From Lachnospiraceae bacterium (lineage in GTDB: Bacteria; Bacillota; Clostridia; Lachnospirales; Lachnospiraceae): 64,000 bases of DNA. The notes under the pieces are model-generated. The model had not been told where the DNA came from. It saw only the letters and a program-made list of their open reading frames with translations, and made no database searches. A program made the translations under genes and the position numbers. Below are positions 1-64,000 of the stretch, piece after piece. Every line of letters starts with the position of its first letter. Positions within the stretch are counted from its first letter, which is position 1. The stretch lies in the NCBI GenBank assembly GCA_900199595.1, contig FZRB01000005.1, positions 1-64,000 on the forward strand, read 5' to 3'.

Positions 1-129
1 CTAAAAGAAACAAAACCTAAAAAGCCATACATCCCAGAAATGAATCATCCATGGAGAAGCCAAACATTTATGAGATTTGTATTATCTCAGCAACATCATC
101 TATTTGATAATCTTGAAGCTTGCATGTAG
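1..129 (+). CDS. Transposase, C-terminal end (cut by window edge)
   Basis: An open frame enters from the left edge and ends at TAG 127-129, leaving 42 residues. The tail has a Tyr-Ile-Pro-x-Met-x-His-Pro-Trp-Arg pattern followed by a Phe/Arg-rich helix and two histidines. I recognise this as the C-terminus of DDE-type (rve-fold) transposases, but the family cannot be named from so short a piece. No inverted terminal repeat was identified downstream. The gene could be intact outside the window. The alternative is an unrelated protein tail. Confidence 0.5.
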   Translation, partial: LKETKPKKPYIPEMNHPWRSQTFMRFVLSQQHHLFDNLEACM

Positions 130-145
130 ATGGCGCGGGAATGGA

Positions 146-312
146 GTCAAGGGACAGTACGCTGGAGCGAAGCTCCGGGCAGCCCTTGACGGAGTGACAC
201 GGATAATCCTATTGATCCCGGAACAGCAAATGCTGTTCCCTCGCCTTCCTGGCGAAGGACAGGGTTTGGGGCGGAGCCCCAAGCATAACAAAAGCCCTGG
301 AAAATCCAGGGC
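146..312. repeat. GC-rich cluster of hairpins behind the transposase
   Basis: Five stems follow each other in about 170 bases that are clearly richer in G+C than the flanks. An outer stem GTCAAGGG/CCCTTGAC (146-153, 183-190) encloses GGAGC/GCTCC (164-168, 172-176). Then come GGAACAGCA/TGCTGTTCC (220-239), TCGCC/GGCGA (241-255), TTGGGGC/GCCCCAA (266-282) and GCCCTGGA/TCCAGGGC (294-312). The last is followed by a short T-rich stretch and could terminate rightward transcription. The overlapping open frames here have no ribosome site and look like chance. It may be a repeat element or the non-coding end of the insertion sequence. Confidence 0.6.
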
Positions 313-360
313 AAATGTTTTAATCATTTCGGGACATAGTCAAAAATGCTTGACAAGTTC

Positions 361-389
361 TTTACAAAAACAAATGGCAAGTTTTATAA
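361..389 (+). promoter_or_regulatory. Candidate promoter for rlmH
   Basis: TTTACA (361-366), a 17-base spacer and TTATAA (384-389) lie 64 bases before the rlmH start. It is a sigma-A-type match by eye only. A TTGACA at 350-355 has no -10 box at proper distance. Confidence 0.35.
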
Positions 390-453
390 CAAAAATAAAC
401 GTTATCCCGAGTGAAACTAAGTAACTCAAGAATAAAAAACGAAAGGTAATCCC

Positions 454-945
454 ATGAAAATTGATATACTATGTGTTGGCAAGATAAAAGAAAGCTTCTA
501 CAGAGATGCAGTATCCGAATATTCCAAAAGACTATCCCGATACTGCAGCCTGAACATTATAGAAGTGTCCGATGAAAAAACTCCAGATAACTGTTCGGAA
601 ACTGAAAGGGATAAAATCCTTGAGAAAGAAGCCGAACGGCTGATGAAGTATATTCCTGATAAAGGAACACCCGACTGTCATGTCATAACCCTTGAAATAA
701 AAGGAAAAAAAATGACCAGCGAAAAACTGGCTGACACGATCGAATCACTTAGCATAAATGGAAAAAGCCACCTGATATTCATTATCGGCGGGTCTCTCGG
801 TTTACATAACTCTATAATATCAAGAAGCGATACAGCTCTCAGCTTTTCAGACATGACATTTCCTCATCAGCTGATGAGAGTCATTCTTCTTGAACAGATA
901 TACCGCAGCTTCAGAATAATAAACCACGAACCCTATCATAAATAA
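454..945 (+). CDS. rlmH: 23S rRNA (pseudouridine-1915-N3)-methyltransferase RlmH
   Basis: This is a 163-residue SPOUT-class methyltransferase that uses S-adenosylmethionine to methylate pseudouridine 1915 in helix 69 of 23S rRNA. The length is typical. The family's glycine-rich cofactor segment is present (Ile-Ile-Gly-Gly-Ser-Leu-Gly-Leu, about residue 110). So is the C-terminal knot signature His-Gln-Leu-Met-Arg...Glu-Gln-Ile-Tyr-Arg, and the protein ends in the usual Tyr-His-Lys. The ATG at 454 follows GAAAGG at a 7-9 base distance. It stands alone, behind an IS remnant, and is closed by a strong palindromic terminator shared with the convergent gene. Confidence 0.95.
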   Translation: MKIDILCVGKIKESFYRDAVSEYSKRLSRYCSLNIIEVSDEKTPDNCSETERDKILEKEAERLMKYIPDKGTPDCHVITLEIKGKKMTSEKLADTIESLSINGKSHLIFIIGGSLGLHNSIISRSDTALSFSDMTFPHQLMRVILLEQIYRSFRIINHEPYHK

Positions 946-980
946 CACACCATCCAATTAACAATCCAGTCAACAATCTA

Positions 981-1038
981 GTTAACATAAAAGATGACAG
1001 AGTGAACCTGGTTCACTCTGTCATCTTTTTATGTTAAC
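981..1038. terminator. Bidirectional terminator, copy 1 of a sequence-conserved family
   Basis: A long palindrome is centred at 1009: GTTAACAT-AAAA, then ATGACAGAGTGAACC, one base, and the mirror image running into TTTTT-ATGTTAAC. The A-run and T-run allow termination on both strands, which fits the convergent rlmH and PurF-like genes. The core recurs at 15167-15212, 45724-45767 and 49420-49480. Confidence 0.85.
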
Positions 1039-1051
1039 CACTAACCACAAA

Positions 1052-2470
1052 CTACTCTCTTCCGTCCCAGCAATAGGTGCAGAGTTTGTCTCTTTCTATT
1101 CCTGTTGCGGCGATCATGTCGTCAAGTCTGTTGAATGAAAGTGTCGTAAAGTTAAGCTTCTGTCTGATTCTCTCAAGCATCTTATGATATCTGTCTGAAT
1201 CAGGATTTGCGTAGTCATCGAGTATTGTTCTCTCTACATTTTCACCCTCTTCTTCGCAAATTACCTGTCTTGCTATCAGCTCCATGTCTGAATTGGAGCG
1301 TGAGAAGTTGATATATTTACATCCAAAGAGAAGTGGCGGACACGCAGGTCTTATATGTACCTCTTTTGCACCGCTCTCATATAAGAATTCTGTTGTTTCA
1401 CGAAGCTGTGTTCCTCTTACTATTGAGTCATCTATGAGAAGAAGCTTCTTTCCGTCTATAAGTTCATGAACCGGTATCAGCTTCATCTTAGCGATAAGAT
1501 TTCTCTTGTTCTGATGTGTAGGCATAAATGAACGGGGCCAGGTAGGGGTATACTTGACAAATGGTCTGGAGAAAGGAACTCCTGACTTATTAGCATAACC
1601 CATGGCATGTGCTGTTCCTGAGTCCGGAACTCCTGCAACTGAATCTATGACTTCTCGTCCGAAGCCATCTCGTGTTGCCAGCGCCTCACCACATTTATAT
1701 CTCATCTCTTCAACGGATACTCCTTCATATCTTGCTGATGGATATCCGTAGTAAACCCAGAGAAATGTACATATACGCATCTTTTCTCCCGGCTTTTCCA
1801 TTACAGTAACAGCTTCCGGAGTCATAACATCTATCTCGCCGGGTCCCAGTTCTTTGTAATCCTTATATCCGAGGTTAAGATATGAGAAGGATTCAAATGC
1901 GGCACAGAAGCCTTCACCCTCTTTCTGTCCAACCATCACCGGTGTTCTTCCGAACTTATCACGGGCCAGATAAACCGCATCCTGCGTAAGAAGAAGTATG
2001 GTCATGGATCCGTCTATAGAATCCTGAGCGTATTTGATTCCTTCGATGATGTTATCCTTCTGGTTAATAAGTGCAGCTGTAAGCTCGGTCTTATTAACTT
2101 CTCCTGTACTCATCATCTGGAAATGTGATCCACCGTTTTTAAATACTGAAGCTATAAGCTCATCAGTATTGTTGATTTTTCCAACACATACGATTGCATA
2201 TGTTCCATGATGTGATCTTACAAGCAGCGGCTGCGGATCATAATCAGATATGCATCCTATACCGAGATTACCCTCCATATCATGTACATCACTGCCGAAC
2301 TTGCTTCTGAAGGGTGCATTTTCTATATTATGAATCGCCCTGTTAAAGCCTGCCGGTCCGTGCACTACCATTCCCGCTCTTCTTGTCCCCAGATGAGAAT
2401 GATAATCAGTCCCATAAAATAAATCAAATACCGAATCTCCTTTTAGTGCCGTTGCGAAAAATCCGCCCAT
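1052..2470 (-). CDS. PurF-like amidophosphoribosyltransferase homologue lacking the catalytic cysteine
   Basis: The protein has 472 residues in the PurF layout: N-terminal class II glutamine-amidotransferase fold, then a phosphoribosyltransferase domain with the PRPP loop Leu-Leu-Leu-Ile-Asp-Asp-Ser-Ile-Val-Arg-Gly-Thr (343-354). Four cysteines at 234, 384, 464 and 467 match the spacing of the iron-sulfur ligands of Bacillus PurF. The protein begins Met-Gly-Gly-Phe-Phe instead of Met-Cys-Gly, so the Ntn nucleophile is absent. The usual Arg-Gly-Gln-Glu-Gly segment is replaced by Gly-Thr-Arg-Arg-Ala-Gly. Glutamine hydrolysis is therefore unlikely; ammonia-dependent or regulatory activity is possible. 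ATG at 2470 follows ACGGAGGAAATT. No other purine gene is nearby. Confidence 0.8.
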   Translation of the reverse strand: MGGFFATALKGDSVFDLFYGTDYHSHLGTRRAGMVVHGPAGFNRAIHNIENAPFRSKFGSDVHDMEGNLGIGCISDYDPQPLLVRSHHGTYAIVCVGKINNTDELIASVFKNGGSHFQMMSTGEVNKTELTAALINQKDNIIEGIKYAQDSIDGSMTILLLTQDAVYLARDKFGRTPVMVGQKEGEGFCAAFESFSYLNLGYKDYKELGPGEIDVMTPEAVTVMEKPGEKMRICTFLWVYYGYPSARYEGVSVEEMRYKCGEALATRDGFGREVIDSVAGVPDSGTAHAMGYANKSGVPFSRPFVKYTPTWPRSFMPTHQNKRNLIAKMKLIPVHELIDGKKLLLIDDSIVRGTQLRETTEFLYESGAKEVHIRPACPPLLFGCKYINFSRSNSDMELIARQVICEEEGENVERTILDDYANPDSDRYHKMLERIRQKLNFTTLSFNRLDDMIAATGIERDKLCTYCWDGRE

Positions 2471-2544
2471 AATTTCCTCCGTAATTTACATGTATATTTA
2501 TTACACCTCATCCGTCAGCTGCAAATAAATGACTGATGATGGAA

Positions 2545-3723
2545 TTATTCTCCTGCCAAAACAACTGCATCCACTAATTCTTTAATTGCCGGTATATCGC
2601 TTTCCTTCATCGTTGACCTGATAGTAACTGTTGGTTCGATGAGCTGAATATTCTTCCAGTTCTCAATAATCGACTTAATAGTTCTTGCTGCTGAAGGAGC
2701 CCATGAACCATTTTCAAGTATTGCTATTTTTCTGTTTTGGTAGGTCTTAGCTGTAAGATGTGTCAGAAAATCATGCATAGGAAGGAAAACGCCTGCATCA
2801 TAGCTGGATGCACAGAGAATCATTCTGTCATATCTGAAAGCATCTTCTACACATTCTGCCATATCTTCACGACACAGGTCTGATATAGCAACCTTCTCTC
2901 CCTTTGCTTCAAGAAACTCTGCAATTTTCTCAGCTGCCTTAGCTGTATTTCCATGGATTGAAGCATAAGCTACAAATACTCCGTGAGTCTCCGGCTCGTA
3001 AGAGCTCCATGTATTATATGTATCAAGGTAATAACTAAGCTCTGTTCCCGGCATAGGAAGAACAGGTCCGTGAAGAGGAAGTATCTTCTCTATATCAAGA
3101 TTAGCAGTCTTCTTAAGCAGTGCCTGTACAGAAGCTCCGTACTTACCAACTATACCGAAATAATAACGTCTTGCTTCACAAGCCCAGCCCTCAGGATCAT
3201 CAAAATCAAGAGCACCAAACTTACCAAAGCCATCTGCTGAGAAAAGGATCTTGTCAAATGAATCATAGCTCATCATAACCTCAGGCCAGTGAATCATAGG
3301 AGCCATGATAAAGTTTAAGGTATGCTTTCCAAGTTCAAGAGTATCCCCTTCCTTAACAGCAATCTGTCTGTCCTCTATATCAATCTTCTCAAAGAACTGA
3401 GGAATCATCTGAAGCGCCTTTGCTGTAGCGACAAGCTTTGCATCAGGATATTCCTGAATAGCTCTTAGAATACTTCCGGAATGATCCGGCTCAACATGCT
3501 GCACTACTATATAATCAAGAGCTCTTCCCCCAAGTGCTTCCTTAAGATTTGCAAGCCACTCATCGGTTTTATGAGCATCAACAGTATCCATAACAGCCGT
3601 CTTCTCATCTAGGATAAGATACGAGTTATAGGATACTCCCTCTGGTACTATATACTGACTTTCAAAAAGATCTATATCTCTGTCGTCAACGCCTACATAC
3701 TTAATTGTATCAGTTATGTTCAT
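2545..3723 (-). CDS. fprA: FprA-family flavodiiron protein (A-type flavoprotein)
   Basis: The 392-residue protein reduces O2 to water or NO to N2O in anaerobes, taking electrons from rubredoxin or similar carriers. The N-terminal metallo-beta-lactamase-like half holds the di-iron motif His76-x-Glu78-x-Asp80-His81. Further ligands are expected in the Met-Ile-His-Trp-Pro and Ser-Ala-Asp-Gly-Phe segments. The C-terminal half (from about 248) is a flavodoxin domain that begins Phe-Val-Ala-Tyr-Ala-Ser-Ile-His-Gly-Asn-Thr, the FMN phosphate loop. There is no rubredoxin domain at the end. AAAGGAGG sits before the ATG. It is probably monocistronic. Confidence 0.93.
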   Translation of the reverse strand: MNITDTIKYVGVDDRDIDLFESQYIVPEGVSYNSYLILDEKTAVMDTVDAHKTDEWLANLKEALGGRALDYIVVQHVEPDHSGSILRAIQEYPDAKLVATAKALQMIPQFFEKIDIEDRQIAVKEGDTLELGKHTLNFIMAPMIHWPEVMMSYDSFDKILFSADGFGKFGALDFDDPEGWACEARRYYFGIVGKYGASVQALLKKTANLDIEKILPLHGPVLPMPGTELSYYLDTYNTWSSYEPETHGVFVAYASIHGNTAKAAEKIAEFLEAKGEKVAISDLCREDMAECVEDAFRYDRMILCASSYDAGVFLPMHDFLTHLTAKTYQNRKIAILENGSWAPSAARTIKSIIENWKNIQLIEPTVTIRSTMKESDIPAIKELVDAVVLAGE

Positions 3724-3744
3724 GATGTCCTCCTTTTATGGTGA

Positions 3745-3750
3745 ATTATA
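3745..3750 (-). promoter_or_regulatory. Candidate -10 box for fprA
   Basis: A perfect TATAAT on the minus strand lies 21 bases before the fprA ATG. The -35 region 17 bases further up is only a T-run (TTTTTT), so this is a partial promoter match. Confidence 0.35.
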
Positions 3751-3846
3751 CTCTTTCTAATTTACTAAAAAATCATCATCTATGCAACCGTAAACTTCCG
3801 TCATTCTTAATGAATTTCTGTGTTATTATTCACAGTAACCGAAGTT

Positions 3847-5286
3847 CTATGATTCCGGGAACTTCTTCTTCAGATCATCCAGAAATACTGAAAAATGATC
3901 ATCTGATATATAATCCTCTATTGCTTCTTTCTTTTTAATTCCTATATATATTTTTTCCTCCATGTCATAATGGTCATTAATTCCCTCATTACTCATGCAT
4001 CCTGCCAGAATCTTTCTGAGCTCACCGTAATGAGGCGTAAGCTGCGGCATATAAAGCCTGCCGTCTTCAAGACTTTCCATTATAACCCTCATGGCAGATA
4101 TTTCTAGTGGTGACATTGGTACAGTATTTTTTTCTATAATCTTTTCCAGGCTTTCCATATCAGAAACCAGTTTATTAATTGGAAGTCCACCGGACATACA
4201 GGCAAATCTTAAGTTCACCTCAGAACCGGACAGCCATTCCAGAAACAGCATGGATGCAAAATTCTCGACTTCATTCTTATCTATTATTGCAACTCCGGTA
4301 TCATCTACGGCGCAGATACTTTCCGCTCCCTTAAACTGCGGATAAGGCAGTATCTCATATACACCCATGACAAATGCGTCGCCCTCTGTAGCTGTTGCAG
4401 TCCCCAGTTCACCAACGGAAGAACTTCTGATAGACGCTATGGCAACCCTCTGTTCAAGAAGGTCAGTCATACTATTCTGATTGTATTTATAATATGCGCC
4501 CTTGACCATCGGTACATAATAGTTATCCCAGAGAGTTTTCATGACCTTTCCGTCTGCTCTGAAAATAGTACTGTTACCCTCTACATTCAGTATATCTGTT
4601 CCCAGCTGATGACTTCCAATAAGCATATAATCTGCCTCAGATCTTAAGGCCAGTATTCCCTTTCCGCTATAAGCATAATAGTCTTCACCGACTATTGCCA
4701 TGCTCTCCCAGGAACTTAAGCTCCCCAGATAGTGCTCTTCCTCCTGCATAAAGGGCTGCCACTGTCCAAGATCTGCAGCCAGCACTTCTGTATCCTTAAC
4801 AATAGGAAACATTATCCACTGGTTATTCAGGGATCCCTTATTAATGTATTCTTCATCAATTGTTTCCTTAACATTTGCAGCTATTAAGCTGTTAATATCC
4901 ACGTATTTCACGTTACTGTCATATAACAGCGGGCATTCCGAAGAAATCCCCAGCATATTCGGTCTGTCTTCTGCCGCTGTCTCTTCAAAGCTCTCCCTCA
5001 GCTTTTTATCTGAATCAAAGGAAGTACACTTAACTACAATTCCTCTATCTTTTCCCTCAGTGGAATTAAATTCCTCGATCATCTTCTCCAGAGCAGCTGA
5101 CCGTTTACTATTAAATGTATACCATATGGATATTTCTCTTGGCCTGTCTTTATCCAGACCGTAATTAGAGCCCTTGCCGCCACATGCGGTAAGAGCTCCC
5201 ATAATGCAAAGTATTAGAATAAGGGATATAATATCCCTGCAGTTTTTTATAGCTGATTTTTTTATTTTATGAAAAATAAAATTCAT
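3847..5286 (-). CDS. Orphan extracellular solute-binding lipoprotein (carbohydrate ABC type)
   Basis: The 479-residue product has an N-terminal basic stretch, a hydrophobic core and the lipobox Leu-Thr-Ala-Cys (about residue 35), so it should be anchored outside the membrane. The mature part starts Glu-Ile-Ser-Ile-Trp-Tyr-Thr-Phe and contains the Glu-Glu-Phe-Asn-Ser pattern of family 1 sugar-binding proteins. No permease or ATPase gene is adjacent; neighbours are copA upstream and fprA downstream on the same strand. The ligand cannot be predicted. It could serve a transporter encoded elsewhere or act as a sensor. The gap to copA is 39 bases with no clear terminator, so co-transcription is possible. 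Confidence 0.8.
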   Translation of the reverse strand: MNFIFHKIKKSAIKNCRDIISLILILCIMGALTACGGKGSNYGLDKDRPREISIWYTFNSKRSAALEKMIEEFNSTEGKDRGIVVKCTSFDSDKKLRESFEETAAEDRPNMLGISSECPLLYDSNVKYVDINSLIAANVKETIDEEYINKGSLNNQWIMFPIVKDTEVLAADLGQWQPFMQEEEHYLGSLSSWESMAIVGEDYYAYSGKGILALRSEADYMLIGSHQLGTDILNVEGNSTIFRADGKVMKTLWDNYYVPMVKGAYYKYNQNSMTDLLEQRVAIASIRSSSVGELGTATATEGDAFVMGVYEILPYPQFKGAESICAVDDTGVAIIDKNEVENFASMLFLEWLSGSEVNLRFACMSGGLPINKLVSDMESLEKIIEKNTVPMSPLEISAMRVIMESLEDGRLYMPQLTPHYGELRKILAGCMSNEGINDHYDMEEKIYIGIKKKEAIEDYISDDHFSVFLDDLKKKFPES

Positions 5287-5325
5287 TATATATACTGCCT
5301 TTTTCCTAAGTCCGGAAATGATTCA

Positions 5326-5535
5326 TCAATTAACTGAAACTACTTTGTAGTCCTTTTCCTCAACTGCATTTTTCAGTATATCATCTGATACTTCATTGTC
5401 AAGCTTAACTACAACAGTTCCCTTCTTGTGACTGGCCTTTGCTGACTTTACTCCTGTGATAGATTCAAGAGCCTTCTGTACTGTAGCCTCGCAGTGCTCA
5501 CACATCATTCCTTCAACCGTAAGTGTTTTCTTCAT
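5326..5535 (-). CDS. Possible free copper chaperone (CopZ-like) from an internal start within copA
   Basis: The last 69 codons of copA begin with an ATG (5533-5535) that follows AAGGAGAT (5545-5552) at a 9-base spacing, a much stronger ribosome site than that of copA itself. Translation from here would give a complete HMA protein with the CopZ-like metal site Met-Cys-x-x-Cys. E. coli copA makes a separate chaperone by programmed frameshift, so a dual product has precedent in the family. It is equally possible that copZ was once a separate gene and fused in frame, leaving the site as a relic. Confidence 0.5.
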   Translation of the reverse strand: MKKTLTVEGMMCEHCEATVQKALESITGVKSAKASHKKGTVVVKLDNEVSDDILKNAVEEKDYKVVSVN

Positions 5536-8001
5536 AATGTCATTATCTCCTTCTTTTTTATCATCTATTTCTTCTTTTATATCTTTAATCGAATCCATAA
5601 TATCAGCCCGAACACTTTTATCCTTCAGGGCCGCCGGTATATGATCACGAGATGAATCATAAACTCTGAAAAGGTTAAGTCTTAAAGCATTCAGACATAC
5701 GAAAAGACTTGAACAGGCCATTGCTGCCGCTCCATACATAGGCTTCATCGCTATTCCATATAGCCCCATGGCAAGCGGAATACATAGTACATTATAGAAA
5801 AATGCCCAGAACAGATTCTGATGTATATTTCTGATGGTCGCCCTGCTGAGCCTTATAGCAGCACTGACATCCTTAATGCTGTTCTTCATAAGGACCACAT
5901 CGGCAGCATCAACTGCAACGTCAGTACCAGCTCCTATGGCAAAGCCTGTATCTGCCCTTGTAAGTGCCGGAGAATCATTTATTCCGTCTCCCACCATGGC
6001 TGTCTTTACATTCTTTTTAGTTGACATAACATATTGCAGACTTCTGATCACAGCTTCCTTGTCATCCGGCATTACACCGGCTATAACACTGTCTACGCCA
6101 GCCTTATCAGCAATTGATCTTGCAGTAAGCTCATTATCACCAGTTAACATAATACTGCAAATACCCATTTTCTTTAATTCGCCTATTGCTTCTGCGCTGT
6201 CCGGCTTGATCTGATCAGCAACTGTGATCATTCCGAGGTATTTATCCTGCCTGATGAAAAGCAGCGGTGTTTTTCCCTCAGATGCCCTGATACTCACTTC
6301 ATTTTCAATATTTGTGAGATATTCTGATTTTATATTATTATTCTTTAAAATGCTCTCTATATATTTAAAGCTTCCACCATATATTGTCTCGCCCGTCGTC
6401 TCAAGTACTCCCTTAACACCTGCTCCGGGCATGGTCTCAAAGTCAGTTAATTCATATTCCGGACTTTCTTTACCATCCATTTCTAATGTATTTTTTACCT
6501 TTTTGTTTTCTGTTGCAGTATTCTTTATATAATTCACAACTGCCTTCGCCAGTGGATGTTCAGACCTGTATTCAAGAGCATAAGCATTACTCAGAAGCTC
6601 CTCTTCTTTCATTCCCTCTGCAGGCAGAATATCCACCACCTCAGGCTCACCTCTTGTAATGGTGCCCGTCTTGTCCAGTACCACTACTCCTATTCTGCCG
6701 GCTGTTTCCAGGGACTCAGCAGTTTTATACAGGATACCGTTTTTCGCGCCCATTCCATTTCCAACCATGATGGCAACAGGTGTTGCAAGCCCAAGCGCAC
6801 AGGGACAGCTTATTACAAGCACTGATATCGCCCTCGCTATTGCAAAGCTGACAGTAGCTCCGCATATAATCCAGCCCGCAAATGTAATCAAAGCTATAAT
6901 CATTACAACCGGAACAAATACTGCCGATACTTTATCGGCTATTCTGGCAAGAGGCGCCTTCGTAGCAGCTGCATCACTGACCATCCTGATTATCTCTGCA
7001 AGAGTTGTATCCTCGCCTACTCTCGTAGCTCTGCACTTAAGATATCCGTTAGTATTAATAGTTCCGGCCGAAATCAAGTCACCGGGTTCCTTATCAACCG
7101 GTATGCTCTCACCTGTAAGGGATGACTCGTTTACTGCTGAAGAGCCTTCTAATATAGTTCCGTCCACAGGTATTATATCGCCGGCTCTTAATATATATAT
7201 ATCATCTATTCTGACATCCTGAGTCGGAATTCTGATCTCTTTATCATTTCTTATAACTACAGCTTCCTTAGGTGACAGACTTATAAGACTTTTCAGTGCA
7301 TCAGTTGTTCTTCCCTTTGATTTTGCCTCCAGCAGCTTACCTACAGTTATCAGAGTCGGAATCATGGCTGCAGATTCAAAATAAAGATTCATGGCCTGCT
7401 TCATAAGAGTATCAGAATCACCCTTGCTCATAGCATCGATCATTATAAAAAGAACCACCAGACTGTATCCAAAAGAAGCACTGCTTCCAAGAGCCACCAG
7501 AGTATCCATATTGGGAGAAAGCCTGAACAGGGAACTGAAACCGCTGATAAAAAACTTCTTATTAATTATCATAACGATAATAGCCAGAAGCATTTCAAAA
7601 ACAGCCAGTGCCACATGATTCTCAAAAATAGGGAATATAACCGGCCAGTGCCACATCATATGTCCCATGGAATAATACATAAGTATTAAAAGAACTATAA
7701 CAGAGCTGATAAGTCTCTTAACAAGTACCGGTGATTCCTTATCACGAAGAGCCTCCTCCATGGCACCGATTCCCCCGGAGTTAACAGAAGCATCATTTCC
7801 TTCACCAAAAACAGACGCGCCGTAGCCCGCCTTTATAACTGCATCAATTATTTCATTATCTGCTGCCGTTCCCTCTACTCCCATGGAATTTGTGAGAAGA
7901 CTTACCGAACAGCTCTCCACACCGTCCACTTGGGAAACCGCCTTCTCAACTCTTGCCTGACAGGCAGCACAGCTCATTCCCGTTACAGAATATTTTTTCA
8001 T
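5326..8001 (-). CDS. copA: Copper-exporting P1B-type ATPase with N- and C-terminal metal-binding domains
   Basis: The 891-residue copper pump has an N-terminal HMA domain (Gly-Met-Ser-Cys11-Ala-Ala-Cys14) and membrane helices from about residue 93. Other key motifs are Thr-Gly-Glu-Ser 296-299, the intramembrane Cys399-Pro-Cys401, the phosphorylation Asp443 in Asp-Lys-Thr-Gly-Thr, the Ser-Glu-His-Pro motif and Gly-Asp-Gly-Ile-Asn-Asp. Unusually, a second HMA domain (823-891, Met-Met-Cys-Glu-His-Cys) is fused after the last helix through a charged linker. That domain has its own internal ribosome site (see the copZ entry). The start at 8001 has only a weak Shine-Dalgarno. No CsoR or CopY gene is nearby. 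The opposite strand is non-coding shadow. Confidence 0.95.
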   Translation of the reverse strand: MKKYSVTGMSCAACQARVEKAVSQVDGVESCSVSLLTNSMGVEGTAADNEIIDAVIKAGYGASVFGEGNDASVNSGGIGAMEEALRDKESPVLVKRLISSVIVLLILMYYSMGHMMWHWPVIFPIFENHVALAVFEMLLAIIVMIINKKFFISGFSSLFRLSPNMDTLVALGSSASFGYSLVVLFIMIDAMSKGDSDTLMKQAMNLYFESAAMIPTLITVGKLLEAKSKGRTTDALKSLISLSPKEAVVIRNDKEIRIPTQDVRIDDIYILRAGDIIPVDGTILEGSSAVNESSLTGESIPVDKEPGDLISAGTINTNGYLKCRATRVGEDTTLAEIIRMVSDAAATKAPLARIADKVSAVFVPVVMIIALITFAGWIICGATVSFAIARAISVLVISCPCALGLATPVAIMVGNGMGAKNGILYKTAESLETAGRIGVVVLDKTGTITRGEPEVVDILPAEGMKEEELLSNAYALEYRSEHPLAKAVVNYIKNTATENKKVKNTLEMDGKESPEYELTDFETMPGAGVKGVLETTGETIYGGSFKYIESILKNNNIKSEYLTNIENEVSIRASEGKTPLLFIRQDKYLGMITVADQIKPDSAEAIGELKKMGICSIMLTGDNELTARSIADKAGVDSVIAGVMPDDKEAVIRSLQYVMSTKKNVKTAMVGDGINDSPALTRADTGFAIGAGTDVAVDAADVVLMKNSIKDVSAAIRLSRATIRNIHQNLFWAFFYNVLCIPLAMGLYGIAMKPMYGAAAMACSSLFVCLNALRLNLFRVYDSSRDHIPAALKDKSVRADIMDSIKDIKEEIDDKKEGDNDIMKKTLTVEGMMCEHCEATVQKALESITGVKSAKASHKKGTVVVKLDNEVSDDILKNAVEEKDYKVVSVN
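5545..5552 (-). promoter_or_regulatory. Internal ribosome-binding site inside copA
   Basis: AAGGAGAT on the minus strand lies 9 bases before an in-frame ATG that marks the first residue of the C-terminal HMA domain. The encoded linker here is rich in Lys, Glu and Asp, so part of the match could be chance codon use. Confidence 0.5.
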
Positions 8002-8170
8002 TTATTGTTCGACCCGCTTCATTACACTAGTTATACACATCTAACTTATCATACTATGGCATCGAGGTCAATAATGTCTTTATTTCGGATTTATTAATAT
8101 CTTTATCTCAGATTTATTCAGCGATTTATTCATAAAATCTTTTGTCTTTGTATGAATCACATAATAAATT

Positions 8171-8185
8171 TATCGTTTTACGATA
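8171..8185. promoter_or_regulatory. Palindromic operator candidate upstream of the DUF2975 operon
   Basis: TATCGT-TTT-ACGATA is a perfect 6-bp dyad, 8 bases before the -35 box of the following operon. Position and size suit autoregulation by the small XRE repressor encoded second in that operon; this is inference. Confidence 0.4.
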
Positions 8186-8193
8186 TATTTTTC

Positions 8194-8222
8194 TTGACAA
8201 TCGATTTTTTATATACTATCAT
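8194..8222 (+). promoter_or_regulatory. Promoter for the DUF2975-XRE-DUF4173 operon
   Basis: TTGACA (8194-8199), a 17-base spacer and TATCAT (8217-8222) lie 32 bases before the first ATG. The consensus -35 box makes this one of the better promoters in the window. Confidence 0.6.
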
Positions 8223-8254
8223 GATGCTAAATTCAACAGAAAAGGGGAATATCT

Positions 8255-8734
8255 ATGAAACAGAGAAAAATAACCTACCTGCTTAGAGCAGTAGCTATAG
8301 CACTTGGCCTGCTGGGCATCGCATTTTTCGGAAGTGCCACTCTATATGCCTTTGTCTTTAAACCGGACTATAACGAACCGGTTCCCGGTTATCTGAGAGA
8401 AAATATAGTCTTCATATGGATAACCGCCATTATATGCTATCTAATTCTATTCTTTTTCTGGAAGATAATAAATGAAATAGGTAATGACAATTCTTTTTCC
8501 CTGGAAAATGTAAAGAACTTCAAATGTATGGCTGTCTGCGGTGGTTTCATAATTCTCGAATATGTAATTCGCATAGTTGTCTGGCTGATTAAAGGGAATC
8601 TTGAATTTATATCTCTTTCATATACATTACTTAAGATTTTTGTTTTTATCATATTTGTAATCCTATGCATAGCCATGTCCAAGCTTGTTCAGAACGCTTA
8701 TGAGATAAAACAGGAAAATGAACTTACTATATAG
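8255..8734 (+). CDS. DUF2975 membrane protein
   Basis: The 159-residue protein has four hydrophobic segments (about 10-33, 52-70, 90-110 and 122-143). The short Asn-Glu-Ile-Gly-Asn-Asp-Asn-Ser-Phe-Ser segment between helices 2 and 3 is characteristic of DUF2975. Such proteins are commonly encoded beside a very small XRE regulator, as here: the next gene starts 11 bases downstream. The pair probably forms a small membrane-stress or signalling unit, but the biochemical role is unknown. AAAGGGGAA precedes the ATG. It is the first gene of the operon. Confidence 0.75.
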   Translation: MKQRKITYLLRAVAIALGLLGIAFFGSATLYAFVFKPDYNEPVPGYLRENIVFIWITAIICYLILFFFWKIINEIGNDNSFSLENVKNFKCMAVCGGFIILEYVIRIVVWLIKGNLEFISLSYTLLKIFVFIIFVILCIAMSKLVQNAYEIKQENELTI

Positions 8735-8745
8735 GAGGCGCCGGC

Positions 8746-8946
8746 ATGATAATTGTAAATCTTGACGTTATGCTGGCAAAACGTAAAATGAAAGTTTCCG
8801 ATCTTGCGGATAAGGTCGGGATCACGCTTGCCAACATATCAATACTTAAAAATGGAAAAGCCAAGGCAGTACGCCTTGAAACACTTGATAAGATATGTGA
8901 TGTCCTGGACTGTCAGCCCGGGGATATACTGGAATACCGTAAATGA
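8746..8946 (+). CDS. Small XRE-family transcriptional regulator (YozG-like)
   Basis: The 66 residues are almost entirely one Cro/C1-type helix-turn-helix: Val-Ser-Asp-Leu-Ala-Asp-Lys-Val-Gly-Ile then the recognition helix around Asn-Ile-Ser-Ile-Leu-Lys-Asn-Gly-Lys. It ends with the Asp-Cys-Gln-Pro-Gly-Asp-Ile-Leu-Glu tail common in this subgroup. There is no effector domain. A strong ATAGGAGGCG site precedes the ATG. The gene sits between DUF2975 and DUF4173 genes and may control their promoter through the dyad at 8171-8185. Confidence 0.88.
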   Translation: MIIVNLDVMLAKRKMKVSDLADKVGITLANISILKNGKAKAVRLETLDKICDVLDCQPGDILEYRK

Positions 8947-8976
8947 TAATAACGGTAACAAATCAAGGAGGAAATC

Positions 8977-10581
8977 ATGATGAATACTTATAATAATACT
9001 TCTGATAATACAAATCAGAACCAGTCAATTAATAATTCTTATTCTGGTCAGACTTACAATGGTACATATGCTGCCCAGACGATTAATGGTGTAAACGCTG
9101 CCCCACCTTATATTCAGAGGGTTTCACGATTCCAGGAAGCAGAAGCCGTGGAAGTTCAGGATTTCAGAGAGAAAATGGCACGAAAGCTTGGAATCGGATC
9201 ACTTATTTATGCAGCTGTATTTACCTTCTGTCTATATAACAATCTTACCGGAGTAACGATGCCTTTCTTCGGAATAGCTACTCTTGTATATATGATATAT
9301 GCATTAAAGCTGTACAATATTCAGATAAAAAAGCTGAGCTGGTTCTATGGTTCCATACTTATGGCTCTGACCATCTCGAACTTTCTGACAGGTAATCTTA
9401 CATTTCACTTTTTTAACACAGTAGGAATCCTGATCATGCTGTTTATTTTTCTGCTTCATAATGTTTATGACGACAGCCGCTGGAACTTTTCAAAGACTTT
9501 TATTTCCTGCTTCGAAGCGTTCTTCTGTTCTATCGGAGAAATGGATGATTTTACAAAGGACATGAAGGTTCTTAAGCAGAGAAAAAAGGTTAATGAAGCA
9601 AATGTAGAGAAAAGAAATACGCTGAAGTACATTTTCATTGGTCTTTTAATTTCTGTACCTTTAGCAGGCATAATACTCCTTCTGCTTTCATCAGCTGACA
9701 AAGTATTCAACCTGTTTTTGAGCAAATATCTGAGCTTTGATTTTAATATCAGTACATTTATTGGAATAATCATTACCTTTGCATTCAGCTTCTTCGGTTC
9801 TTACTGCATTCTGAGATTCTTTTCCAAAAAGACTATCAGGGAAGAAGTTACATCACACAGAAATATGGAGCCGGTCATCGCTATAACCGTTCTTTCCATT
9901 ATCTCGGTTATATATCTGTTCTTCTCCATGATTCAGATCATTTACCTGTTCTGGGGAGGAATGAAACTTCCAAACAACTACTCCTATTCTGATTATGCAA
10001 GAGAAGGATTCTTCCAGCTCCTTGCAGTAAGTATAATCAATTTCCTTATGGTGCTATTTGTAAACAGTTATTTCAGAGAAAGCCGTATACTCAAGGTTCT
10101 TATGACTGTAATATCCGGATGTACTTATATAATGATCGCATCCAGCTGTATGAGAATGCTTATCTACATAGATGCATGCCTTCTTACATCTCTCAGGATA
10201 TGGGTTCTCTGGGGACTAGCCGTACTTTCACTGCTCTTTGTGGCAGTCATCATTTCCATATATAAGAACGGTTTCCCACTGTTTAAATACAGTATTATAG
10301 TCGTGGGTATCATGTATGCACTGATAAGCTTTGCACATCCTGACTATATAATAGCTGATTATAATCTTAAGTATATGAATACTATCGAACCGGAAATAGC
10401 CAAACAGGATTATGAGTATCTGACTGAGCTTTCAACGGATGCTGCACCGGTTATCTATGAATATAACACCGAATGGGCAGATCAGTATTTTGCAAATAAC
10501 AAGTATTTTTATAAAGAAAAAGGACTACGAAAATTTAATCTGTCCGGATATACAGCCAGAGTACTATCTGAAAACAGATAA
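8977..10581 (+). CDS. Polytopic membrane protein, DUF4173/DUF4153-like
   Basis: The 534-residue protein has a soluble Asn/Gln/Thr-rich N-terminus (about 1-60) and roughly a dozen hydrophobic segments from residue 75 to 460. The C-terminal tail of about 75 residues is soluble. The pattern and the Asp-Asp-Ser-Arg-Trp-Asn-Phe-Ser loop match what I know of DUF4173 proteins, which often travel with DUF2975 and XRE genes. Function is unknown. AAGGAGG lies before two adjacent ATGs (8977 and 8980). It is the last gene of the operon. The region behind it carries a hairpin whose T-run serves the opposite strand. Confidence 0.65.
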   Translation: MMNTYNNTSDNTNQNQSINNSYSGQTYNGTYAAQTINGVNAAPPYIQRVSRFQEAEAVEVQDFREKMARKLGIGSLIYAAVFTFCLYNNLTGVTMPFFGIATLVYMIYALKLYNIQIKKLSWFYGSILMALTISNFLTGNLTFHFFNTVGILIMLFIFLLHNVYDDSRWNFSKTFISCFEAFFCSIGEMDDFTKDMKVLKQRKKVNEANVEKRNTLKYIFIGLLISVPLAGIILLLLSSADKVFNLFLSKYLSFDFNISTFIGIIITFAFSFFGSYCILRFFSKKTIREEVTSHRNMEPVIAITVLSIISVIYLFFSMIQIIYLFWGGMKLPNNYSYSDYAREGFFQLLAVSIINFLMVLFVNSYFRESRILKVLMTVISGCTYIMIASSCMRMLIYIDACLLTSLRIWVLWGLAVLSLLFVAVIISIYKNGFPLFKYSIIVVGIMYALISFAHPDYIIADYNLKYMNTIEPEIAKQDYEYLTELSTDAAPVIYEYNTEWADQYFANNKYFYKEKGLRKFNLSGYTARVLSENR

Positions 10582-10606
10582 AAAAATATCTCTTAACAAA
10601 AGAAAA

Positions 10607-10630
10607 AAGCTTCCCTCTGGGGGGAAGCTT
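10607..10630 (-). terminator. Terminator of the lipid kinase gene
   Basis: AAGCTTCCC (10607-10615) pairs with GGGAAGCTT (10622-10630). On the minus strand the stem is followed by TTTTTTC, so it ends leftward transcription. The stem sequence is unrelated to the four-member terminator family described elsewhere. Confidence 0.75.
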
Positions 10631-10644
10631 ATCGATGAGGAGGG

Positions 10645-11601
10645 CTAAACCATCACGTTCAGCACTCCTCTATTTACTTTCATTTCTATATGCTTCACAT
10701 CTCCTATATACTCTCCGTCTGCATGGAGCACCATAGGTCTGTCCGCATCAAATACAAGGGAATCTACATCTTTCAGTAAGAAGCCCTTCTTTCCTTCATG
10801 TTTTCCCATAGTTAACAGAGGCAGCTTAAGAAATGTCTGCCACTTTGGAATACCATTCACTGCACATATGGAGAGCTTTCCGTCCTCCGAAGAAGCATTC
10901 GGACTCATAGGTACTCCACCGCCCTCAGCAAAAAAGTTCATAGCCGCAAGGAAGATAAGCTTTGAAAATCTTTCTTCTTCTATCAGGTCTTTCTTTACTC
11001 CGTCTGCACCGGTATCCGATGTTTTCAGTCTGACCTTTACATCATAGGTTTCCATGCTGAAAAGAGTTGATATAGTAAGAATTATATAGGAAAGACTGCC
11101 AATTCCGAATTTATTAAGCAGCTTCTTAACCTTTGAATCAAGGTTCTTCTTACATACTATCGCATCAAGACCTATTCCGGAACTGATACCAAAATATCTG
11201 CTATTACCGTTTTCTGTAATAACTTCTCCGATATCTATGTTACGTCCGGATACGGATGAAAGCATTATATCGAGAGCTTTATCGGTATCCTTGGGAATTC
11301 CAAGACCTCTGGCGAAATCATTTCCGGACCCTGTAGGTATGATTCCGAACCTTATCCTTGAAAAATCGGTTATCCCGTTCAGAACTTCATTAATCGTTCC
11401 ATCTCCGCCTACAACTATAAGACGTATATCATCGCCGGGCAGCTCAGATATCTTCTTTGCAAGGTCCTTAGCATGTCCCGGTCTTCTGGTAACATATGCC
11501 TTATATTCTATATTCTTTTCATGAAGCAGAAAATGTACTCTGTTCCAGGTTTTTCGGGCCTTGCCGCTTCCACCTGTGTAATTCACAATGAAATAATACA
11601 T
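10645..11601 (-). CDS. Diacylglycerol kinase-family lipid kinase (YegS/DagK type)
   Basis: The 318-residue protein should phosphorylate a lipid hydroxyl such as diacylglycerol with ATP at the inner membrane face. The DAGK catalytic domain holds Val-Val-Gly-Gly-Asp-Gly-Thr-Ile-Asn-Glu-Val (about 64-74), the nucleotide-binding signature. Gly-Ile-Ile-Pro-Thr-Gly-Ser-Gly-Asn-Asp-Phe-Ala-Arg follows (about 90-102). Length is normal for DagK and YegS. The lipid substrate cannot be told from sequence. GGAGAGG lies 7 bases before the ATG. A structured element (11636-11821) separates it from the gene upstream, so it may have its own promoter, though none is obvious. Confidence 0.9.
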   Translation of the reverse strand: MYYFIVNYTGGSGKARKTWNRVHFLLHEKNIEYKAYVTRRPGHAKDLAKKISELPGDDIRLIVVGGDGTINEVLNGITDFSRIRFGIIPTGSGNDFARGLGIPKDTDKALDIMLSSVSGRNIDIGEVITENGNSRYFGISSGIGLDAIVCKKNLDSKVKKLLNKFGIGSLSYIILTISTLFSMETYDVKVRLKTSDTGADGVKKDLIEEERFSKLIFLAAMNFFAEGGGVPMSPNASSEDGKLSICAVNGIPKWQTFLKLPLLTMGKHEGKKGFLLKDVDSLVFDADRPMVLHADGEYIGDVKHIEMKVNRGVLNVMV

Positions 11602-11635
11602 GGACTAACCTCTCCAACCGCAAATATACAAAACT

Positions 11636-11821
11636 TAATGATGCTAACAGATTGTTCCGTTGCTGCGCAACTCTCACAATCCTAAAAACATTCGGAATCC
11701 GCTAATTTGCTTTCTCTGCAAGCAAATTGCTACTTCCTCATGTTTTAGCGGTCAATAAAGTATATAAGCCTTTTTCATGTAAACATGAAAGGCTTATATA
11801 CTTTCTGACCTTGCATCATTA
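11636..11821. repeat. Multi-hairpin element A (repeat or structured RNA family)
   Basis: An outer stem TAATGATGC/GCATCATTA (11636-11644, 11813-11821) encloses three hairpins. The first is GATTG...CAATC (11650-11681) with inner TTGC/GCAA. The second is AAACAT-TC-GGAA...TTCC-TC-ATGTTT (11686-11745) with inner AATTTGC/GCAAATT. The third is a 17-bp perfect stem AAAGTATATAAGCCTTT (11757-11773, 11788-11804) extended by GGTCA/TGACC. The right outer arm overlaps the stop codon of the 117-residue gene. Element B at 60158-60331 repeats the first two hairpins nearly base for base. Confidence 0.8.
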
Positions 11822-12172
11822 CATATAGTAATCTAAATTATACAGCTTTCTGAGATGCATTAAATATTCAGACATATTTTCAAATGCAGGCTTTAATCCT
11901 TCAACTATAAATATGTCCGGAAGATTATTCTCTACATAGAATTCAAGAAGTATATTATTCAAATCTATCAGCGCTGTGGTATTCTCATCTTTTACAAAAT
12001 CATCCAGAACATCGCCAAATTTTTTTACTGTTTCAGCAAATTCAGAATGTCTTACAGCCTTGTTAGCTTTTATCAGCTTGTAATAATAGATAACTCCCTC
12101 TGTATATCCTTTTTTCTCTGAATACTCCTCAACTACTTTCTTAAGATCAAAAAGTTCGGTTCCTGTTGCCAT
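11819..12172 (-). CDS. Hypothetical protein, 117 residues, mostly helical
   Basis: I do not recognise this protein. It is acidic and helical, with no signal or membrane segment. It is rich in Tyr, Glu and Asn and ends in Asn-Leu-Asp-Tyr-Tyr-Met. The ATG at 12172 is preferred because AGGAGG ends 6 bases before it; the longer frame from 12196 uses a TTG that would read through the ribosome site. It follows uraA on the same strand after 32 bases and may be co-transcribed. Its stop codon lies inside the outer stem of element A. Confidence 0.75.
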   Translation of the reverse strand: MATGTELFDLKKVVEEYSEKKGYTEGVIYYYKLIKANKAVRHSEFAETVKKFGDVLDDFVKDENTTALIDLNNILLEFYVENNLPDIFIVEGLKPAFENMSEYLMHLRKLYNLDYYM

Positions 12173-12204
12173 ATAAAACCTCCTAAAATTTGTCAATTAA
12201 TGAG

Positions 12205-13599
12205 TTACTCTTTAAAAACATAGTCCTTTTCAGGTAATACTGCATTCAGTATTATTCCCGCAAGTGAACCTACAGCGAGTCCTGAAAGTGATATAACCAT
12301 ACCTGCTATTTTGAAGCTTATCGAACCGGCACTACTGTAGGTGATACCGATTGATAATACCAGAATGATTGCAGCTATGATAACATTTCTGGTTTTACTG
12401 AAATCTACCTGATTTTCAACTATATTTCTTACACCTACTGCTGATATCATACCATAAAGTACCAGTGAAATGCCACCCATAACTGGAGTAGGTATTGCAG
12501 AAATACATGCTGCTACTTTAGGTGAAAACGAAAATACTATAGCAAATACTGCAGCTATTCTTATAACAGCAGGATCATAAACCTTTGAAAGTGAAAGAAC
12601 TCCTGTATTTTCACCATAGGTTGTATTTGCCGGTGCTCCGAAAAGAGATGCTACCATGGTGGCAATTCCGTCACCTGAAAGAGTCCTGTGAAGTCCGGGA
12701 TCCTTTAAAAAGTTTCTATCTACTGTAGATGATATAGCAGAAATATCGCCTATATGCTCCACTATCGTTGCTATGGAAATAGGTACGATAGTAACTATTG
12801 AAGATATTATAAGCTTTGTATCCGGGTTACTGAATATGGAAAATACCGTGTCACTCATTTTAAACGGAAGACCTATCCATGCAGCATTATTGATTGCGTC
12901 AATGCTTGATGCAGAAAACAGTCTCATATTTTCAATTCCACCCAGAGTCACGTATTCAACCCCGTCGGCTCCTATTATATTCTCTCCAAACATAACTGCC
13001 ATCAAAACAGCTATAAAACAGGAACCAAGCACACCCAGAATGATCGGTACTATTTTAATCATGCCTTTGCCGCATACATTACAAAGAACTACTATAAGTA
13101 TGGCAACAATTGCTATAAACCAGTTTGTCGAACAGTTATCAACTGCTGATTTTGATAAGGAAAGACCTATACTGATAATGATGGGACCGGTAACGATCGG
13201 TGGGAAAAACTTCATTACTTTACTTACGCCGAAGGCCTTGATAAGTGCTGCAAGCACCAGATAGATCAGCCCGGCACAGGCAACTCCCAGACAGGCATAA
13301 GGCAGAAGCTCCTTCTCACCATTAGGCGCTATTGCAGCGTAGCCGGCCAGAAATGCGAATGAAGATCCAAGAAATGCAGGAACTTTTCTTTTTGATATAA
13401 GATGAAAAAGCAGAGTTCCGACTCCGGCAAAAAGAAGTGTGGCTGAAACACTTAGTCCAGTTAAAGCGGGAACAAGAACTGTGGCACCGAACATAGCAAA
13501 CATATGCTGTATTCCCAGAACCACCATTTTTGTTACTCCCAGTTCCCTGGCATCATAGACTGCAGAAGCGTCTTTTTTTGAAAAATTCTTATTATCCAT
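12205..13599 (-). CDS. uraA: Uracil permease (NCS2 family)
   Basis: The 464-residue transporter imports uracil with protons. Gln-His-Met-Phe-Ala-Met-Phe-Gly-Ala-Thr-Val-Leu-Val-Pro near the N-terminus is the UraA signature. Further in are a Glu-His-Ile-Gly-Asp segment and Ala-Asn-Thr-Thr-Tyr-Gly-Glu-Asn-Thr-Gly-Val of the substrate site. About fourteen hydrophobic segments are visible. The start at 13599 has GGAGG 6 bases upstream; an extension to 13674 adds an unlikely leader. Uracil phosphoribosyltransferase (upp) is encoded 1.6 kb away on the same strand, so uptake and salvage are close but not adjacent. Confidence 0.9.
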   Translation of the reverse strand: MDNKNFSKKDASAVYDARELGVTKMVVLGIQHMFAMFGATVLVPALTGLSVSATLLFAGVGTLLFHLISKRKVPAFLGSSFAFLAGYAAIAPNGEKELLPYACLGVACAGLIYLVLAALIKAFGVSKVMKFFPPIVTGPIIISIGLSLSKSAVDNCSTNWFIAIVAILIVVLCNVCGKGMIKIVPIILGVLGSCFIAVLMAVMFGENIIGADGVEYVTLGGIENMRLFSASSIDAINNAAWIGLPFKMSDTVFSIFSNPDTKLIISSIVTIVPISIATIVEHIGDISAISSTVDRNFLKDPGLHRTLSGDGIATMVASLFGAPANTTYGENTGVLSLSKVYDPAVIRIAAVFAIVFSFSPKVAACISAIPTPVMGGISLVLYGMISAVGVRNIVENQVDFSKTRNVIIAAIILVLSIGITYSSAGSISFKIAGMVISLSGLAVGSLAGIILNAVLPEKDYVFKE

Positions 13600-13704
13600 A
13601 GATTCCTCCACACGACATGAAAATAAATGCATATCTTTAATTATGATAAGACAATACAGGTAAAAAGTAAACATTTTTTAATTCATTTTATTTATATAAA
13701 TAAG

Positions 13705-13733
13705 TTTACTTTATCCGGCATTTATTGTAAGAT
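13705..13733 (+). promoter_or_regulatory. Candidate promoter for the DUF975 gene
   Basis: TTTACT, a 17-base spacer and TAAGAT lie 41 bases before the ATG. Both boxes are imperfect. Confidence 0.35.
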
Positions 13734-13774
13734 ATTTTCTGTTAAAAGTTTTAATATTTCAAAGGAGGAATAAT

Positions 13775-15151
13775 ATGTTAGACAGACCCAGTTTAAAAGA
13801 AAAAGGTATGTTTGCTTTTAAGAGAAACTACTGGCCATGTATACTTGTTGCGCTTATCATAGCCTTCGTATCCGGCAGCAGTGGAGGAAGCAGCGGAGGT
13901 ACCAGATCTTTAAATAATCTGAATAAGAAAACTACTGATTCTATTTCAGACAGCAGTAATTTCGATTTAGATGATTTTGACTTCGATGATATCAATAACC
14001 ATGGTGATTCCAGTATATCATCCAACAGAGAACTCCTACCGATCATAGGTGCTTTGACCGGTATCATTTTAGTTATTATGCTAATAGCTATTGCAGTAGG
14101 TATTGCATTCAGCGTATTTGTTTCAAACCCTATTATGGTCGGGTGTAGGCGGTACTTTACGATCAATTCATATGAAAAACCTAATTTCAATGAGGTTGGC
14201 TTCTCTTTTAAAAAGGGTCGCTATATGAATATAGTAAAGGTTGAATTTATGAAGAATCTCTTCATATTCCTCTGGTCACTTTTATTCATAATTCCGGGAA
14301 TCATCAAATCCTATGAATATTATCTGGTTGAATATATACTTTCAGAGGATCCGACACTCAGCTACAAGGATGCTCTTGAACAGAGCAAGAGAATGATGGA
14401 CGGATATAAATGGGCTACGTTTGTACTCGAGCTCTCATTCATCGGATGGGAGATACTTTCAGCATTTACATGTGGTATCCTTGGTATATTCTACGTAAAT
14501 CCTTATGTAGCTGCTACACAGGCAGAACTCTTCCTGCACCTCAGAGATAAGACATATCCGGGAGCAGGTCCATACTATGTACCAAGTTTAGCTACAGGTT
14601 ACGGAATGCCCCAGGGCGGACAGCCTTTCAATCCTAATCAGGGACAGGCTTATAATCCTAATGCAGGTCAGGCTTACAACCCTAACGTAGGACAGGCTTA
14701 CAACCCTAATGCAGGTCAGGCTTACAACCCTAATGCAGGTCAGGCTTATAATCCTAATGTTGATCCTACATTTGGTTCAAATCAGGAACAGCCGGGTGCA
14801 TATACACCAGAAAGCCAGCAGTACCCTACTTCACCTGCAAGCTATGCTCCATCAGAGCCATATAATCCATCAACAAAGAACCCTGAGTCAGCTGCTCAGA
14901 ATTCATACGCTATAAAGCATGATGAACCTGCTCAGCCACAGGCACCGGATACAGCTCATCCCGGAGATGCTTCACAGACATCTGCCATGGACCAGCCATA
15001 TAGTCCTGACCAAACCTTCGGTACAGAACAGGCATTTGATCCTAATCAGGCATTTGACTCAAACCCAACATTTGATTCAAATCAGGCATTTGGAAATGAC
15101 CAGCCATTTGGCACAGATCCAACAATAGATCCTGACGGATATTACAAATAA
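13775..15151 (+). CDS. DUF975 membrane protein with tandem-repeat C-terminal tail
   Basis: The 458-residue protein starts with a DUF975 membrane domain (about 1-265). Hydrophobic segments lie near 20-35, 88-115, 155-175 and 215-250, with the typical Phe-Lys-Lys-Gly-Arg-Tyr and Pro-Gly-Ile-Ile-Lys-Ser-Tyr-Glu-Tyr motifs. A Ser/Gly/Asp-rich extracellular-type loop fills 36-80. The tail (about 280-458) is disordered, rich in Pro, Gln, Asn and Ala. It opens with five 8-residue repeats Gly-Gln-Ala-Tyr-Asn-Pro-Asn-Ala and ends in looser Asn-Gln-Ala-Phe-Asp repeats. AAAGGAGGAA precedes the ATG. The tail may be a flexible wall-spanning or protein-binding segment; function is unknown. Confidence 0.82.
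   Translation: MLDRPSLKEKGMFAFKRNYWPCILVALIIAFVSGSSGGSSGGTRSLNNLNKKTTDSISDSSNFDLDDFDFDDINNHGDSSISSNRELLPIIGALTGIILVIMLIAIAVGIAFSVFVSNPIMVGCRRYFTINSYEKPNFNEVGFSFKKGRYMNIVKVEFMKNLFIFLWSLLFIIPGIIKSYEYYLVEYILSEDPTLSYKDALEQSKRMMDGYKWATFVLELSFIGWEILSAFTCGILGIFYVNPYVAATQAELFLHLRDKTYPGAGPYYVPSLATGYGMPQGGQPFNPNQGQAYNPNAGQAYNPNVGQAYNPNAGQAYNPNAGQAYNPNVDPTFGSNQEQPGAYTPESQQYPTSPASYAPSEPYNPSTKNPESAAQNSYAIKHDEPAQPQAPDTAHPGDASQTSAMDQPYSPDQTFGTEQAFDPNQAFDSNPTFDSNQAFGNDQPFGTDPTIDPDGYYK
14642..14761 (+). repeat. Five 24-bp tandem repeats inside the DUF975 gene
   Basis: Five in-frame 24-base units (14642, 14666, 14690, 14714 and 14738) encode Gly-Gln-Ala-Tyr-Asn-Pro-Asn-Ala/Val. Units differ mainly at third codon positions, so the array is old enough to have drifted yet still long enough to vary by slippage. 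Confidence 0.95.
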
Positions 15152-15166
15152 AACATACTAACGAAC

Positions 15167-15212
15167 AAAAAATATGACAGATTGAATCAGGTTCAATCTG
15201 TCATATTTTTTA
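15167..15212. terminator. Bidirectional terminator, copy 2 of the conserved family
   Basis: The stem ATGACAGATTGAA/TTCAATCTGTCAT sits between an A-run and a T-run, between the convergent DUF975 and upp genes. The stem core matches the copies at 981, 45724 and 49420. Confidence 0.85.
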
Positions 15213-15218
15213 TGTAAA

Positions 15219-15860
15219 CTACTTTGTTCCGAAGATACGGTCTCCTGCATCTCCGAGTCCCGGACAGATATATGCATTTTCATTAAGACATCTGTCTACA
15301 TTTCCTATGTATATCTCGATATCGGGATGTGCTTCAGCCAGTCTCTTTATTCCTTCAGGTGCTGCTATGATGCAGAGGAATTTTATCTGCTTTCCGCCAC
15401 TCTTCTTAATAAAATCTACTGCTGCCACAGCTGATCCACCGGTTGCTAGCATAGGATCAAGAACTGCGATCATTCGCTGATCTATAGGATCAGGAAGCTT
15501 ACAATAATACTCATGAGGTTCATGTGTTTCGGGATCACGATAAAGTCCTACATGTCCTACCTTTGCTGATGGAACAAGTGCTGTAATTCCATTTACCATT
15601 CCGAGTCCGGCTCGAAGTATCGGTACTATAGCAAGTTTCTTTCCGTCGATCATCGGTGACATGCATTTTTCGATCGGAGTTTCTACCTCAACATCCTTTA
15701 ACGGAAGATCTCTGAAAGCTTCGAAGGCTTCCAGCATGGCTATCTCCTCTACCAGCTTACGGAATTCATTTGTTCCTGTGTTCTTGTCACGCAGAAGTGA
15801 TATCTTGTGCTTGATCAGCGGATGCTCCATTACTATGACATTTTCATAATCCTTGTACAT
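15219..15860 (-). CDS. upp: Uracil phosphoribosyltransferase
   Basis: The 213-residue salvage enzyme joins uracil and PRPP to form UMP. The PRPP loop Asp-Pro-Met-Leu-Ala-Thr-Gly-Gly-Ser (about 130-138) and the uracil-binding [12 protein letters not shown] near the C-terminus are intact. Pro-Ile-Leu-Arg-Ala-Gly-Leu-Gly-Met is also present. Start 15860 follows GGAAGGAG at good distance; the in-frame start at 15896 has no such site. The gene ends against the conserved terminator and starts 60 bases after the GH36 stop. Functionally it pairs with uraA. Confidence 0.96.
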
Positions 15861-15920
15861 TTTTATTCTCCTTCCAAGTTTATTTATACACTTCATTGGT
15901 CAGCAAAATGCGCTGACACT

Positions 15921-18404
15921 TTATATATTTATCTCTTCTATATAATACACCCTTGCGGCATAATCTGAAAACACTCTTGTTTTATCATTGAAGCCAGTTC
16001 CTGCATATGCCGGAGACAGCTTTATTCCTGCATTCATCATGGCGCTGCCGAACATCTTCAGATCTTCCTTCTCTCCGTCCAGTTTAACGAATTTGGATAC
16101 CACTCTCTGTGTTACGGAATCCGGTCTGATATGGATTGGAGAAGCTGTATTTACCAAGTCTCCAAATTCCTTTATATTTACCTTAATCTCTTTGTTATAG
16201 ATATGGTAATATTTATCCTCATCCAGTCCCACAGGTCTGAAATACTGGTAAGCCATATTCGGGATCACCATCTTCTGTGCGATCATCCCGACCGCCTTCG
16301 TTTTGTCGGGAGCTACTATCGTCCACTCTGTCACGTTATTGTCGCTCCTGGTAAGTACGCTTCCGGAAGCAGAGAAACCACCGACAGCAAGTCCATGATT
16401 TATTCCCGGCTGGCTGGTGACGCCCGTAAAGCTGCGTCCCCTGTACAGCTGACCATACTGTAATATCTTGCGGAATTTCTTATACATTTTTATCTGCTCT
16501 GCTATCAGATCAAGCTCATCCTTACTCATATCGCAGAGGTTACATTCGTATCCCAGACTTCCAAATGCGGCGACTGCGAAACGTGTTGAAAGCGGAGTCA
16601 CACGAAGTGTCTGATGATTCGGCACTCCGGAAACATGTGAGCCCCAGCAGTTCTGCGGATAGCCGTAGCTGTAGCCTGTCTGTATCTCTGCCCTTACCAT
16701 GGCATCCGTATCATCACTTCCCCATATCTGCGGAAAGTAACTGAGTATTCCCAGATCGAAACGATTACCTCCGGCTGCACAGCCTTCAAAGAGAATGTGC
16801 GGAAATGTCTCAGTAAGTATTTTCATGCACCGATAGAGTCCGAGCATATACCGATGGGTCAACTCACCCTGCCGGTTATACGTTTTAGAATCTTCGGCTA
16901 TATCGTTGCCAACCCCCGCCAGATAAGATGAATATATATCAGTCAGCGTCCTGTTCATGTCCCATTTGACATAGGAAATGTTTGCTGACCTGAAAACTTC
17001 AGACATTGAATCTATGATATAATCCTGAACCTCTGTCCTTGTAAGATCCATTATCCTCTGATTACGGCCTTCGCTATGAGGTCTGTCAGGAATCTGCAAA
17101 GCCCAGTCGGGGTGGCTTCTGTATAGGTCAGAATCCACATTTACCATCTCAGGTTCTACCCATATTCCAAAAGACATCCCCAGCTTATTAACCTTATCTG
17201 CTATGCCCTTCACGCCACCGGGAAGCTTTTCCAGGTTTGGCTTCCAGTCACCGAGGGAGCTGGTGTCATTGTCCCTTTTACCAAACCAGCCATCATCCAT
17301 AACAAAGAGTTCAATTCCAACATCCTTGCCGGCTTTTGCAAGTCTTAGAAGTTTAGACTCATTTATATCAAAATATGAAGCCTCCCAGCTGTTCAAAAGA
17401 ACAGGTCTTACCTTTCTGGCCCATTCACCTCTGATAACATGTCTGCGGACAAAATTATGTAAACCAACCGACATTCCATTGAAGCCTTTGTCAGAAAATG
17501 TCATAACGGCTTCAGGGGATTCAAACACCTCACCGGCCCCCAGCCTCCAGCTGAAATTCCTGGGATTTATTCCCCAGAGAAGCCTGGTTTTTCCAAATTC
17601 ATTTACCTCTGCTATCTCTGCATGATTTCCACTGTAGAAAAGATTAAATCCATAGGCTATTCCCGTATCTTCAGTGGTTGTAGGGGTTGAAAGCATAAAA
17701 AACGGATTTGCACTGTTTGACGAAGTACCTGTATAACTTGAATTTATATGTTTTCCGGAAATAAGCGGTATATCCTTTCTGCTCATCTCCCTTGCCCATG
17801 CACCATTAAAGGTTGACATAATATATCCAGATTCATGCATGTCCAGCTGGGCCGACATAAGCTGCTTAATTGTTACAGCCGTTTTCCCATCATTGATAAG
17901 CGTTGAAGTCCTGGTTATTACATTTTCCCTGTCAAAAACATAATAATCAAGCAGGAGTCTGAGCTTATTATTCTTATCTTCCAGTTCGATCTGGAGATGA
18001 TTTCCGGAAGTTTTTCTGGCTTCGGCTCTTAAGCTGTGGGCTGATGGAAGTGACCTTAGTTCCTTTTTTTCATTATCTATTATAGCCGACTTAAATAAAA
18101 AGTCCGAGGTTCTGCTTCCATCGGGATTCTCAATAACAGCAAAAGCTTCACGGTTATCACCCTTTCCCTCAAAGGAAGCTTCGAGGCAGAGATTATTCAG
18201 TGTAAAATACGGGTATTCATGATTGTAAGAATTGTTATTTCCCGGAATAAACTCCTGTCTCTCCATCAGACCATCCAGAGAGTCCGATACACGAATCTTT
18301 TTTCCGTAATACAGATGCTCCAGATGTTCGGTATCTGTGATACGGAAAATGTATGATGTTTCGTCTGTATTTAAAATGTAATATTTTTTTCCATCTATTA
18401 TCAT
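15921..18404 (-). CDS. Alpha-galactosidase, GH36
   Basis: The 827-residue retaining glycosidase is expected to release alpha-1,6-galactose from melibiose, raffinose-type sugars or galactomannan fragments. The N-terminal beta-sandwich (to about 330) precedes the barrel with Met-Asp-Asp-Gly-Trp-Phe at 369-374. The nucleophile Asp482 lies in Tyr-Val-Lys-Trp-Asp-Met-Asn-Arg. The acid/base is Asp564 in Trp-Gly-Ser-Asp-Asp-Thr-Asp-Ala. The length is slightly above that of well-known AgaA enzymes. There is no signal peptide, so it works in the cytoplasm on imported sugar. Its ATG directly follows the transporter's TAA, so translation is likely coupled. Confidence 0.93.
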   Translation of the reverse strand: MIIDGKKYYILNTDETSYIFRITDTEHLEHLYYGKKIRVSDSLDGLMERQEFIPGNNNSYNHEYPYFTLNNLCLEASFEGKGDNREAFAVIENPDGSRTSDFLFKSAIIDNEKKELRSLPSAHSLRAEARKTSGNHLQIELEDKNNKLRLLLDYYVFDRENVITRTSTLINDGKTAVTIKQLMSAQLDMHESGYIMSTFNGAWAREMSRKDIPLISGKHINSSYTGTSSNSANPFFMLSTPTTTEDTGIAYGFNLFYSGNHAEIAEVNEFGKTRLLWGINPRNFSWRLGAGEVFESPEAVMTFSDKGFNGMSVGLHNFVRRHVIRGEWARKVRPVLLNSWEASYFDINESKLLRLAKAGKDVGIELFVMDDGWFGKRDNDTSSLGDWKPNLEKLPGGVKGIADKVNKLGMSFGIWVEPEMVNVDSDLYRSHPDWALQIPDRPHSEGRNQRIMDLTRTEVQDYIIDSMSEVFRSANISYVKWDMNRTLTDIYSSYLAGVGNDIAEDSKTYNRQGELTHRYMLGLYRCMKILTETFPHILFEGCAAGGNRFDLGILSYFPQIWGSDDTDAMVRAEIQTGYSYGYPQNCWGSHVSGVPNHQTLRVTPLSTRFAVAAFGSLGYECNLCDMSKDELDLIAEQIKMYKKFRKILQYGQLYRGRSFTGVTSQPGINHGLAVGGFSASGSVLTRSDNNVTEWTIVAPDKTKAVGMIAQKMVIPNMAYQYFRPVGLDEDKYYHIYNKEIKVNIKEFGDLVNTASPIHIRPDSVTQRVVSKFVKLDGEKEDLKMFGSAMMNAGIKLSPAYAGTGFNDKTRVFSDYAARVYYIEEINI

Positions 18405-19820
18405 TTATCTTGCTGCTATCTCCTTAGTGATTTCTTCCATCTTCTTATCTGTCAGAATAAACTTCTTTCTGAATACGATAATAGCAACTATAAGTCCTAC
18501 AACAGGAATGATAGTCATGGTCATCCTGAGTCCCAGCTTTGAAGATGCAGCTACATCCTTTGAGAAATCATACAGCTGTTCAGCCTCATCTCCTGCTGAA
18601 TCATTAAGGTTATTCAGTGACAAACAAATAGAAGCTATAAGCGCAGCAACACCTGAAGCCAGCTTAACCACAAAGGTCTGCATAGAGAAAATAACCGACT
18701 CATCTCTTCGGTTGTTCTTCAGATCACCATAATCAACGGTATTTGCAAGAAAGACAGTTGTGAGCACCTGTAGAACTCCGTTTGCCGCGAAGATAAAGAA
18801 TGCAGGAATAAAAAGTATGAATACATTTGACATATTTGTAAATGTAATGGCAAAAAGAACTGTATATCCTATTATTGCACTGGCCAGGCATATATAGAAT
18901 ACCTTTATATTGCTGGCAAATTTTCTCAGCAAAGGATAAAAGAGCATCATGGAAAGAATCTGAATAGCCCCGCCGAACATATTAAACAGGGTGTAGCTTC
19001 CCTTCCAGCCTTCTCCGCCAAAATCATATTTGAAGAAATAAATGACAAGATTTGATGTTATGTAAACTGAACTGTTTATAAGAACAATAGCTATAACTAT
19101 AGTCATAGCCTGATCATTCGATATAAGAGCCTTAAACATCTGAGCTACAGATGGCGACTCCATATCTACAGTTGCTTTTTCTTTAATATTGATACAAGTG
19201 ATAGTTATAAAAACTATGAATAAAACTGCAACCAGAAGAGCAAACCATTTGAAACCGGCTATCTCAACCTGTTTTGCTGTTGCATCAGCACCTGCGATGC
19301 CTTTTCCTATTGCATTTACGATCATAACCGTAAAAATAGTTACGAGAGCTGAACCCACACCTGCACAGGAACGGGCAAGAGTTGTAAGTCCTTCTCTCTC
19401 CTTACCTGTTTTTGTAAACGCAGGAATCATTGACCAGTAAGGAATATCCATCATAGTATAGGTTACTCCCCAAAGTATGTAAGTAACTGCAGCATAAGCA
19501 ACCAGCCCTTTTGCATCCAAAGAAGGTGGGCAGGCAAACATCAGAAAGAGAATAACAGCATTTGTAAGTGTTCCGATCATAAGCCATGGTCTGAACTTTC
19601 CCCACTTCGTCTTGGTTTTTGCAACTATGATACCCATTATCGGATCATTAAATGCATCAAATATTCTCGCAACCATCAGGATGATACCCATAGCTATAGC
19701 ATTTACCCCAAGTACATCCTGGAAATAATAAAGAACATAACTGGCACTAAGCATATAGACCATGTCTTTACCTATAGCGCCAAGTCCATAAGAAAGCTTT
19801 TCTTTAAATCCCAGCTCCAT
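18405..19820 (-). CDS. GPH-family sugar:cation symporter (MelB-like)
   Basis: The 471-residue protein has twelve predicted membrane helices and the glycoside-pentoside-hexuronide (MelB-type) features. These include Tyr-Gly-Leu-Gly-Ala-Ile-Gly-Lys-Asp near the N-terminus and Arg-Ile-Phe-Asp-Ala-Phe-Asn-Asp-Pro-Ile-Met-Gly in helix 2, which carries the cation-site aspartates. Lys-Trp-Gly-Lys-Phe-Arg-Pro-Trp follows. It lies between a GH2 and a GH36 gene, so it probably imports alpha- or beta-galactosides. Family members use sodium, protons or lithium; the coupling ion is not settled by sequence. The ribosome site AGGAGA precedes the ATG. Confidence 0.88.
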   Translation of the reverse strand: MELGFKEKLSYGLGAIGKDMVYMLSASYVLYYFQDVLGVNAIAMGIILMVARIFDAFNDPIMGIIVAKTKTKWGKFRPWLMIGTLTNAVILFLMFACPPSLDAKGLVAYAAVTYILWGVTYTMMDIPYWSMIPAFTKTGKEREGLTTLARSCAGVGSALVTIFTVMIVNAIGKGIAGADATAKQVEIAGFKWFALLVAVLFIVFITITCINIKEKATVDMESPSVAQMFKALISNDQAMTIVIAIVLINSSVYITSNLVIYFFKYDFGGEGWKGSYTLFNMFGGAIQILSMMLFYPLLRKFASNIKVFYICLASAIIGYTVLFAITFTNMSNVFILFIPAFFIFAANGVLQVLTTVFLANTVDYGDLKNNRRDESVIFSMQTFVVKLASGVAALIASICLSLNNLNDSAGDEAEQLYDFSKDVAASSKLGLRMTMTIIPVVGLIVAIIVFRKKFILTDKKMEEITKEIAAR

Positions 19821-19847
19821 ATATCTTCTCCTTTCTATGAACCCCTC

Positions 19848-22313
19848 TTATACAGTCACAGTGAATTTCACTTCTTTTGAATCTCCAAACTGAGGTGTAA
19901 TGATCAGCTTCGCATCGCCGGCCTTTCCTGTAGTTCTGACATAAGTACCACCCATGCCGCCCTGAAGGCTTATGATGCTTGGTCCTATTACTTCGATAGG
20001 GCCAACTGTGCTGAGCATCATCGGATCATTTGCATAAGGAAGTATATTTCCGTTATCATCAACCATTCTGATCCTTACTGCAGCAACATCATAGCTGTCA
20101 GAATCCACAAGATCTGTATGACTTGCCCTGATGTCATATCTAATCTTTTTCATCGGTGAAATATTAAGAGTTTTAACCAGATTTCCGTCCTTATAAGCCT
20201 CAAATCTGAACTGCGTAGATTCACCGCCCCAGTCGCCTATATACTTGTTAAACAGTGAAACAGCTTCGGTCAGGCTCATCTTATATTTGACACTGACATA
20301 ACCGGCCTTTGCCATCATTCTTTTTGACATGCCATACAGACCGACCTTTGAAACCTCATTCAGAAGCTCCTTCACATCCTCAGCCTGCTTTCTTCCCATA
20401 TCAGGCTCGCCCTCGGCCAGGGCATCTCCTATATAATCATCAATCAGAACAGGACCATGATTAAGATATTCATACTCGGAATCCTTCATGAAATATTCCT
20501 TAATGAAACGGTCGTTCTTATACATCTTTACACTGTCCGCATTAGATAAAATGTATACGTCCCCTCTGTTTCCTCCCGGATGCTCTCCTATATCCATCGA
20601 AGAACTGACAACCAGTACATCCTTCTTGTCCTGCTGCATGGTATAAATATATGATGCCAGCTTAGGATTGCGGAACATATCAAGAACACCGTGATAGCAT
20701 ATACGGTCTCCACTTCCAAAATCTTTATGGGTATTATAATCAAACATGCACCATCCAAAGGTACCTGTTATCTCACTGTATTTTGAAGCTTCATTCAGTA
20801 CATTTGCGTGACGTTTCATATGCTCCATTCTATGCTCTTCCCAGTCAAATGGCTTGGTAGGATACATATGACCATTGTACTCACTGATAAGATACGGCTT
20901 ATCCATATCCGATGTAATATCCTGTTTTCTTTCACACCCCTTGTTCTTTCCCGAATGTGAAAAATCATTATAGGTAAATACATCCTCCAGCAGACTGCCC
21001 TTCTTATAGCATCTGACACCGCCGGTCTGACGGGTCGGATCAAGTCTTCTGCACAGCTCATTGGTTCTTGTGTAGAATTCATCATCGTCAACCGACTCGT
21101 TGATACGAACGCCCCAGAGAACAATGGATGGATGATTTCTGTACTGAGTTACCATTTCCCGTACATTTTCCACTGCCTGATTCTTCCATTCAGCATCGCC
21201 TATGTGCTGCCATCCCGGAAATTCAGTAAATACAAGCAGTCCTATCTCGTCACATCTGTCTATGAAATAATGTGACTGAGGATAATGTGATGTACGTACG
21301 GCATTGAGGCCTAGCTCATTTTTCAGAATATCTGCATCAAATTCCTGCATAGACTTAGGCATGGCATATCCTACATAAGGATAGCTCTGGTGCCTGTTTA
21401 ATCCACGTATCTTGATCTTCTTTCCATTTAAGAAGAATCCACCAGTCTTAAAGACAGCTCGTCTGAAGCCTATAATTGTTTCATTTGTATCAAGTACTGT
21501 TTCAGTATTATTTTCATTTCTGACAAGCTCAGTTTTAATATTATATCTTACAGGATTATCTATATCCCAAAGCTCCACATCACCGGAAAGACCGCTTAAC
21601 TCAAATGCATTATTGTCTTCTCTGCCAATGATTTCGAGACTATCAAGAGAGGACTCAGACAGCTTTCTGTATTCAGCTTCGTCTGTTCTCTTAATAAACT
21701 GCTTCAGAGCGAGACCGCTCTTATCCTTCACAAAATCAGATAAAGCAATTTCAGAGATAGTCTGAGAAGTTTTGACCTTCTGAATACCATCTTCTTCATA
21801 CTTATCCGCAAGCTTTGTCTTAATAAATATATCCTTTATATATTCTTTTTCCTTTACATCCAGATAAACATCTCTATATATTCCACCATAGGTCATATAG
21901 TCAATCACAAAACCAAAAGGTGGTGTATTAAGAGTCTCTCTGCTGTCACACCTTACTGTAATAACATTCTTTTCTCCAAAACGGATATGCTCAGTTATAT
22001 CAGTAGTAAATGCGGTATAACCTGTATGATGTTCTGCAGCCTTGATACCATTTACAAAAAGAACTGCGTCATGTCCAACTGCATCAAATGTAATAAGAAT
22101 TCTTTTTCCTTCCCAATCCTTCTGAACCCCAAATGTCTTTCTATAACCACTTACCATCTGATAAAGACTCTCATCAAAGTAGTGAAAAGGAAGCTCTTTA
22201 ACAGTATGAGGAACTCTGACATCAGTCATCATGCTTTCGTTATAATCAGCCTTGATCATCTCATCAGTAAAGCTCTCAGAAAACTTCCAACCATTATTTA
22301 AATAAACCCTCAT
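19848..22313 (-). CDS. GH2 glycoside hydrolase, probable beta-galactosidase
   Basis: The 821-residue cytoplasmic enzyme has a jelly-roll sugar-binding domain (to about 155), an immunoglobulin-like domain and the TIM barrel (from about 300). The barrel contains Gly-Leu-Asn-Arg-His-Gln and Arg-Thr-Ser-His-Tyr-Pro. The acid/base is Glu406 (Arg-Ile-Asn-Glu-Ser) and the nucleophile Glu478 (Ile-Ser-Glu-Tyr-Asn-Gly-His). A bacterial Ig-like C-terminal segment follows. Beta-glucuronidase or mannosidase activity cannot be ruled out, but the GPH transporter and GH36 behind it favour galactosides. Start 22313 is chosen for GGAGG 8 bases upstream; the frame from 22343 adds ten residues that read through this site. 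First gene of the operon. Confidence 0.85.
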   Translation of the reverse strand: MRVYLNNGWKFSESFTDEMIKADYNESMMTDVRVPHTVKELPFHYFDESLYQMVSGYRKTFGVQKDWEGKRILITFDAVGHDAVLFVNGIKAAEHHTGYTAFTTDITEHIRFGEKNVITVRCDSRETLNTPPFGFVIDYMTYGGIYRDVYLDVKEKEYIKDIFIKTKLADKYEEDGIQKVKTSQTISEIALSDFVKDKSGLALKQFIKRTDEAEYRKLSESSLDSLEIIGREDNNAFELSGLSGDVELWDIDNPVRYNIKTELVRNENNTETVLDTNETIIGFRRAVFKTGGFFLNGKKIKIRGLNRHQSYPYVGYAMPKSMQEFDADILKNELGLNAVRTSHYPQSHYFIDRCDEIGLLVFTEFPGWQHIGDAEWKNQAVENVREMVTQYRNHPSIVLWGVRINESVDDDEFYTRTNELCRRLDPTRQTGGVRCYKKGSLLEDVFTYNDFSHSGKNKGCERKQDITSDMDKPYLISEYNGHMYPTKPFDWEEHRMEHMKRHANVLNEASKYSEITGTFGWCMFDYNTHKDFGSGDRICYHGVLDMFRNPKLASYIYTMQQDKKDVLVVSSSMDIGEHPGGNRGDVYILSNADSVKMYKNDRFIKEYFMKDSEYEYLNHGPVLIDDYIGDALAEGEPDMGRKQAEDVKELLNEVSKVGLYGMSKRMMAKAGYVSVKYKMSLTEAVSLFNKYIGDWGGESTQFRFEAYKDGNLVKTLNISPMKKIRYDIRASHTDLVDSDSYDVAAVRIRMVDDNGNILPYANDPMMLSTVGPIEVIGPSIISLQGGMGGTYVRTTGKAGDAKLIITPQFGDSKEVKFTVTV

Positions 22314-22353
22314 TTGCCACCTCCAAAAAATAATACCACCCATTAATATCTAC

Positions 22354-22382
22354 ATTATACACTTTTAAAAAAGTCCGAACAA
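22354..22382 (-). promoter_or_regulatory. Promoter of the galactoside operon, overlapping a terminator stem
   Basis: On the minus strand TTGTTC (22377-22382), 17 bases and TATAAT (22354-22359) lie 41 bases before the GH2 ATG. The -35 box and spacer lie within the stem and loop of the ATPase operon terminator (22370-22396), so the two signals share bases. Confidence 0.55.
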
Positions 22383-22396
22383 TAGGTTCGGACTTT
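22370..22396 (-). terminator. Terminator of the V-type ATPase operon
   Basis: AAAGTCCGAAC (22370-22380) pairs perfectly with GTTCGGACTTT (22386-22396). On the minus strand it is followed by a T-run. It begins 14 bases after the atpD stop. Confidence 0.88.
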
Positions 22397-22409
22397 AATT
22401 TCAAAAGTA

Positions 22410-23069
22410 TTATCCTTTTTCTTTATAATGATGTGCTTCTTCAAGCATCATTGACTTAACCTTCATAAGTCGCACCTGTGTGGAACGCTCATTCTCGTCA
22501 AGTTTCATGGTTATATACTTAATACTTTCCTGCGTTTCGGGAATAATAACGTGCTCAAGAGCATTAACACGACGTCTGGTTTTTTCTATCTCAGCAGCCA
22601 TAAGCTGACAGGATTTCTCTACTTCAGCCAGCTTCAGCATGTCAGGAAACACATCAGAAAGAGATGTAACCGCCATATCCAGATCACCAGAGGTAAATGC
22701 AAATCCGTATGAGTATATATCATTCTTATCAGGAGTACGTGTCTTGAAATCGAATACAGGAATATCAACACTCATGACATTCTTCTTATCCTGAACAAGA
22801 CTTACCTCCTGCTTAGGAGCCATAAGAGCCGTACGAAGAGTCTGCTCAGACATACCGGCCTTAGCAAGCACGAAGTTCTTATTGGCAGCATCTATGCCCT
22901 TCTCAACCTTCTCACGAAGCTCCATATTAACCTTTACAAGCTCAAGGAATTCGCGCATCAGTTCATCTCGCTTATCCTTCAGGAGACGATGTCCTTTTAC
23001 GGCAGTATTAAGTTTTTTCTTTAAACGGGTTAATTCCATTCGAGTTGGAATTATGTTCTGTGTTGCCAT
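22410..23069 (-). CDS. atpD: V-type ATP synthase subunit D
   Basis: This 219-residue central-stalk subunit transmits rotation between the A3B3 head and the membrane rotor. The N-terminal helix carries the family pattern Pro-Thr-Arg-Met-Glu-Leu-Thr-Arg-Leu-Lys-Lys-Lys-Leu with Gly-His-Arg-Leu-Leu-Lys-Asp-Lys-Arg-Asp-Glu-Leu. A C-terminal coiled coil contains Thr-Arg-Arg-Arg-Val-Asn-Ala-Leu-Glu. GGAG lies before the ATG. It is the last gene of the operon but is separated from atpB by 512 bases of structured non-coding DNA, which may reduce or separately control its expression. Confidence 0.94.
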   Translation of the reverse strand: MATQNIIPTRMELTRLKKKLNTAVKGHRLLKDKRDELMREFLELVKVNMELREKVEKGIDAANKNFVLAKAGMSEQTLRTALMAPKQEVSLVQDKKNVMSVDIPVFDFKTRTPDKNDIYSYGFAFTSGDLDMAVTSLSDVFPDMLKLAEVEKSCQLMAAEIEKTRRRVNALEHVIIPETQESIKYITMKLDENERSTQVRLMKVKSMMLEEAHHYKEKG

Positions 23070-23106
23070 CGCAAATCTCCATATCTAGCATAGTATACTA
23101 TATTTT

Positions 23107-23342
23107 ACATAATTTGTAATTAGTATACTCATGAATCACGCTAGTGATTTTCTAAATTCTTTGAGACACCTTCTGCGAGTTAAAAACCGCTCGGCTTTAA
23201 CTCGTCCAAATGCCCTTTATCATATAAGGAAGGCATTTGGACTTCAAACAATATCGCTCGCGGTATAACTCGCGAAGCTATCTCTTCGAATTTGACGAAA
23301 ATCAAGCTATCGATTCATTGAGTATATAATCACAAATTATGT
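23107..23342. repeat. 236-bp inverted-repeat-bounded element between atpB and atpD (part 1)
   Basis: A left arm of about 31 bases (23107-23137, starting ACATAATTTGT) is mirrored with few mismatches at 23312-23342 (ending ACAAATTATGT). Between them lie a stem CGAGTTAAA/TTTAACTCG (23176-23184, 23196-23204) and an 11-bp perfect stem GTCCAAATGCC/GGCATTTGGAC (23204-23214, 23232-23242). Related CGCGAG-rich motifs lie at 23253-23275. There is no credible open frame. The layout suggests a small non-autonomous mobile element or a folded RNA. Confidence 0.75.
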
Positions 23343-23350
23343 AGCTACGT

Positions 23351-23549
23351 ATCATCGCGAGCAAGCTGACATAGCAAGGCACGAGTGTATGCCTGAGGGA
23401 CCATAAGCGGTCTGTTCACTTAGCGATTCAGACATCTGCTTTTTAGATGGCTGAGAGCTTAGTGAGCCTAGGGCACCGCGCCTGTGCGCAAGCAGTGTCC
23501 TCTCAGGCATATCATCTCGTGACTGCGAGTCACAGCTTGCCGCGGATAT
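23351..23549. ncRNA. Rod-like structured region between atpB and atpD (part 2)
   Basis: Nested stems run GCAAGCTG/CAGCTTGC (23361-23368, 23533-23540), CACGAG/CTCGTG (23380-23385, 23516-23521) and TATGCCTGAG/CTCAGGCATA (23388-23397, 23502-23511). The tip carries small hairpins at 23399-23412, 23417-23464 and about 23471-23500. A roughly 190-nt branched rod results, in either strand. I compared it mentally with tmRNA, RNase P RNA, 6S RNA and common riboswitches and found no match to their conserved sequence. Whether it is a separate RNA, an intra-operon regulator or part of a mobile element is open. Confidence 0.5.
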
Positions 23550-23581
23550 AGTCTAAATAAGTATACATTAATAGATTTTCT

Positions 23582-24946
23582 TTAATAGTATTGATCTAAG
23601 AACTTATCGTTAATTCTCTTTAATTCGGAACGAGGAAGTATCCTGAGCAGCTCCCATCCGATATCAAGTGTTTCCTCAATATCACGGTCAGCCTGATAAC
23701 CCTGTGATACATACTTCTTCTCAAACTCTTCTGCAAACTTAGCATAAAGAAGATCGATATCTGTAAGGGCAGCCTCACCGAGGATAACCATCAGTTCCTT
23801 AGCTTCCTTACCACGGGCATATGCAGAGAACAGCTGGTTCATTGTTGCAGCATGGTCTGCTCTTGTCTTTCCGTCACCGATACCCTTATCTTTAAGACGT
23901 GAAAGTGAAGGAAGAACATCGATAGGTGGTGTGATACCCTTTCTGTAAAGCTCACGGGAAAGGATAATCTGTCCCTCTGTGATGTATCCTGTAAGGTCAG
24001 GGATAGGATGTGTCTTATCATCTTCAGGCATAGTAAGGATAGGAATCATAGTGATGGATCCGCTCTTACCACGCTGACGTCCTGCTCTTTCATACATTGT
24101 AGCAAGGTCAGTGTACATGTATCCCGGATAACCACGACGTCCAGGAACCTCTTTACGTGCAGCACTTATCTCACGAAGTGCATCTGCGTAGTTAGTAATA
24201 TCTGTCATTATTACAAGGACATGCATGCCCTTTTCAAATGCAAGGAACTCTGCAGCTGTCAGTGCCATACGAGGTGTAGATATACGCTCTACGGCAGGGT
24301 CATTTGCAAGGTTAATGAAAAGAACTGTTCTGTCGATAGCTCCACTCTCACGGAATGACTCTTCGAAGAAGTTAGCTTCCTCAAATGTGATACCCATGGC
24401 AGCGAATACAACGGCGAAATCCTCGTCCTTACCCTTAACCTTAGCCTGACGTGCTATCTGAGCAGCAAGCTGAGCATGTGGAAGACCTGAAGCTGAGAAA
24501 ATAGGCAGCTTCTGTCCACGAACAAGTGTATTAAGTCCATCGATGGCAGAAACACCTGTCTCGATAAACTCTGAAGGATATGCTCTTGCAGCAGGATTCA
24601 TAGGAAGACCATTGATATCCATACGTGCATCCGGAAGGATTTCCGGACCGCCATCTATAGTACGGCCAAGTCCGTCAAAGACACGACCGAGCATATCTCC
24701 TGAAACTCCAAGCTCCAGTGAACGTCCAAGAAACTTAACCTTACTGCTTTCCAGGTTGATACCTGTAGCAGCATCAAAGAGCTGGACCAATGCATTTGAG
24801 CCGTCTATCTCAAGAACCTTACAACGACGCTTCTCGCCATTTGCAAGCTCTATCTCACCAAGCTCATCATACTTTACATTTTCAACATCCTTTACAAGCA
24901 TAAGTGGGCCGGCCACTTCCTGTATAGTACGATATTCCTTCGGCAT
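23582..24946 (-). CDS. atpB: V-type ATP synthase subunit B
   Basis: The 454-residue non-catalytic nucleotide-binding subunit alternates with subunit A in the hexameric head. Length and motifs are standard: [11 protein letters not shown], [15 protein letters not shown] and Glu-Arg-Ala-Gly-Arg. A canonical Walker A loop is absent, as expected (Ser-Ala-Ser-Gly-Leu-Pro-His instead). Its ATG overlaps the atpA stop by one base (TAATG), giving tight coupling. Downstream lies the structured insertion before atpD. Confidence 0.97.
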
Positions 24947-26718
24947 TAGTCTTCCTCCTTTCCTATAAGTCCTGCAAGTTCACGTGTTATTTCTTCATGA
25001 ACCTTTATATACTGTGCTTCAATATTCTCTTCAAGAGTATATTTATATCGTCCGATATCCTCTCGAACCGGCATAGCTACTATGTCATTTATATTAGCGC
25101 CTTCTTTGAGCGCTTTTGAGCTTTCATCATAGAACTGATAAACTAACTTCTGCATAAAGAACTGTTTCTGCATGGAAGTATAAGTATCAACCTCATCAAA
25201 TGAATTCTGATGAAGGAAGTCCTCTCTTATGGAACGGGCTGCTTCCATCTTAAGTCTGTCCTGAGGTGAAAGCGCATCCATACCTACCATCTTAACGATT
25301 TCATTAAGTGAAGCCTCTTCCTGAAGCAAACTCATAAGCTCCTGTCTGGTCTTCATCCAGCCTTCATCTACATTTGTATCAAACCAGCCCTTCATCTCAT
25401 CAAGATAGAGGCTGTAGCTGTTCAGCCAGTTGATTGCAGGGAAATGTCTCTGATAAGCAAGACTTGCATCAAGTGACCAGAACACCTTAACGATACGAAG
25501 TGTAGCCTGTGATACAGGCTCTGATATATCACCACCCGGAGGTGAAACAGCACCGATAGCTGAAAGTGCACCCTGTCTCTCATCACTTCCAAGACAAACT
25601 ACATGTCCGGCTCTCTCATAGAACTGGGCAAGACGTGATGCAAGATATGCAGGATAACCTTCCTCACCGGGCATCTCTTCAAGACGACCTGACATCTCAC
25701 GAAGAGCCTCTGCCCAACGTGATGTTGAATCAGCCATAAGCGCTACTGAATATCCCATGTCTCTAAAGTACTCTGCAAGAGTAATTCCTGTATATATTGA
25801 TGCCTCACGGGCAGCAACCGGCATATCCGATGTATTTGCAATAAGGATAGTTCTCTTCATAAGTGACTCGCCTGTACGAGGATCCTTAAGCTCAGGGAAC
25901 TCGTTAAGAACGTCAGTCATCTCATTACCACGCTCTCCACATCCGATATATACAACGATTTCAGCATCTGCCCACTTAGCAAGCTGATGCTGGATAACTG
26001 TCTTTCCTGAACCGAAAGGTCCCGGAACAGCTGCAACACCACCCTTAGCAATAGGGAAAAATGTATCAACTACGCGCTGACCTGTTATAAGCGGCTGACG
26101 AGGTGGAAGTTTCTTCTTATATGGACGACCTTTACGAACAGGCCATTTCTGCATCATGGTAAGCTCTTTATCTCCGTCTGCAGTCTCAACAACTGCTACA
26201 GTATCAACTACTGTAAAAGAACCACTCTCTATACTCTTAATAGTTCCTTCAATACCGTAAGGAACCATGATCTTCTGTGTAACTACTTCGGTCTCCTGAA
26301 CTGTACCAATTATATCTCCGGCAACAACCTTATCACCGGTCTTTGCGGTAGCAACAAAGTCCCATTTCTTATCTCTGTCAAGCGAAGGAACCTCAACACC
26401 TCTGGCAAGAAGGTTTCCACCTGTAACCTCCATGATTTTTGTAAGAGGTCTCTGGATACCATCATAGATAGAACCCATAAGTCCGGGACCCAGCTCAACT
26501 GAAAGAGGAACCTCTGTAGATTCAACCGGTTCACCCGGTCCAAGTCCGGCCGTCTCCTCATAAACCTGAATAGATGCCTCGTCTCCGTGCATCTCTATTA
26601 TCTCACCTATAAGTCGCTCATTACTAACACGTACAACGTCGAACATATCGGCATCACGCATTCCTGTTGCAATAACAAGAGGTCCTGCGACTTTCTTTAT
26701 CTTACCAACTACTCCCAT
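24946..26718 (-). CDS. atpA: V-type ATP synthase catalytic subunit A
   Basis: The 590-residue catalytic subunit hydrolyses or makes ATP. The Walker A loop is Gly-Pro-Phe-Gly-Ser-Gly-Lys-Thr (about residue 233-240), preceded by the V-type-specific bulge domain. Later come Glu-Arg-Gly-Asn-Glu-Met, [11 protein letters not shown] and Glu-Gly-Tyr-Pro-Ala-Tyr-Leu. All are intact. AAAGGAG lies before ATG 26718, 33 bases behind atpF. Together with B it forms the soluble head. Confidence 0.97.
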
Positions 26719-26751
26719 GGAGCGTTTCTCCTTTCTTTTAATTACACCTCA

Positions 26752-27078
26752 TCACTCACCGAAGAGAATATCTGAACCTACGGCCTGCTCAACTGAACGG
26801 CGTACTGCTCGTATTCCGTCTCCGGTATTACCCTTTACTCCGGGTATCTGGATTATGGCAGGTGTCATCACTTCTCTATATTTTTCGATCTGCTTTGAAG
26901 TGATCTTTGCCAGTTCTTCTGTTATATATATGATCCCGTATCCACTGCCTGCAAGATTCTTCAGTGTTCTTACTGCATCCTCTTCTCCTTCTACAGGAAA
27001 TGTGCTAAGTCCCAGGGAGGCAAATCCATAGATACTGTCATAATCGCCGATTACTGCAATTTTATTCTCATCATCCAT
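26752..27078 (-). CDS. atpF: V-type ATP synthase subunit F
   Basis: The 108-residue small central-stalk subunit has the Rossmann-like start Ile-Ala-Val-Ile-Gly-Asp-Tyr-Asp-Ser-Ile-Tyr-Gly-Phe-Ala-Ser-Leu-Gly. Glu-Glu-Leu-Ala in the middle and Ile-Gln-Ile-Pro-Gly-Val near the end are typical. The reading frame overlaps the end of the C-subunit gene by 8 bases, and the ribosome site AAGGAAAA lies inside that gene, so translation is coupled. It is thought to regulate activity and bind subunit D. Confidence 0.93.
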   Translation of the reverse strand: MDDENKIAVIGDYDSIYGFASLGLSTFPVEGEEDAVRTLKNLAGSGYGIIYITEELAKITSKQIEKYREVMTPAIIQIPGVKGNTGDGIRAVRRSVEQAVGSDILFGE

Positions 27079-28042
27079 ACATTTTCCTTACCCTTTCTGA
27101 GATAGCTTCATTACTGAAGCCATTAGCCTTGGCAGTCATAATGATGCGGGCTGTTCTTATCTCGTTTTGTTTTGCAAGAAAGTAAGCAACTATCGGACCA
27201 CTGGACTGAATATTGGTTTTCTGTGTCATAAGTGAACTCATAATGGAATCATCACACCATTTTTCAAAGCTTGAAAATGATTCCTTAAGCGCTTCTACAG
27301 CTCCTTTATATCCAACCCTATCCAAAAATTCATATACACTTTCCTGTCCGTTGGCTGCGGATTTAGCAAGAGTCCTTACATCAAATGTTCTGTTAGGCGC
27401 AAGTGCATCCTCTATTACCTGAAGACTCTTCTTTGTAATAGCGGCTCTGACAGCTATTTTAATATCAGCAATAACAACCTTTTTTTCTGCATAATCACTT
27501 AAGAATCTGTCCTTTGTGGTTGACGCAACCTTCTCAGTAGCATCCAGACAGGCTCTGTCGATCATAATATCCAGACGTTGTCCGTCTCTGGTTGTCAGCA
27601 TAAGCTCCATTGCATCTTTAGCAAGCTTTCTCATATCTTCAGGAAGCTTTTCATATTCCTTATTCCTGATTATAGAAAGCATGGTGTCTTTATCATAGGT
27701 TTTATGATCATAGAATGCCTGGACGTCAGTAATGCCTGTACAAACCTCTTTAATCGCAGCTTTAAGATTATGGTATAATTCTTCGATAAATAGTGTATCA
27801 ATAATTTCCTTATCAACACCAAGACTGGTCAGCTGCTTCATCTCTGACTCTTCAGCTGCACTAAGTAATTCCTCCATACTCATATCAGAAGAATTATCTC
27901 CCCATCCTCTTTCATTTAAGAAACTCAGAACCTCTTTTTCGCTTTTCATACCAATCATAGTCTGTATATCAGCATCTGTGAGCAGAGTCTTTTCCTTTGC
28001 TCTGATACTGGCGACAGCATAGATATAATCTGCGTCTCTCAT
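27071..28042 (-). CDS. atpC: V-type ATP synthase subunit C
   Basis: The 323-residue connector joins the central stalk to the K-ring. It is helix-rich with the family start Tyr-Ile-Tyr-Ala-Val-Ala-Ser-Ile-Arg-Ala-Lys-Glu-Lys-Thr-Leu-Leu. Arg-Thr-Ala-Arg-Ile-Ile-Met-Thr-Ala-Lys lies near the C-terminus, where family members typically have an Asn-Ile-Arg-Ile-like stretch. It overlaps atpF by 8 bases and begins 34 bases after atpE. Confidence 0.92.
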   Translation of the reverse strand: MRDADYIYAVASIRAKEKTLLTDADIQTMIGMKSEKEVLSFLNERGWGDNSSDMSMEELLSAAEESEMKQLTSLGVDKEIIDTLFIEELYHNLKAAIKEVCTGITDVQAFYDHKTYDKDTMLSIIRNKEYEKLPEDMRKLAKDAMELMLTTRDGQRLDIMIDRACLDATEKVASTTKDRFLSDYAEKKVVIADIKIAVRAAITKKSLQVIEDALAPNRTFDVRTLAKSAANGQESVYEFLDRVGYKGAVEALKESFSSFEKWCDDSIMSSLMTQKTNIQSSGPIVAYFLAKQNEIRTARIIMTAKANGFSNEAISERVRKMYG

Positions 28043-28076
28043 TTATTTCTCCTGTATTAACCTAAACAATAAATAA

Positions 28077-28682
28077 TTAATCTGTGATGTCCTTAAAAAG
28101 AACAGAATTAATTATATCTACCAGTTTTTCTTCATTTTCTTCAAATAAAGCATCTATGGATGAATTAATCTCTATATTGCCGTACTTAAGGATAAAACCG
28201 CCGTTAATGTTAGCAGGTTCCTTACCCACTTCAAGAGTTCCTCCATTTTTAGTAGCAACAACATTTATCTCTTTATCAAAATCATCCGGGATACGACCTA
28301 AATCCTTTGAATTAAGAAACAGAACGCCCTTATCTGCCTGAACAGATGATTCAAGTATTTTTAGTAAAGTACCAAAATATGTTTTATCATCATATCCAAG
28401 TATTTTTTCCTTGGCCTTGTTAAGAGTATCCTCTATTATCTGCTGCTTCTGCTTCAAAAGTCTGAGCTTCTCTATCTGCTCGTTCTGTGACTGAATCTTT
28501 TTTCTCTCGTCAGCAACCTTTTTATCAAGTCTTTCATCAGCCGCTTTGGAAAGCTTTTCAGCTTCTGCTTCTGCTTTCTGCTTTAACTCATCTGCAGCTT
28601 TCTCAGCGGAAGTGATTATCTGAGCAGCTTCTATTTCAGCATCCCGGGCTATCACTTTAGTGATATTCTCTATTCCCGCCAT
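28077..28682 (-). CDS. atpE: V-type ATP synthase subunit E
   Basis: The 201-residue peripheral-stalk subunit has a long charged N-terminal helix (about 10-95, rich in Ala, Glu, Lys and Gln) that pairs with subunit H/G as a stator. A globular C-terminal part follows, including Gly-Gly-Phe-Ile-Leu-Lys-Tyr-Gly-Asn-Ile-Glu-Ile-Asn. AAGGAGG stands 4 bases before the ATG. The gene lies 217 bases behind atpK, a gap filled by structured element C. Confidence 0.92.
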   Translation of the reverse strand: MAGIENITKVIARDAEIEAAQIITSAEKAADELKQKAEAEAEKLSKAADERLDKKVADERKKIQSQNEQIEKLRLLKQKQQIIEDTLNKAKEKILGYDDKTYFGTLLKILESSVQADKGVLFLNSKDLGRIPDDFDKEINVVATKNGGTLEVGKEPANINGGFILKYGNIEINSSIDALFEENEEKLVDIINSVLFKDITD

Positions 28683-28704
28683 AGCTCCTCCTTATCTATT
28701 ATAT

Positions 28705-28887
28705 TTTTTGATATCATAACGTTAATTCGGAAAATCGCTGCTTCGCAGCTTATCATTTTGCTTTCACAAAATGTTTTCCTCATTTACGTTATGGCAGCTT
28801 ACTTCGTAAGTTACCACACAGTTTTTATTAATATTCCTGTGCATGCAAGCATGCTCGGCTTATATATAAAAACTGTTATATCAAAAA
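28705..28887. repeat. Multi-hairpin element C inside the ATPase operon
   Basis: The outer stem TTTTTGATAT/ATATCAAAAA (28705-28714, 28878-28887) encloses CATAACGT/ACGTTATG (28715-28722, 28786-28793). Inside that sit GGAAAA/TTTTCC and the words ATTCGGAA, TCGCT and TTCCTCAT shared with elements A and B. A small AGCTTAC/GTAAGTT hairpin (28796-28812) and a 10-bp stem CAGTTTTTAT/ATAAAAACTG (28819-28828, 28866-28875) follow. It begins 12 bases behind the atpK stop. It is related to A and B but lacks their first hairpin. Confidence 0.65.
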
Positions 28888-28899
28888 GTTACTACACTT

Positions 28900-31390
<2,491 letters not shown>

Positions 31391-31428
31391 GTTTTATCCC
31401 GCCTTTCTTTATATAATTGGTAGAAAGC

Positions 31429-31737
31429 CTATACAAGAGCAGCTATAACCTTGTCAACAGCTTCGGCTTCCTTAGACTTAACACTATCTTCTAAATCAGA
31501 AGCTTTTTTATCAGCAGATACCCTGGCATCATTTGCTGAAAGCTGTCTTTCTTCTTCAAGTTTATTAAATATATCTGTCTGCTTCTGCTTGATACTTTGC
31601 TCTGCATCTTTAATAATCTGAGAATACTGTGATTCAGAATTTTTCTTTATCTGATCAGCATCATTCTTTGCTTTTTGAAGCATTTCGGCAGCAGCCTTTT
31701 CGGCAGCCTCAACTTCCATCATTGCTTCTTTTAACAT
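31429..31737 (-). CDS. atpH: V-type ATP synthase subunit H/G (peripheral-stalk coiled coil)
   Basis: The 102-residue protein is a single Ala/Glu/Lys-rich coiled coil with no other domain, as in the bacterial stator partner of subunit E. Position as first gene before atpI supports the call. Start 31737 follows GGGAGGAATCCTA; the longer frame uses a TTG upstream of the ribosome site. The promoter lies 54 bases upstream. Confidence 0.85.
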   Translation of the reverse strand: MLKEAMMEVEAAEKAAAEMLQKAKNDADQIKKNSESQYSQIIKDAEQSIKQKQTDIFNKLEEERQLSANDARVSADKKASDLEDSVKSKEAEAVDKVIAALV

Positions 31738-31791
31738 TAGGATTCCTCCCTTCAAAACTTAGGTATGCCCATTTTTGAACACACATATGCT

Positions 31792-31820
31792 ATTATACTA
31801 ATTTTAGTGTGTTAAAGCAA
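31792..31820 (-). promoter_or_regulatory. Promoter of the V-type ATPase operon
   Basis: TTGCTT (31815-31820), a 17-base spacer and TATAAT (31792-31797) on the minus strand lie 54 bases before atpH. The A+T-rich spacer region also contains the mirrored words AACACAC and GTGTGTT around the -10, which might be an operator. Confidence 0.7.
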
Positions 31821-31838
31821 CTAGACATTTTTGTATCA

Positions 31839-31868
31839 TTGACAAAAATTTATATTATTTGATATATT
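31839..31868 (+). promoter_or_regulatory. Promoter of the araC-family gene
   Basis: A consensus TTGACA (31839-31844) is followed after 18 bases by TATATT (31863-31868), 37 bases before the ATG at 31906. It is back to back with the ATPase promoter. Confidence 0.55.
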
Positions 31869-31905
31869 TAATATATTGAAATAATATCATTATCAGGTGA
31901 GGATT

Positions 31906-32838
31906 ATGACATATTTAAAAAAGAATGCCGTTCCTGCAAAATATCAACAGGCGGATGGTAATATAGGCGAACGTGTTGTACGTAATAAAAGGGAACTGGT
32001 CTCCTACAACCAGACTTCCCATATAAGAATATGGTACAACAATCAACCCGAAGGATATGCACTTCATGCTCATGAAGCTCTTGAGGTTTTTATCTGTATT
32101 CAAAATGATTATCAGATAAATGCAAATAACAAGACTTACATACTTAAAGAAGGAGATATACTTATCATACCTCCTCTTATGTCACATGAGTATATAAATG
32201 ACAAAACCGGAATAAGATTCATATATCTTATAGAACTCAGCAACTTTTTCAAATCACATGATTATAAATCAATAGAACCCTTGTTCTTTGACGCTTTTTT
32301 ATGCAATATGAAAACATGCCCGGATATTTACGAGACAGTATACAGGCTGTTCATGGAAATGAATGCAGTATACTTTACAAATGCAAACTTCTGGGAAACT
32401 ATTGTATATGACAAGATATATCAGGTATTTATAGAAATATCAAAGCATTCGGAATTTCTGATGAGCGAGGAATTCGAATCCTCATCTCATTCTGCAAGCA
32501 GGATCAATGCACTGCTTAAATATATAGATGTAAATTATTCCGAGGAAATATCAACCGAAAGGGCTGCAGAATATACAGGCTTTTCAAAATATCATTTCTT
32601 AAGACTGTTTAAACTTCAGACCGGATATACATTCCACGAATACCTGACTATTAAAAGAATAAGCAAAGCGGAGTCCCTTTTAGCTACCGATATTCCTATA
32701 ACTGAAATCGCATTTCAGACTGGTTTCAACACTCTTCCATCCTTCTGCAGAACCTTTAAAAAATATAAAAACTATTCGCCAAGCGATTATAAGAAGCTTA
32801 TTCTTAATGCTGATACAGATAATCATTCAAACTTATAA
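31906..32838 (+). CDS. AraC-family transcriptional regulator
   Basis: The 310-residue protein has an N-terminal cupin-like sensor (about 30-150, with His-Ala-His-Glu-Ala-Leu-Glu-Val and Pro-Pro-Leu-Met-Ser-His-Glu). The C-terminal double helix-turn-helix (about 205-300) has Ala-Ala-Glu-Tyr-Thr-Gly-Phe-Ser-Lys-Tyr-His-Phe-Leu-Arg-Leu-Phe and Ile-Ala-Phe-Gln-Thr-Gly-Phe-Asn-Thr-Leu-Pro-Ser-Phe-Cys-Arg-Thr-Phe-Lys-Lys. ATG 31906 follows AGGTGAGG; the GTG at 31897 lies inside that site. It faces the ABC transporter genes. Paired 21-bp-spaced repeats upstream of the binding-protein and GH3 genes are its likely targets, and a sugar its likely ligand. Confidence 0.92.
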   Translation: MTYLKKNAVPAKYQQADGNIGERVVRNKRELVSYNQTSHIRIWYNNQPEGYALHAHEALEVFICIQNDYQINANNKTYILKEGDILIIPPLMSHEYINDKTGIRFIYLIELSNFFKSHDYKSIEPLFFDAFLCNMKTCPDIYETVYRLFMEMNAVYFTNANFWETIVYDKIYQVFIEISKHSEFLMSEEFESSSHSASRINALLKYIDVNYSEEISTERAAEYTGFSKYHFLRLFKLQTGYTFHEYLTIKRISKAESLLATDIPITEIAFQTGFNTLPSFCRTFKKYKNYSPSDYKKLILNADTDNHSNL

Positions 32839-32866
32839 ATATATAAACTTATATTAACTAATAAAG

Positions 32867-32896
32867 AAAAGACCATCCGATATCGGATGGTCTTTT
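32867..32896. terminator. Bidirectional terminator between araC-type gene and transporter
   Basis: AAAAGACCATCCGAT and its exact mirror form a 30-base perfect palindrome running into a T-run. It serves the convergent araC-type gene and ABC permease genes. Its sequence differs from the four-member family. From 32897 to 33013 there are only loose TTAACCTTC-like repeats. Confidence 0.88.
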
Positions 32897-33013
32897 TATA
32901 CCTTCACTAATACTTTAACCTTCTTAAATACTTTTTAACCTTCACGATCTGTAAACTAACCTTCACTAACTAATTTACAAATCCCCATTTTATTAATTAA
33001 CTTTAATACACAA

Positions 33014-33892
33014 TTAACTCTTTACACCACCAAGTGCTACACCGGCGATAATGTATTTTGAAAGAATCAGATACATTATGATCAGTGGAAGAACTGTAAG
33101 TGTAAGTCCCATATATACTGAACCATATTCTGTCTTGTAGATATCACCTCTAAGGAGGGAAACCATTATAGGCATAGTATACTTATCTTTGTTTGTAAGA
33201 AGAACAAGAGGTGTAAACAGGTTGTTCCAGCTATTAACGAAACAGAATATAGCCTGTGTAGCAATAGCCGGTTTCATAATTGGAAGTACGATTCCATTGA
33301 AAATTCTGAATTCTCCTGCTCCATCTATACGAGCGGCCTGAACTATCTCCATCGATAAAGTAGGGTACAGATACTGTCTCATAAAGAACACTGTCGCAGG
33401 AGCTGCAATTGCAGGAAGTATAAGCATTGACAAATGATTGGTCATTCCAATTTTATAAACGAATTTATAAAAACCTATCATTGTAACCTGTGCAGGAATC
33501 ATCATAACTCCTACTACAAAGCTAAAGAATGCATTTTTAAGCTTCCATTCATACGCTACCAATGCATAAGCAGTGAGTGATGAGAAGTAAACTGTAAGGA
33601 GGGTTGAACCTACTGAAATAATAAGAGAGTTCATAAGACCCACCATAGGATTAAATGACTTACCAGTCAGAATCTGGAAATTCTGAATCATATGGGAAGA
33701 TGGTATTAGTGATAAGGCATGTTGCTGTATCTGTGTTGTCGACCTGGTCGAGTTAACAATCATAATCCAGAAAGGTAGTACGCTGAGTGCTGATAAAATT
33801 ATACAAACAACATGTATAACTACCTTCATTCCGTTATGACTTTTGGGTGCCATTGTTGCGCTGTCGTATGACTTAGCTGCTGATTCTGCCAT
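33014..33892 (-). CDS. Sugar ABC transporter permease, MalG type
   Basis: The 292-residue permease has six membrane segments. The EAA loop lies near residue 190-210 (Ala-Ala-Arg-Ile-Asp-Gly-Ala-Gly-Glu-Phe-Arg-Ile-Phe-Asn-Gly-Ile-Val-Leu-Pro), which docks the ATPase. The start overlaps the stop of the partner permease. No ATPase gene is present, so a shared MsmK-like ATPase elsewhere in the genome is expected, as is common for CUT1 systems in Firmicutes. Confidence 0.92.
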   Translation of the reverse strand: MAESAAKSYDSATMAPKSHNGMKVVIHVVCIILSALSVLPFWIMIVNSTRSTTQIQQHALSLIPSSHMIQNFQILTGKSFNPMVGLMNSLIISVGSTLLTVYFSSLTAYALVAYEWKLKNAFFSFVVGVMMIPAQVTMIGFYKFVYKIGMTNHLSMLILPAIAAPATVFFMRQYLYPTLSMEIVQAARIDGAGEFRIFNGIVLPIMKPAIATQAIFCFVNSWNNLFTPLVLLTNKDKYTMPIMVSLLRGDIYKTEYGSVYMGLTLTVLPLIIMYLILSKYIIAGVALGGVKS

Positions 33893-34863
33893 TATCTAGC
33901 ACCCCCTTTCTTAGCCTTCTTAAGCGCTTTAACTTCTGCTGTTCCGTATCCGTCTCCATCCTTTTCTCTAAGCAGATAGAAAAGAACTGCTGAACAGATC
34001 ATGATGATAACAAACATTATCATACTAGCAGCTGCTGCTCTGTTATACATGAAGCTTCCACTAAAGGCCTGATTGTAGATAAATACACTTGTTGTTGTAG
34101 TTGCGTTATCCGGTCCACCCAGGTTAAAGAGCTTAGGAATATCGAACATATTAAGACCACCGATAAGTGATGTAACAAGTGTGAAAAGAAGTATTGTCTT
34201 TATATTCGGAAGTGTAATCTGGAAGAATATCTGTACTTTGCTAGCACCATCTACTTCAGCAGCATCGAATATCTCCGGATTAATTCCGAGAACACCTGAT
34301 ATGAGTATGAGCATTGTATAACCATACCACATCCAGAATTGTATAAATGCAACTATACCTCTGGTAATTCCCTTACTGATAAGGAAATTCTTTGCTTCCT
34401 TTATAACACCAAGACTAAGAAGAATATCGTTAGCAGGACTGGTAGGATAAGAAAACATTGCATTAAAAAGAATTGCTATAGTTGCCGCCGTAATGATATT
34501 AGGCATGTACAGGAGTACTTTGTATATACCCTGACCTTTTATATTCCATCTTCTGTCTGTAAACCAAGCTGTAAGAAGAAGTGCAAGAAGTATCTGAGGA
34601 ACAAAGTTTACCAGCCAGATAAGAACTGTATTCTTTAATGCACCCTGGAATGTTGGTGCTGAAAGTACCTGCTGGAAGTTCTGGAAAGGATTATCCAGAA
34701 TATGTACCGGCTTAGGCGCAGCACCCTGAAGATCTGTAAAACCTATAAATATTGTATAGCATATAGGATAGAGCTGGAATAAAAGGTAGGCAATAACGAA
34801 TGGAAGACTAAATATGTATCCATATTTGGCATATCTGACTTCACCAGACTTCTTCTTTTTCAT
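33892..34863 (-). CDS. Sugar ABC transporter permease, MalF type
   Basis: The 323-residue permease begins with a Lys-rich cytoplasmic stretch and has six or seven membrane helices. Its EAA loop is Ala-Ala-Glu-Val-Asp-Gly-Ala-Ser-Lys-Val-Gln-Ile-Phe-Phe-Gln-Ile-Thr-Leu-Pro (about 205-225). ATG 34863 is chosen because GGAGG lies 7 bases upstream; the 327-residue frame starts at a TTG within the site. It forms the heterodimer with the MalG-type partner. Confidence 0.92.
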   Translation of the reverse strand: MKKKKSGEVRYAKYGYIFSLPFVIAYLLFQLYPICYTIFIGFTDLQGAAPKPVHILDNPFQNFQQVLSAPTFQGALKNTVLIWLVNFVPQILLALLLTAWFTDRRWNIKGQGIYKVLLYMPNIITAATIAILFNAMFSYPTSPANDILLSLGVIKEAKNFLISKGITRGIVAFIQFWMWYGYTMLILISGVLGINPEIFDAAEVDGASKVQIFFQITLPNIKTILLFTLVTSLIGGLNMFDIPKLFNLGGPDNATTTTSVFIYNQAFSGSFMYNRAAAASMIMFVIIMICSAVLFYLLREKDGDGYGTAEVKALKKAKKGGAR

Positions 34864-34954
34864 ATTGACCTCCAAATAAAAAGTTACTTAAATTTTTGTC
34901 AAAAAATGAAGTGTGCACACTTCAAATATCAAGAACTGTGTTATATTTCCACCG

Positions 34955-34981
34955 GCCGGCACCTGAGGAGCAGGTACCGGC
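34955..34981. other. Hairpin between binding-protein and permease genes
   Basis: GCCGGCACCTG (34955-34965) pairs with CAGGTACCGGC (34971-34981) at 10 of 11 positions. No T-run follows on the minus strand. It lies in the 142-base gap after the solute-binding-protein stop, where such stems commonly protect the upstream message from 3' decay and raise binding protein over permease. That role is inferred. Confidence 0.6.
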
Positions 34982-35005
34982 ACTGTGGATTAATTGTATT
35001 TTTAA

Positions 35006-36490
35006 TTACTCAACTGTAACAGCAAGGTTATCAGCTACATTCTGCTTGAATGCTGCAATAGCATCATCCTTGCTCTTCTCGCCTGCTGAATACTGACGAG
35101 CCTGATCTCTCCAGTAACTGTTGATTGTCTCATCGTACTGTGTAAGGTTCTTACCATTTGCATAAGCGTTTGCGTCACCAAATACATCGAACATATTCTG
35201 ACCACCTAAGAAATCAAGTGTACCATCAGACATATCCATAACTGTAGCTGAAGCTACGCAGTCCTTTGTTCCGCCTTCGCCATTAAATGTACCGTTAGCC
35301 CACATATACTGAAGACCATCCTGTGTACAATTAAGTGTGATCCAGTCGATAATCTGTCCAACAGCTTCCTTCTTCTGTGAATCCTTGTTAGCGAGTACCC
35401 ATGTACCACCCCAGAAGAAACCTACTGGAGGTGCACAACAAGCCCAGTCACCATATGTGCCTTCGCCAACCTTCTCGCCACCACAGTTAGGAGCAAGTGT
35501 ATAGTTGATGAGCCAAGCTGGTCCGAAGAATCCGAAGATTCCCTTCTCGCCTTCGCCCTTCATATCAGCGAACCAAGCATCTGTCCAGTCCTGAGTATCA
35601 TTATGCCAACCGTTGTCCTTGAGATTCTTTGATATATCAAGGAATGCCTCTCTCTTAGGATCGATGTTAAGCTTTCCGTCTACGATCCAGCCTGTATCTG
35701 AGCTGTTCTCAACTGCGTGCCATACATCACCATCACCAGATACGATTCCGTATCCCTTGTCCTTAAGAGTTGCAGCTGCCTCCCAGAACTTATCCCAGTT
35801 CTGTGAACCAGCACCGATGATCTTAGCGATTTCTGCTGGATCATCTGTTCCGAATGCATCCTTAGCGATTGAACGTCTGTAAATGAATGCACCACCGGTT
35901 GCCTGATAACCAAGACCAACAACCTTACCATCTGGATTAGTACCAATATCAACTGTGTACTGTGCAATCTTAGCTTCGTCTATCTCTGCCTGTGTGTTGA
36001 TACCAAGATCATCATATGGGCAAGCATACTGAGCCATATCGCCCTGTGTATACTTAAGAACGAAAGCTGCCTCTGCTGCATAGATATCAGGAGCGTCATC
36101 TCCACCTGCTGCAAGAGCCTGGTCGAGTGCTGGCTGATAAGCACCATCAGTTGTAGCAATGATTGTCTCATTGATTTCGTAGTTGAAGTCAGGATGTGTC
36201 TCCTTGAACTTCTTGATCATGTTAGGAACTTCGTCTGTGAATGCCCAAACATTGATTACTCCACCATCTGATGAAGAAGAATCATCAGCTGCTGTATCAT
36301 CAGCTGCTGCTGTGTCGTCAGCTGCTGTATCATCAGCTGCTGCTGTGTCATCTGAAGCTGCTGCTTCAGTTGTAGCTGCAGAATCATCAGATGATGATGT
36401 GTCTGTAGATGTAGATCCACAACCTGTAGCTACGCCTGCAATCATCATAGCACTAAGTGCTACAGCGAGAGCACGTCTCATTTTTCTCAT
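35006..36490 (-). CDS. Sugar ABC transporter substrate-binding lipoprotein
   Basis: The 494-residue CUT1 binding protein has a signal peptide ending in Gly-Val-Ala-Thr-Gly-Cys (lipidated Cys about residue 24). A long Asp/Thr/Ala/Ser linker (about 25-75) with repeated Ala-Ala-Asp-Asp-Thr units spaces the folded part from the membrane. The domain begins Val-Ile-Asn-Val-Trp-Ala-Phe-Thr-Asp-Glu. Trp-rich segments late in the domain suit stacking on sugars. Two permeases follow. AAGGAGGATT precedes the ATG. The promoter upstream carries two AraC-type direct repeats. Xylo-oligosaccharide is the most likely ligand from context. Confidence 0.92.
   Translation of the reverse strand: MRKMRRALAVALSAMMIAGVATGCGSTSTDTSSSDDSAATTEAAASDDTAAADDTAADDTAAADDTAADDSSSSDGGVINVWAFTDEVPNMIKKFKETHPDFNYEINETIIATTDGAYQPALDQALAAGGDDAPDIYAAEAAFVLKYTQGDMAQYACPYDDLGINTQAEIDEAKIAQYTVDIGTNPDGKVVGLGYQATGGAFIYRRSIAKDAFGTDDPAEIAKIIGAGSQNWDKFWEAAATLKDKGYGIVSGDGDVWHAVENSSDTGWIVDGKLNIDPKREAFLDISKNLKDNGWHNDTQDWTDAWFADMKGEGEKGIFGFFGPAWLINYTLAPNCGGEKVGEGTYGDWACCAPPVGFFWGGTWVLANKDSQKKEAVGQIIDWITLNCTQDGLQYMWANGTFNGEGGTKDCVASATVMDMSDGTLDFLGGQNMFDVFGDANAYANGKNLTQYDETINSYWRDQARQYSAGEKSKDDAIAAFKQNVADNLAVTVE
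36288..36365 (-). repeat. Low-complexity linker-coding repeats
   Basis: Irregular GCTGCTGTATCATCA-like units encode the Ala-Ala-Asp-Asp-Thr linker of the binding protein. Such arrays may change length by slippage. Confidence 0.7.
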
Positions 36491-36548
36491 TGTAAAATCC
36501 TCCTTAAAATACTTAGTATAACCGTCTCCTCAAAGCATGCACACTTTA

Positions 36549-36568
36549 GGCATAATGTATACTATGCC
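36549..36568. promoter_or_regulatory. 20-bp imperfect dyad downstream of the binding-protein promoter
   Basis: GGCATAATGTATACTATGCC has perfect GGCATA/TATGCC outer arms. It lies about 20 bases inside the transcript start expected from the promoter at 36588-36616, a suitable place for a repressor to block. Confidence 0.4.
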
Positions 36569-36587
36569 CGTTGACTAGAACTATTAT

Positions 36588-36616
36588 AGTATAAAATATA
36601 CAAAAACACTTATCAA
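36588..36616 (-). promoter_or_regulatory. Promoter of the ABC transporter operon
   Basis: On the minus strand TTGATA (36611-36616), exactly 17 bases and TATACT (36588-36593). The -35 box lies inside the promoter-proximal copy of the direct repeat at 36610-36623, the geometry of a class II activator site. Confidence 0.65.
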
Positions 36617-36644
36617 ATATTGCGACTTATTTATCAAATATTGC
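36610..36644 (-). promoter_or_regulatory. Direct-repeat operator, two 14-bp copies 21 bp apart
   Basis: GCAATATTTGATAA on the minus strand occurs at 36610-36623 and, identical in all 14 bases, at 36631-36644. The spacing of 21 bp is two helical turns, as for AraC-family half-sites. The same motif, also at 21 bp, precedes the GH3 gene. Confidence 0.7.
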
Positions 36645-36751
36645 TATGTTTTTATTATTTTTAACATATTTTTGCTATTTTTTACCAAAAACAGACCGGA
36701 ACAGCTACAAACTATTCCGGTCCATCCTTTATGAAAAAACGGTTATACAAT

Positions 36752-37810
36752 TTACTTAATTGAGAACTTAAAACAACTTACAGAATGATACCTTTCATCT
36801 GAATCAAATACCGGGCTGTCAACATCACCCTCAGGAATAAAATTCATGGCATTCGGTATATACTGTGGTTCAAGGCAGAGTCCGGATCTCTTATGATAAT
36901 TAAATCCACCCTTACCAACCTGGTCACCGACGAAATTGCCTGAATAGAACTGAGTTCCTGTAAGATCAGATGAGAAATCCATACAAATACCGCTTTCAGG
37001 TGAATATACTGTAGCAAATGGTCTTAACTCACCGGTTTCTCCGTTAACAACAAAGTTATGATCATATCCGCCAACAAACTTCAGCTGTTCGTTATCCGCT
37101 TCAATATCTTTTCCAATTACCTTTGCGGTCCTGAAATCAAATACAGTCCCTTCAACAGGAGCATTCTCTTCAGTCGGAATAGACTTGAAATCAATTACAG
37201 GATTGTAATAATCTGCATAAAGTGTCAGCTCATGGTTTTCTATATCGCCCTTATAATGACCATTCAGATTAAAGTATGAATGATTTGTAAGATTGATAAC
37301 AGTCTTCTTATCACTTACAGCATCATATGTAATGATAAATTCATTATCATCAGTAATACTGTAGGTAACAGTCATCGTTACATTTCCCGGAAGCCCCTGC
37401 TCCATATCATTTGATTTGCAGATAAATGTAATAGATGATTCATCATCATTTGTAAGCACTGTCCAGCATTTTTTATCAACGCCGTTTGGACCACTGTGAA
37501 GATTATTTTCATTATCATTCTGTTCCATCTGATAGGTCTCTCCATCAAGAGTAACCTTACCCTCACAGATACGATTTGCGTTTCTACCGATTATGGCTCC
37601 GAAAAATGTTTTGCCCTCTTCATAACCTCTGATATCATCATATCCTAAAACTACATCCCTGAGATTACCTGCTTTGTCGGGAACCTCAAGCTTGACAATA
37701 GTTGCTCCGAAATTAATCAGAGTGACCGACATACCTGATTTGTTTTTTATAGTATATGCCGTTACATTTTCACCATTCTTTGTTTTCCCAAATTCGCTAG
37801 TCATACGCAT
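36752..37810 (-). CDS. galM: Aldose 1-epimerase (mutarotase)
   Basis: The 352-residue enzyme interconverts alpha and beta anomers of free sugars. Residues of the active site are in place: Asn-Arg-Ile in Ile-Gly-Arg-Asn-Ala-Asn-Arg-Ile, His in Asn-Leu-Thr-Asn-His-Ser-Tyr-Phe-Asn-Leu, Asp in Gly-Gly-Tyr-Asp-His-Asn-Phe and Glu in Leu-Cys-Leu-Glu-Pro-Gln-Tyr. Start 37810 follows AAGGTGG; a second ATG six bases later is possible. It lies 18 bases behind xylB and ends 260 bases before the transporter operon, so it is in the pentose operon. No signal peptide. Confidence 0.93.
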   Translation of the reverse strand: MRMTSEFGKTKNGENVTAYTIKNKSGMSVTLINFGATIVKLEVPDKAGNLRDVVLGYDDIRGYEEGKTFFGAIIGRNANRICEGKVTLDGETYQMEQNDNENNLHSGPNGVDKKCWTVLTNDDESSITFICKSNDMEQGLPGNVTMTVTYSITDDNEFIITYDAVSDKKTVINLTNHSYFNLNGHYKGDIENHELTLYADYYNPVIDFKSIPTEENAPVEGTVFDFRTAKVIGKDIEADNEQLKFVGGYDHNFVVNGETGELRPFATVYSPESGICMDFSSDLTGTQFYSGNFVGDQVGKGGFNYHKRSGLCLEPQYIPNAMNFIPEGDVDSPVFDSDERYHSVSCFKFSIK

Positions 37811-37828
37811 ACTCCACCTTCTTTATAT

Positions 37829-39286
37829 TTATTTATATAAATCCTTCACCGTTGGATACAGCTTTATGAACTGCTGATATTTCTGCTCATATTTTTCAAC
37901 AAGCTCCTGCTCAGGTTCAACTGTATCTACCACTTTAACAATACTGTCTGCAGCTTCCTTAACATCCTTAAAACGTCCGCAGCCAACAGCAGCAAGTATT
38001 GCTCCTCCTAGGGCAGGTCCTTCATCATTAGCCTGGATCTCAAGTTTGATGTTCATTATATTTGCAACAATCTTTCTCCACAGAGGGCTCTTAGCTCCAC
38101 CACCGCAGATATTTGATACATCAACCTTGATACCAAGACTTCTTGCTACTTCAAGACTGTCTCTAAGTCCGAAAGCAACACCCTCAAGAACTGCCTGGAT
38201 CATATCTTCTCTGGTAGTATCCATGCTCATTCCGAGGAATCCGGCTCTTACCAGAGGGTTGTTATGAGGTGATCTCTCACCCATAAGATATGGCATAAAG
38301 AACACATTGTTTTCTCCAAGTTTCTCAATTCCTTTTTGAGAACCTGAATAATCCTTGTCCCTAAGTATTTCATCCATCCACCATTTATTACATGATGCTG
38401 CTGAAAGCATGCATCCCATAAGATGGAAACCACCATCAGCATGAGCAAATGAATGAAGGGAATTCTTATCATCAACTGAAAATCTTTCACTTGAAATAAA
38501 TAATGTACCTGATGTTCCGAGTGACAGATTACATCCGCCCTCTCCTACAGTTCCTGTACCGATTGCAGCTGCAGCATTGTCTCCGGCTCCGGCTACAACC
38601 TTAACATCTCCGGATATACCAAGAACTGATTTGATCTCATCCTTAACCTCACCGACTACATCAAAACTCTCATGAAGTACAGGCATTTCTATATCAGATA
38701 TACCGCATATCTCAAGCATCTCTTTGGACCAGCACTTATTCTTTACATCCATAAGAAGCATTCCGGAAGCATCTGAATAATCAGATACATAAGAACCGGT
38801 AAACTTATAAACTATATAGTCCTTTGGAAGCATGATCTTTTTGATTTTAGCAAAATTATCAGGTTCATTATTCTTTACCCAAAGAACCTTTGGTGCTGTA
38901 AATCCGGCAAATGCAATATTCCCTGTGTATTCGGAAAGCTTATCCTTTCCAATCTCATTGTTCAGATAATCTGTTTCAGCAGTTGTACGTCCATCATTCC
39001 AGAGGATTGCAGGACGGATAACATCATCATTCTCATCAAGAATAACGAGTCCATGCATCTGACCACCGATACCGATACCTTCAACATTTATATCATCAAG
39101 TCCTTCAAGCAGCTGACCGATGCCCTTTATAGTTCCATCATACCAGTCCTCAGGATTCTGCTCTGACCATCCGGTCTTTGGAAAACTTATAGGATACTCA
39201 ACAGAAACAGTCTTTAAGATATTTCCGTCTGAATCCATAGCGAGCAGTTTTACTGCCGAAGTACCAAGATCTACTCCTATATACAT
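37829..39286 (-). CDS. xylB: Xylulokinase
   Basis: The 485-residue FGGY-family kinase phosphorylates D-xylulose to D-xylulose 5-phosphate. The N-terminal Asp-Leu-Gly-Thr-Ser phosphate loop is followed by Gly-Gln-Met-His-Gly-Leu-Val (about 75-81), the xylulokinase signature. Gly-Ala-Gly-Asp-Asn-Ala-Ala-Ala with the catalytic Asp (about 236) and Gly-Gly-Gly-Ala-Lys-Ser near the ATP site are also present. It lies between a FucI-like isomerase and galM on the same strand. No XylA-type isomerase is in the window. Confidence 0.92.
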   Translation of the reverse strand: MYIGVDLGTSAVKLLAMDSDGNILKTVSVEYPISFPKTGWSEQNPEDWYDGTIKGIGQLLEGLDDINVEGIGIGGQMHGLVILDENDDVIRPAILWNDGRTTAETDYLNNEIGKDKLSEYTGNIAFAGFTAPKVLWVKNNEPDNFAKIKKIMLPKDYIVYKFTGSYVSDYSDASGMLLMDVKNKCWSKEMLEICGISDIEMPVLHESFDVVGEVKDEIKSVLGISGDVKVVAGAGDNAAAAIGTGTVGEGGCNLSLGTSGTLFISSERFSVDDKNSLHSFAHADGGFHLMGCMLSAASCNKWWMDEILRDKDYSGSQKGIEKLGENNVFFMPYLMGERSPHNNPLVRAGFLGMSMDTTREDMIQAVLEGVAFGLRDSLEVARSLGIKVDVSNICGGGAKSPLWRKIVANIMNIKLEIQANDEGPALGGAILAAVGCGRFKDVKEAADSIVKVVDTVEPEQELVEKYEQKYQQFIKLYPTVKDLYK

Positions 39287-39319
39287 ACTTTATTCCTTCC
39301 TATATTCACACCTCATAAA

Positions 39320-39362
39320 TCAGCTTCGCTGACAGCTCCCCCTTATAAGGGGAAGCCTTTTT
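39320..39362 (+). repeat. Small palindromic repeat between isomerase and xylB
   Basis: TCAGC/GCTGA (39320-39332) is followed by CCCCTTATAAGGGG (39339-39352), a perfect palindrome inside GCT/AGC, then CTTTTTT. It reads as a rightward terminator although both neighbours run left. I recall very similar CCCCTTATAAGGGG-with-AGC words as dispersed repeats in gut clostridia, but cannot verify that here. Confidence 0.55.
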
Positions 39363-39383
39363 ACGAAGTGTTTATTATTTTAT

Positions 39384-40865
39384 TTATGCAAATGGATTCT
39401 CTGACTTATACATAACTCCTGCAGGATGATTGTAATCGATCTCATCGAATCTTACTCCGAGGAACTTAAATACATCAAAGAGAAGCTTTCCATTATGATG
39501 GAATGTAATAGCTGCATGATGTGGATAGTTCTTCTGAACAAGAACGTGACGATAGAATCTTCCCATCTCCGGTATTGCAAAGATACCGATAGCACCGAAG
39601 GATCTTGTTCTTACAGGAAGGATCTCACCTTCTGCTACATAAGCACGAAGCTTACCATCAGATGTTGACTGAAGACGGAATATTGTAGCATCTCCAGGAA
39701 TAAGATCTCCCTCAAGAGTTCCGTTAGTAACTTCTACAGGAAGTGAACGAGCCATGATCTTCTGGTTTCTCATCTCGCAGAATGCAAGCTTGTTAGTAGC
39801 TGTATTTCCGCAGTGGAAGCCCATGAATGTATCTGTAAGCTTATAATCATAATCGAACTTGCCCTTGATCTCATCATTATACATATCCTTTGGAACTGTA
39901 TTGTTGATGTCAAGAAGTGTAACTGTATCTTCACTTACAAGCTCACCGATGTACTCTGAAAGAGCACCGTAGATATCAACCTCACAAGAAACAGGAATTC
40001 CATCCTTAGCAAGACGGCTGTTTACGTAGCAAGGAACACACTTGAACTGTGTCTGGAATGCAGGCCAGCACTTACCGGCAACAATAACATTTCCTCTGCT
40101 GCCCTTATGAGCCTCAACCCAGTCACGAAGTGTAAGCTCATACTGAGCAAGTCTAGAAAGAATCTCAGGCTTCTTGTTACCTGCGCCGAGCTCAGCTGCC
40201 ATATCATCAACAACTGACTGGATTCTCTCATCGCCTTCATGCTTATTGAATGCTTCGAAGAGGTCAAGTTCTGAGTTCTCTTCAATCTCAACACCAAGGT
40301 TGTAGAGCTGCTTGATAGGTGCATTACATGCAAGGAAGTCCTGTGGACGTGGACCGAAGCTTATTATCTTCAGATCACTAAGAGCTATTCTTACTCTTGC
40401 AACTGTCTTGAAATCATTTATCATATCTGCGCATTCCTCAGCGTCACCAACCGGTACCTCTGGGATATAAGCGCGAAGATTACGAAGCTTAAGGTTGTAG
40501 CTTGCATTAAGCATACCACAGTAAGCATCTCCTCTGTCATCAAGAAGGCTGTCACCAGACTCCTCAGCTGCTGCGATAACTGCTGCAGGACCCTGGAATT
40601 CCTTAACAAGAAGGATCTCACTTGATTCAGGTCCGAAGTTTCCAAGATAAACAACAATAGCGTTGCATCCAGCTTCATTAACTTCTGCAAGTGCTTTTCT
40701 CATATCAACTTCGTTCTCGATAATGGTCTGGCACTCATAAATGTCACCATACTTCTTTGTGTACTCAGCTACTACTGCCTTTCTTCTTCTCTCAGAAAGA
40801 CTCATTGGGAAACAGTCACGGCTAACTGCGACGATTCCTATTTTAACCTCAGGTATGTTTTTCAT
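39384..40865 (-). CDS. L-fucose/arabinose isomerase-family protein
   Basis: The 493-residue protein resembles the FucI/AraA fold family. The N-terminal domain has Val-Val-Tyr-Leu-Gly-Asn-Phe-Gly-Pro-Glu. The middle has Cys-Glu-Val-Asp-Ile-Tyr-Gly-Ala, a metal-ligand Asp in family members, and the C-terminal part has Phe-His-Cys-Gly-Asn-Thr and His-His-Ala-Ala. An aldose-ketose isomerase using Mn2+ is expected. Being just upstream of xylulokinase and with no XylA, it may supply the ketose for XylB; D-arabinose or L-fucose are alternatives. Start 40865 follows ATGGAGG; the frame from 40880 begins inside that site. Confidence 0.75.
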   Translation of the reverse strand: MKNIPEVKIGIVAVSRDCFPMSLSERRRKAVVAEYTKKYGDIYECQTIIENEVDMRKALAEVNEAGCNAIVVYLGNFGPESSEILLVKEFQGPAAVIAAAEESGDSLLDDRGDAYCGMLNASYNLKLRNLRAYIPEVPVGDAEECADMINDFKTVARVRIALSDLKIISFGPRPQDFLACNAPIKQLYNLGVEIEENSELDLFEAFNKHEGDERIQSVVDDMAAELGAGNKKPEILSRLAQYELTLRDWVEAHKGSRGNVIVAGKCWPAFQTQFKCVPCYVNSRLAKDGIPVSCEVDIYGALSEYIGELVSEDTVTLLDINNTVPKDMYNDEIKGKFDYDYKLTDTFMGFHCGNTATNKLAFCEMRNQKIMARSLPVEVTNGTLEGDLIPGDATIFRLQSTSDGKLRAYVAEGEILPVRTRSFGAIGIFAIPEMGRFYRHVLVQKNYPHHAAITFHHNGKLLFDVFKFLGVRFDEIDYNHPAGVMYKSENPFA

Positions 40866-40908
40866 TGTTGTAACCTCCATTTTTATTTTTTTATTTGTTG
40901 CTTAATTC

Positions 40909-41562
40909 TTACTCACCAAAAACTTTCTTGTAATCAGCCTGGAACTTCTCAATTCCCTGATCTGTAAGTGGATGCTTTGTCATCTGCTCAATAACTGCAT
41001 ACGGAACTGTTGCAATATCAGCACCTGCAAGAGCACACTCTGTTACATGAACAGTATTTCTGATACTTGCAGCTATGATTTCAGTCTCAAGACCATAGTT
41101 CTCAAATATCTGAACGATATCTTCGATAAGGTTAATACCAGGCATGCTGATATCATCAAGTCTTCCAAGGAATGGTGATACATATGTAGCACCTGCTCTT
41201 GCTGCAAGAAGAGCCTGATTAGCTGAAAAGATAAGTGTAACATTTGTCTTGATTCCTTCTGCAGAAAGAACCTTAACAGCCTTAAGACCTTCAACAGTCA
41301 TAGGGATCTTAACGATCATGTTAGGATGAATGGCAGCAATCTCTCTACCTTCCTTGATCATTCCTTCAGCATCAACTGTAGTAGCCTTAACCTCACCACT
41401 GATAGGTCCGTCTACTATAGATGTAATCTCCTTGATAACCTCTGTGAAATCTCTTCCTTCCTTAGCAATAAGCGAAGGGTTAGTTGTTACTCCGCAGATA
41501 ACACCCATGTCATTTGCTTTTCTGATATCGTCTACATTTGCTGTGTCAATAAAAAACTTCAT
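40909..41562 (-). CDS. Transaldolase, small TalC/Fsa type
   Basis: The 217-residue class I aldolase has the start Met-Lys-Phe-Phe-Ile-Asp-Thr-Ala and Gly-Val-Thr-Thr-Asn-Pro-Ser-Leu-Ile at 24-32. The Schiff-base Lys85 sits in Ile-Val-Lys-Ile-Pro-Met-Thr, and Ser-Pro-Phe-Leu-Gly-Arg-Leu-Asp-Asp follows. It is a transaldolase or fructose-6-phosphate aldolase; the pentose context favours transaldolase. Start 41562 follows GGGAG; the 235-residue frame has an unlikely leader. It lies 43 bases before the isomerase. Confidence 0.9.
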
Positions 41563-41688
41563 TTTTTTCTCCCTTTCTCTGTTAAAATTTATTGATATAC
41601 ATCGAAGTATAAACACTTCTATAGTATAAAACCTTTGTTAATTTTTTTATTTCAATTATTTATTTATATTTATGGATATTTTACTGAT

Positions 41689-43839
41689 TTATATAGTTAC
41701 TGTTTCTGAGAGGCAGCTGTTGCCTGTAAGTGCCTCACTTCTTGAGTCAGGCTGCTGTCCACCAGCGAATAAAGCATATGTACCCTTCAGCTTTACTCTC
41801 TGTCCGTCTTCAAGAACAGTATCAAAGGCGTTATCTGAAAGCTCAAATACAACCTTTCCTGATTCACCGGCCTCAAGTGTTATTCTTTCAAATCCGATAA
41901 GGCTGTGCTTCGGCTGATTATCCTCAACCAGAAGACTTCCAATATCCTGAATTTCATTATTCAGTCCGTTAGAAAGCTTATCCTGAACATCATTTCTGAT
42001 ATACAGCTCAGCTATCTCACTTCCCTTTACACTTCCTGTATTCTTTACAGTAACCTCAACAGATACCTTGTCATCATTCTTTATTATATTCATATCCGAA
42101 TAATCAAAGGATGTATATGAAAGTCCGAATCCGAAAGGATATAAAGGCTCTGTCTGTAAATATCTGTAGGTTCTCCCCTTCATGCTGTAATCATCTATCG
42201 GAGGCTGGGTTCCATCCTTGTAAAATGTAACCGGAAGCTTCGCACTCGGATTCGCATCTCCAAAAAGAACATCTGCAAGAGCCGTTCCACCTGACTGTCC
42301 ACTGTACCAGCACTGAAGGATGGCGTTGCATTTCTCATCCTCAAGAGAATAATCAATAGCACTTCCTGTATTGGATACGATTATCACAGGTTTTCCTACC
42401 GATATAACTCTTTCGATAAGCTTCCTCTGCGAATCAGGGAGGAAAAGTGATACCTTATCACCGGCTGCGAACGCATTTCCCGTATCTCCTTCTTCACCTT
42501 CAATAGTTGAATCAAGACCAACCGAAAGAATTACCACATCACTGTTTTTTGCAACCATCTCAGCTTCGCTGAGTCTGTCATCCTCACGGGCAAGATTCTG
42601 AACTTTATCAAGGAAGAGATGAGCCCCTTCGGAATAAAGAACTCTGACATCCTTTCCAACCTTATCTCTGATCCCCTGAAGATTCGTAACGTACCTTGAT
42701 GAAAGGCCATTATAATTTCCTTCAAGAACACCGATTGATGAAGCAGTAGGTCCGATAACTCCGATGGTTTTTATTTCTTCTTTATTTAATGGAAGAATTC
42801 CATCATTTTTAAGCATGACTATTGAATTAAGACTTGCCTCGTATGATAGCTGTGCAGACTCTTCTGTATCTATATCGAGGAGTCCGAGACTGTCATATTC
42901 ACAGTCATCTGCAAACATTCCCAGAGCAGCCCTTACAGTATATGCACTCTTAGCAGCTCTTCTTATGTCCTCTTCTGTAACAAGTCCCTGCTCGTAGGCT
43001 TCCATCACATGCCTGTAAACAAATCCGGCATTTACATCACAGCCTGCCTTAAGAGCCATGGCAGCTGATTCAACTATATTTGCCGTAACCTTGTGATTCT
43101 CGTGGAAGTCCATAAGTGCCAGAAAGTCCGAAACTAAATAGCCGTCAAATCCATACTTTTTTCTGAGTCTTTCAACTATGAGCTTCTGACTTGCGCAGGC
43201 AGGTTCTCCGTTTACTCTGTTATAAGCTCCCATGACACCTGCAACTCCGGCTTCTTTAACAGCAGCCTCAAATGCAGGAACATAGGTTTCTTCTATATCC
43301 TTATCTGATACCTGTGCATCAAAATGATGTCTCGATGCTTCAGGTCCTGAATGAACAGCATAATGCTTTGCGCATCCCGCTGCTTTCATATATTTCCCAT
43401 CTCCCTGGAGTCCTTCTATAAAAGCAACTCCGAGTCTGGCAGTAAGATAAGGATCCTCACCATAGGTTTCCTGTCCTCTTCCCCATCTTGCATCACGGAA
43501 TATATTTACATTTGGCGACCACATGGTAATGCACTTATACAAATCTCTGTCACCGAGTTTAGAGGACTCATTGTATTTTGCTCTTGCTTCAGTTGATATA
43601 ACATCTGCGATCTTCTTAAGAAAATCCTTATCAAACATGGATGCAAGTGCGATTGCCTGAGGAAATACCGTCGCTGTGCCTGCTCTCGCAAGACCATGAA
43701 GTCCTTCGCCCCACCAGTTGTACTCAGGAATCCCAAGTCGGTCTATGGCCGGACTGTCATATCTTATCTGTCCTGCTGCTTCTTCAATTGTCATTGAATC
43801 AACAAGCTCAGCGGCTTTCTTTTTGAATTCTTCTTTCAT
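41689..43839 (-). CDS. GH3 glycoside hydrolase, beta-xylosidase or beta-glucosidase
   Basis: The 716-residue cytoplasmic enzyme (no signal peptide) starts with the GH3 barrel: Tyr-Asn-Trp-Trp-Gly-Glu-Gly-Leu-His-Gly (40-49), a pattern frequent in GH3 beta-xylosidases. Lys-His-Tyr at 158-160 and the nucleophile Asp238 in Leu-Val-Ser-Asp-Phe follow. The second GH3 domain and a fibronectin-III-like tail follow. The usual Trp after the nucleophile is Phe here. First gene of the leftward sugar block, it has a promoter with AraC-type repeats. With xylB and transaldolase downstream, xylo-oligosaccharide is the best substrate guess. Confidence 0.88.
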   Translation of the reverse strand: MKEEFKKKAAELVDSMTIEEAAGQIRYDSPAIDRLGIPEYNWWGEGLHGLARAGTATVFPQAIALASMFDKDFLKKIADVISTEARAKYNESSKLGDRDLYKCITMWSPNVNIFRDARWGRGQETYGEDPYLTARLGVAFIEGLQGDGKYMKAAGCAKHYAVHSGPEASRHHFDAQVSDKDIEETYVPAFEAAVKEAGVAGVMGAYNRVNGEPACASQKLIVERLRKKYGFDGYLVSDFLALMDFHENHKVTANIVESAAMALKAGCDVNAGFVYRHVMEAYEQGLVTEEDIRRAAKSAYTVRAALGMFADDCEYDSLGLLDIDTEESAQLSYEASLNSIVMLKNDGILPLNKEEIKTIGVIGPTASSIGVLEGNYNGLSSRYVTNLQGIRDKVGKDVRVLYSEGAHLFLDKVQNLAREDDRLSEAEMVAKNSDVVILSVGLDSTIEGEEGDTGNAFAAGDKVSLFLPDSQRKLIERVISVGKPVIIVSNTGSAIDYSLEDEKCNAILQCWYSGQSGGTALADVLFGDANPSAKLPVTFYKDGTQPPIDDYSMKGRTYRYLQTEPLYPFGFGLSYTSFDYSDMNIIKNDDKVSVEVTVKNTGSVKGSEIAELYIRNDVQDKLSNGLNNEIQDIGSLLVEDNQPKHSLIGFERITLEAGESGKVVFELSDNAFDTVLEDGQRVKLKGTYALFAGGQQPDSRSEALTGNSCLSETVTI

Positions 43840-43915
43840 TAAATAATCTCCTGTTCCTTCATTTGATAAATACCAATAACCCTAACAAACAAAAGTCGCA
43901 GTACAGATTTATAGT

Positions 43916-43944
43916 AACATAGCCACCTTTCAAATACTTTTCAA
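43916..43944 (-). promoter_or_regulatory. Candidate GH3 promoter with the -35 box inside an operator repeat
   Basis: Minus-strand TTGAAA (43939-43944), 17 bases and TATGTT (43916-43921). The -10 is weak, as expected for an activator-dependent promoter. The layout copies that of the transporter promoter. Confidence 0.45.
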
Positions 43945-43972
43945 ATATTGCGGTAAAGTTTTCCAAAGTTGC
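43938..43972 (-). promoter_or_regulatory. Direct-repeat operator upstream of GH3
   Basis: GCAATATTTGAAAA (43938-43951) matches the transporter operator at 13 of 14 bases. A weaker copy, GCAACTTTGGAAAA (43959-43972), lies exactly 21 bp away. It occupies the divergent region shared with the AAA ATPase gene. Confidence 0.6.
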
Positions 43973-44065
43973 TATACTTTTTTTGTACATTTTGTGTTAT
44001 AATAAAAAACGCTAATGGTAATTATTACTTTTTGGCAACTATACTATTGGGGAGTTGGACGAGAA

Positions 44066-45721
44066 ATGGAAGTTAGAAATCTACAAAATATGATTTTGGA
44101 GTGCATTGCTTATGCTGACGAAATCAATAAGAATGGTGAAATCTATCCCGAGGATGCGCGTATGCCTCTCAGAGATCTTCTGAGACATGATATCATAGTT
44201 TTCCTCGGATATCTTTATGAGCCGAGAAACAAACATTCGGCTGATCAGATGGAGTTTATCAGAACAAATCTCAGAATGAATCTTTCTGAAGATAAATTCG
44301 AGGAATTTGTTCAGCAGAAATGTATGGATGAAAGATTCCTTACAGAAGCTCCTAAGTCAATCAAATACTTTATCGCTGCCGATCAGGCTGCAAACAGAGA
44401 GTCCCAGATGTCAGGGGCTGTCTCCAAGTCTAAGTTTATTGCTGACAGCTTTCGTAAGGTTGGACAGGGATTTATAGATTATCCCGAAGTTCATGATGCA
44501 ACCAGAAAACATCTGTCAGATTTTGTTGAGGTTCTGAATGCTACTCTCAATAGTGCCGGAATTCTTACATCCCAGCATACAAGCATTCTCAGAATGTCAG
44601 ATAATCCAAACAGAAAACAGGGTGTCGCTACATTTACAAGCAGCACGAACCCTGACCTTGAAAATGTAACTACCTTTGATGAAAAGTCCGGAAGCTTTGT
44701 TACAAAGAAAGCGATCAACATATCCGGATATAACATTCAGAAGAAACGTGCTGATGACGTATCTGAATTCCTTAATTTCCAGCCGGAAGAAGAAAAAGAA
44801 GATGCAGTATTCAAGCGTGGTGAAGGTCGTGTAGGTCGTAACAGACGTGGAAGTGATGATTCTGAAGAAATCGAAAAGCCACTTGATGACCTCATTGCCG
44901 AGCTCCAGGGACTTACCGGTCTTGCATCCGTTAAGGATGACGTTATGCACCTTGTAAATATCATCAAGGTAAGAAGACTTCGTGAGCTTAAAGGACTTAA
45001 GCGAATCGACATGTCCTTCCACCTTGTATTTACAGGCAATCCTGGTACCGGTAAAACCACTATCGCACGTATCCTTGCAAAGATATATAAACAGCTCGGT
45101 GTTGTAAGCCGTGGTCAGTTTATAGAGGTTGACCGTTCGGGACTTGTAGACCACTATTCCGGTGGTACTGCTCTTAAGACAACCGAAGTTATTAACAGAG
45201 CTATCGGTGGTATCCTCTTCATAGATGAGGCATATACACTTACTCATAACAAAGAATCAGGTGACTATGGTCAGGAAGTTGTTGATACACTCCTAAAACG
45301 TATGGAGGACGATCGTGATGACTTCATCGTAATCGTTGCAGGATATACAAATGAAATGCATGAGTTCATCGAATCCAACCCAGGTCTTCGTTCACGTTTC
45401 AACAAGTATATTCACTTCCCTGATTATTCAAGTAATGAGCTTATGCAGATCTTCAGATATATGTGTAAGGATACAGACTATATGCTTACCGAAAGTGCTG
45501 CTTCAATAGCAGAAACATATCTGAGAGGTATGACAGAAAGCAAGAAGGATAACTTCGCTAATGCACGTCTCGTTCGTAACTATTTCGAGAGATGTATCGA
45601 CAGACAGGCCAACCGTATCGTACAGGACGCTAACATGACCGAGGAAGATCTTGTTACCTTCGTACGTGAGGACATGATTGAAGAAACTACAGCAGGCCAG
45701 CTGACAAAATCAGAAGAATAA
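44066..45721 (+). CDS. AAA+ ATPase of the SpoVK/CbbX type
   Basis: The 551-residue protein has an unrecognised helical N-terminal region (about 1-270), with charged stretches near 240-270. One CbbX/SpoVK-type AAA+ domain follows: Leu-Thr-Gly-Leu-Ala-Ser-Val-Lys, Walker A Gly-Asn-Pro-Gly-Thr-Gly-Lys-Thr-Thr, pore-like Ser-Gly-Leu-Val, Walker B Leu-Phe-Ile-Asp-Glu-Ala-Tyr and the arginine-finger segment Gly-Leu-Arg-Ser-Arg-Phe. Start 44066 has GGGGAG 11 bases upstream; the longer frame from 44015 adds a hydrophobic leader without a site. Family members remodel proteins; the target is unknown. A TATAAT-like box lies near 44000. Confidence 0.82.
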   Translation: MEVRNLQNMILECIAYADEINKNGEIYPEDARMPLRDLLRHDIIVFLGYLYEPRNKHSADQMEFIRTNLRMNLSEDKFEEFVQQKCMDERFLTEAPKSIKYFIAADQAANRESQMSGAVSKSKFIADSFRKVGQGFIDYPEVHDATRKHLSDFVEVLNATLNSAGILTSQHTSILRMSDNPNRKQGVATFTSSTNPDLENVTTFDEKSGSFVTKKAINISGYNIQKKRADDVSEFLNFQPEEEKEDAVFKRGEGRVGRNRRGSDDSEEIEKPLDDLIAELQGLTGLASVKDDVMHLVNIIKVRRLRELKGLKRIDMSFHLVFTGNPGTGKTTIARILAKIYKQLGVVSRGQFIEVDRSGLVDHYSGGTALKTTEVINRAIGGILFIDEAYTLTHNKESGDYGQEVVDTLLKRMEDDRDDFIVIVAGYTNEMHEFIESNPGLRSRFNKYIHFPDYSSNELMQIFRYMCKDTDYMLTESAASIAETYLRGMTESKKDNFANARLVRNYFERCIDRQANRIVQDANMTEEDLVTFVREDMIEETTAGQLTKSEE

Positions 45722-45723
45722 TA

Positions 45724-45767
45724 AAAATATGACAGTTTGAACCTGATTCAAACTGTCATATTTTTTT
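45724..45767. terminator. Bidirectional terminator, copy 3 of the conserved family
   Basis: AAATATGACAGTTTGAA and its mirror, with CCTGA at the tip, end in seven T residues. It lies between the convergent AAA ATPase and CoA-transferase genes. Confidence 0.87.
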
Positions 45768-45777
45768 AGTAAATACT

Positions 45778-47292
45778 CTACTTTGTGATAACCGGGAATG
45801 AAAGCTGTGAAAGCACTTCCTCTTCCTTATCTATTCCCGGATAAACTTCTATAAGCTTAAGTCCGTCCTTTGTAAGTTCAAATACACATCTCTCTGTTAC
45901 ATACAGAACTCTCTGTCCATTTTCCAGAGCTCTTTTTGCTGAGAAGCTTATACTTGATACTTTCTCAACGAATTTGGGAACACGCCCCTCCTGTACTATA
46001 TTTATCTTTCCATTCTCCTCTTCTACAAACAGACCCTTTGCCGTAAAAGAAAGGCAGAATACAACCAACGGTGTTTTAGCAGTAATATTTGCAAAGCCGC
46101 CTATTCCCGAATATGAACCGATTCCTCTGTGAGCGTTGACATTTCCGTACTTATCAACCTCCAGGGCTCCCATGAAGCATATATCCAGTCCGCCGTTATC
46201 ATACAGATCAAACTGGTTTGCCATATCATAAACCGAAGCAGCTCCGATCATAGCACCAAAAACAGGCCCTGAAGCAGGAAATCCTCCAACTCCTCCGGAC
46301 TCAACAGTCAGCGTTATCTTATTCAGCATTCCGCTTTCCTTGGCATATCTGGAAACATATTCAGGTATGCCGACACCGATATTGACTATATCTCCCTCAT
46401 GCAGCTCCTGTGATGCTCTCCTGCCTATGATATCAGCAATAACACTGTTTTTACGCTCTGCTGCAGACATTCTGTCGATAATCTCTACCCACATATCCCA
46501 CTGTCCGGAAGGAATCTCAAAGCTACCTGTAAGAGCTTCATATCCACTTCCAAGCGGTTCCTGCTCTACTACAACAATGGCATCTACAAGACATCCCGGT
46601 ATAATGGCATTACGAGGTCTGGTAGGTTTCCTTACAAGCTTATCTACCTGTACAATTACCTTTCCGCCATTTGCCTTTGCAGCCTGACATATGGAAAGAG
46701 CATCTCCTGACATGTACATGTCATCAAAGGATATATTTCCTCTTCTGTCTGCGGCCGTACCCTTTATTAAGGCAATATTTATCTTAGGAAGCTTATAATA
46801 CAGAAATTCCTCATTATCAACTTCAACCAGTCTGACTAATGAATCGTCATTTGAAATGTTATTAATTCCGGGACCATCTATTCTTGGATCAACAAACAGA
46901 TCTAGTCCGACCTTGGAAAGAGCCCCCGGAATACCACCGGCCTGCGCTCTTATGGCATGAGATATACACCCCAGCGGAAGATTATAAGCTTCAAACCTGT
47001 CCTCAAGAACCAGCTTCTTGGTACTGTACATCGCGCCGAAATGACCGCAAATCAGCTTATCTACTGCTCCGTCTCTTATATATCCCTCTGCATTTCTTTC
47101 TTCATCCCACAGACCGAAACCGGCACTGGAAACTATGGTAAGATGCGAAGGAGAACCTGTCTCTTTAAATCTTTTATAGATCGCCTCATGCATTTCAACA
47201 GGATTTTCTATGCCAAGAAATGAATTGACACATATGGTATCTCCATTTTTTATAAGCTGTACGGCCTGATCAGGCGTCATGATCTCAAACAT
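45778..47292 (-). CDS. Family I CoA-transferase, fused alpha/beta (Pct/YdiF-like)
   Basis: The 504-residue enzyme moves CoA between short-chain acids, for example acetate, propionate, lactate or acetoacetate. The alpha half (to about 250) has Gly-Pro-Gly-Ile-Asn; the beta half holds the catalytic Glu331 in Thr-Val-Glu-Ser-Gly-Gly-Val-Gly-Gly-Phe. Both halves in one chain is the Pct/YdiF arrangement. The substrate is undetermined; a role in fermentation end products is likely in this type of organism. It is probably monocistronic, closed by the shared terminator. Confidence 0.88.
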   Translation of the reverse strand: MFEIMTPDQAVQLIKNGDTICVNSFLGIENPVEMHEAIYKRFKETGSPSHLTIVSSAGFGLWDEERNAEGYIRDGAVDKLICGHFGAMYSTKKLVLEDRFEAYNLPLGCISHAIRAQAGGIPGALSKVGLDLFVDPRIDGPGINNISNDDSLVRLVEVDNEEFLYYKLPKINIALIKGTAADRRGNISFDDMYMSGDALSICQAAKANGGKVIVQVDKLVRKPTRPRNAIIPGCLVDAIVVVEQEPLGSGYEALTGSFEIPSGQWDMWVEIIDRMSAAERKNSVIADIIGRRASQELHEGDIVNIGVGIPEYVSRYAKESGMLNKITLTVESGGVGGFPASGPVFGAMIGAASVYDMANQFDLYDNGGLDICFMGALEVDKYGNVNAHRGIGSYSGIGGFANITAKTPLVVFCLSFTAKGLFVEEENGKINIVQEGRVPKFVEKVSSISFSAKRALENGQRVLYVTERCVFELTKDGLKLIEVYPGIDKEEEVLSQLSFPVITK

Positions 47293-47417
47293 TTTACTTT
47301 CCTCTTCTTCTATTTATGATTTATAGATATTTTATCTGTCTAATCTCCAAAGAATATTTTATATATTATTGTTATTTCGTCAATAATTTTTTTATGTATT
47401 TATCAGTATTAAAGTGG

Positions 47418-47423
47418 TATAAT
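47418..47423 (+). promoter_or_regulatory. Candidate -10 box for the LacI-GGDEF gene
   Basis: A perfect TATAAT lies 63 bases before the ATG at 47487, but no good -35 box is 16-18 bases further up. Confidence 0.35.
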
Positions 47424-47486
47424 TATAGTTGCTTATTTGTATTCAGTTAAAAGACATTAGTGATTAAATGGCTAAAGGGGAAATCT

Positions 47487-49412
47487 ATGGAAAGAAAACT
47501 TGTTGCCGCCTATGTATCAGACATATATCGCGATATGGTCAGAAAAACTCATTATGGCGTTATACAGGCTGCAAAAAGACACAACATAAAAATTCTGTTC
47601 TTTACAAGTTTCAGTGATAACTACAGTAATCTCCAATACACGAGTTTCACTAAATATGATATAGGTGATTTTGCTATCTATCATCTCCCTGATCTCACTA
47701 AATATGATGGACTACTATCCTTCGACAGCTACATGCCGGAAATATTTATTGAGCCGCTTAATGACCTCAAAAGAGAGGCTCCCTGCCCGGTTGTAACTCT
47801 GGGTGATATCAGAGACTTTTCTTATAATGTTGTAAATGATCAGGATCGTTCCTATATGGAAATCATTGAGCATCTTATCATCGATCATGAGTGTACCGAT
47901 CTCGTGCATGTTGCAGGAAGAATGGAAATGTCATTTTCACGCGATCGTCTGAATGTTTTCAGAAAAACCCTGAAAAAGCATAATCTTCCTGATGAGGATG
48001 ACAGGATATTTTACGGAACTCTATGGTACGACTGTGGTCCGAGGATTGTCAATGAGATACTCGAACGATATAAGAGCAATCAGGACAAGGTTCTTCCCGA
48101 TGCTATTGTCTGTGCAAATGATTACATGGCTATAGGTGTTTTAGAAGCTCTTGAAAAGAAAGGCTTCACCGTTCCTGAAGACGTTATAGTTACCGGATAT
48201 GATGATGTTATACAGGCTACCTATAATGATCCTTCTATCACTACATCTGCCCAGCCATTTGAGCAGGTTGGAAAAAACAGCATTAACGCACTTGTTAAAG
48301 TATGGGGAGGAAAAAAGGTTCCTCATGTTATAGCAGAACCCGGAATAATCCAGAAACGTCAGACCTGCGGATGCGAGCCTAAGAACGTTTATAAAGCCGA
48401 CAACTTAAGAGAATCCTATTACAATACTATTCTCCGTCTCGGACAGCTGTCAGAGTCGATCACAAATATCATCATATCTCTTTCAAATGCAGCAAACGAT
48501 GATGAGATATTAGATCAGATAGAATACAACAGCTGCATAGGAACAGGCTTCAAAAATGCAATCCTTTGTCTGATAGATGATTGGGATAAACAGATAGAAA
48601 TAAACAGTCACGAAGACTTTAAAGATGCATCATTCTCGGTAGTCTGTGGAACCTATAATAACAAGCCTATCAAGAGAGAAAAACTTCCTAAGGGTCAGCT
48701 GCTTCCTGATGAGCTCATGGAGGATCCTGAAGCCTATTATCTTGTTCCAATTCATCATCTTCAGTACTTTATGGGATATTTTATAGTTTCACCGGATCTC
48801 GAGGAATTATCCCAGACAAATATCAAGTCCTGGTTCATTAATATCGGATCCATGCTTGAGAACTGGCGACTAAAGATACAGCTTAAGAATTCTGTGGATG
48901 AGCTTCAGAATCTGTACATGACAGATATGCTGACAGGTCTCTATAACCGACGCGGTTATGGTCTCAATTTTGAGAAATACTATAACCAGGCGATCAAAGA
49001 TAATTCAAAGATAGCTGTTTTCCTGATAGATATGGATAACATGAAAATGATCAATGACTGCTTTGGTCACGATGAAGGCGATTATTGTCTGTGTACTATC
49101 GGAAATGCAATGAAAGCCGCCTCTTCCGGTAACGAAATCTGTATCCGTTCCGGCGGTGACGAATTTGTAATTCTGGCAAATGGATATGACGAAGAAACGG
49201 CTCAAAAATATATAGATAAAATAAGAAAAATCATTAATGAAACATGTTTTAATGATAATAAGCCATTTGATATATCAGTCAGCATCGGCTGCTATATCAC
49301 CATACCGGATCAGACTTCCGAAAAAACCATAACGGAAATATCCGAAGAATATCTGCGTAACGCAGATACTTTGATGTATATCGAAAAGAAAGAACATAAA
49401 AAGAAAGCATAA
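47487..49412 (+). CDS. LacI-type sugar-sensor domain fused to GGDEF diguanylate cyclase
   Basis: The 641-residue cytoplasmic protein has no signal, no membrane helix and no DNA-binding helix. Residues about 1-300 follow the periplasmic-binding-protein-like sensor of LacI regulators: Val-Ala-Ala-Tyr-Val-Ser-Asp-Ile, Asp-Gly-Leu-Leu-Ser-Phe and Asp-Ala-Ile-Val-Cys-Ala-Asn-Asp-Tyr-Met-Ala-Ile-Gly, ending with Arg-Gln-Thr-Cys-Gly-Cys. A linker of about 150 residues is followed by a GGDEF domain with Gly-Leu-Tyr-Asn-Arg-Arg-Gly and intact Ser-Gly-Gly-Asp-Glu-Phe. It probably makes cyclic di-GMP in response to an internal sugar. The start follows AAAGGGG. Confidence 0.88.
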   Translation: MERKLVAAYVSDIYRDMVRKTHYGVIQAAKRHNIKILFFTSFSDNYSNLQYTSFTKYDIGDFAIYHLPDLTKYDGLLSFDSYMPEIFIEPLNDLKREAPCPVVTLGDIRDFSYNVVNDQDRSYMEIIEHLIIDHECTDLVHVAGRMEMSFSRDRLNVFRKTLKKHNLPDEDDRIFYGTLWYDCGPRIVNEILERYKSNQDKVLPDAIVCANDYMAIGVLEALEKKGFTVPEDVIVTGYDDVIQATYNDPSITTSAQPFEQVGKNSINALVKVWGGKKVPHVIAEPGIIQKRQTCGCEPKNVYKADNLRESYYNTILRLGQLSESITNIIISLSNAANDDEILDQIEYNSCIGTGFKNAILCLIDDWDKQIEINSHEDFKDASFSVVCGTYNNKPIKREKLPKGQLLPDELMEDPEAYYLVPIHHLQYFMGYFIVSPDLEELSQTNIKSWFINIGSMLENWRLKIQLKNSVDELQNLYMTDMLTGLYNRRGYGLNFEKYYNQAIKDNSKIAVFLIDMDNMKMINDCFGHDEGDYCLCTIGNAMKAASSGNEICIRSGGDEFVILANGYDEETAQKYIDKIRKIINETCFNDNKPFDISVSIGCYITIPDQTSEKTITEISEEYLRNADTLMYIEKKEHKKKA

Positions 49413-49419
49413 ACTTGGT

Positions 49420-49480
49420 TAACAAAAAAAAGATGACAGTTTGAACCTGATTCATTCAAACTGTCATCTTTTTTTTGTTA
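49420..49480. terminator. Bidirectional terminator, copy 4 of the conserved family
   Basis: GTTAACAAAAAAAAGATGACAG begins a stem whose mirror ends in eight T residues and GTTA. The tip contains an extra TTCA relative to the other copies. It lies between convergent LacI-GGDEF and C11 peptidase genes, and its last bases reach the peptidase stop codon. Confidence 0.87.
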
Positions 49481-51637
49481 GAATGTTACTTCTCCGTTCT
49501 CATCTATATTGAAGGTCACGTGATCTGTTATGTAATAATCGCCGTAAATGTCATCTATGTAGAACGAATAATAATATTGGCCCATAGCCATCTGATCGTA
49601 CTTTATCTCTATATCACCCGATACGGTGAATTCCTGACCGGAATACTCAGCTTCTTCATCATTATCCATGGAAAATGAATAATATGCCGGGGTTATTACA
49701 TCACCATCCTTAAGCTTGACTATTTCACGGGCTGCCGCTCCCTCTTCGCTTATTCCTTCCCAGGCTCCTTCAACCTCTACATGATCATCGGAATAATACT
49801 GCTTCATACGAAGGTTGGTCTCTTTTCCGTTTAACAGAATCGGTGAAGTATATATAACATAGTCCGATGTTTCTTCAACGATATATGTAGCAAGATTCTG
49901 ACCGTCCGGAAGTGAAAGCCAGTTACCATCAAAATAATCACTGAAACGACCGCTTTCCCAGTCGCCCTGTACATCGGTGGTTTCACCTATCTCTATAAGG
50001 TATTTGCCATCATCTGAGACCTCATAGACAACTGCGATTATATTTGCGGCACTGTCTATTCCGTTTTCATCAAGTGTAAGTCCGTAGGTTCCGTCATCTC
50101 TTACTCCCGGTTCTTCCGAAAATGTAATATAAGGACTTTCACCTGTCTGCTGGTAATCATCCAGATAATTCCAGTAATCGTCATCGGAGGTTTCACCCCA
50201 GTCCCAGTCACCACTGTCTTCAAACCACTGATTATCATCATAATCCTCGATATTATCATCAGTAGCACCGGTCTTATTCTGTCTGTCTACAAATGACAGA
50301 TAATAAGGACTCACGGAAATCTTACTGAAAAGTGATAACTCATTTGAACCCTGAATGGCAAGGGGATAATAGATAGAAAGTCCTGATGCGTCAGGATGTG
50401 TAGAACCACTTACTTTATATACGACTGCATCTTTGATTGATTTTACAACTGCATCTGCTCCGTCTGCATATCCTTCACAGGCTTCACAAAGCCCGCCCAT
50501 ATCAACCATATTTGTATATCCTTCGGTTTTATTATTTCCACCGAAATTATCTGCACCTTCTATTCCACGGATAATTTCTGCTATATAAGATGAATCCTCT
50601 CCTGCATCGTACATATTTTTTGCAAAGCTGTTAAAGCTTGTAAGAAGACTATCCACCTTAGAAAGATCAATAACCGAAAGAGTCGTCAGAGAATCATCAT
50701 CCTGTTTTTTACACGCTTCGAGAAAGCTGTCACATACGACCTTTCCAAGAGAAGCTGCATCTGAATCAGGATTCTTTGCCAGGAAATCTCCTATTGCGGT
50801 ATAGTCCCATCCACTTCCCGGTTCTGTTTCCTCAGAACCATACATATAATCAGAATATGTAGCGAGTACATTTGCTGTTTCAACCGTACCCATGAGGCAG
50901 GCATCAAAACCTATAAAATCAAATCTGCGCCCTGATGATTCAGTGCATTTAAGGAGTGCCGAATCCATCTCCATAAGCGTAATGGAATCCATACTGTATT
51001 TTTCATCAAAGCATACGCCGGTTATACTTCCGCCACCATGATCCCACATAATAAGCCCCTGATGTTCGCTGGGATATTCTGAAGTACCCCAGACAAGAAA
51101 ATCAGTCAGCGTATCCGGTCGACCCATGCTTTCAAGAGATGCTTCATCAACTTTTTCTATATTACCTGCCTGAACAACAAAACGCTGGATCATACCATCA
51201 TCTACTTCAGAGGTGTTCCATCCATCCGTACCACCGGTCTGAACCACGAAGCGGACTTTATTGCTTGGTGAAGCATTCATCATCTCTGTAAGGTCATCAG
51301 TTCCCATACCGGACTGTGACTCCAGGTCCGTTCCACAGAGATATACAAAGATAGTCCATATACCGTCATCAGGTCTAGCTTTGCTTTCTACATCTTTTCT
51401 GGAGATAGAGATATCTCCGTTTGAATTATTAACCTGCATGCTGAGTCCGTTTATTGAATCAACATCCCCTTCCGGAATCACCTGGTTTTCGGCATCATAC
51501 TCTCCATCTTCGTAGTCTTCACTTTCACCGTATTCTTCATAATCCTCATCCCAGTATTCATCATCACAAGAAGTACATGTCAGAACAAGCATGGAAATAA
51601 GAATAATCGCAATTGATTTTTTTAAGATTTTTTTCAT
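49478..51637 (-). CDS. Clostripain-family (C11) cysteine peptidase, lipoprotein
   Basis: The 719-residue protein has a signal peptide and lipobox Cys-Thr-Ser-Cys (Cys24) followed by a strongly acidic Asp/Glu/Tyr tract (25-55). The peptidase domain holds Val-Tyr-Leu-Cys-Gly-Thr-Asp-Leu-Glu-Ser, the catalytic His in Met-Trp-Asp-His-Gly-Gly-Gly and the catalytic Cys in Gly-Phe-Asp-Ala-Cys-Leu-Met-Gly. A second acidic, Trp-rich segment and a beta-rich C-terminal part follow. It should be surface-anchored, possibly calcium-dependent. Start 51637 follows AAGGAAG. Confidence 0.9.
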   Translation of the reverse strand: MKKILKKSIAIILISMLVLTCTSCDDEYWDEDYEEYGESEDYEDGEYDAENQVIPEGDVDSINGLSMQVNNSNGDISISRKDVESKARPDDGIWTIFVYLCGTDLESQSGMGTDDLTEMMNASPSNKVRFVVQTGGTDGWNTSEVDDGMIQRFVVQAGNIEKVDEASLESMGRPDTLTDFLVWGTSEYPSEHQGLIMWDHGGGSITGVCFDEKYSMDSITLMEMDSALLKCTESSGRRFDFIGFDACLMGTVETANVLATYSDYMYGSEETEPGSGWDYTAIGDFLAKNPDSDAASLGKVVCDSFLEACKKQDDDSLTTLSVIDLSKVDSLLTSFNSFAKNMYDAGEDSSYIAEIIRGIEGADNFGGNNKTEGYTNMVDMGGLCEACEGYADGADAVVKSIKDAVVYKVSGSTHPDASGLSIYYPLAIQGSNELSLFSKISVSPYYLSFVDRQNKTGATDDNIEDYDDNQWFEDSGDWDWGETSDDDYWNYLDDYQQTGESPYITFSEEPGVRDDGTYGLTLDENGIDSAANIIAVVYEVSDDGKYLIEIGETTDVQGDWESGRFSDYFDGNWLSLPDGQNLATYIVEETSDYVIYTSPILLNGKETNLRMKQYYSDDHVEVEGAWEGISEEGAAAREIVKLKDGDVITPAYYSFSMDNDEEAEYSGQEFTVSGDIEIKYDQMAMGQYYYSFYIDDIYGDYYITDHVTFNIDENGEVTF

Positions 51638-51731
51638 AATAACCATCTTCCTTTTAACTTGTTAAAGCACATTTAGTATATTACTAAAACTTATTTCGTA
51701 ATTCAATACTTGAACTTATACCTTAATTCAA

Positions 51732-51760
51732 TTGTTAATATTCTTTATTAATGCTATAAT
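51732..51760 (+). promoter_or_regulatory. Promoter of the oadB-oadG pair
   Basis: TTGTTA (51732-51737), exactly 17 bases and a perfect TATAAT (51755-51760) lie 41 bases before the preferred ATG. Confidence 0.65.
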
Positions 51761-51801
51761 ACATAAGCTCAGTATTTCCAATGAAAGGAGACGGAATTAT
51801 T

Positions 51802-52935
51802 ATGGGAGTTTTATCAGCACTCTTTTCAAATGTTCTCAATCTCGATTTTAAACAACTGATAATGTGGATAATAGGAGGAATTCTCATATATCTTGCTATC
51901 AGGAAAAAGATGGAACCTACTCTTCTGCTTCCAATAGGCTTTGGAGCCATACTGGTCAACCTGCCTAAATCCGGAGCTATAACACAGGTAGTAGGCGATA
52001 TAGTCCAGGAAGGACCTATATCAATCCTTTTTGAAAGCGGTATAGCAAATGAGTTATTTCCACTGCTGCTCTTTGTAGGAATCGGAGCAATGATTGATTT
52101 CGGTCCGCTTCTTACCAATCCCAAGCTCATGATATTTGGTGCAGCTGCTCAGTTTGGTATATTCTTTACTCTGAGTCTTGCTTCTCTCTTCGGTTTTGAG
52201 CTTCGTGATGCAGCTTCAATAGCTATTATCGGTGCTGCCGATGGACCTACATCCATCTTTGTAGCTAATTATTTCGGAACCAAATATATCGGTGCAATAA
52301 TTGTTGCAGCTTATTCATATATGGCGCTGGTACCTATAGTACAGCCACCTATCATAAAGCTCCTTACAACAGAAAAGGAACGTAAGATCAAAATGGAATA
52401 TAAACCGGGTGATGTATCTCAGACAACTAAGATAATCTTCCCAATATTTGTTACCATCCTTACAGGAATTGTAGCACCTAACGCAGTTGCACTGATCGGA
52501 TTTCTCATGTTTGGTAACCTCATTCGTGAATGCGGTGTACTGGGTTCACTATCAGAAACTGCTCAGACAGCTCTTCCAAACCTGGTTACACTTTTCCTGG
52601 GTATCACTATTGCAGAAAAAATGCAGGCCGATGCATTCCTGAATCCACAGACACTGCTGATACTGGCACTGGGACTTGTAGCATTTATCTTTGATACTGC
52701 AGGCGGTGTATTATTTGCAAAGCTGATAAATGTATTCGCAAAGAAAAAAATCAATCCTATGATAGGCGCAGCCGGAATATCAGCCTTCCCTATGTCATCA
52801 AGAGTAGTACATAAGCTTGGTCTCGAGGAAGATCCAACCAACTTCCTTCTCACTCATACAATAGGCATAAATGTTTCAGGTCAGATAGCTTCTGTTATAG
52901 CCGGAGGCCTTATACTTAACCTGATACCAAGATAG
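51802..52935 (+). CDS. Sodium-translocating decarboxylase beta subunit
   Basis: The 377-residue membrane subunit couples decarboxylation of a carboxybiotin to sodium export. It is highly hydrophobic with Gly-Ile-Gly-Ala-Met-Ile-Asp-Phe-Gly-Pro-Leu and Ala-Ile-Ile-Gly-Ala-Ala-Asp-Gly-Pro-Thr-Ser-Ile-Phe. The latter contains the Asp essential for sodium transport in OadB. The C-terminal part has Gly-Ala-Ala-Gly-Ile-Ser-Ala-Phe-Pro-Met-Ser-Ser-Arg. AAAGGAG lies 11 bases before ATG 51802; the frame from 51781 starts at that site. OadB, GcdB, MmdB and MadB cannot be separated by sequence, and alpha and biotin subunits are not in the window. Confidence 0.92.
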   Translation: MGVLSALFSNVLNLDFKQLIMWIIGGILIYLAIRKKMEPTLLLPIGFGAILVNLPKSGAITQVVGDIVQEGPISILFESGIANELFPLLLFVGIGAMIDFGPLLTNPKLMIFGAAAQFGIFFTLSLASLFGFELRDAASIAIIGAADGPTSIFVANYFGTKYIGAIIVAAYSYMALVPIVQPPIIKLLTTEKERKIKMEYKPGDVSQTTKIIFPIFVTILTGIVAPNAVALIGFLMFGNLIRECGVLGSLSETAQTALPNLVTLFLGITIAEKMQADAFLNPQTLLILALGLVAFIFDTAGGVLFAKLINVFAKKKINPMIGAAGISAFPMSSRVVHKLGLEEDPTNFLLTHTIGINVSGQIASVIAGGLILNLIPR

Positions 52936-52946
52936 GAGGTTGTGTT

Positions 52947-53246
52947 ATGAAGATCGATACAAATGCATTTCTGGACTCACTCCCGATTATGGGCGTAGGA
53001 CTTCTCGGAATATTTATAGTAACTATAGTGATCATTATCGGTATATATGTTTTAAAAGCAGTTACCTCAAAATCCGGTAATTCTAATGATGCTGATGATT
53101 CAGTTAAAAAAGAAGAAACAAAAACAGATAAAACAGAAGCAGAAAAAGGCGTAAAGAAAGAATCCGCCATGGATCTCATGAAAGAACGAGAGAAAAAGGA
53201 TTTCCTTGTGGAAGAAGAAAGTAATTATATATCACATGATCTATAA
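52947..53246 (+). CDS. Sodium-pump decarboxylase gamma-like subunit (OadG-like)
   Basis: The 99-residue protein has one N-terminal helix (about 14-37, Met-Gly-Val-Gly-Leu-Leu-Gly-Ile-Phe) followed by a Lys/Glu/Asp-rich cytoplasmic tail. This is the general layout of OadG, which tethers the alpha subunit to OadB. It starts 11 bases behind the beta-subunit gene with AGGAGG. Zinc-binding C-terminal histidines known from some OadG are reduced to one His near the end. Confidence 0.78.
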   Translation: MKIDTNAFLDSLPIMGVGLLGIFIVTIVIIIGIYVLKAVTSKSGNSNDADDSVKKEETKTDKTEAEKGVKKESAMDLMKEREKKDFLVEEESNYISHDL

Positions 53247-53280
53247 AACATGTTCTCTCATAGGTATTTTTATAGGACTT

Positions 53281-53925
53281 TTACAGTAAGCCGAGCACAA
53301 TCAGTAATTCACCCACAGAGTAAGTGAGCATAATAGGAAAATGCGTCTTCAGCTTACTGTTTCTCCTAAACCGAACAAAAAACTGAAATGTATCCGAAAC
53401 AAAAAACAGTATAGCGCCCAATGCCGTTATCACAGCAGCCACTGTTGACATACTTGCAAAGCGCAAAATAGCAAAGCAGTTCATCGCTCCATTTAGCAGC
53501 AGATAAAAGAAAGCCGGATAAAACAATGGTTTCGGCAGATGTGATTTCAGTTTCGAGAAAATGTAAACTACAGTACCCGTAAAAATCAGAAATAGCAGAA
53601 TTATCAATATTACGGGAATCTTTTTAAAACTGATATCTCTCGTATACCCGGCAATAAAAAACATATGACTTATAGCAAATACAGTTCCACCCGACGCAAA
53701 CCACTTAATACCCTTATGTATCAGCAAAAGGTCTCCTATCCAGCTGAAAAACAGTGCAAAAACAATTAACACCGACATATCTTCTGTCGCCATAACATAG
53801 AATGCCAGCAGCGACAGTAATATAAATGGTTTTGATTTATTCCTTAGCCCGGTATCCTCTTTTTTTGAAGCATACAGATGAATGGCTGTTGAAATAAGAA
53901 AAACAGTCAAAAATATATATTTCAA
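53281..53925 (-). CDS. YhhN/TMEM86-family membrane protein (lysoplasmalogenase-like)
   Basis: The 214-residue polytopic protein shows about eight hydrophobic segments. It has YhhN motifs: Ser-Trp-Ile-Gly-Asp-Leu-Leu-Leu near residue 70 and Gly-Ala-Ile-Leu-Phe-Phe-Val-Ser-Asp-Thr-Phe near 180. Each supplies an Asp of the active site proposed in this family, which hydrolyses the vinyl-ether of lysoplasmalogens. The TTG at 53925 is preferred because GGAGG lies 7 bases upstream; a longer frame from ATG 53961 reads through that site and overlaps the kinase gene. Plasmalogens are found in many anaerobes, so the activity is plausible. Confidence 0.8.
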   Translation of the reverse strand: MKYIFLTVFLISTAIHLYASKKEDTGLRNKSKPFILLSLLAFYVMATEDMSVLIVFALFFSWIGDLLLIHKGIKWFASGGTVFAISHMFFIAGYTRDISFKKIPVILIILLFLIFTGTVVYIFSKLKSHLPKPLFYPAFFYLLLNGAMNCFAILRFASMSTVAAVITALGAILFFVSDTFQFFVRFRRNSKLKTHFPIMLTYSVGELLIVLGLL

Positions 53926-53950
53926 AATATGCCTCCAAATTCTTACTGAA

Positions 53951-56428
53951 TCAATGATCATTCTGCCAGATAAGCTCTCCTAATGTCTGATATAACATCT
54001 CCGGATCAACGGGTTTTGAAAGATGCGCATTCATTCCCACCTGTAAAGAACGCTGAACATCTTCATCAAAGGCATTCGCAGTCATGGCTATGATCGGTAT
54101 TGTAGCAGCATCAGACCTGTCAAGAGAACGTATCCTTTCTGCAGACTCCAATCCATCCATTTCAGGCATGCGGATATCCATTACTATTGCATCATAATGA
54201 TTTATGTCGCTGGCAGCAAACATATCCAGAGCAATCCTGCCATTTTCGGCATGATCGATTCTTGCTCCCTTTGTTCTCAGAAGTTCCTTCATTATCTCAG
54301 CATTGATAAGAACGTCTTCCGCAAGAAGTATATTTCTGTCCACAAGCTCTACTCTTTGTTTCTCCTGGAACAGAGCCATGTTATTTTTTCTTGCTACACG
54401 TTCAAATTCTCCAATAACATTTGAAGCAAAAAGAGGTTTTGCCAGGAAGCTGTCAACACCGATATGCAGCGCCTCATCCATGATTTCATCCCAATTAAAT
54501 GATGTAAGTATTATTATGGTAGTTTCACTGCTATATAATTTCCTTATCTCCTTTGCGACCTCTATACCGTCCATATCAGGCATTTTCCAGTCAAGCAGCA
54601 CAAGATTGTATGGATTGTGTTTTGTATGCTGAACCTCAAGCATATGAAGTGCTGTATTTCCGTCCTGACAGGTATCTGCCTTTATACCCGCCTCGTCCAG
54701 AACAATTCTTGCATGTTCTGCAGCAATCTCCTCATCGTCCACAACAAGCACAAACATATCATTAGGATTGATGAAAAGACTGGCCACACTTTCCTGATCA
54801 CAGTTCTTTAATGTAACTATTACTGTAAATTCAGTTCCGACACCCTTCTTGGATTCCACCGAAATAGAACCATTCATAATTTCTACGATATTTTTCGTAA
54901 TTGCCATTCCTAGTCCTGTGCTTCCATACTTGTTTGTTCTTCCGTTGTTCTCCTGTTCAAAAGTATCAAACACTTTAGGAATAAATGATTCATCCATTCC
55001 GATACCGGTATCTTTTATCAAAAATTTAATGGTAGATTTGTCTTCATAGACCGCTACACGCTCCACCACCATCGTAACTTCACCCGGAGCATCTGTAAAC
55101 TTAATAGCATTGCTGAGTATATTTATCAGCACCTGCTTCAATTTCATATCATCACCAATGTATGAATCAGAAACTCCTCCAAAGACTTTACATTCATATT
55201 TTAACCCTTTGTCACTACACTGAGTCATGACCATCATATTAATCTGTTCCAAAAAGCTTCTGAATGAAAATATCTCATTTCTGAGAACCATCTTTCCGGA
55301 CTCTATACGGCTCATATCCAGAATATCATTTATAAGTCCCAGAAGATGTCTGGCACTGCCACCTATTTTTTCAAGATATTCCCTGGTTTCCGGATCGAGC
55401 GTTTCCTTTCTTAGGGCCAGACTGTCAAGACCTATAATTGCATTCATCGGGGTCCTGATTTCATGGCTCATATTGGACAGAAATGCAGTTTTAGATTTAT
55501 TTGCCTCTTCCGCCGCCTCAAGCGCTTCACCTAACGCCTGATTTTTAGCCATTTCTTCTCTCATTTCGGAGTCAATATCCGTAAAACCCAATCCAACTGC
55601 ATGAACTATATGATCATCTCTGTCTTCAGCATGACGAACACCTGCCATTCGAATCATTTCATAGTAATCTTTCTCTTTTCTATGAACCAGATAACGGAAA
55701 GCAATAATCGCCTTGTCAGCTAATTCCTTTCTCACATTGTCAGGTTCTATAAAGCTGAGAAAACCATCTCTATAGGCTTCATCAACAAAATGCTCAGCAT
55801 ATGATCTGAAGCGCTCAAGATAAGAAAATACTTTACCTACTACTACCTGTTCATTATCATCCGGATCCGAACGATAACAGATACCTTCATCACGGTCTAA
55901 ATCTATATGATAGACACTTCGATAATCCGAAGCGAGCGCTGTTATCATCTTATCCTGCTGTTCCCTTCGGACCTGTTCACTGATCAGACGTTCCTTTAGA
56001 TTATTACGCTCATTCATATCATGATTTTCAGTAATATCCGCAATGAATACATAATAAATACCACCATAATTGTCAGTTTCAGTATAATGTCCATAATCAT
56101 CTATCCAACGCACTGCACCGTCTTTGCGAATAATCCGGTATTCGACATGATCTATATTTGTGTTGTTGGCACGTATCTGATCATTAACGGAACTGGTAAC
56201 CTTTTCATAATCTTCAGGATGTAACATTCCCTTGAAAGTATTCCCTGTATGTGCCTTAAAATCATCATAATCACTGCAACCAAAAAGGCTGATGGCCGCA
56301 TCATTTATATATATGATTTCTTCATCGCCTTCAGCCTTATAAATATAGAAACCACCCGGCATATGCCGGCCGATTTCTTTAATAATAATCATAGTTTGTT
56401 CATTTAGTTCAAAGTTCTTCCCAAACAT
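53951..56428 (-). CDS. Hybrid sensor histidine kinase with two receiver domains
   Basis: The 825-residue cytoplasmic protein has no membrane helix. A PAS domain (about 20-140) and a second PAS-like segment (about 165-290) precede HisKA with His322 in Met-Ser-His-Glu-Ile-Arg-Thr-Pro. An HATPase with Gly-Thr-Glu-Phe and Gly-Leu-Gly-Met boxes follows. Two receiver domains end the chain: Leu-Leu-Asp-Trp-Lys-Met-Pro-Asp and Val-Met-Asp-Ile-Arg-Met-Pro-Glu. There is no output domain, so phosphate probably passes to another protein. Start 56428 follows GGGGG. It overlaps the longer YhhN frame only, and is likely co-transcribed with it. Confidence 0.92.
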   Translation of the reverse strand: MFGKNFELNEQTMIIIKEIGRHMPGGFYIYKAEGDEEIIYINDAAISLFGCSDYDDFKAHTGNTFKGMLHPEDYEKVTSSVNDQIRANNTNIDHVEYRIIRKDGAVRWIDDYGHYTETDNYGGIYYVFIADITENHDMNERNNLKERLISEQVRREQQDKMITALASDYRSVYHIDLDRDEGICYRSDPDDNEQVVVGKVFSYLERFRSYAEHFVDEAYRDGFLSFIEPDNVRKELADKAIIAFRYLVHRKEKDYYEMIRMAGVRHAEDRDDHIVHAVGLGFTDIDSEMREEMAKNQALGEALEAAEEANKSKTAFLSNMSHEIRTPMNAIIGLDSLALRKETLDPETREYLEKIGGSARHLLGLINDILDMSRIESGKMVLRNEIFSFRSFLEQINMMVMTQCSDKGLKYECKVFGGVSDSYIGDDMKLKQVLINILSNAIKFTDAPGEVTMVVERVAVYEDKSTIKFLIKDTGIGMDESFIPKVFDTFEQENNGRTNKYGSTGLGMAITKNIVEIMNGSISVESKKGVGTEFTVIVTLKNCDQESVASLFINPNDMFVLVVDDEEIAAEHARIVLDEAGIKADTCQDGNTALHMLEVQHTKHNPYNLVLLDWKMPDMDGIEVAKEIRKLYSSETTIIILTSFNWDEIMDEALHIGVDSFLAKPLFASNVIGEFERVARKNNMALFQEKQRVELVDRNILLAEDVLINAEIMKELLRTKGARIDHAENGRIALDMFAASDINHYDAIVMDIRMPEMDGLESAERIRSLDRSDAATIPIIAMTANAFDEDVQRSLQVGMNAHLSKPVDPEMLYQTLGELIWQNDH

Positions 56429-56510
56429 TTTGTATACCCCCACACATCACATATCAGGAAAAAATCCATCCATGTATGCAAATGTATTACTATTGCAACA
56501 ACATATATAC

Positions 56511-56539
56511 ATGGTATGAAATTTTCACCCTTGTGTCAA
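56511..56539 (-). promoter_or_regulatory. Promoter of the hybrid kinase gene
   Basis: TTGACA (56534-56539), 17 bases and TACCAT (56511-56516) on the minus strand, about 83 bases before the ATG. Confidence 0.45.
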
Positions 56540-56572
56540 ACAAAATGATATAAAAGATATGCCAGACTTATA

Positions 56573-57388
56573 TCAGCATGTAATGAGAAGATGTTCATTT
56601 GCAACATCGTTATATACTTCAACTTGTCTGTCTGAAACATTATATACATGGACTATTCCGGCGAGTGCATCAGAATCACTGAAATCCCTAATCATATCCC
56701 TTGTTTTTTCCAGTTTTTCCGGAGTATAGTGAAGTGTTTTATCACCCTGGAATACAGCTGTATAAAGGATTTCTGCCTCAACTAGATCCTGGAATATATG
56801 ACTCCCATAGGACAGCTCAGGATTATATCCCGCCTTGCTCTCCTCTGTTTCACAGATAATATCAAATGCGCTTATATCCGAAAATGCAGTCGGCACGCCC
56901 AGTTCAGGCGAAGTGGTACCAACACGTCCCGGAACGATCAGCATCATATGCTTATTCAGATCACGATAATGCCAGTTTACTTTGCCTATAAGCTTTGCCA
57001 CAAGATCCTTATCTTTGTAAGGCATATTGTAATACTTTACCGGATCAACATATACGATAATGTCTAGTTCTGAAGCCTTTGACATGCCCATTGAAGCACC
57101 TTTGCTTTCAAGTAGTATCCTTTCATCAGTAATATCAGATGGAACAACCGTACCGGTCTTACCTTTCTGAACCTGAAGCGGACGGCACTGAAGAAGGTCT
57201 ATGGAATATTCTCCGTTTTCAGATATATTTATCGTAAATTCAGTATCAACTGGGTACTCATATTCATCCTGAATACATCTGAGCATTCTTTTCATCTGGT
57301 CCATAAGTGTCGCATTTTTAACAAGACCCTTGCAGGAAATAAACTTAACTTCACGACGTCGTCCCATTTCTCTAAGTCTTGATTCCGC
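56573..57388 (-). pseudogene. C-terminal part of the PEP/pyruvate-binding-domain gene, behind an in-frame stop
   Basis: The frame is the direct, in-phase continuation of the upstream gene after its TAA at 57389-57391. It runs Ala-Glu-Ser-Arg-Leu-Arg-Glu and then the first ATG (57367), Met-Gly-Arg-Arg-Arg-Glu-Val-Lys-Phe. From that ATG it codes 264 residues with Leu-Leu-Gln-Cys-Arg-Pro-Leu-Gln, the end of the nucleotide/PEP-binding domain. No Shine-Dalgarno precedes the ATG, which argues against independent translation. Readthrough, a true break, or a base-call error are all possible. Confidence 0.75.
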
Positions 57389-59143
57389 TTATGTATCATG
57401 TTCAAGGAGTATCTTTTCAAGATATTTAGGGATGTTCGATTCCATTTTTTCATAAGCCAGTTTCTCAAGCTGACGGTCAGTCATATTGATAACTTCAGCC
57501 TTTCCCTGTGAAAACTTGTGCTTATCTGCTGATGATGAATAGGAGGACTTCTCCGGCATATCAAGATTAACCACTCTCGGATATGATCCCTCTGTTCTAT
57601 CTACAGCTGAAGTTCCAAGTCCCATAACAAGTCTTAACATTCCTACTGTCGGGTCAGTATCCTTCATGATCCTGTAAGGGCTGTAGGAATATCCTACACC
57701 TGCCGCACATGGCATATAAAATGAACCATAATACGAACCTGATACACGCTGTATTAGCAGTGCCATCTGTTCATCTCTGTCTGCCAGTCCTCTTCTCTTG
57801 CGGTAATCCAGGGCTGAAAGACTCATTGTACTTGAATAAACTATTTTTATAGCATGTTCAAACTCATCAAGTCGTTCTTCAAGACTACCTCTGTTTGCGC
57901 AGAATACAGACTCATATTTTCCCGCAAATGCATTTCCGAATCCGTCTTCAAGAATACTGCTGGAACGGATAATATATGGATCCTGTCCATAGTATTCAAT
58001 GATTCTCACAAACTGGTCTCTCATAGCCTGCGAGAAAGTACCTTCCATTATCTTATTTGCAAATTCCTCTGCAAGAGTAAAGTATCCCTCGTCAGTCCTC
58101 TGTCTGATTCTCAGGTCCCACAGGTCATTATCAACTATATAAGTGTAGTACATATCAGACCCCACATAAAATGAATCATGAGGTTCAAGCACATCACTTA
58201 TATCCGGTTCATTATTCCTGATTATAGCCCTTGCCAGAAGCATACCGCAGGACTTACCGCCTATCATTCCTGTTCCGATCATATGATCCCTTACAGCAAA
58301 GTAATCCTCAACAGTAAAATTCTTCCGGACCATTTCACGCATCTTAGGATCTCTGGTCATCATTATCTTACACATAGTATTACATTCATCTGTAATGTCC
58401 ATTCCGTTCTCACTTAGAAGCTTCGTGCGGTTAAAGAATCTGTCCCAGGAGTCCGAATACTGTTCCTCTGCAGAACGCTGTGCCTTACCTAAAGTCTGAT
58501 AAAATCTGCTGGACTTTACGCCGTCAAGAATCGGTCTGAACTCTCCTGTTTCCTTGTCATAGGTATGAGGCAGAAACATGGTTTCAGAGTTCCTGTTCCA
58601 TATCTTCTCAGGTCTGACATATACACTTTTACTGTCGGAATAAACATCAAAAAACAGCTGAGTCGTATTAAGTATCTTATTTATAGCCTGAACAGAATGC
58701 TTTCCTCTGATTATCGGGAAAAATGCCACAGTATCAAGAATAAAAAGAAACGGACAGGTTACCCTGAAGAAATTACCCATCATAAGGTCAGTAGCCCATG
58801 CCGTCTGAAGCTCAGAAAGACAATCAAAGACATAGAAAGCATCATAGCCTTCCTTTTCGATAGCATTATGAATATCCACCGTAAATGTTTCGAATCTGTG
58901 GGAAAGAGAAACATTTATCCTTTTAACCTCCGGACATTCCTCAATAAGAGGTTCATGACTTGCAAATCTGAAATAAATGATATTTCTCTTATCCTCAATC
59001 GCCTGCTTAACATATGGTTCCATAAATAGTTTAAACTCAGAAAGATCCGACACTCGCCATACTACATTATCCCCCAGACGAATGTTATCAAACGCCGTAT
59101 CCATTTCCGGTATACCGCTTTTCACTCTGTCAAAAGCTGCCAT
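57389..59143 (-). CDS. PEP/pyruvate-binding-domain protein (PPDK_N-like), N-terminal part
   Basis: The 584-residue product has an N-terminal region of about 260 residues that looks like a P-loop-free RecA-like or regulatory segment. The ATP-grasp-like PEP/pyruvate-binding domain follows: Gly-Gly-Lys-Ser-Cys-Gly-Met-Leu-Leu-Ala (about 295) and Ile-Ile-Arg-Ser-Ser-Ser-Ile-Leu-Glu-Asp with Phe-Ala-Gly-Lys-Tyr-Glu-Ser-Val-Phe. These are motifs shared with PPDK and PEP synthase. It lacks the phosphohistidine and C-terminal PEP domains of those enzymes. GGGAGG precedes the ATG. It stops at TAA 57389, with the rest of the domain encoded in the same frame downstream. Substrate unknown. Confidence 0.82.
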   Translation of the reverse strand: MAAFDRVKSGIPEMDTAFDNIRLGDNVVWRVSDLSEFKLFMEPYVKQAIEDKRNIIYFRFASHEPLIEECPEVKRINVSLSHRFETFTVDIHNAIEKEGYDAFYVFDCLSELQTAWATDLMMGNFFRVTCPFLFILDTVAFFPIIRGKHSVQAINKILNTTQLFFDVYSDSKSVYVRPEKIWNRNSETMFLPHTYDKETGEFRPILDGVKSSRFYQTLGKAQRSAEEQYSDSWDRFFNRTKLLSENGMDITDECNTMCKIMMTRDPKMREMVRKNFTVEDYFAVRDHMIGTGMIGGKSCGMLLARAIIRNNEPDISDVLEPHDSFYVGSDMYYTYIVDNDLWDLRIRQRTDEGYFTLAEEFANKIMEGTFSQAMRDQFVRIIEYYGQDPYIIRSSSILEDGFGNAFAGKYESVFCANRGSLEERLDEFEHAIKIVYSSTMSLSALDYRKRRGLADRDEQMALLIQRVSGSYYGSFYMPCAAGVGYSYSPYRIMKDTDPTVGMLRLVMGLGTSAVDRTEGSYPRVVNLDMPEKSSYSSSADKHKFSQGKAEVINMTDRQLEKLAYEKMESNIPKYLEKILLEHDT

Positions 59144-59187
59144 AGTAACCTCCCATAATCAATTAATAATATCACCAAAGACAAAAA

Positions 59188-59217
59188 CGGCGCTCCATCC
59201 CTAAGGATGAAACGCCA
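59188..59217 (-). terminator. Terminator between the YczE-like gene and the PEP-binding gene
   Basis: GGCG and CATCC (59189-59200) pair with GGATG and CGCC (59205-59216), with a small internal loop, and are followed on the minus strand by GTTTTTG. It lies about 170 bases behind the YczE-like stop. The rest of 59144-59388 holds only an AAGGAGG (59365-59371) before a nine-codon frame, which I do not call a gene. Confidence 0.65.
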
Positions 59218-59388
59218 TTGTTTCCTAAACACATATATCTATTGCTATATTATCACTCTATTCATCATGATACAACTATATTTTTTCAACTATCTCTTCA
59301 GGCACACTGTAGCAGGGTTGTTATCTGTCAGAGTGACGTCAGCTGACATGTCATCATCAAAATACCTCCTTCGACAATTAATTCTAAA

Positions 59389-60057
59389 TTACTTTCCCTT
59401 TTCCAGCATAGGCTTAGCTATCTTCTCATTGAAAAGATCTATAAGCGGGCCCATGAAAAATGCGGTGATTATTGTACCTACACCTGCGATAGTTGGAATC
59501 TTGCCAATCGCATTTCCCGCAACAACAAATAAGATACAGCCTGCTATTACACATACAAGGTCAGTGCAGATCCTTATATATTTGAACTTGCCCCATTTCC
59601 ATTTGTTGGCCATTACTATCGCAACTGCATCATAGGTGGAAACTCCCAGGTCAGCTGTCATATAAAGAGATGAACCAAAACAGATAACAACTATACCGAT
59701 TATCAGACAGATCACCCGTACTATCATGGACGGATCCGGGATCATCTTCTGAAGAAAATCATAGGTAAACTGCGTGATATATCCCAGCAAAAACAGATTA
59801 ATGAAGGTAGCGATACCAATATTATGCCTGTCTGCTATGAGACTGAACGTGAGCAGCACCACATTTACTATTACATACAGTGTTCCGAAATTAATTGGTA
59901 TCAGCGCATCCAGTCCGCTCATCAGAGACTGAAACGGGTCAACCCCCAGCGCTGCAAGTTTAAAAACTCCAACACTTATTGCGCATATAATAACTCCGAA
60001 CAGAGACATGAATATACGCCTCTTTCGTTCTTTTAAAAAATCCAAAACCTTTGACAT
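59389..60057 (-). CDS. YczE/YyaS-family membrane protein
   Basis: The 222-residue protein has five to six membrane segments and starts with a Lys/Arg-rich cytoplasmic stretch. Leu-Gly-Val-Asp-Pro-Phe-Gln-Ser and Ala-Asp-Leu-Gly-Val-Ser-Thr-Tyr-Asp-Ala are the two mirrored motifs of this family, which is related to YitT. The function of family members is largely unknown; some are thought to be transporters or to assist exported products. AGGAGATGGT precedes the ATG. Element B and a perfect hairpin lie upstream. Confidence 0.8.
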   Translation of the reverse strand: MSKVLDFLKERKRRIFMSLFGVIICAISVGVFKLAALGVDPFQSLMSGLDALIPINFGTLYVIVNVVLLTFSLIADRHNIGIATFINLFLLGYITQFTYDFLQKMIPDPSMIVRVICLIIGIVVICFGSSLYMTADLGVSTYDAVAIVMANKWKWGKFKYIRICTDLVCVIAGCILFVVAGNAIGKIPTIAGVGTIITAFFMGPLIDLFNEKIAKPMLEKGK

Positions 60058-60132
60058 ACCATCTCCTGTCTATAAACATCAGAACACAATCTTTTTTGTT
60101 GCATTTCTATTTAGTTTTCAAATCATGATGTG

Positions 60133-60157
60133 GGTGTCAAAAGTACCTTTTGACACC
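60133..60157. other. Perfect 11-bp hairpin beside element B
   Basis: GGTGTCAAAAG (60133-60143), three bases and CTTTTGACACC (60147-60157). No T-run follows on either strand, so it is not a classical terminator. It touches element B directly and may be part of it. Confidence 0.7.
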
Positions 60158-60331
60158 ATATGACATACGGATTGCTCCATTGCTAAAGCAATTCTCGCAA
60201 TCCTAGAAACATTCGGAAACCGCTAATTTTCTACGAAAATTGCTATTTCCTCATGTTTCAGCGTGTCATAAAGTCAACAAGCTTTTCTTGCAAGCAAGAA
60301 CGCTTTTTGACTTTTGGCACTTATGTCATAT
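60158..60331. repeat. Multi-hairpin element B (second full copy)
   Basis: The outer stem ATATGACATA/TATGTCATAT (60158-60167, 60322-60331) encloses the same three-hairpin order as element A. First comes GATTG...CAATC (60170-60202) with inner TTGC/GCAA. Second is AAACAT-TC-GGAA...TTCC-TC-ATGTTT (60207-60258). Third is GTGTC-ATA-AAGTCA paired with TGACTT-TT-GGCAC (60263-60320). Conserved unpaired words such as CCGCTAATTT, TTGCTA and AGCG are shared. The outer and third stems differ in sequence from A but still pair. The right arm touches the stop codon of the large gene. Confidence 0.8.
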
Positions 60332-63300
60332 CATTTTTTAGATATATCTTTATCAGTCTGCTTTCCGACAGGCTGCATTTTTACTTCCGGCTCCTTCTGT
60401 GAATTTACATTATTGGTTCCGAATCGAGTTTTAAATGTATTCAGATTTTCAAATTTTTCAGCTGCATTGTTATGACTTCTTTCAAGAGCCTGTCTCATAT
60501 CTGTTATGAGCTTTGTTGTTCTGAAAGATAATCCTTCTGTACTATTGGTCAAGACAGATATCGCATTTAAAGCTGCCGCTGCTCGGGGATTCTTATCCAC
60601 ATCTATCTTATTCATTCCCTTGCTGTTGATATATTCAAGAGCCGCACCATATATGGCAACATTCAGCCGTCTTATTTCATCTGCAAAATCCTTGGGAGAA
60701 AGATTTTTATTCTTAAGGCCTGCCGCCTCTTTAATGAGGCCGTTCAGCTTCTTATACTGCTTTCCATGCCCGGAGGTGGTTGACAGGTTATCAGCAATCA
60801 TCTTCATGTCTTCAAAATATCTGTCACATTTCTCGGGACTGACGCCATAAATGGTATTTCTTAACTCATTGGAGGCCGCTATCAGACTTTCAGTATTATG
60901 AAGCATAGACTGAAGCTTCTTTGGATTATTCTTTAAAGCATCCAGAGAATACATCTCTTTACAAGCTCCGGCATACTTATGAATCGTCTTGATATCGAAC
61001 TTTTTATCACTTAAAAGAACGGCAGCCATGCATTTTGATACATTTTCCACCATTTCCTCAGCATTTCGTCCCATTTTGAGCCCGGTATGGAGCATAAGAT
61101 AACTCTTAAAGCCTACAGCAGGCTTGCGGCTCTTTTCACCGAGCTTCGCATATCCGGCCTGATTATTTAGTACCGCGTCTGCCTTTGCCGCAGCCTCCGG
61201 TTCATTTTTGAGATATGCACCGATATAATCATTTTTTCTGTTATAAAGTGCTCTGTAAGCTCCTGTCATTTCATCCTTTTCCAGAACTCCCATCTTCTTT
61301 TCGCCAAATATAACAGAATTAAGCTGATTTATCTGATCTTGCCTGAACTTTACTTCCAGCTTTTTTAAAGTATCCAGTTTCTCATTATGCCATGCAACAA
61401 GAGCATCCTGTTTATTCTTCACCTCTTCTTTGTTCATTTTGACATTGACATCTTCATATGCCTTTATAGCCATGTCATAATATTCTTTTTCCTCTGCAGA
61501 AACAACATCAAGTGACTTTTGAACACTTTTATATTTAAGAATTCTAAAGTATTCCTCACTCAACACGCCAATAGCTGAATACATTTTATTATCATCATCC
61601 ATGTCTTTATCCGGCCATGGCTTTGCATCCAGTTTATCAGGTTCATCCTTTGTCAGCATCTCTATCTCTTCAGCCGTATAACCGAGCTTTTTATAGACAT
61701 CTCTGAAGGTCATATCTCTATTATATCCAAGCAATTCTTTGAATTTATTATAAAATGGCTCCTTATGAGATATCTCATTGATCAGATCGTCACTCTGAAC
61801 TGCCATAGCAAAAACCCCTATTTGAGTCGCTGAAGAAAGTGCCTTATCATATTGATACTCTTCACCATCTAAACTGTCATATACAGCCTTAAAATTCTTA
61901 CCAACAAGAGCTAAATTTTTTACATAACCTGCCATCATATGAGAGAATTGTTCTTCCATATCCTTAAATGAATGTATCTTATCGGCCAGTTTCTGAGAAT
62001 AATAAGATGAAAATTGATCCTCATAATCTTTAGAATCCTTTATAATATCCGCACTCTTCAGCTTATGCATATAAGGATTATTTTTTCTTTTCCAATCTCC
62101 TACATGATTTTCTTTTGTCATGAACATCGTTATATACATGTATTCATCTTCAGGAGATACCTGAGCGCTAAATGATTCCGGGATCTTTGTATTAATATCC
62201 GCAATACCTACACCTCTCTCTAAGGCTTCATTTATTTTAGCATCTTTCTGCTCTTTACTTAGCTTCTTAAGAGGTTTTACCTTATTGTATGTCACCGCCA
62301 GACTGTTTATCTGCCATTCTATTGAAGATTTTGAAGTTTTATCAATAGTATTTCCATCAAGATCTGCAGGATATCTCTTATCAAAATCGTTGAAGGCATC
62401 ATTTAAAGCATTCATATATGTTTCCATATCTGACGCCACTTCACCGGCTACAGCAAGTCTCTCTCTATTGCTGGTTTTCCCACGTTTAAAGTATGTTTCG
62501 CCGGCTCTTTGAAAATCAGAAAGCTTTGTCCTTAAGCCCTCCATATTGAATCTGTCAGTTTTACTTTTACTTAAGTATGTCGACAATTCCTTCAGAGCAG
62601 TGCACATAGCCTGATATGGTTCAGAACCTTCAGCGGTTTTATTCTTAAAATTATTATCCGGACTCTTCTGTGTTTCTGCAAGACGTGTCTGATAATTTCC
62701 GACCTTTTCAGTAAGTTTATCTAACAGCCCATTATATATCTCAATGCCTTCGGCCATCTCTTCAAGATCTGCCCTCTTGGGTACAGCGATCATTTCTTTC
62801 TTAGATATGAATGCATTATCCTTACCAATCTTCGCAACTTTTATGGTTATCTCGCTGTCACCCTTTATAGCCTTCTTAAGGATCTCAGCCTTAAGCAGAA
62901 ATCTCTTTTCAGTACTGTCCGTAACATCCGCATATTTCTCTCCCCAGAGCTCTGTAGGTGATTTATCATCCACACGAAACAGATCGATTGGATCTAACTC
63001 CAGGTCTTCGGCATAATTATACATATTTTCATCGAATATATAATCAAAGGGTTCTCTTATCAGATGCTTATTAAGCCTCACAAAATCCTTTACCGATGCT
63101 GCATCATCTCCGGAAGATTGAGTCAACGGAATCAGCATCTCATTTGATCTGGATATAGAACGAAAGAAAGCTTTTGCAGCTGAAAGTCCTACTATCTCCG
63201 TTTTTTTGTTACCGAGTTGCGGCTGAATATATCTGACGTTTATATCATTTATGAACCCGTTTGTATCTTTTCCGGTCAAATAATCTATGACCTTATCCTG

Positions 63301-64000
63301 TTCTATCTCAAAATTCCCAAATTCAATCTGCGGCCTGATTGAATACTTGATATCATTTATGTTATTATTTCTTTTTATATCAAACTTGGATATATCTCCC
63401 AGCTTCTTACCTTTTATCTCTTGAAACTGAGTTCTGAAAAGCATATCATCCAGTGCGCGACTATTAATGGTCTTTTTAATCGTTCCAATATCACCGGACT
63501 GCCATTCATCATAATACATTGCATTTCCGACAGCACTTATCATATTATCAAAAACCTTCTGGTATCCCACCCAGAAATTCGCCATCTTCTTTGCTTCCAG
63601 TTCACCACCTACATATTTCTGGATGTACTCTGAACTTTTGGTTTCCTCATAAACCTTATTATCAGAACCTGTTCCTTTAGGGATGGTATAATTACCCATT
63701 CTGACAAAGAATTCCTGATTAAAATCAATCATGAGATTACCAACTATACTCAGCTCGTCATAGTAATCCTTTGCCATCTCCCTGTCAAAATAATCAATAT
63801 CCGGAATAGTATATTCCTGCATTTTGGCAGTACTTCTCTTCATTATATCAGCCCAGTTCTTTGCAGCTTTACTATACTTATCGGCTTTTACATCTTTATT
63901 TATTTCAGATTCAGGATTCATTGGATTATCCTGACAAAACTTTACAAAATCTTCTACATACTTCTGATTATTCTCTCCGCGAAGTACTCCTATAGCTGCC
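60331..64000 (-). CDS. Very large protein of unknown function, start beyond the window
   Basis: The frame is open from the right edge to TGA at 60331, over 1,220 codons. The first ATG inside the window (63921) has no good ribosome site and coding continues upstream of it, so the true start lies outside. The visible part is hydrophilic, mostly helical, and rich in Lys, Glu, Asp, Asn and Tyr. It has no signal, no membrane helix, no coiled-coil of great length and no catalytic motif I know. The C-terminus is disordered and lysine-rich. I do not recognise the family. Codon use looks like that of its neighbours. Confidence 0.8.
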   Translation of the reverse strand, partial: AAIGVLRGENNQKYVEDFVKFCQDNPMNPESEINKDVKADKYSKAAKNWADIMKRSTAKMQEYTIPDIDYFDREMAKDYYDELSIVGNLMIDFNQEFFVRMGNYTIPKGTGSDNKVYEETKSSEYIQKYVGGELEAKKMANFWVGYQKVFDNMISAVGNAMYYDEWQSGDIGTIKKTINSRALDDMLFRTQFQEIKGKKLGDISKFDIKRNNNINDIKYSIRPQIEFGNFEIEQDKVIDYLTGKDTNGFINDINVRYIQPQLGNKKTEIVGLSAAKAFFRSISRSNEMLIPLTQSSGDDAASVKDFVRLNKHLIREPFDYIFDENMYNYAEDLELDPIDLFRVDDKSPTELWGEKYADVTDSTEKRFLLKAEILKKAIKGDSEITIKVAKIGKDNAFISKKEMIAVPKRADLEEMAEGIEIYNGLLDKLTEKVGNYQTRLAETQKSPDNNFKNKTAEGSEPYQAMCTALKELSTYLSKSKTDRFNMEGLRTKLSDFQRAGETYFKRGKTSNRERLAVAGEVASDMETYMNALNDAFNDFDKRYPADLDGNTIDKTSKSSIEWQINSLAVTYNKVKPLKKLSKEQKDAKINEALERGVGIADINTKIPESFSAQVSPEDEYMYITMFMTKENHVGDWKRKNNPYMHKLKSADIIKDSKDYEDQFSSYYSQKLADKIHSFKDMEEQFSHMMAGYVKNLALVGKNFKAVYDSLDGEEYQYDKALSSATQIGVFAMAVQSDDLINEISHKEPFYNKFKELLGYNRDMTFRDVYKKLGYTAEEIEMLTKDEPDKLDAKPWPDKDMDDDNKMYSAIGVLSEEYFRILKYKSVQKSLDVVSAEEKEYYDMAIKAYEDVNVKMNKEEVKNKQDALVAWHNEKLDTLKKLEVKFRQDQINQLNSVIFGEKKMGVLEKDEMTGAYRALYNRKNDYIGAYLKNEPEAAAKADAVLNNQAGYAKLGEKSRKPAVGFKSYLMLHTGLKMGRNAEEMVENVSKCMAAVLLSDKKFDIKTIHKYAGACKEMYSLDALKNNPKKLQSMLHNTESLIAASNELRNTIYGVSPEKCDRYFEDMKMIADNLSTTSGHGKQYKKLNGLIKEAAGLKNKNLSPKDFADEIRRLNVAIYGAALEYINSKGMNKIDVDKNPRAAAALNAISVLTNSTEGLSFRTTKLITDMRQALERSHNNAAEKFENLNTFKTRFGTNNVNSQKEPEVKMQPVGKQTDKDISKK

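Follow-up and report, generated by a model that had tools for sequence, protein, structure and literature searches.

The window, that is, the whole stretch of 64,000 nucleotides that was analysed, contains two multi-hairpin elements, A and B, which are near-certain members of the Rfam family RF01699 (Clostridiales-1). Besides this membership, our comparisons established that the B type of the family is mobile, that copies are strand-biased, that stop codons are paired within the closing stem and that copies recur behind the genes encoding c, K and L7/L12. The reading we favour, to which we give an even chance, is that RF01699 is a family of mobile palindromes and that those copies which have been retained would work at the mRNA level, lowering expression of the next gene.

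The preliminary description of this DNA had matched the elements to no named family; the Rfam search gave RF01699 for both. With 128.4 bits for A and 116.5 bits for B, the scores lie far above the curated gathering cut-off of 48 bits, and both elements match the whole model (positions 1-166) on the minus strand, with the same fold and loops. RF01699 stems from a 2010 screen by Weinberg et al., where its table row reads y for RNA and n for both cis-regulatory and switch (PMC2864571). Rfam gives it the type label Gene; sRNA. A search of open-licence papers under the family name or accession returned no later study and no assigned function. Relative to the portion of PMC2864571 that covers RF01699, what is added here is a unit longer than the model, direct repeats, a stop codon inside P1 and recurrence at proteolipid and L7/L12 genes.

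In addition to the Rfam model we used a covariance model, R1, made in this analysis from 19 sequences including A and B. The preliminary description had proposed such a search for further copies in relatives, and these were found. In total, the genome from which the window comes holds 25 RF01699 copies, every one above the Rfam cut-off. A search of 61 genomes, the own one and its relatives, gave a match in 30 and one above the cut-off in 28. Across the order, 57 of 295 genomes gave a match, 42 of them above the cut-off, and 26 of 130 genera were represented. A pattern scan of named genomes found at least 110 stretches; among the matches listed were Butyrivibrio, Blautia, Hominisplanchenecus and many Lachnospiraceae bins.

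The features at the locus of element A are:

11636..11821, minus strand: element A, Clostridiales-1 RNA (RF01699); Rfam 128.4 bits, R1 148.9 bits
11813-11821 and 11636-11644, minus strand: the two arms of P1 of A, with P2 at 11750-11810, P3 at 11685-11746 and P4 at 11649-11682; minimum-energy fold
11819..12196, minus strand: gene upstream of A, 125 aa, no Pfam match; ORF list, Pfam and sequence
10645..11601, minus strand: gene downstream of A, diacylglycerol kinase catalytic domain/YegS-like lipid kinase; PF00781, PF19279

The position given for A in the preliminary description agrees with the Rfam match at 11639-11818 and the R1 match at 11636-11821, both on the minus strand. The TAA stop codon of the upstream gene (11819-11821) forms the first three bases of P1. 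A folds far better than its shuffles on the minus strand (z -10.6) and about equally so on the plus strand (z -11.0). When 30 loci with the downstream lipid-kinase gene were searched, own included, only the own locus and that of genome G026 had an R1 match; by inspection, the latter is a short form consisting of P2 only, at the same stop codon as A. By inspection, thirteen relatives keep the end of the upstream gene, and 12 of them have no match. A is not widely kept among relatives.

The features at the locus of element B are:

60158..60331, minus strand: element B, Clostridiales-1 RNA (RF01699), B type (TGACATA...TATGTCA); Rfam 116.5 bits, R1 193.3 bits, fold
60127..60329, minus strand: mobile unit of B, made up of the RNA body and a 3′ terminal hairpin (60133-60157), with the end GACACCCACATC; 3′ sequence common to four long-form copies, 202 bp unit with direct repeat (row L283)
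60330..60334, minus strand: 5′ copy of the direct repeat ATGAT, which holds the TGA stop codon (60331-60333) of the upstream gene; row L283, sequence
60122..60126, minus strand: 3′ copy of the direct repeat ATGAT; row L283, sequence
60331..63921, minus strand: gene upstream of B, 1196 aa, no Pfam match; ORF list, Pfam
59389..60057, minus strand: gene downstream of B, 222 aa, DUF6198; ORF list, Pfam

B likewise lies where it had been placed, with an Rfam match at 60161-60328 and an R1 match at 60158-60331, both on the minus strand, which folds far better than shuffles (z -8.8). Its boundaries hold for the RNA body only, as the mobile unit reaches further, to 60127. Two more observations of the preliminary description were borne out by the ORF list and the sequence: A overlaps and B touches the stop codon of a leftward gene (the TAA of A within the outer stem, the TGA of B at 60331-60333), and each is followed by a further leftward gene. 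The strand needs correction, since the Rfam strand of the family is the minus strand, which runs with the flanking genes.

The length of the mobile unit was set from the four long-form copies, which carry extra hairpins inside P4, because they share sequence beyond the Rfam 3′ end. B-type units are thus about 202 bp long, or 310 bp in the long form, end in GACACCCACATC and are longer than the Rfam model. Their candidate terminal inverted repeats are imperfect (TGACATAAGTGTCAAAAG versus GATGTGGGTGTCAAAAG). Direct repeats of at least 5 bp (5-7 bp) flank 15 of the 20 B-type units for which both ends were available, compared to a mean of 1.97 and a maximum of 6 of 20 when right flanks were swapped in 500 rounds, and these repeats are AT-rich. 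Target-site duplication, a mark of MITEs, was therefore found for the B type only. Among the subset of copies compared, 31 pairs within genomes and 13 pairs between genomes are at least 95% identical. One element of 168 bp is identical in two species (genomes G000 and G033) while its flanks differ, and the lipid-kinase proteins of these two are 73% identical. The B-type subfamily very probably spreads as mobile DNA, and B itself is a recent insertion, judging by its direct repeat. No empty site for B was found; the relatives compared do not have its surroundings.

We also searched for a partner that could mobilise these units. In the own genome there are 34 places with the 3′ end motif, and by inspection with this motif only, no transposase gene was framed by two of them. 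A Y1/RAYT transposase was rejected as mobiliser, as none of 28 loci around PF01797 (Y1/RAYT transposase) genes contained an R1 match; in the own genome, which has 25 copies, the search for such genes gave three partial matches and a single full-length one, the size of an IS200. Retrotransposition with 5′ truncation was discarded as well: solo 3′ ends exist, but several copies have a 5′ end without the 3′ hairpin. Mobile elements as carriers were likewise set aside, with no match in plasmids and only two phage sequences matched among 50,697 records. These two, MT835932.1 and MT839604.1, are unannotated faecal phage records; the matching stretch covers 76-79% of B at about 73% identity. Solo copies of the 3′ hairpin GATGTGGGTGTCAAAAGTACCTTTTGACACC were seen in the own genome (L414-L443), with variable ends and mostly AT before them; this hairpin carries TTGACA, so that insertions might supply a −35 box. 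The long form has a multi-hairpin insert in the inner part of P4 and occurs both in mobile B-type copies (L047-L050; C2, C22 and C12 of the own genome) and behind V-type K genes of other species (L358-L360).

The family fold, as seen in A and B, consists of a closing stem P1 and three hairpins, P2 to P4, four stems in about 170 nt. P2 carries conserved words at its tip, and in P3 and P4 they sit in internal loops; GCTTGC, for instance, is present in 153 of 226 copies. A and B share their words in a common order while their stems differ and still pair, just as the preliminary description had reported. An alignment of 23 matches from loci of F-type c and V-type K has 91.2% of its cells paired and two-sided changes at 60 of 64 pairs. 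Its covariation score of 0.598 compares with 0.159 after shuffling and no more than 0.083 with slid structures; the alignment was fitted to the model, and its sequences are related to one another. In the preliminary description, covarying stems were taken to point to a selected RNA structure. The covariation is indeed strong; as proof of selection on RNA it does not suffice, because G-U pairs are equally rare on both strands. Across the whole set their share of the predicted pairs is 2.4% for the RNA strand and 2.2% for its complement, and such a low share shows that the elements are near-perfect palindromes. In the 21 copies at c, K and rplL genes the shares are 3.0% and 1.3%, respectively, based on a few dozen pairs. 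This lean in retained copies fits use as RNA and is weak evidence, because RNase P, used as a control, has no strand lean either (10.3% and 10.5%). A strand test by single mismatches (G-T versus A-C, 40 to 32) was dropped, as the RNase P control (29 to 31) indicated that it had no power.

For the genomic position of the copies, 286 aligned matches were reduced to 226 by removing opposite-strand echoes, short pieces and duplicates; 25 of these come from the own genome, 85 from other genomes and 116 from named records. Genes around the copies were called with our own codon-score script, not with a published gene finder. In this first set, 117 copies lie between two sense genes versus 30 between two antisense genes. 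Upstream genes of the same sense end between −12 and +5 nt of the first base of the model in 63 of 141 cases; for antisense genes at the opposite side this is so in 4 of 42. The second set consists of 60 copies in 23 genomes from other genera, which were taken as listed apart from some skips, and none of its upstream flanks occurs in the first set. Its orientation was 38 versus 7, with stop adjacency in 14 of 40 versus 1 of 9. P values for such counts overstate, because copies within a genome are related. When the first set was split by type, orientation was 18 versus 7 for the B type (47 copies, 4 stop-adjacent), 25 versus 7 for the TGATAC type (46 copies, 12 stop-adjacent), 3 versus 5 for A-like copies (11 copies, 3 stop-adjacent) and 71 versus 11 for the remaining types (122 copies, 44 stop-adjacent). 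By these counts, A-like copies show no orientation bias and the B type is weakly biased. The own genome gave 11 versus 3, with 3 of 25 copies stop-adjacent.

Next to lying at the stop codon, many copies pair with it. Among the 59 stop-adjacent copies that are not of the B type, P1 could be traced in 55; the stop codon is wholly inside P1 in 35 and not wholly so in 20. When 3′ arms were swapped between copies in 200 rounds, the stop codon was inside P1 in 17.4 copies on average and in 24 at most. Similarly, 102 coding bases are paired in P1, compared to a mean of 28 with swapped 3′ arms. None of the 4 stop-adjacent B-type copies has its stop codon inside P1. The 5′ arms behind V-type K genes read TTGAAGTAATAC (L367), TTGAAATAAT (L356), TTGAAATAGTAC (L361) and ATTGAAATAGCA (L373), and the 3′ arm of each copy is the complement of its 5′ arm, so that TAA and TAG stops alternate in step with the bases they pair with. 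In L371 pairing also runs through the stop codon. P1 breaks inside the stop codon in L357 and L369 and just behind it in L370, while an insert led the model to put the 3′ arm in the wrong place in L359 and L360.

We then looked at the genes behind which copies are found. The c subunit of ATP synthase, the K subunit of V-ATPase and ribosomal protein L7/L12 are classic cases of uneven stoichiometry. R1 matches were found behind F-type c genes at 8 of 30 loci, behind V-type K genes at 14 of 30 and behind rplL, encoding L7/L12, at 8 of 30 (two of these weak); 22, 16 and 22 loci, respectively, gave no match. These loci are the best 30 of 59, 35 and 44 genomes with the respective gene, and the genes were chosen because a copy had already been seen there. 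Among 60 control loci (30 lipid kinase and 30 RNase P), 2 had an R1 match, both at the A site. Some junctions without a match have other hairpins (L334, L339 and L341); in L339 and L341, behind F-type c genes, this is another multi-hairpin structure, and a second family may play the same part there. In E. coli, an attenuator separates rplL and rpoB. Most of the displayed rplL loci without a match have, by inspection, a hairpin followed by T-rich sequence. At the rplL-rpoB junctions L504, L508, L513, L519 and L520, the T-rich 3′ side of P2 pairs into P2, as if a terminator were built in.

Pfam was run on example pairs picked by eye, not on all 63 stop-adjacent copies. Among these pairs were ATP synthase c before b, V-type K before E, L7/L12 before RpoB, a sugar-binding protein before an ABC ATPase and an oligopeptide-binding protein before its permease. 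Furthermore, we found pyruvate formate-lyase before a radical-SAM protein, SufB before a second SufBD protein, phosphate acetyl/butyryl transferase before a kinase, 3-hydroxyacyl-CoA dehydrogenase before acyl-CoA dehydrogenase, glutamine amidotransferase before a phosphoribosyltransferase, YicC before guanylate kinase and two pairs of purine and polyamine synthesis enzymes. One pair had no match at either gene. Many of the 63 stop-adjacent genes show no evident need for uneven amounts.

A third element, absent from the preliminary description, lies at such a junction within the window:

28709..28887, minus strand: third, diverged Clostridiales-1-like element with rearranged hairpins; RF01699 25.3 bits, E 0.0013 (351-base search)
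28900..29373, minus strand: V-type ATP synthase proteolipid subunit (K), upstream of the third element; PF00137
28077..28682, minus strand: V-type ATP synthase subunit E, downstream of the third element; PF01991

R1 gave 22.3 bits at 28755-28887 (E 2.3e-4). With 25.3 bits the element falls below the RF01699 cut-off of 48 bits, and we call it a diverged relative only. In its predicted fold the stop codon lies outside any outer stem. By inspection, the same variant is present at this K-E junction in L376 and L385. By position it is the most likely of the three elements of the window to be functional; A and B are species-specific or recent, and a selected effect is less likely for them than for this element behind V-type K.

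The preliminary description had offered a structured RNA, a 3′-UTR element or a mobile palindromic repeat as options. More than one of them holds: B is mobile, and the copies found after atpE, V-type K and rplL resemble intercistronic mRNA elements that have been retained. In the mechanism that we propose, A and B are dispersed copies of a short palindromic family, part of which spreads as DNA, and the strand transcribed with the host operon folds into the closing stem P1 and three hairpins. Copies landing in sense at the 3′ end of genes whose product must be in excess would be kept and would then change together with the stop codon and the last codons, often inside P1. Long-kept copies would be those behind products in excess over the next gene, namely ATP synthase c, V-ATPase K, L7/L12 and the binding proteins of ABC importers. 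There the mRNA structure might protect the upstream message and lower the output of the downstream gene, and the terminating ribosome would have to open P1, a mode akin to that of REP elements near stop codons and of clostridial stem-loops that skew operon output. For such a cis effect of retained copies we consider the chances evenly balanced. A more specific version, which we put forward tentatively and hold to be somewhat less probable, is a translation-coupled ratio valve: P1 would capture the stop codon and the last codons, the terminating ribosome would decide on closure of the RNA and thereby on downstream output, and a mobile element would have been recruited repeatedly at c, K and L7/L12 genes.

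The copies could also be purely selfish, MITE-like DNA, with hairpins that serve transposition, palindromes kept by correction at the DNA level and a position at stop codons that reflects AT-rich targets and tolerance. The AT-rich direct repeats, the near-identical dispersed copies, the few G-U pairs, equal on both strands, and the stop codon of B, which belongs to the target repeat, are all consistent with this. However, neither palindromic ends nor AT content explain the orientation bias (117 to 30 and 38 to 7) or the fact that copies in sense adjoin stop codons mainly with their 5′ end (63 of 141 versus 4 of 42), and diverged copies persist behind the same genes. We therefore regard purely selfish DNA as rather unlikely, although a strand-biased insertion mechanism, for example one tied to replication, may be the source of the orientation bias. 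An intrinsic terminator or attenuator that ends transcription of the upstream gene is suggested by the T-rich 3′ side of P2 at rplL and by the hairpin with T-rich sequence at most displayed rplL loci without a match (inspection). As a general explanation it was rejected, since T-rich sequence directly behind the element (11 of 213 copies) is in no excess over that further downstream (13 of 213); copies at rplL may differ, and overall we judge this role improbable. Slightly less probable still is a trans-acting small RNA made from many loci, for which the Rfam label and the strong covarying structure speak, whereas the stems differ almost wholly between copies and position is tied to the neighbouring genes. 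That the structure starts at the stop codon would suit a read-through or recoding element, yet TAA, TAG and TGA all occur, and by reading, the B type has its next in-frame stop after about 20 codons; to this role we assign hardly any probability.

If retained copies do act in the mRNA, gut and rumen bacteria would be tuning protein ratios within operons by means of elements delivered by transposition. RF01699, catalogued as a small RNA, would then be a cis element that makes simple, testable predictions for the c, K and L7/L12 genes, and would offer a clear case of a selfish repeat turned into a regulator that has to pair with coding sequence.

Correia/NEMIS and ERIC MITEs are short, non-coding elements with inverted ends, a target duplication and a transcribed palindrome. 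RF01699 resembles them in these features, with the duplication seen in its B type and ends that may count as inverted repeats. It differs from them in its imperfect ends, direct repeats of 5-7 bp, the lack of an autonomous partner in our search and strongly strand-biased copies. Our literature search found nothing on MITEs in Lachnospiraceae, nor on REP elements with malE. REPs are single short hairpins with a GTAG-type motif; RF01699, in contrast, comprises three hairpins and a closing stem in about 170 bp, shows target duplications and, by the 28 loci searched, has no RAYT-type transposase beside its copies. By the tests made the family is not a REP, with no R1 match at the 28 Y1 loci and a four-stem fold. 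As far as covered by the source, REP/BIME elements resemble RF01699 in being dispersed palindromes that often lie near stop codons of upstream genes, and an effect on translation is reported for REPs that lie no more than 15 nt from a stop codon (PMC12306157).

Stem-loops behind abundant genes are described to skew clostridial operons in the sections consulted of PMC4423207 and PMC9045158, and PMC8219983 names ATP synthases among the operons with such stem-loops. The stem-loops of selective RNA processing and stabilization (SRPS) and the internal terminators of cellulolytic clostridia are like RF01699 in that a stable structure lies behind an abundant operon gene, with ATP synthases and ABC importers named in these sources (PMC4423207, PMC8219983, PMC9045158). 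The same position was seen here at c, K and L7/L12 genes, presumably the more abundant ones of their operons. As described there, SRPS stem-loops are single structures that do not share a family, whereas RF01699 is one conserved, partly mobile family.
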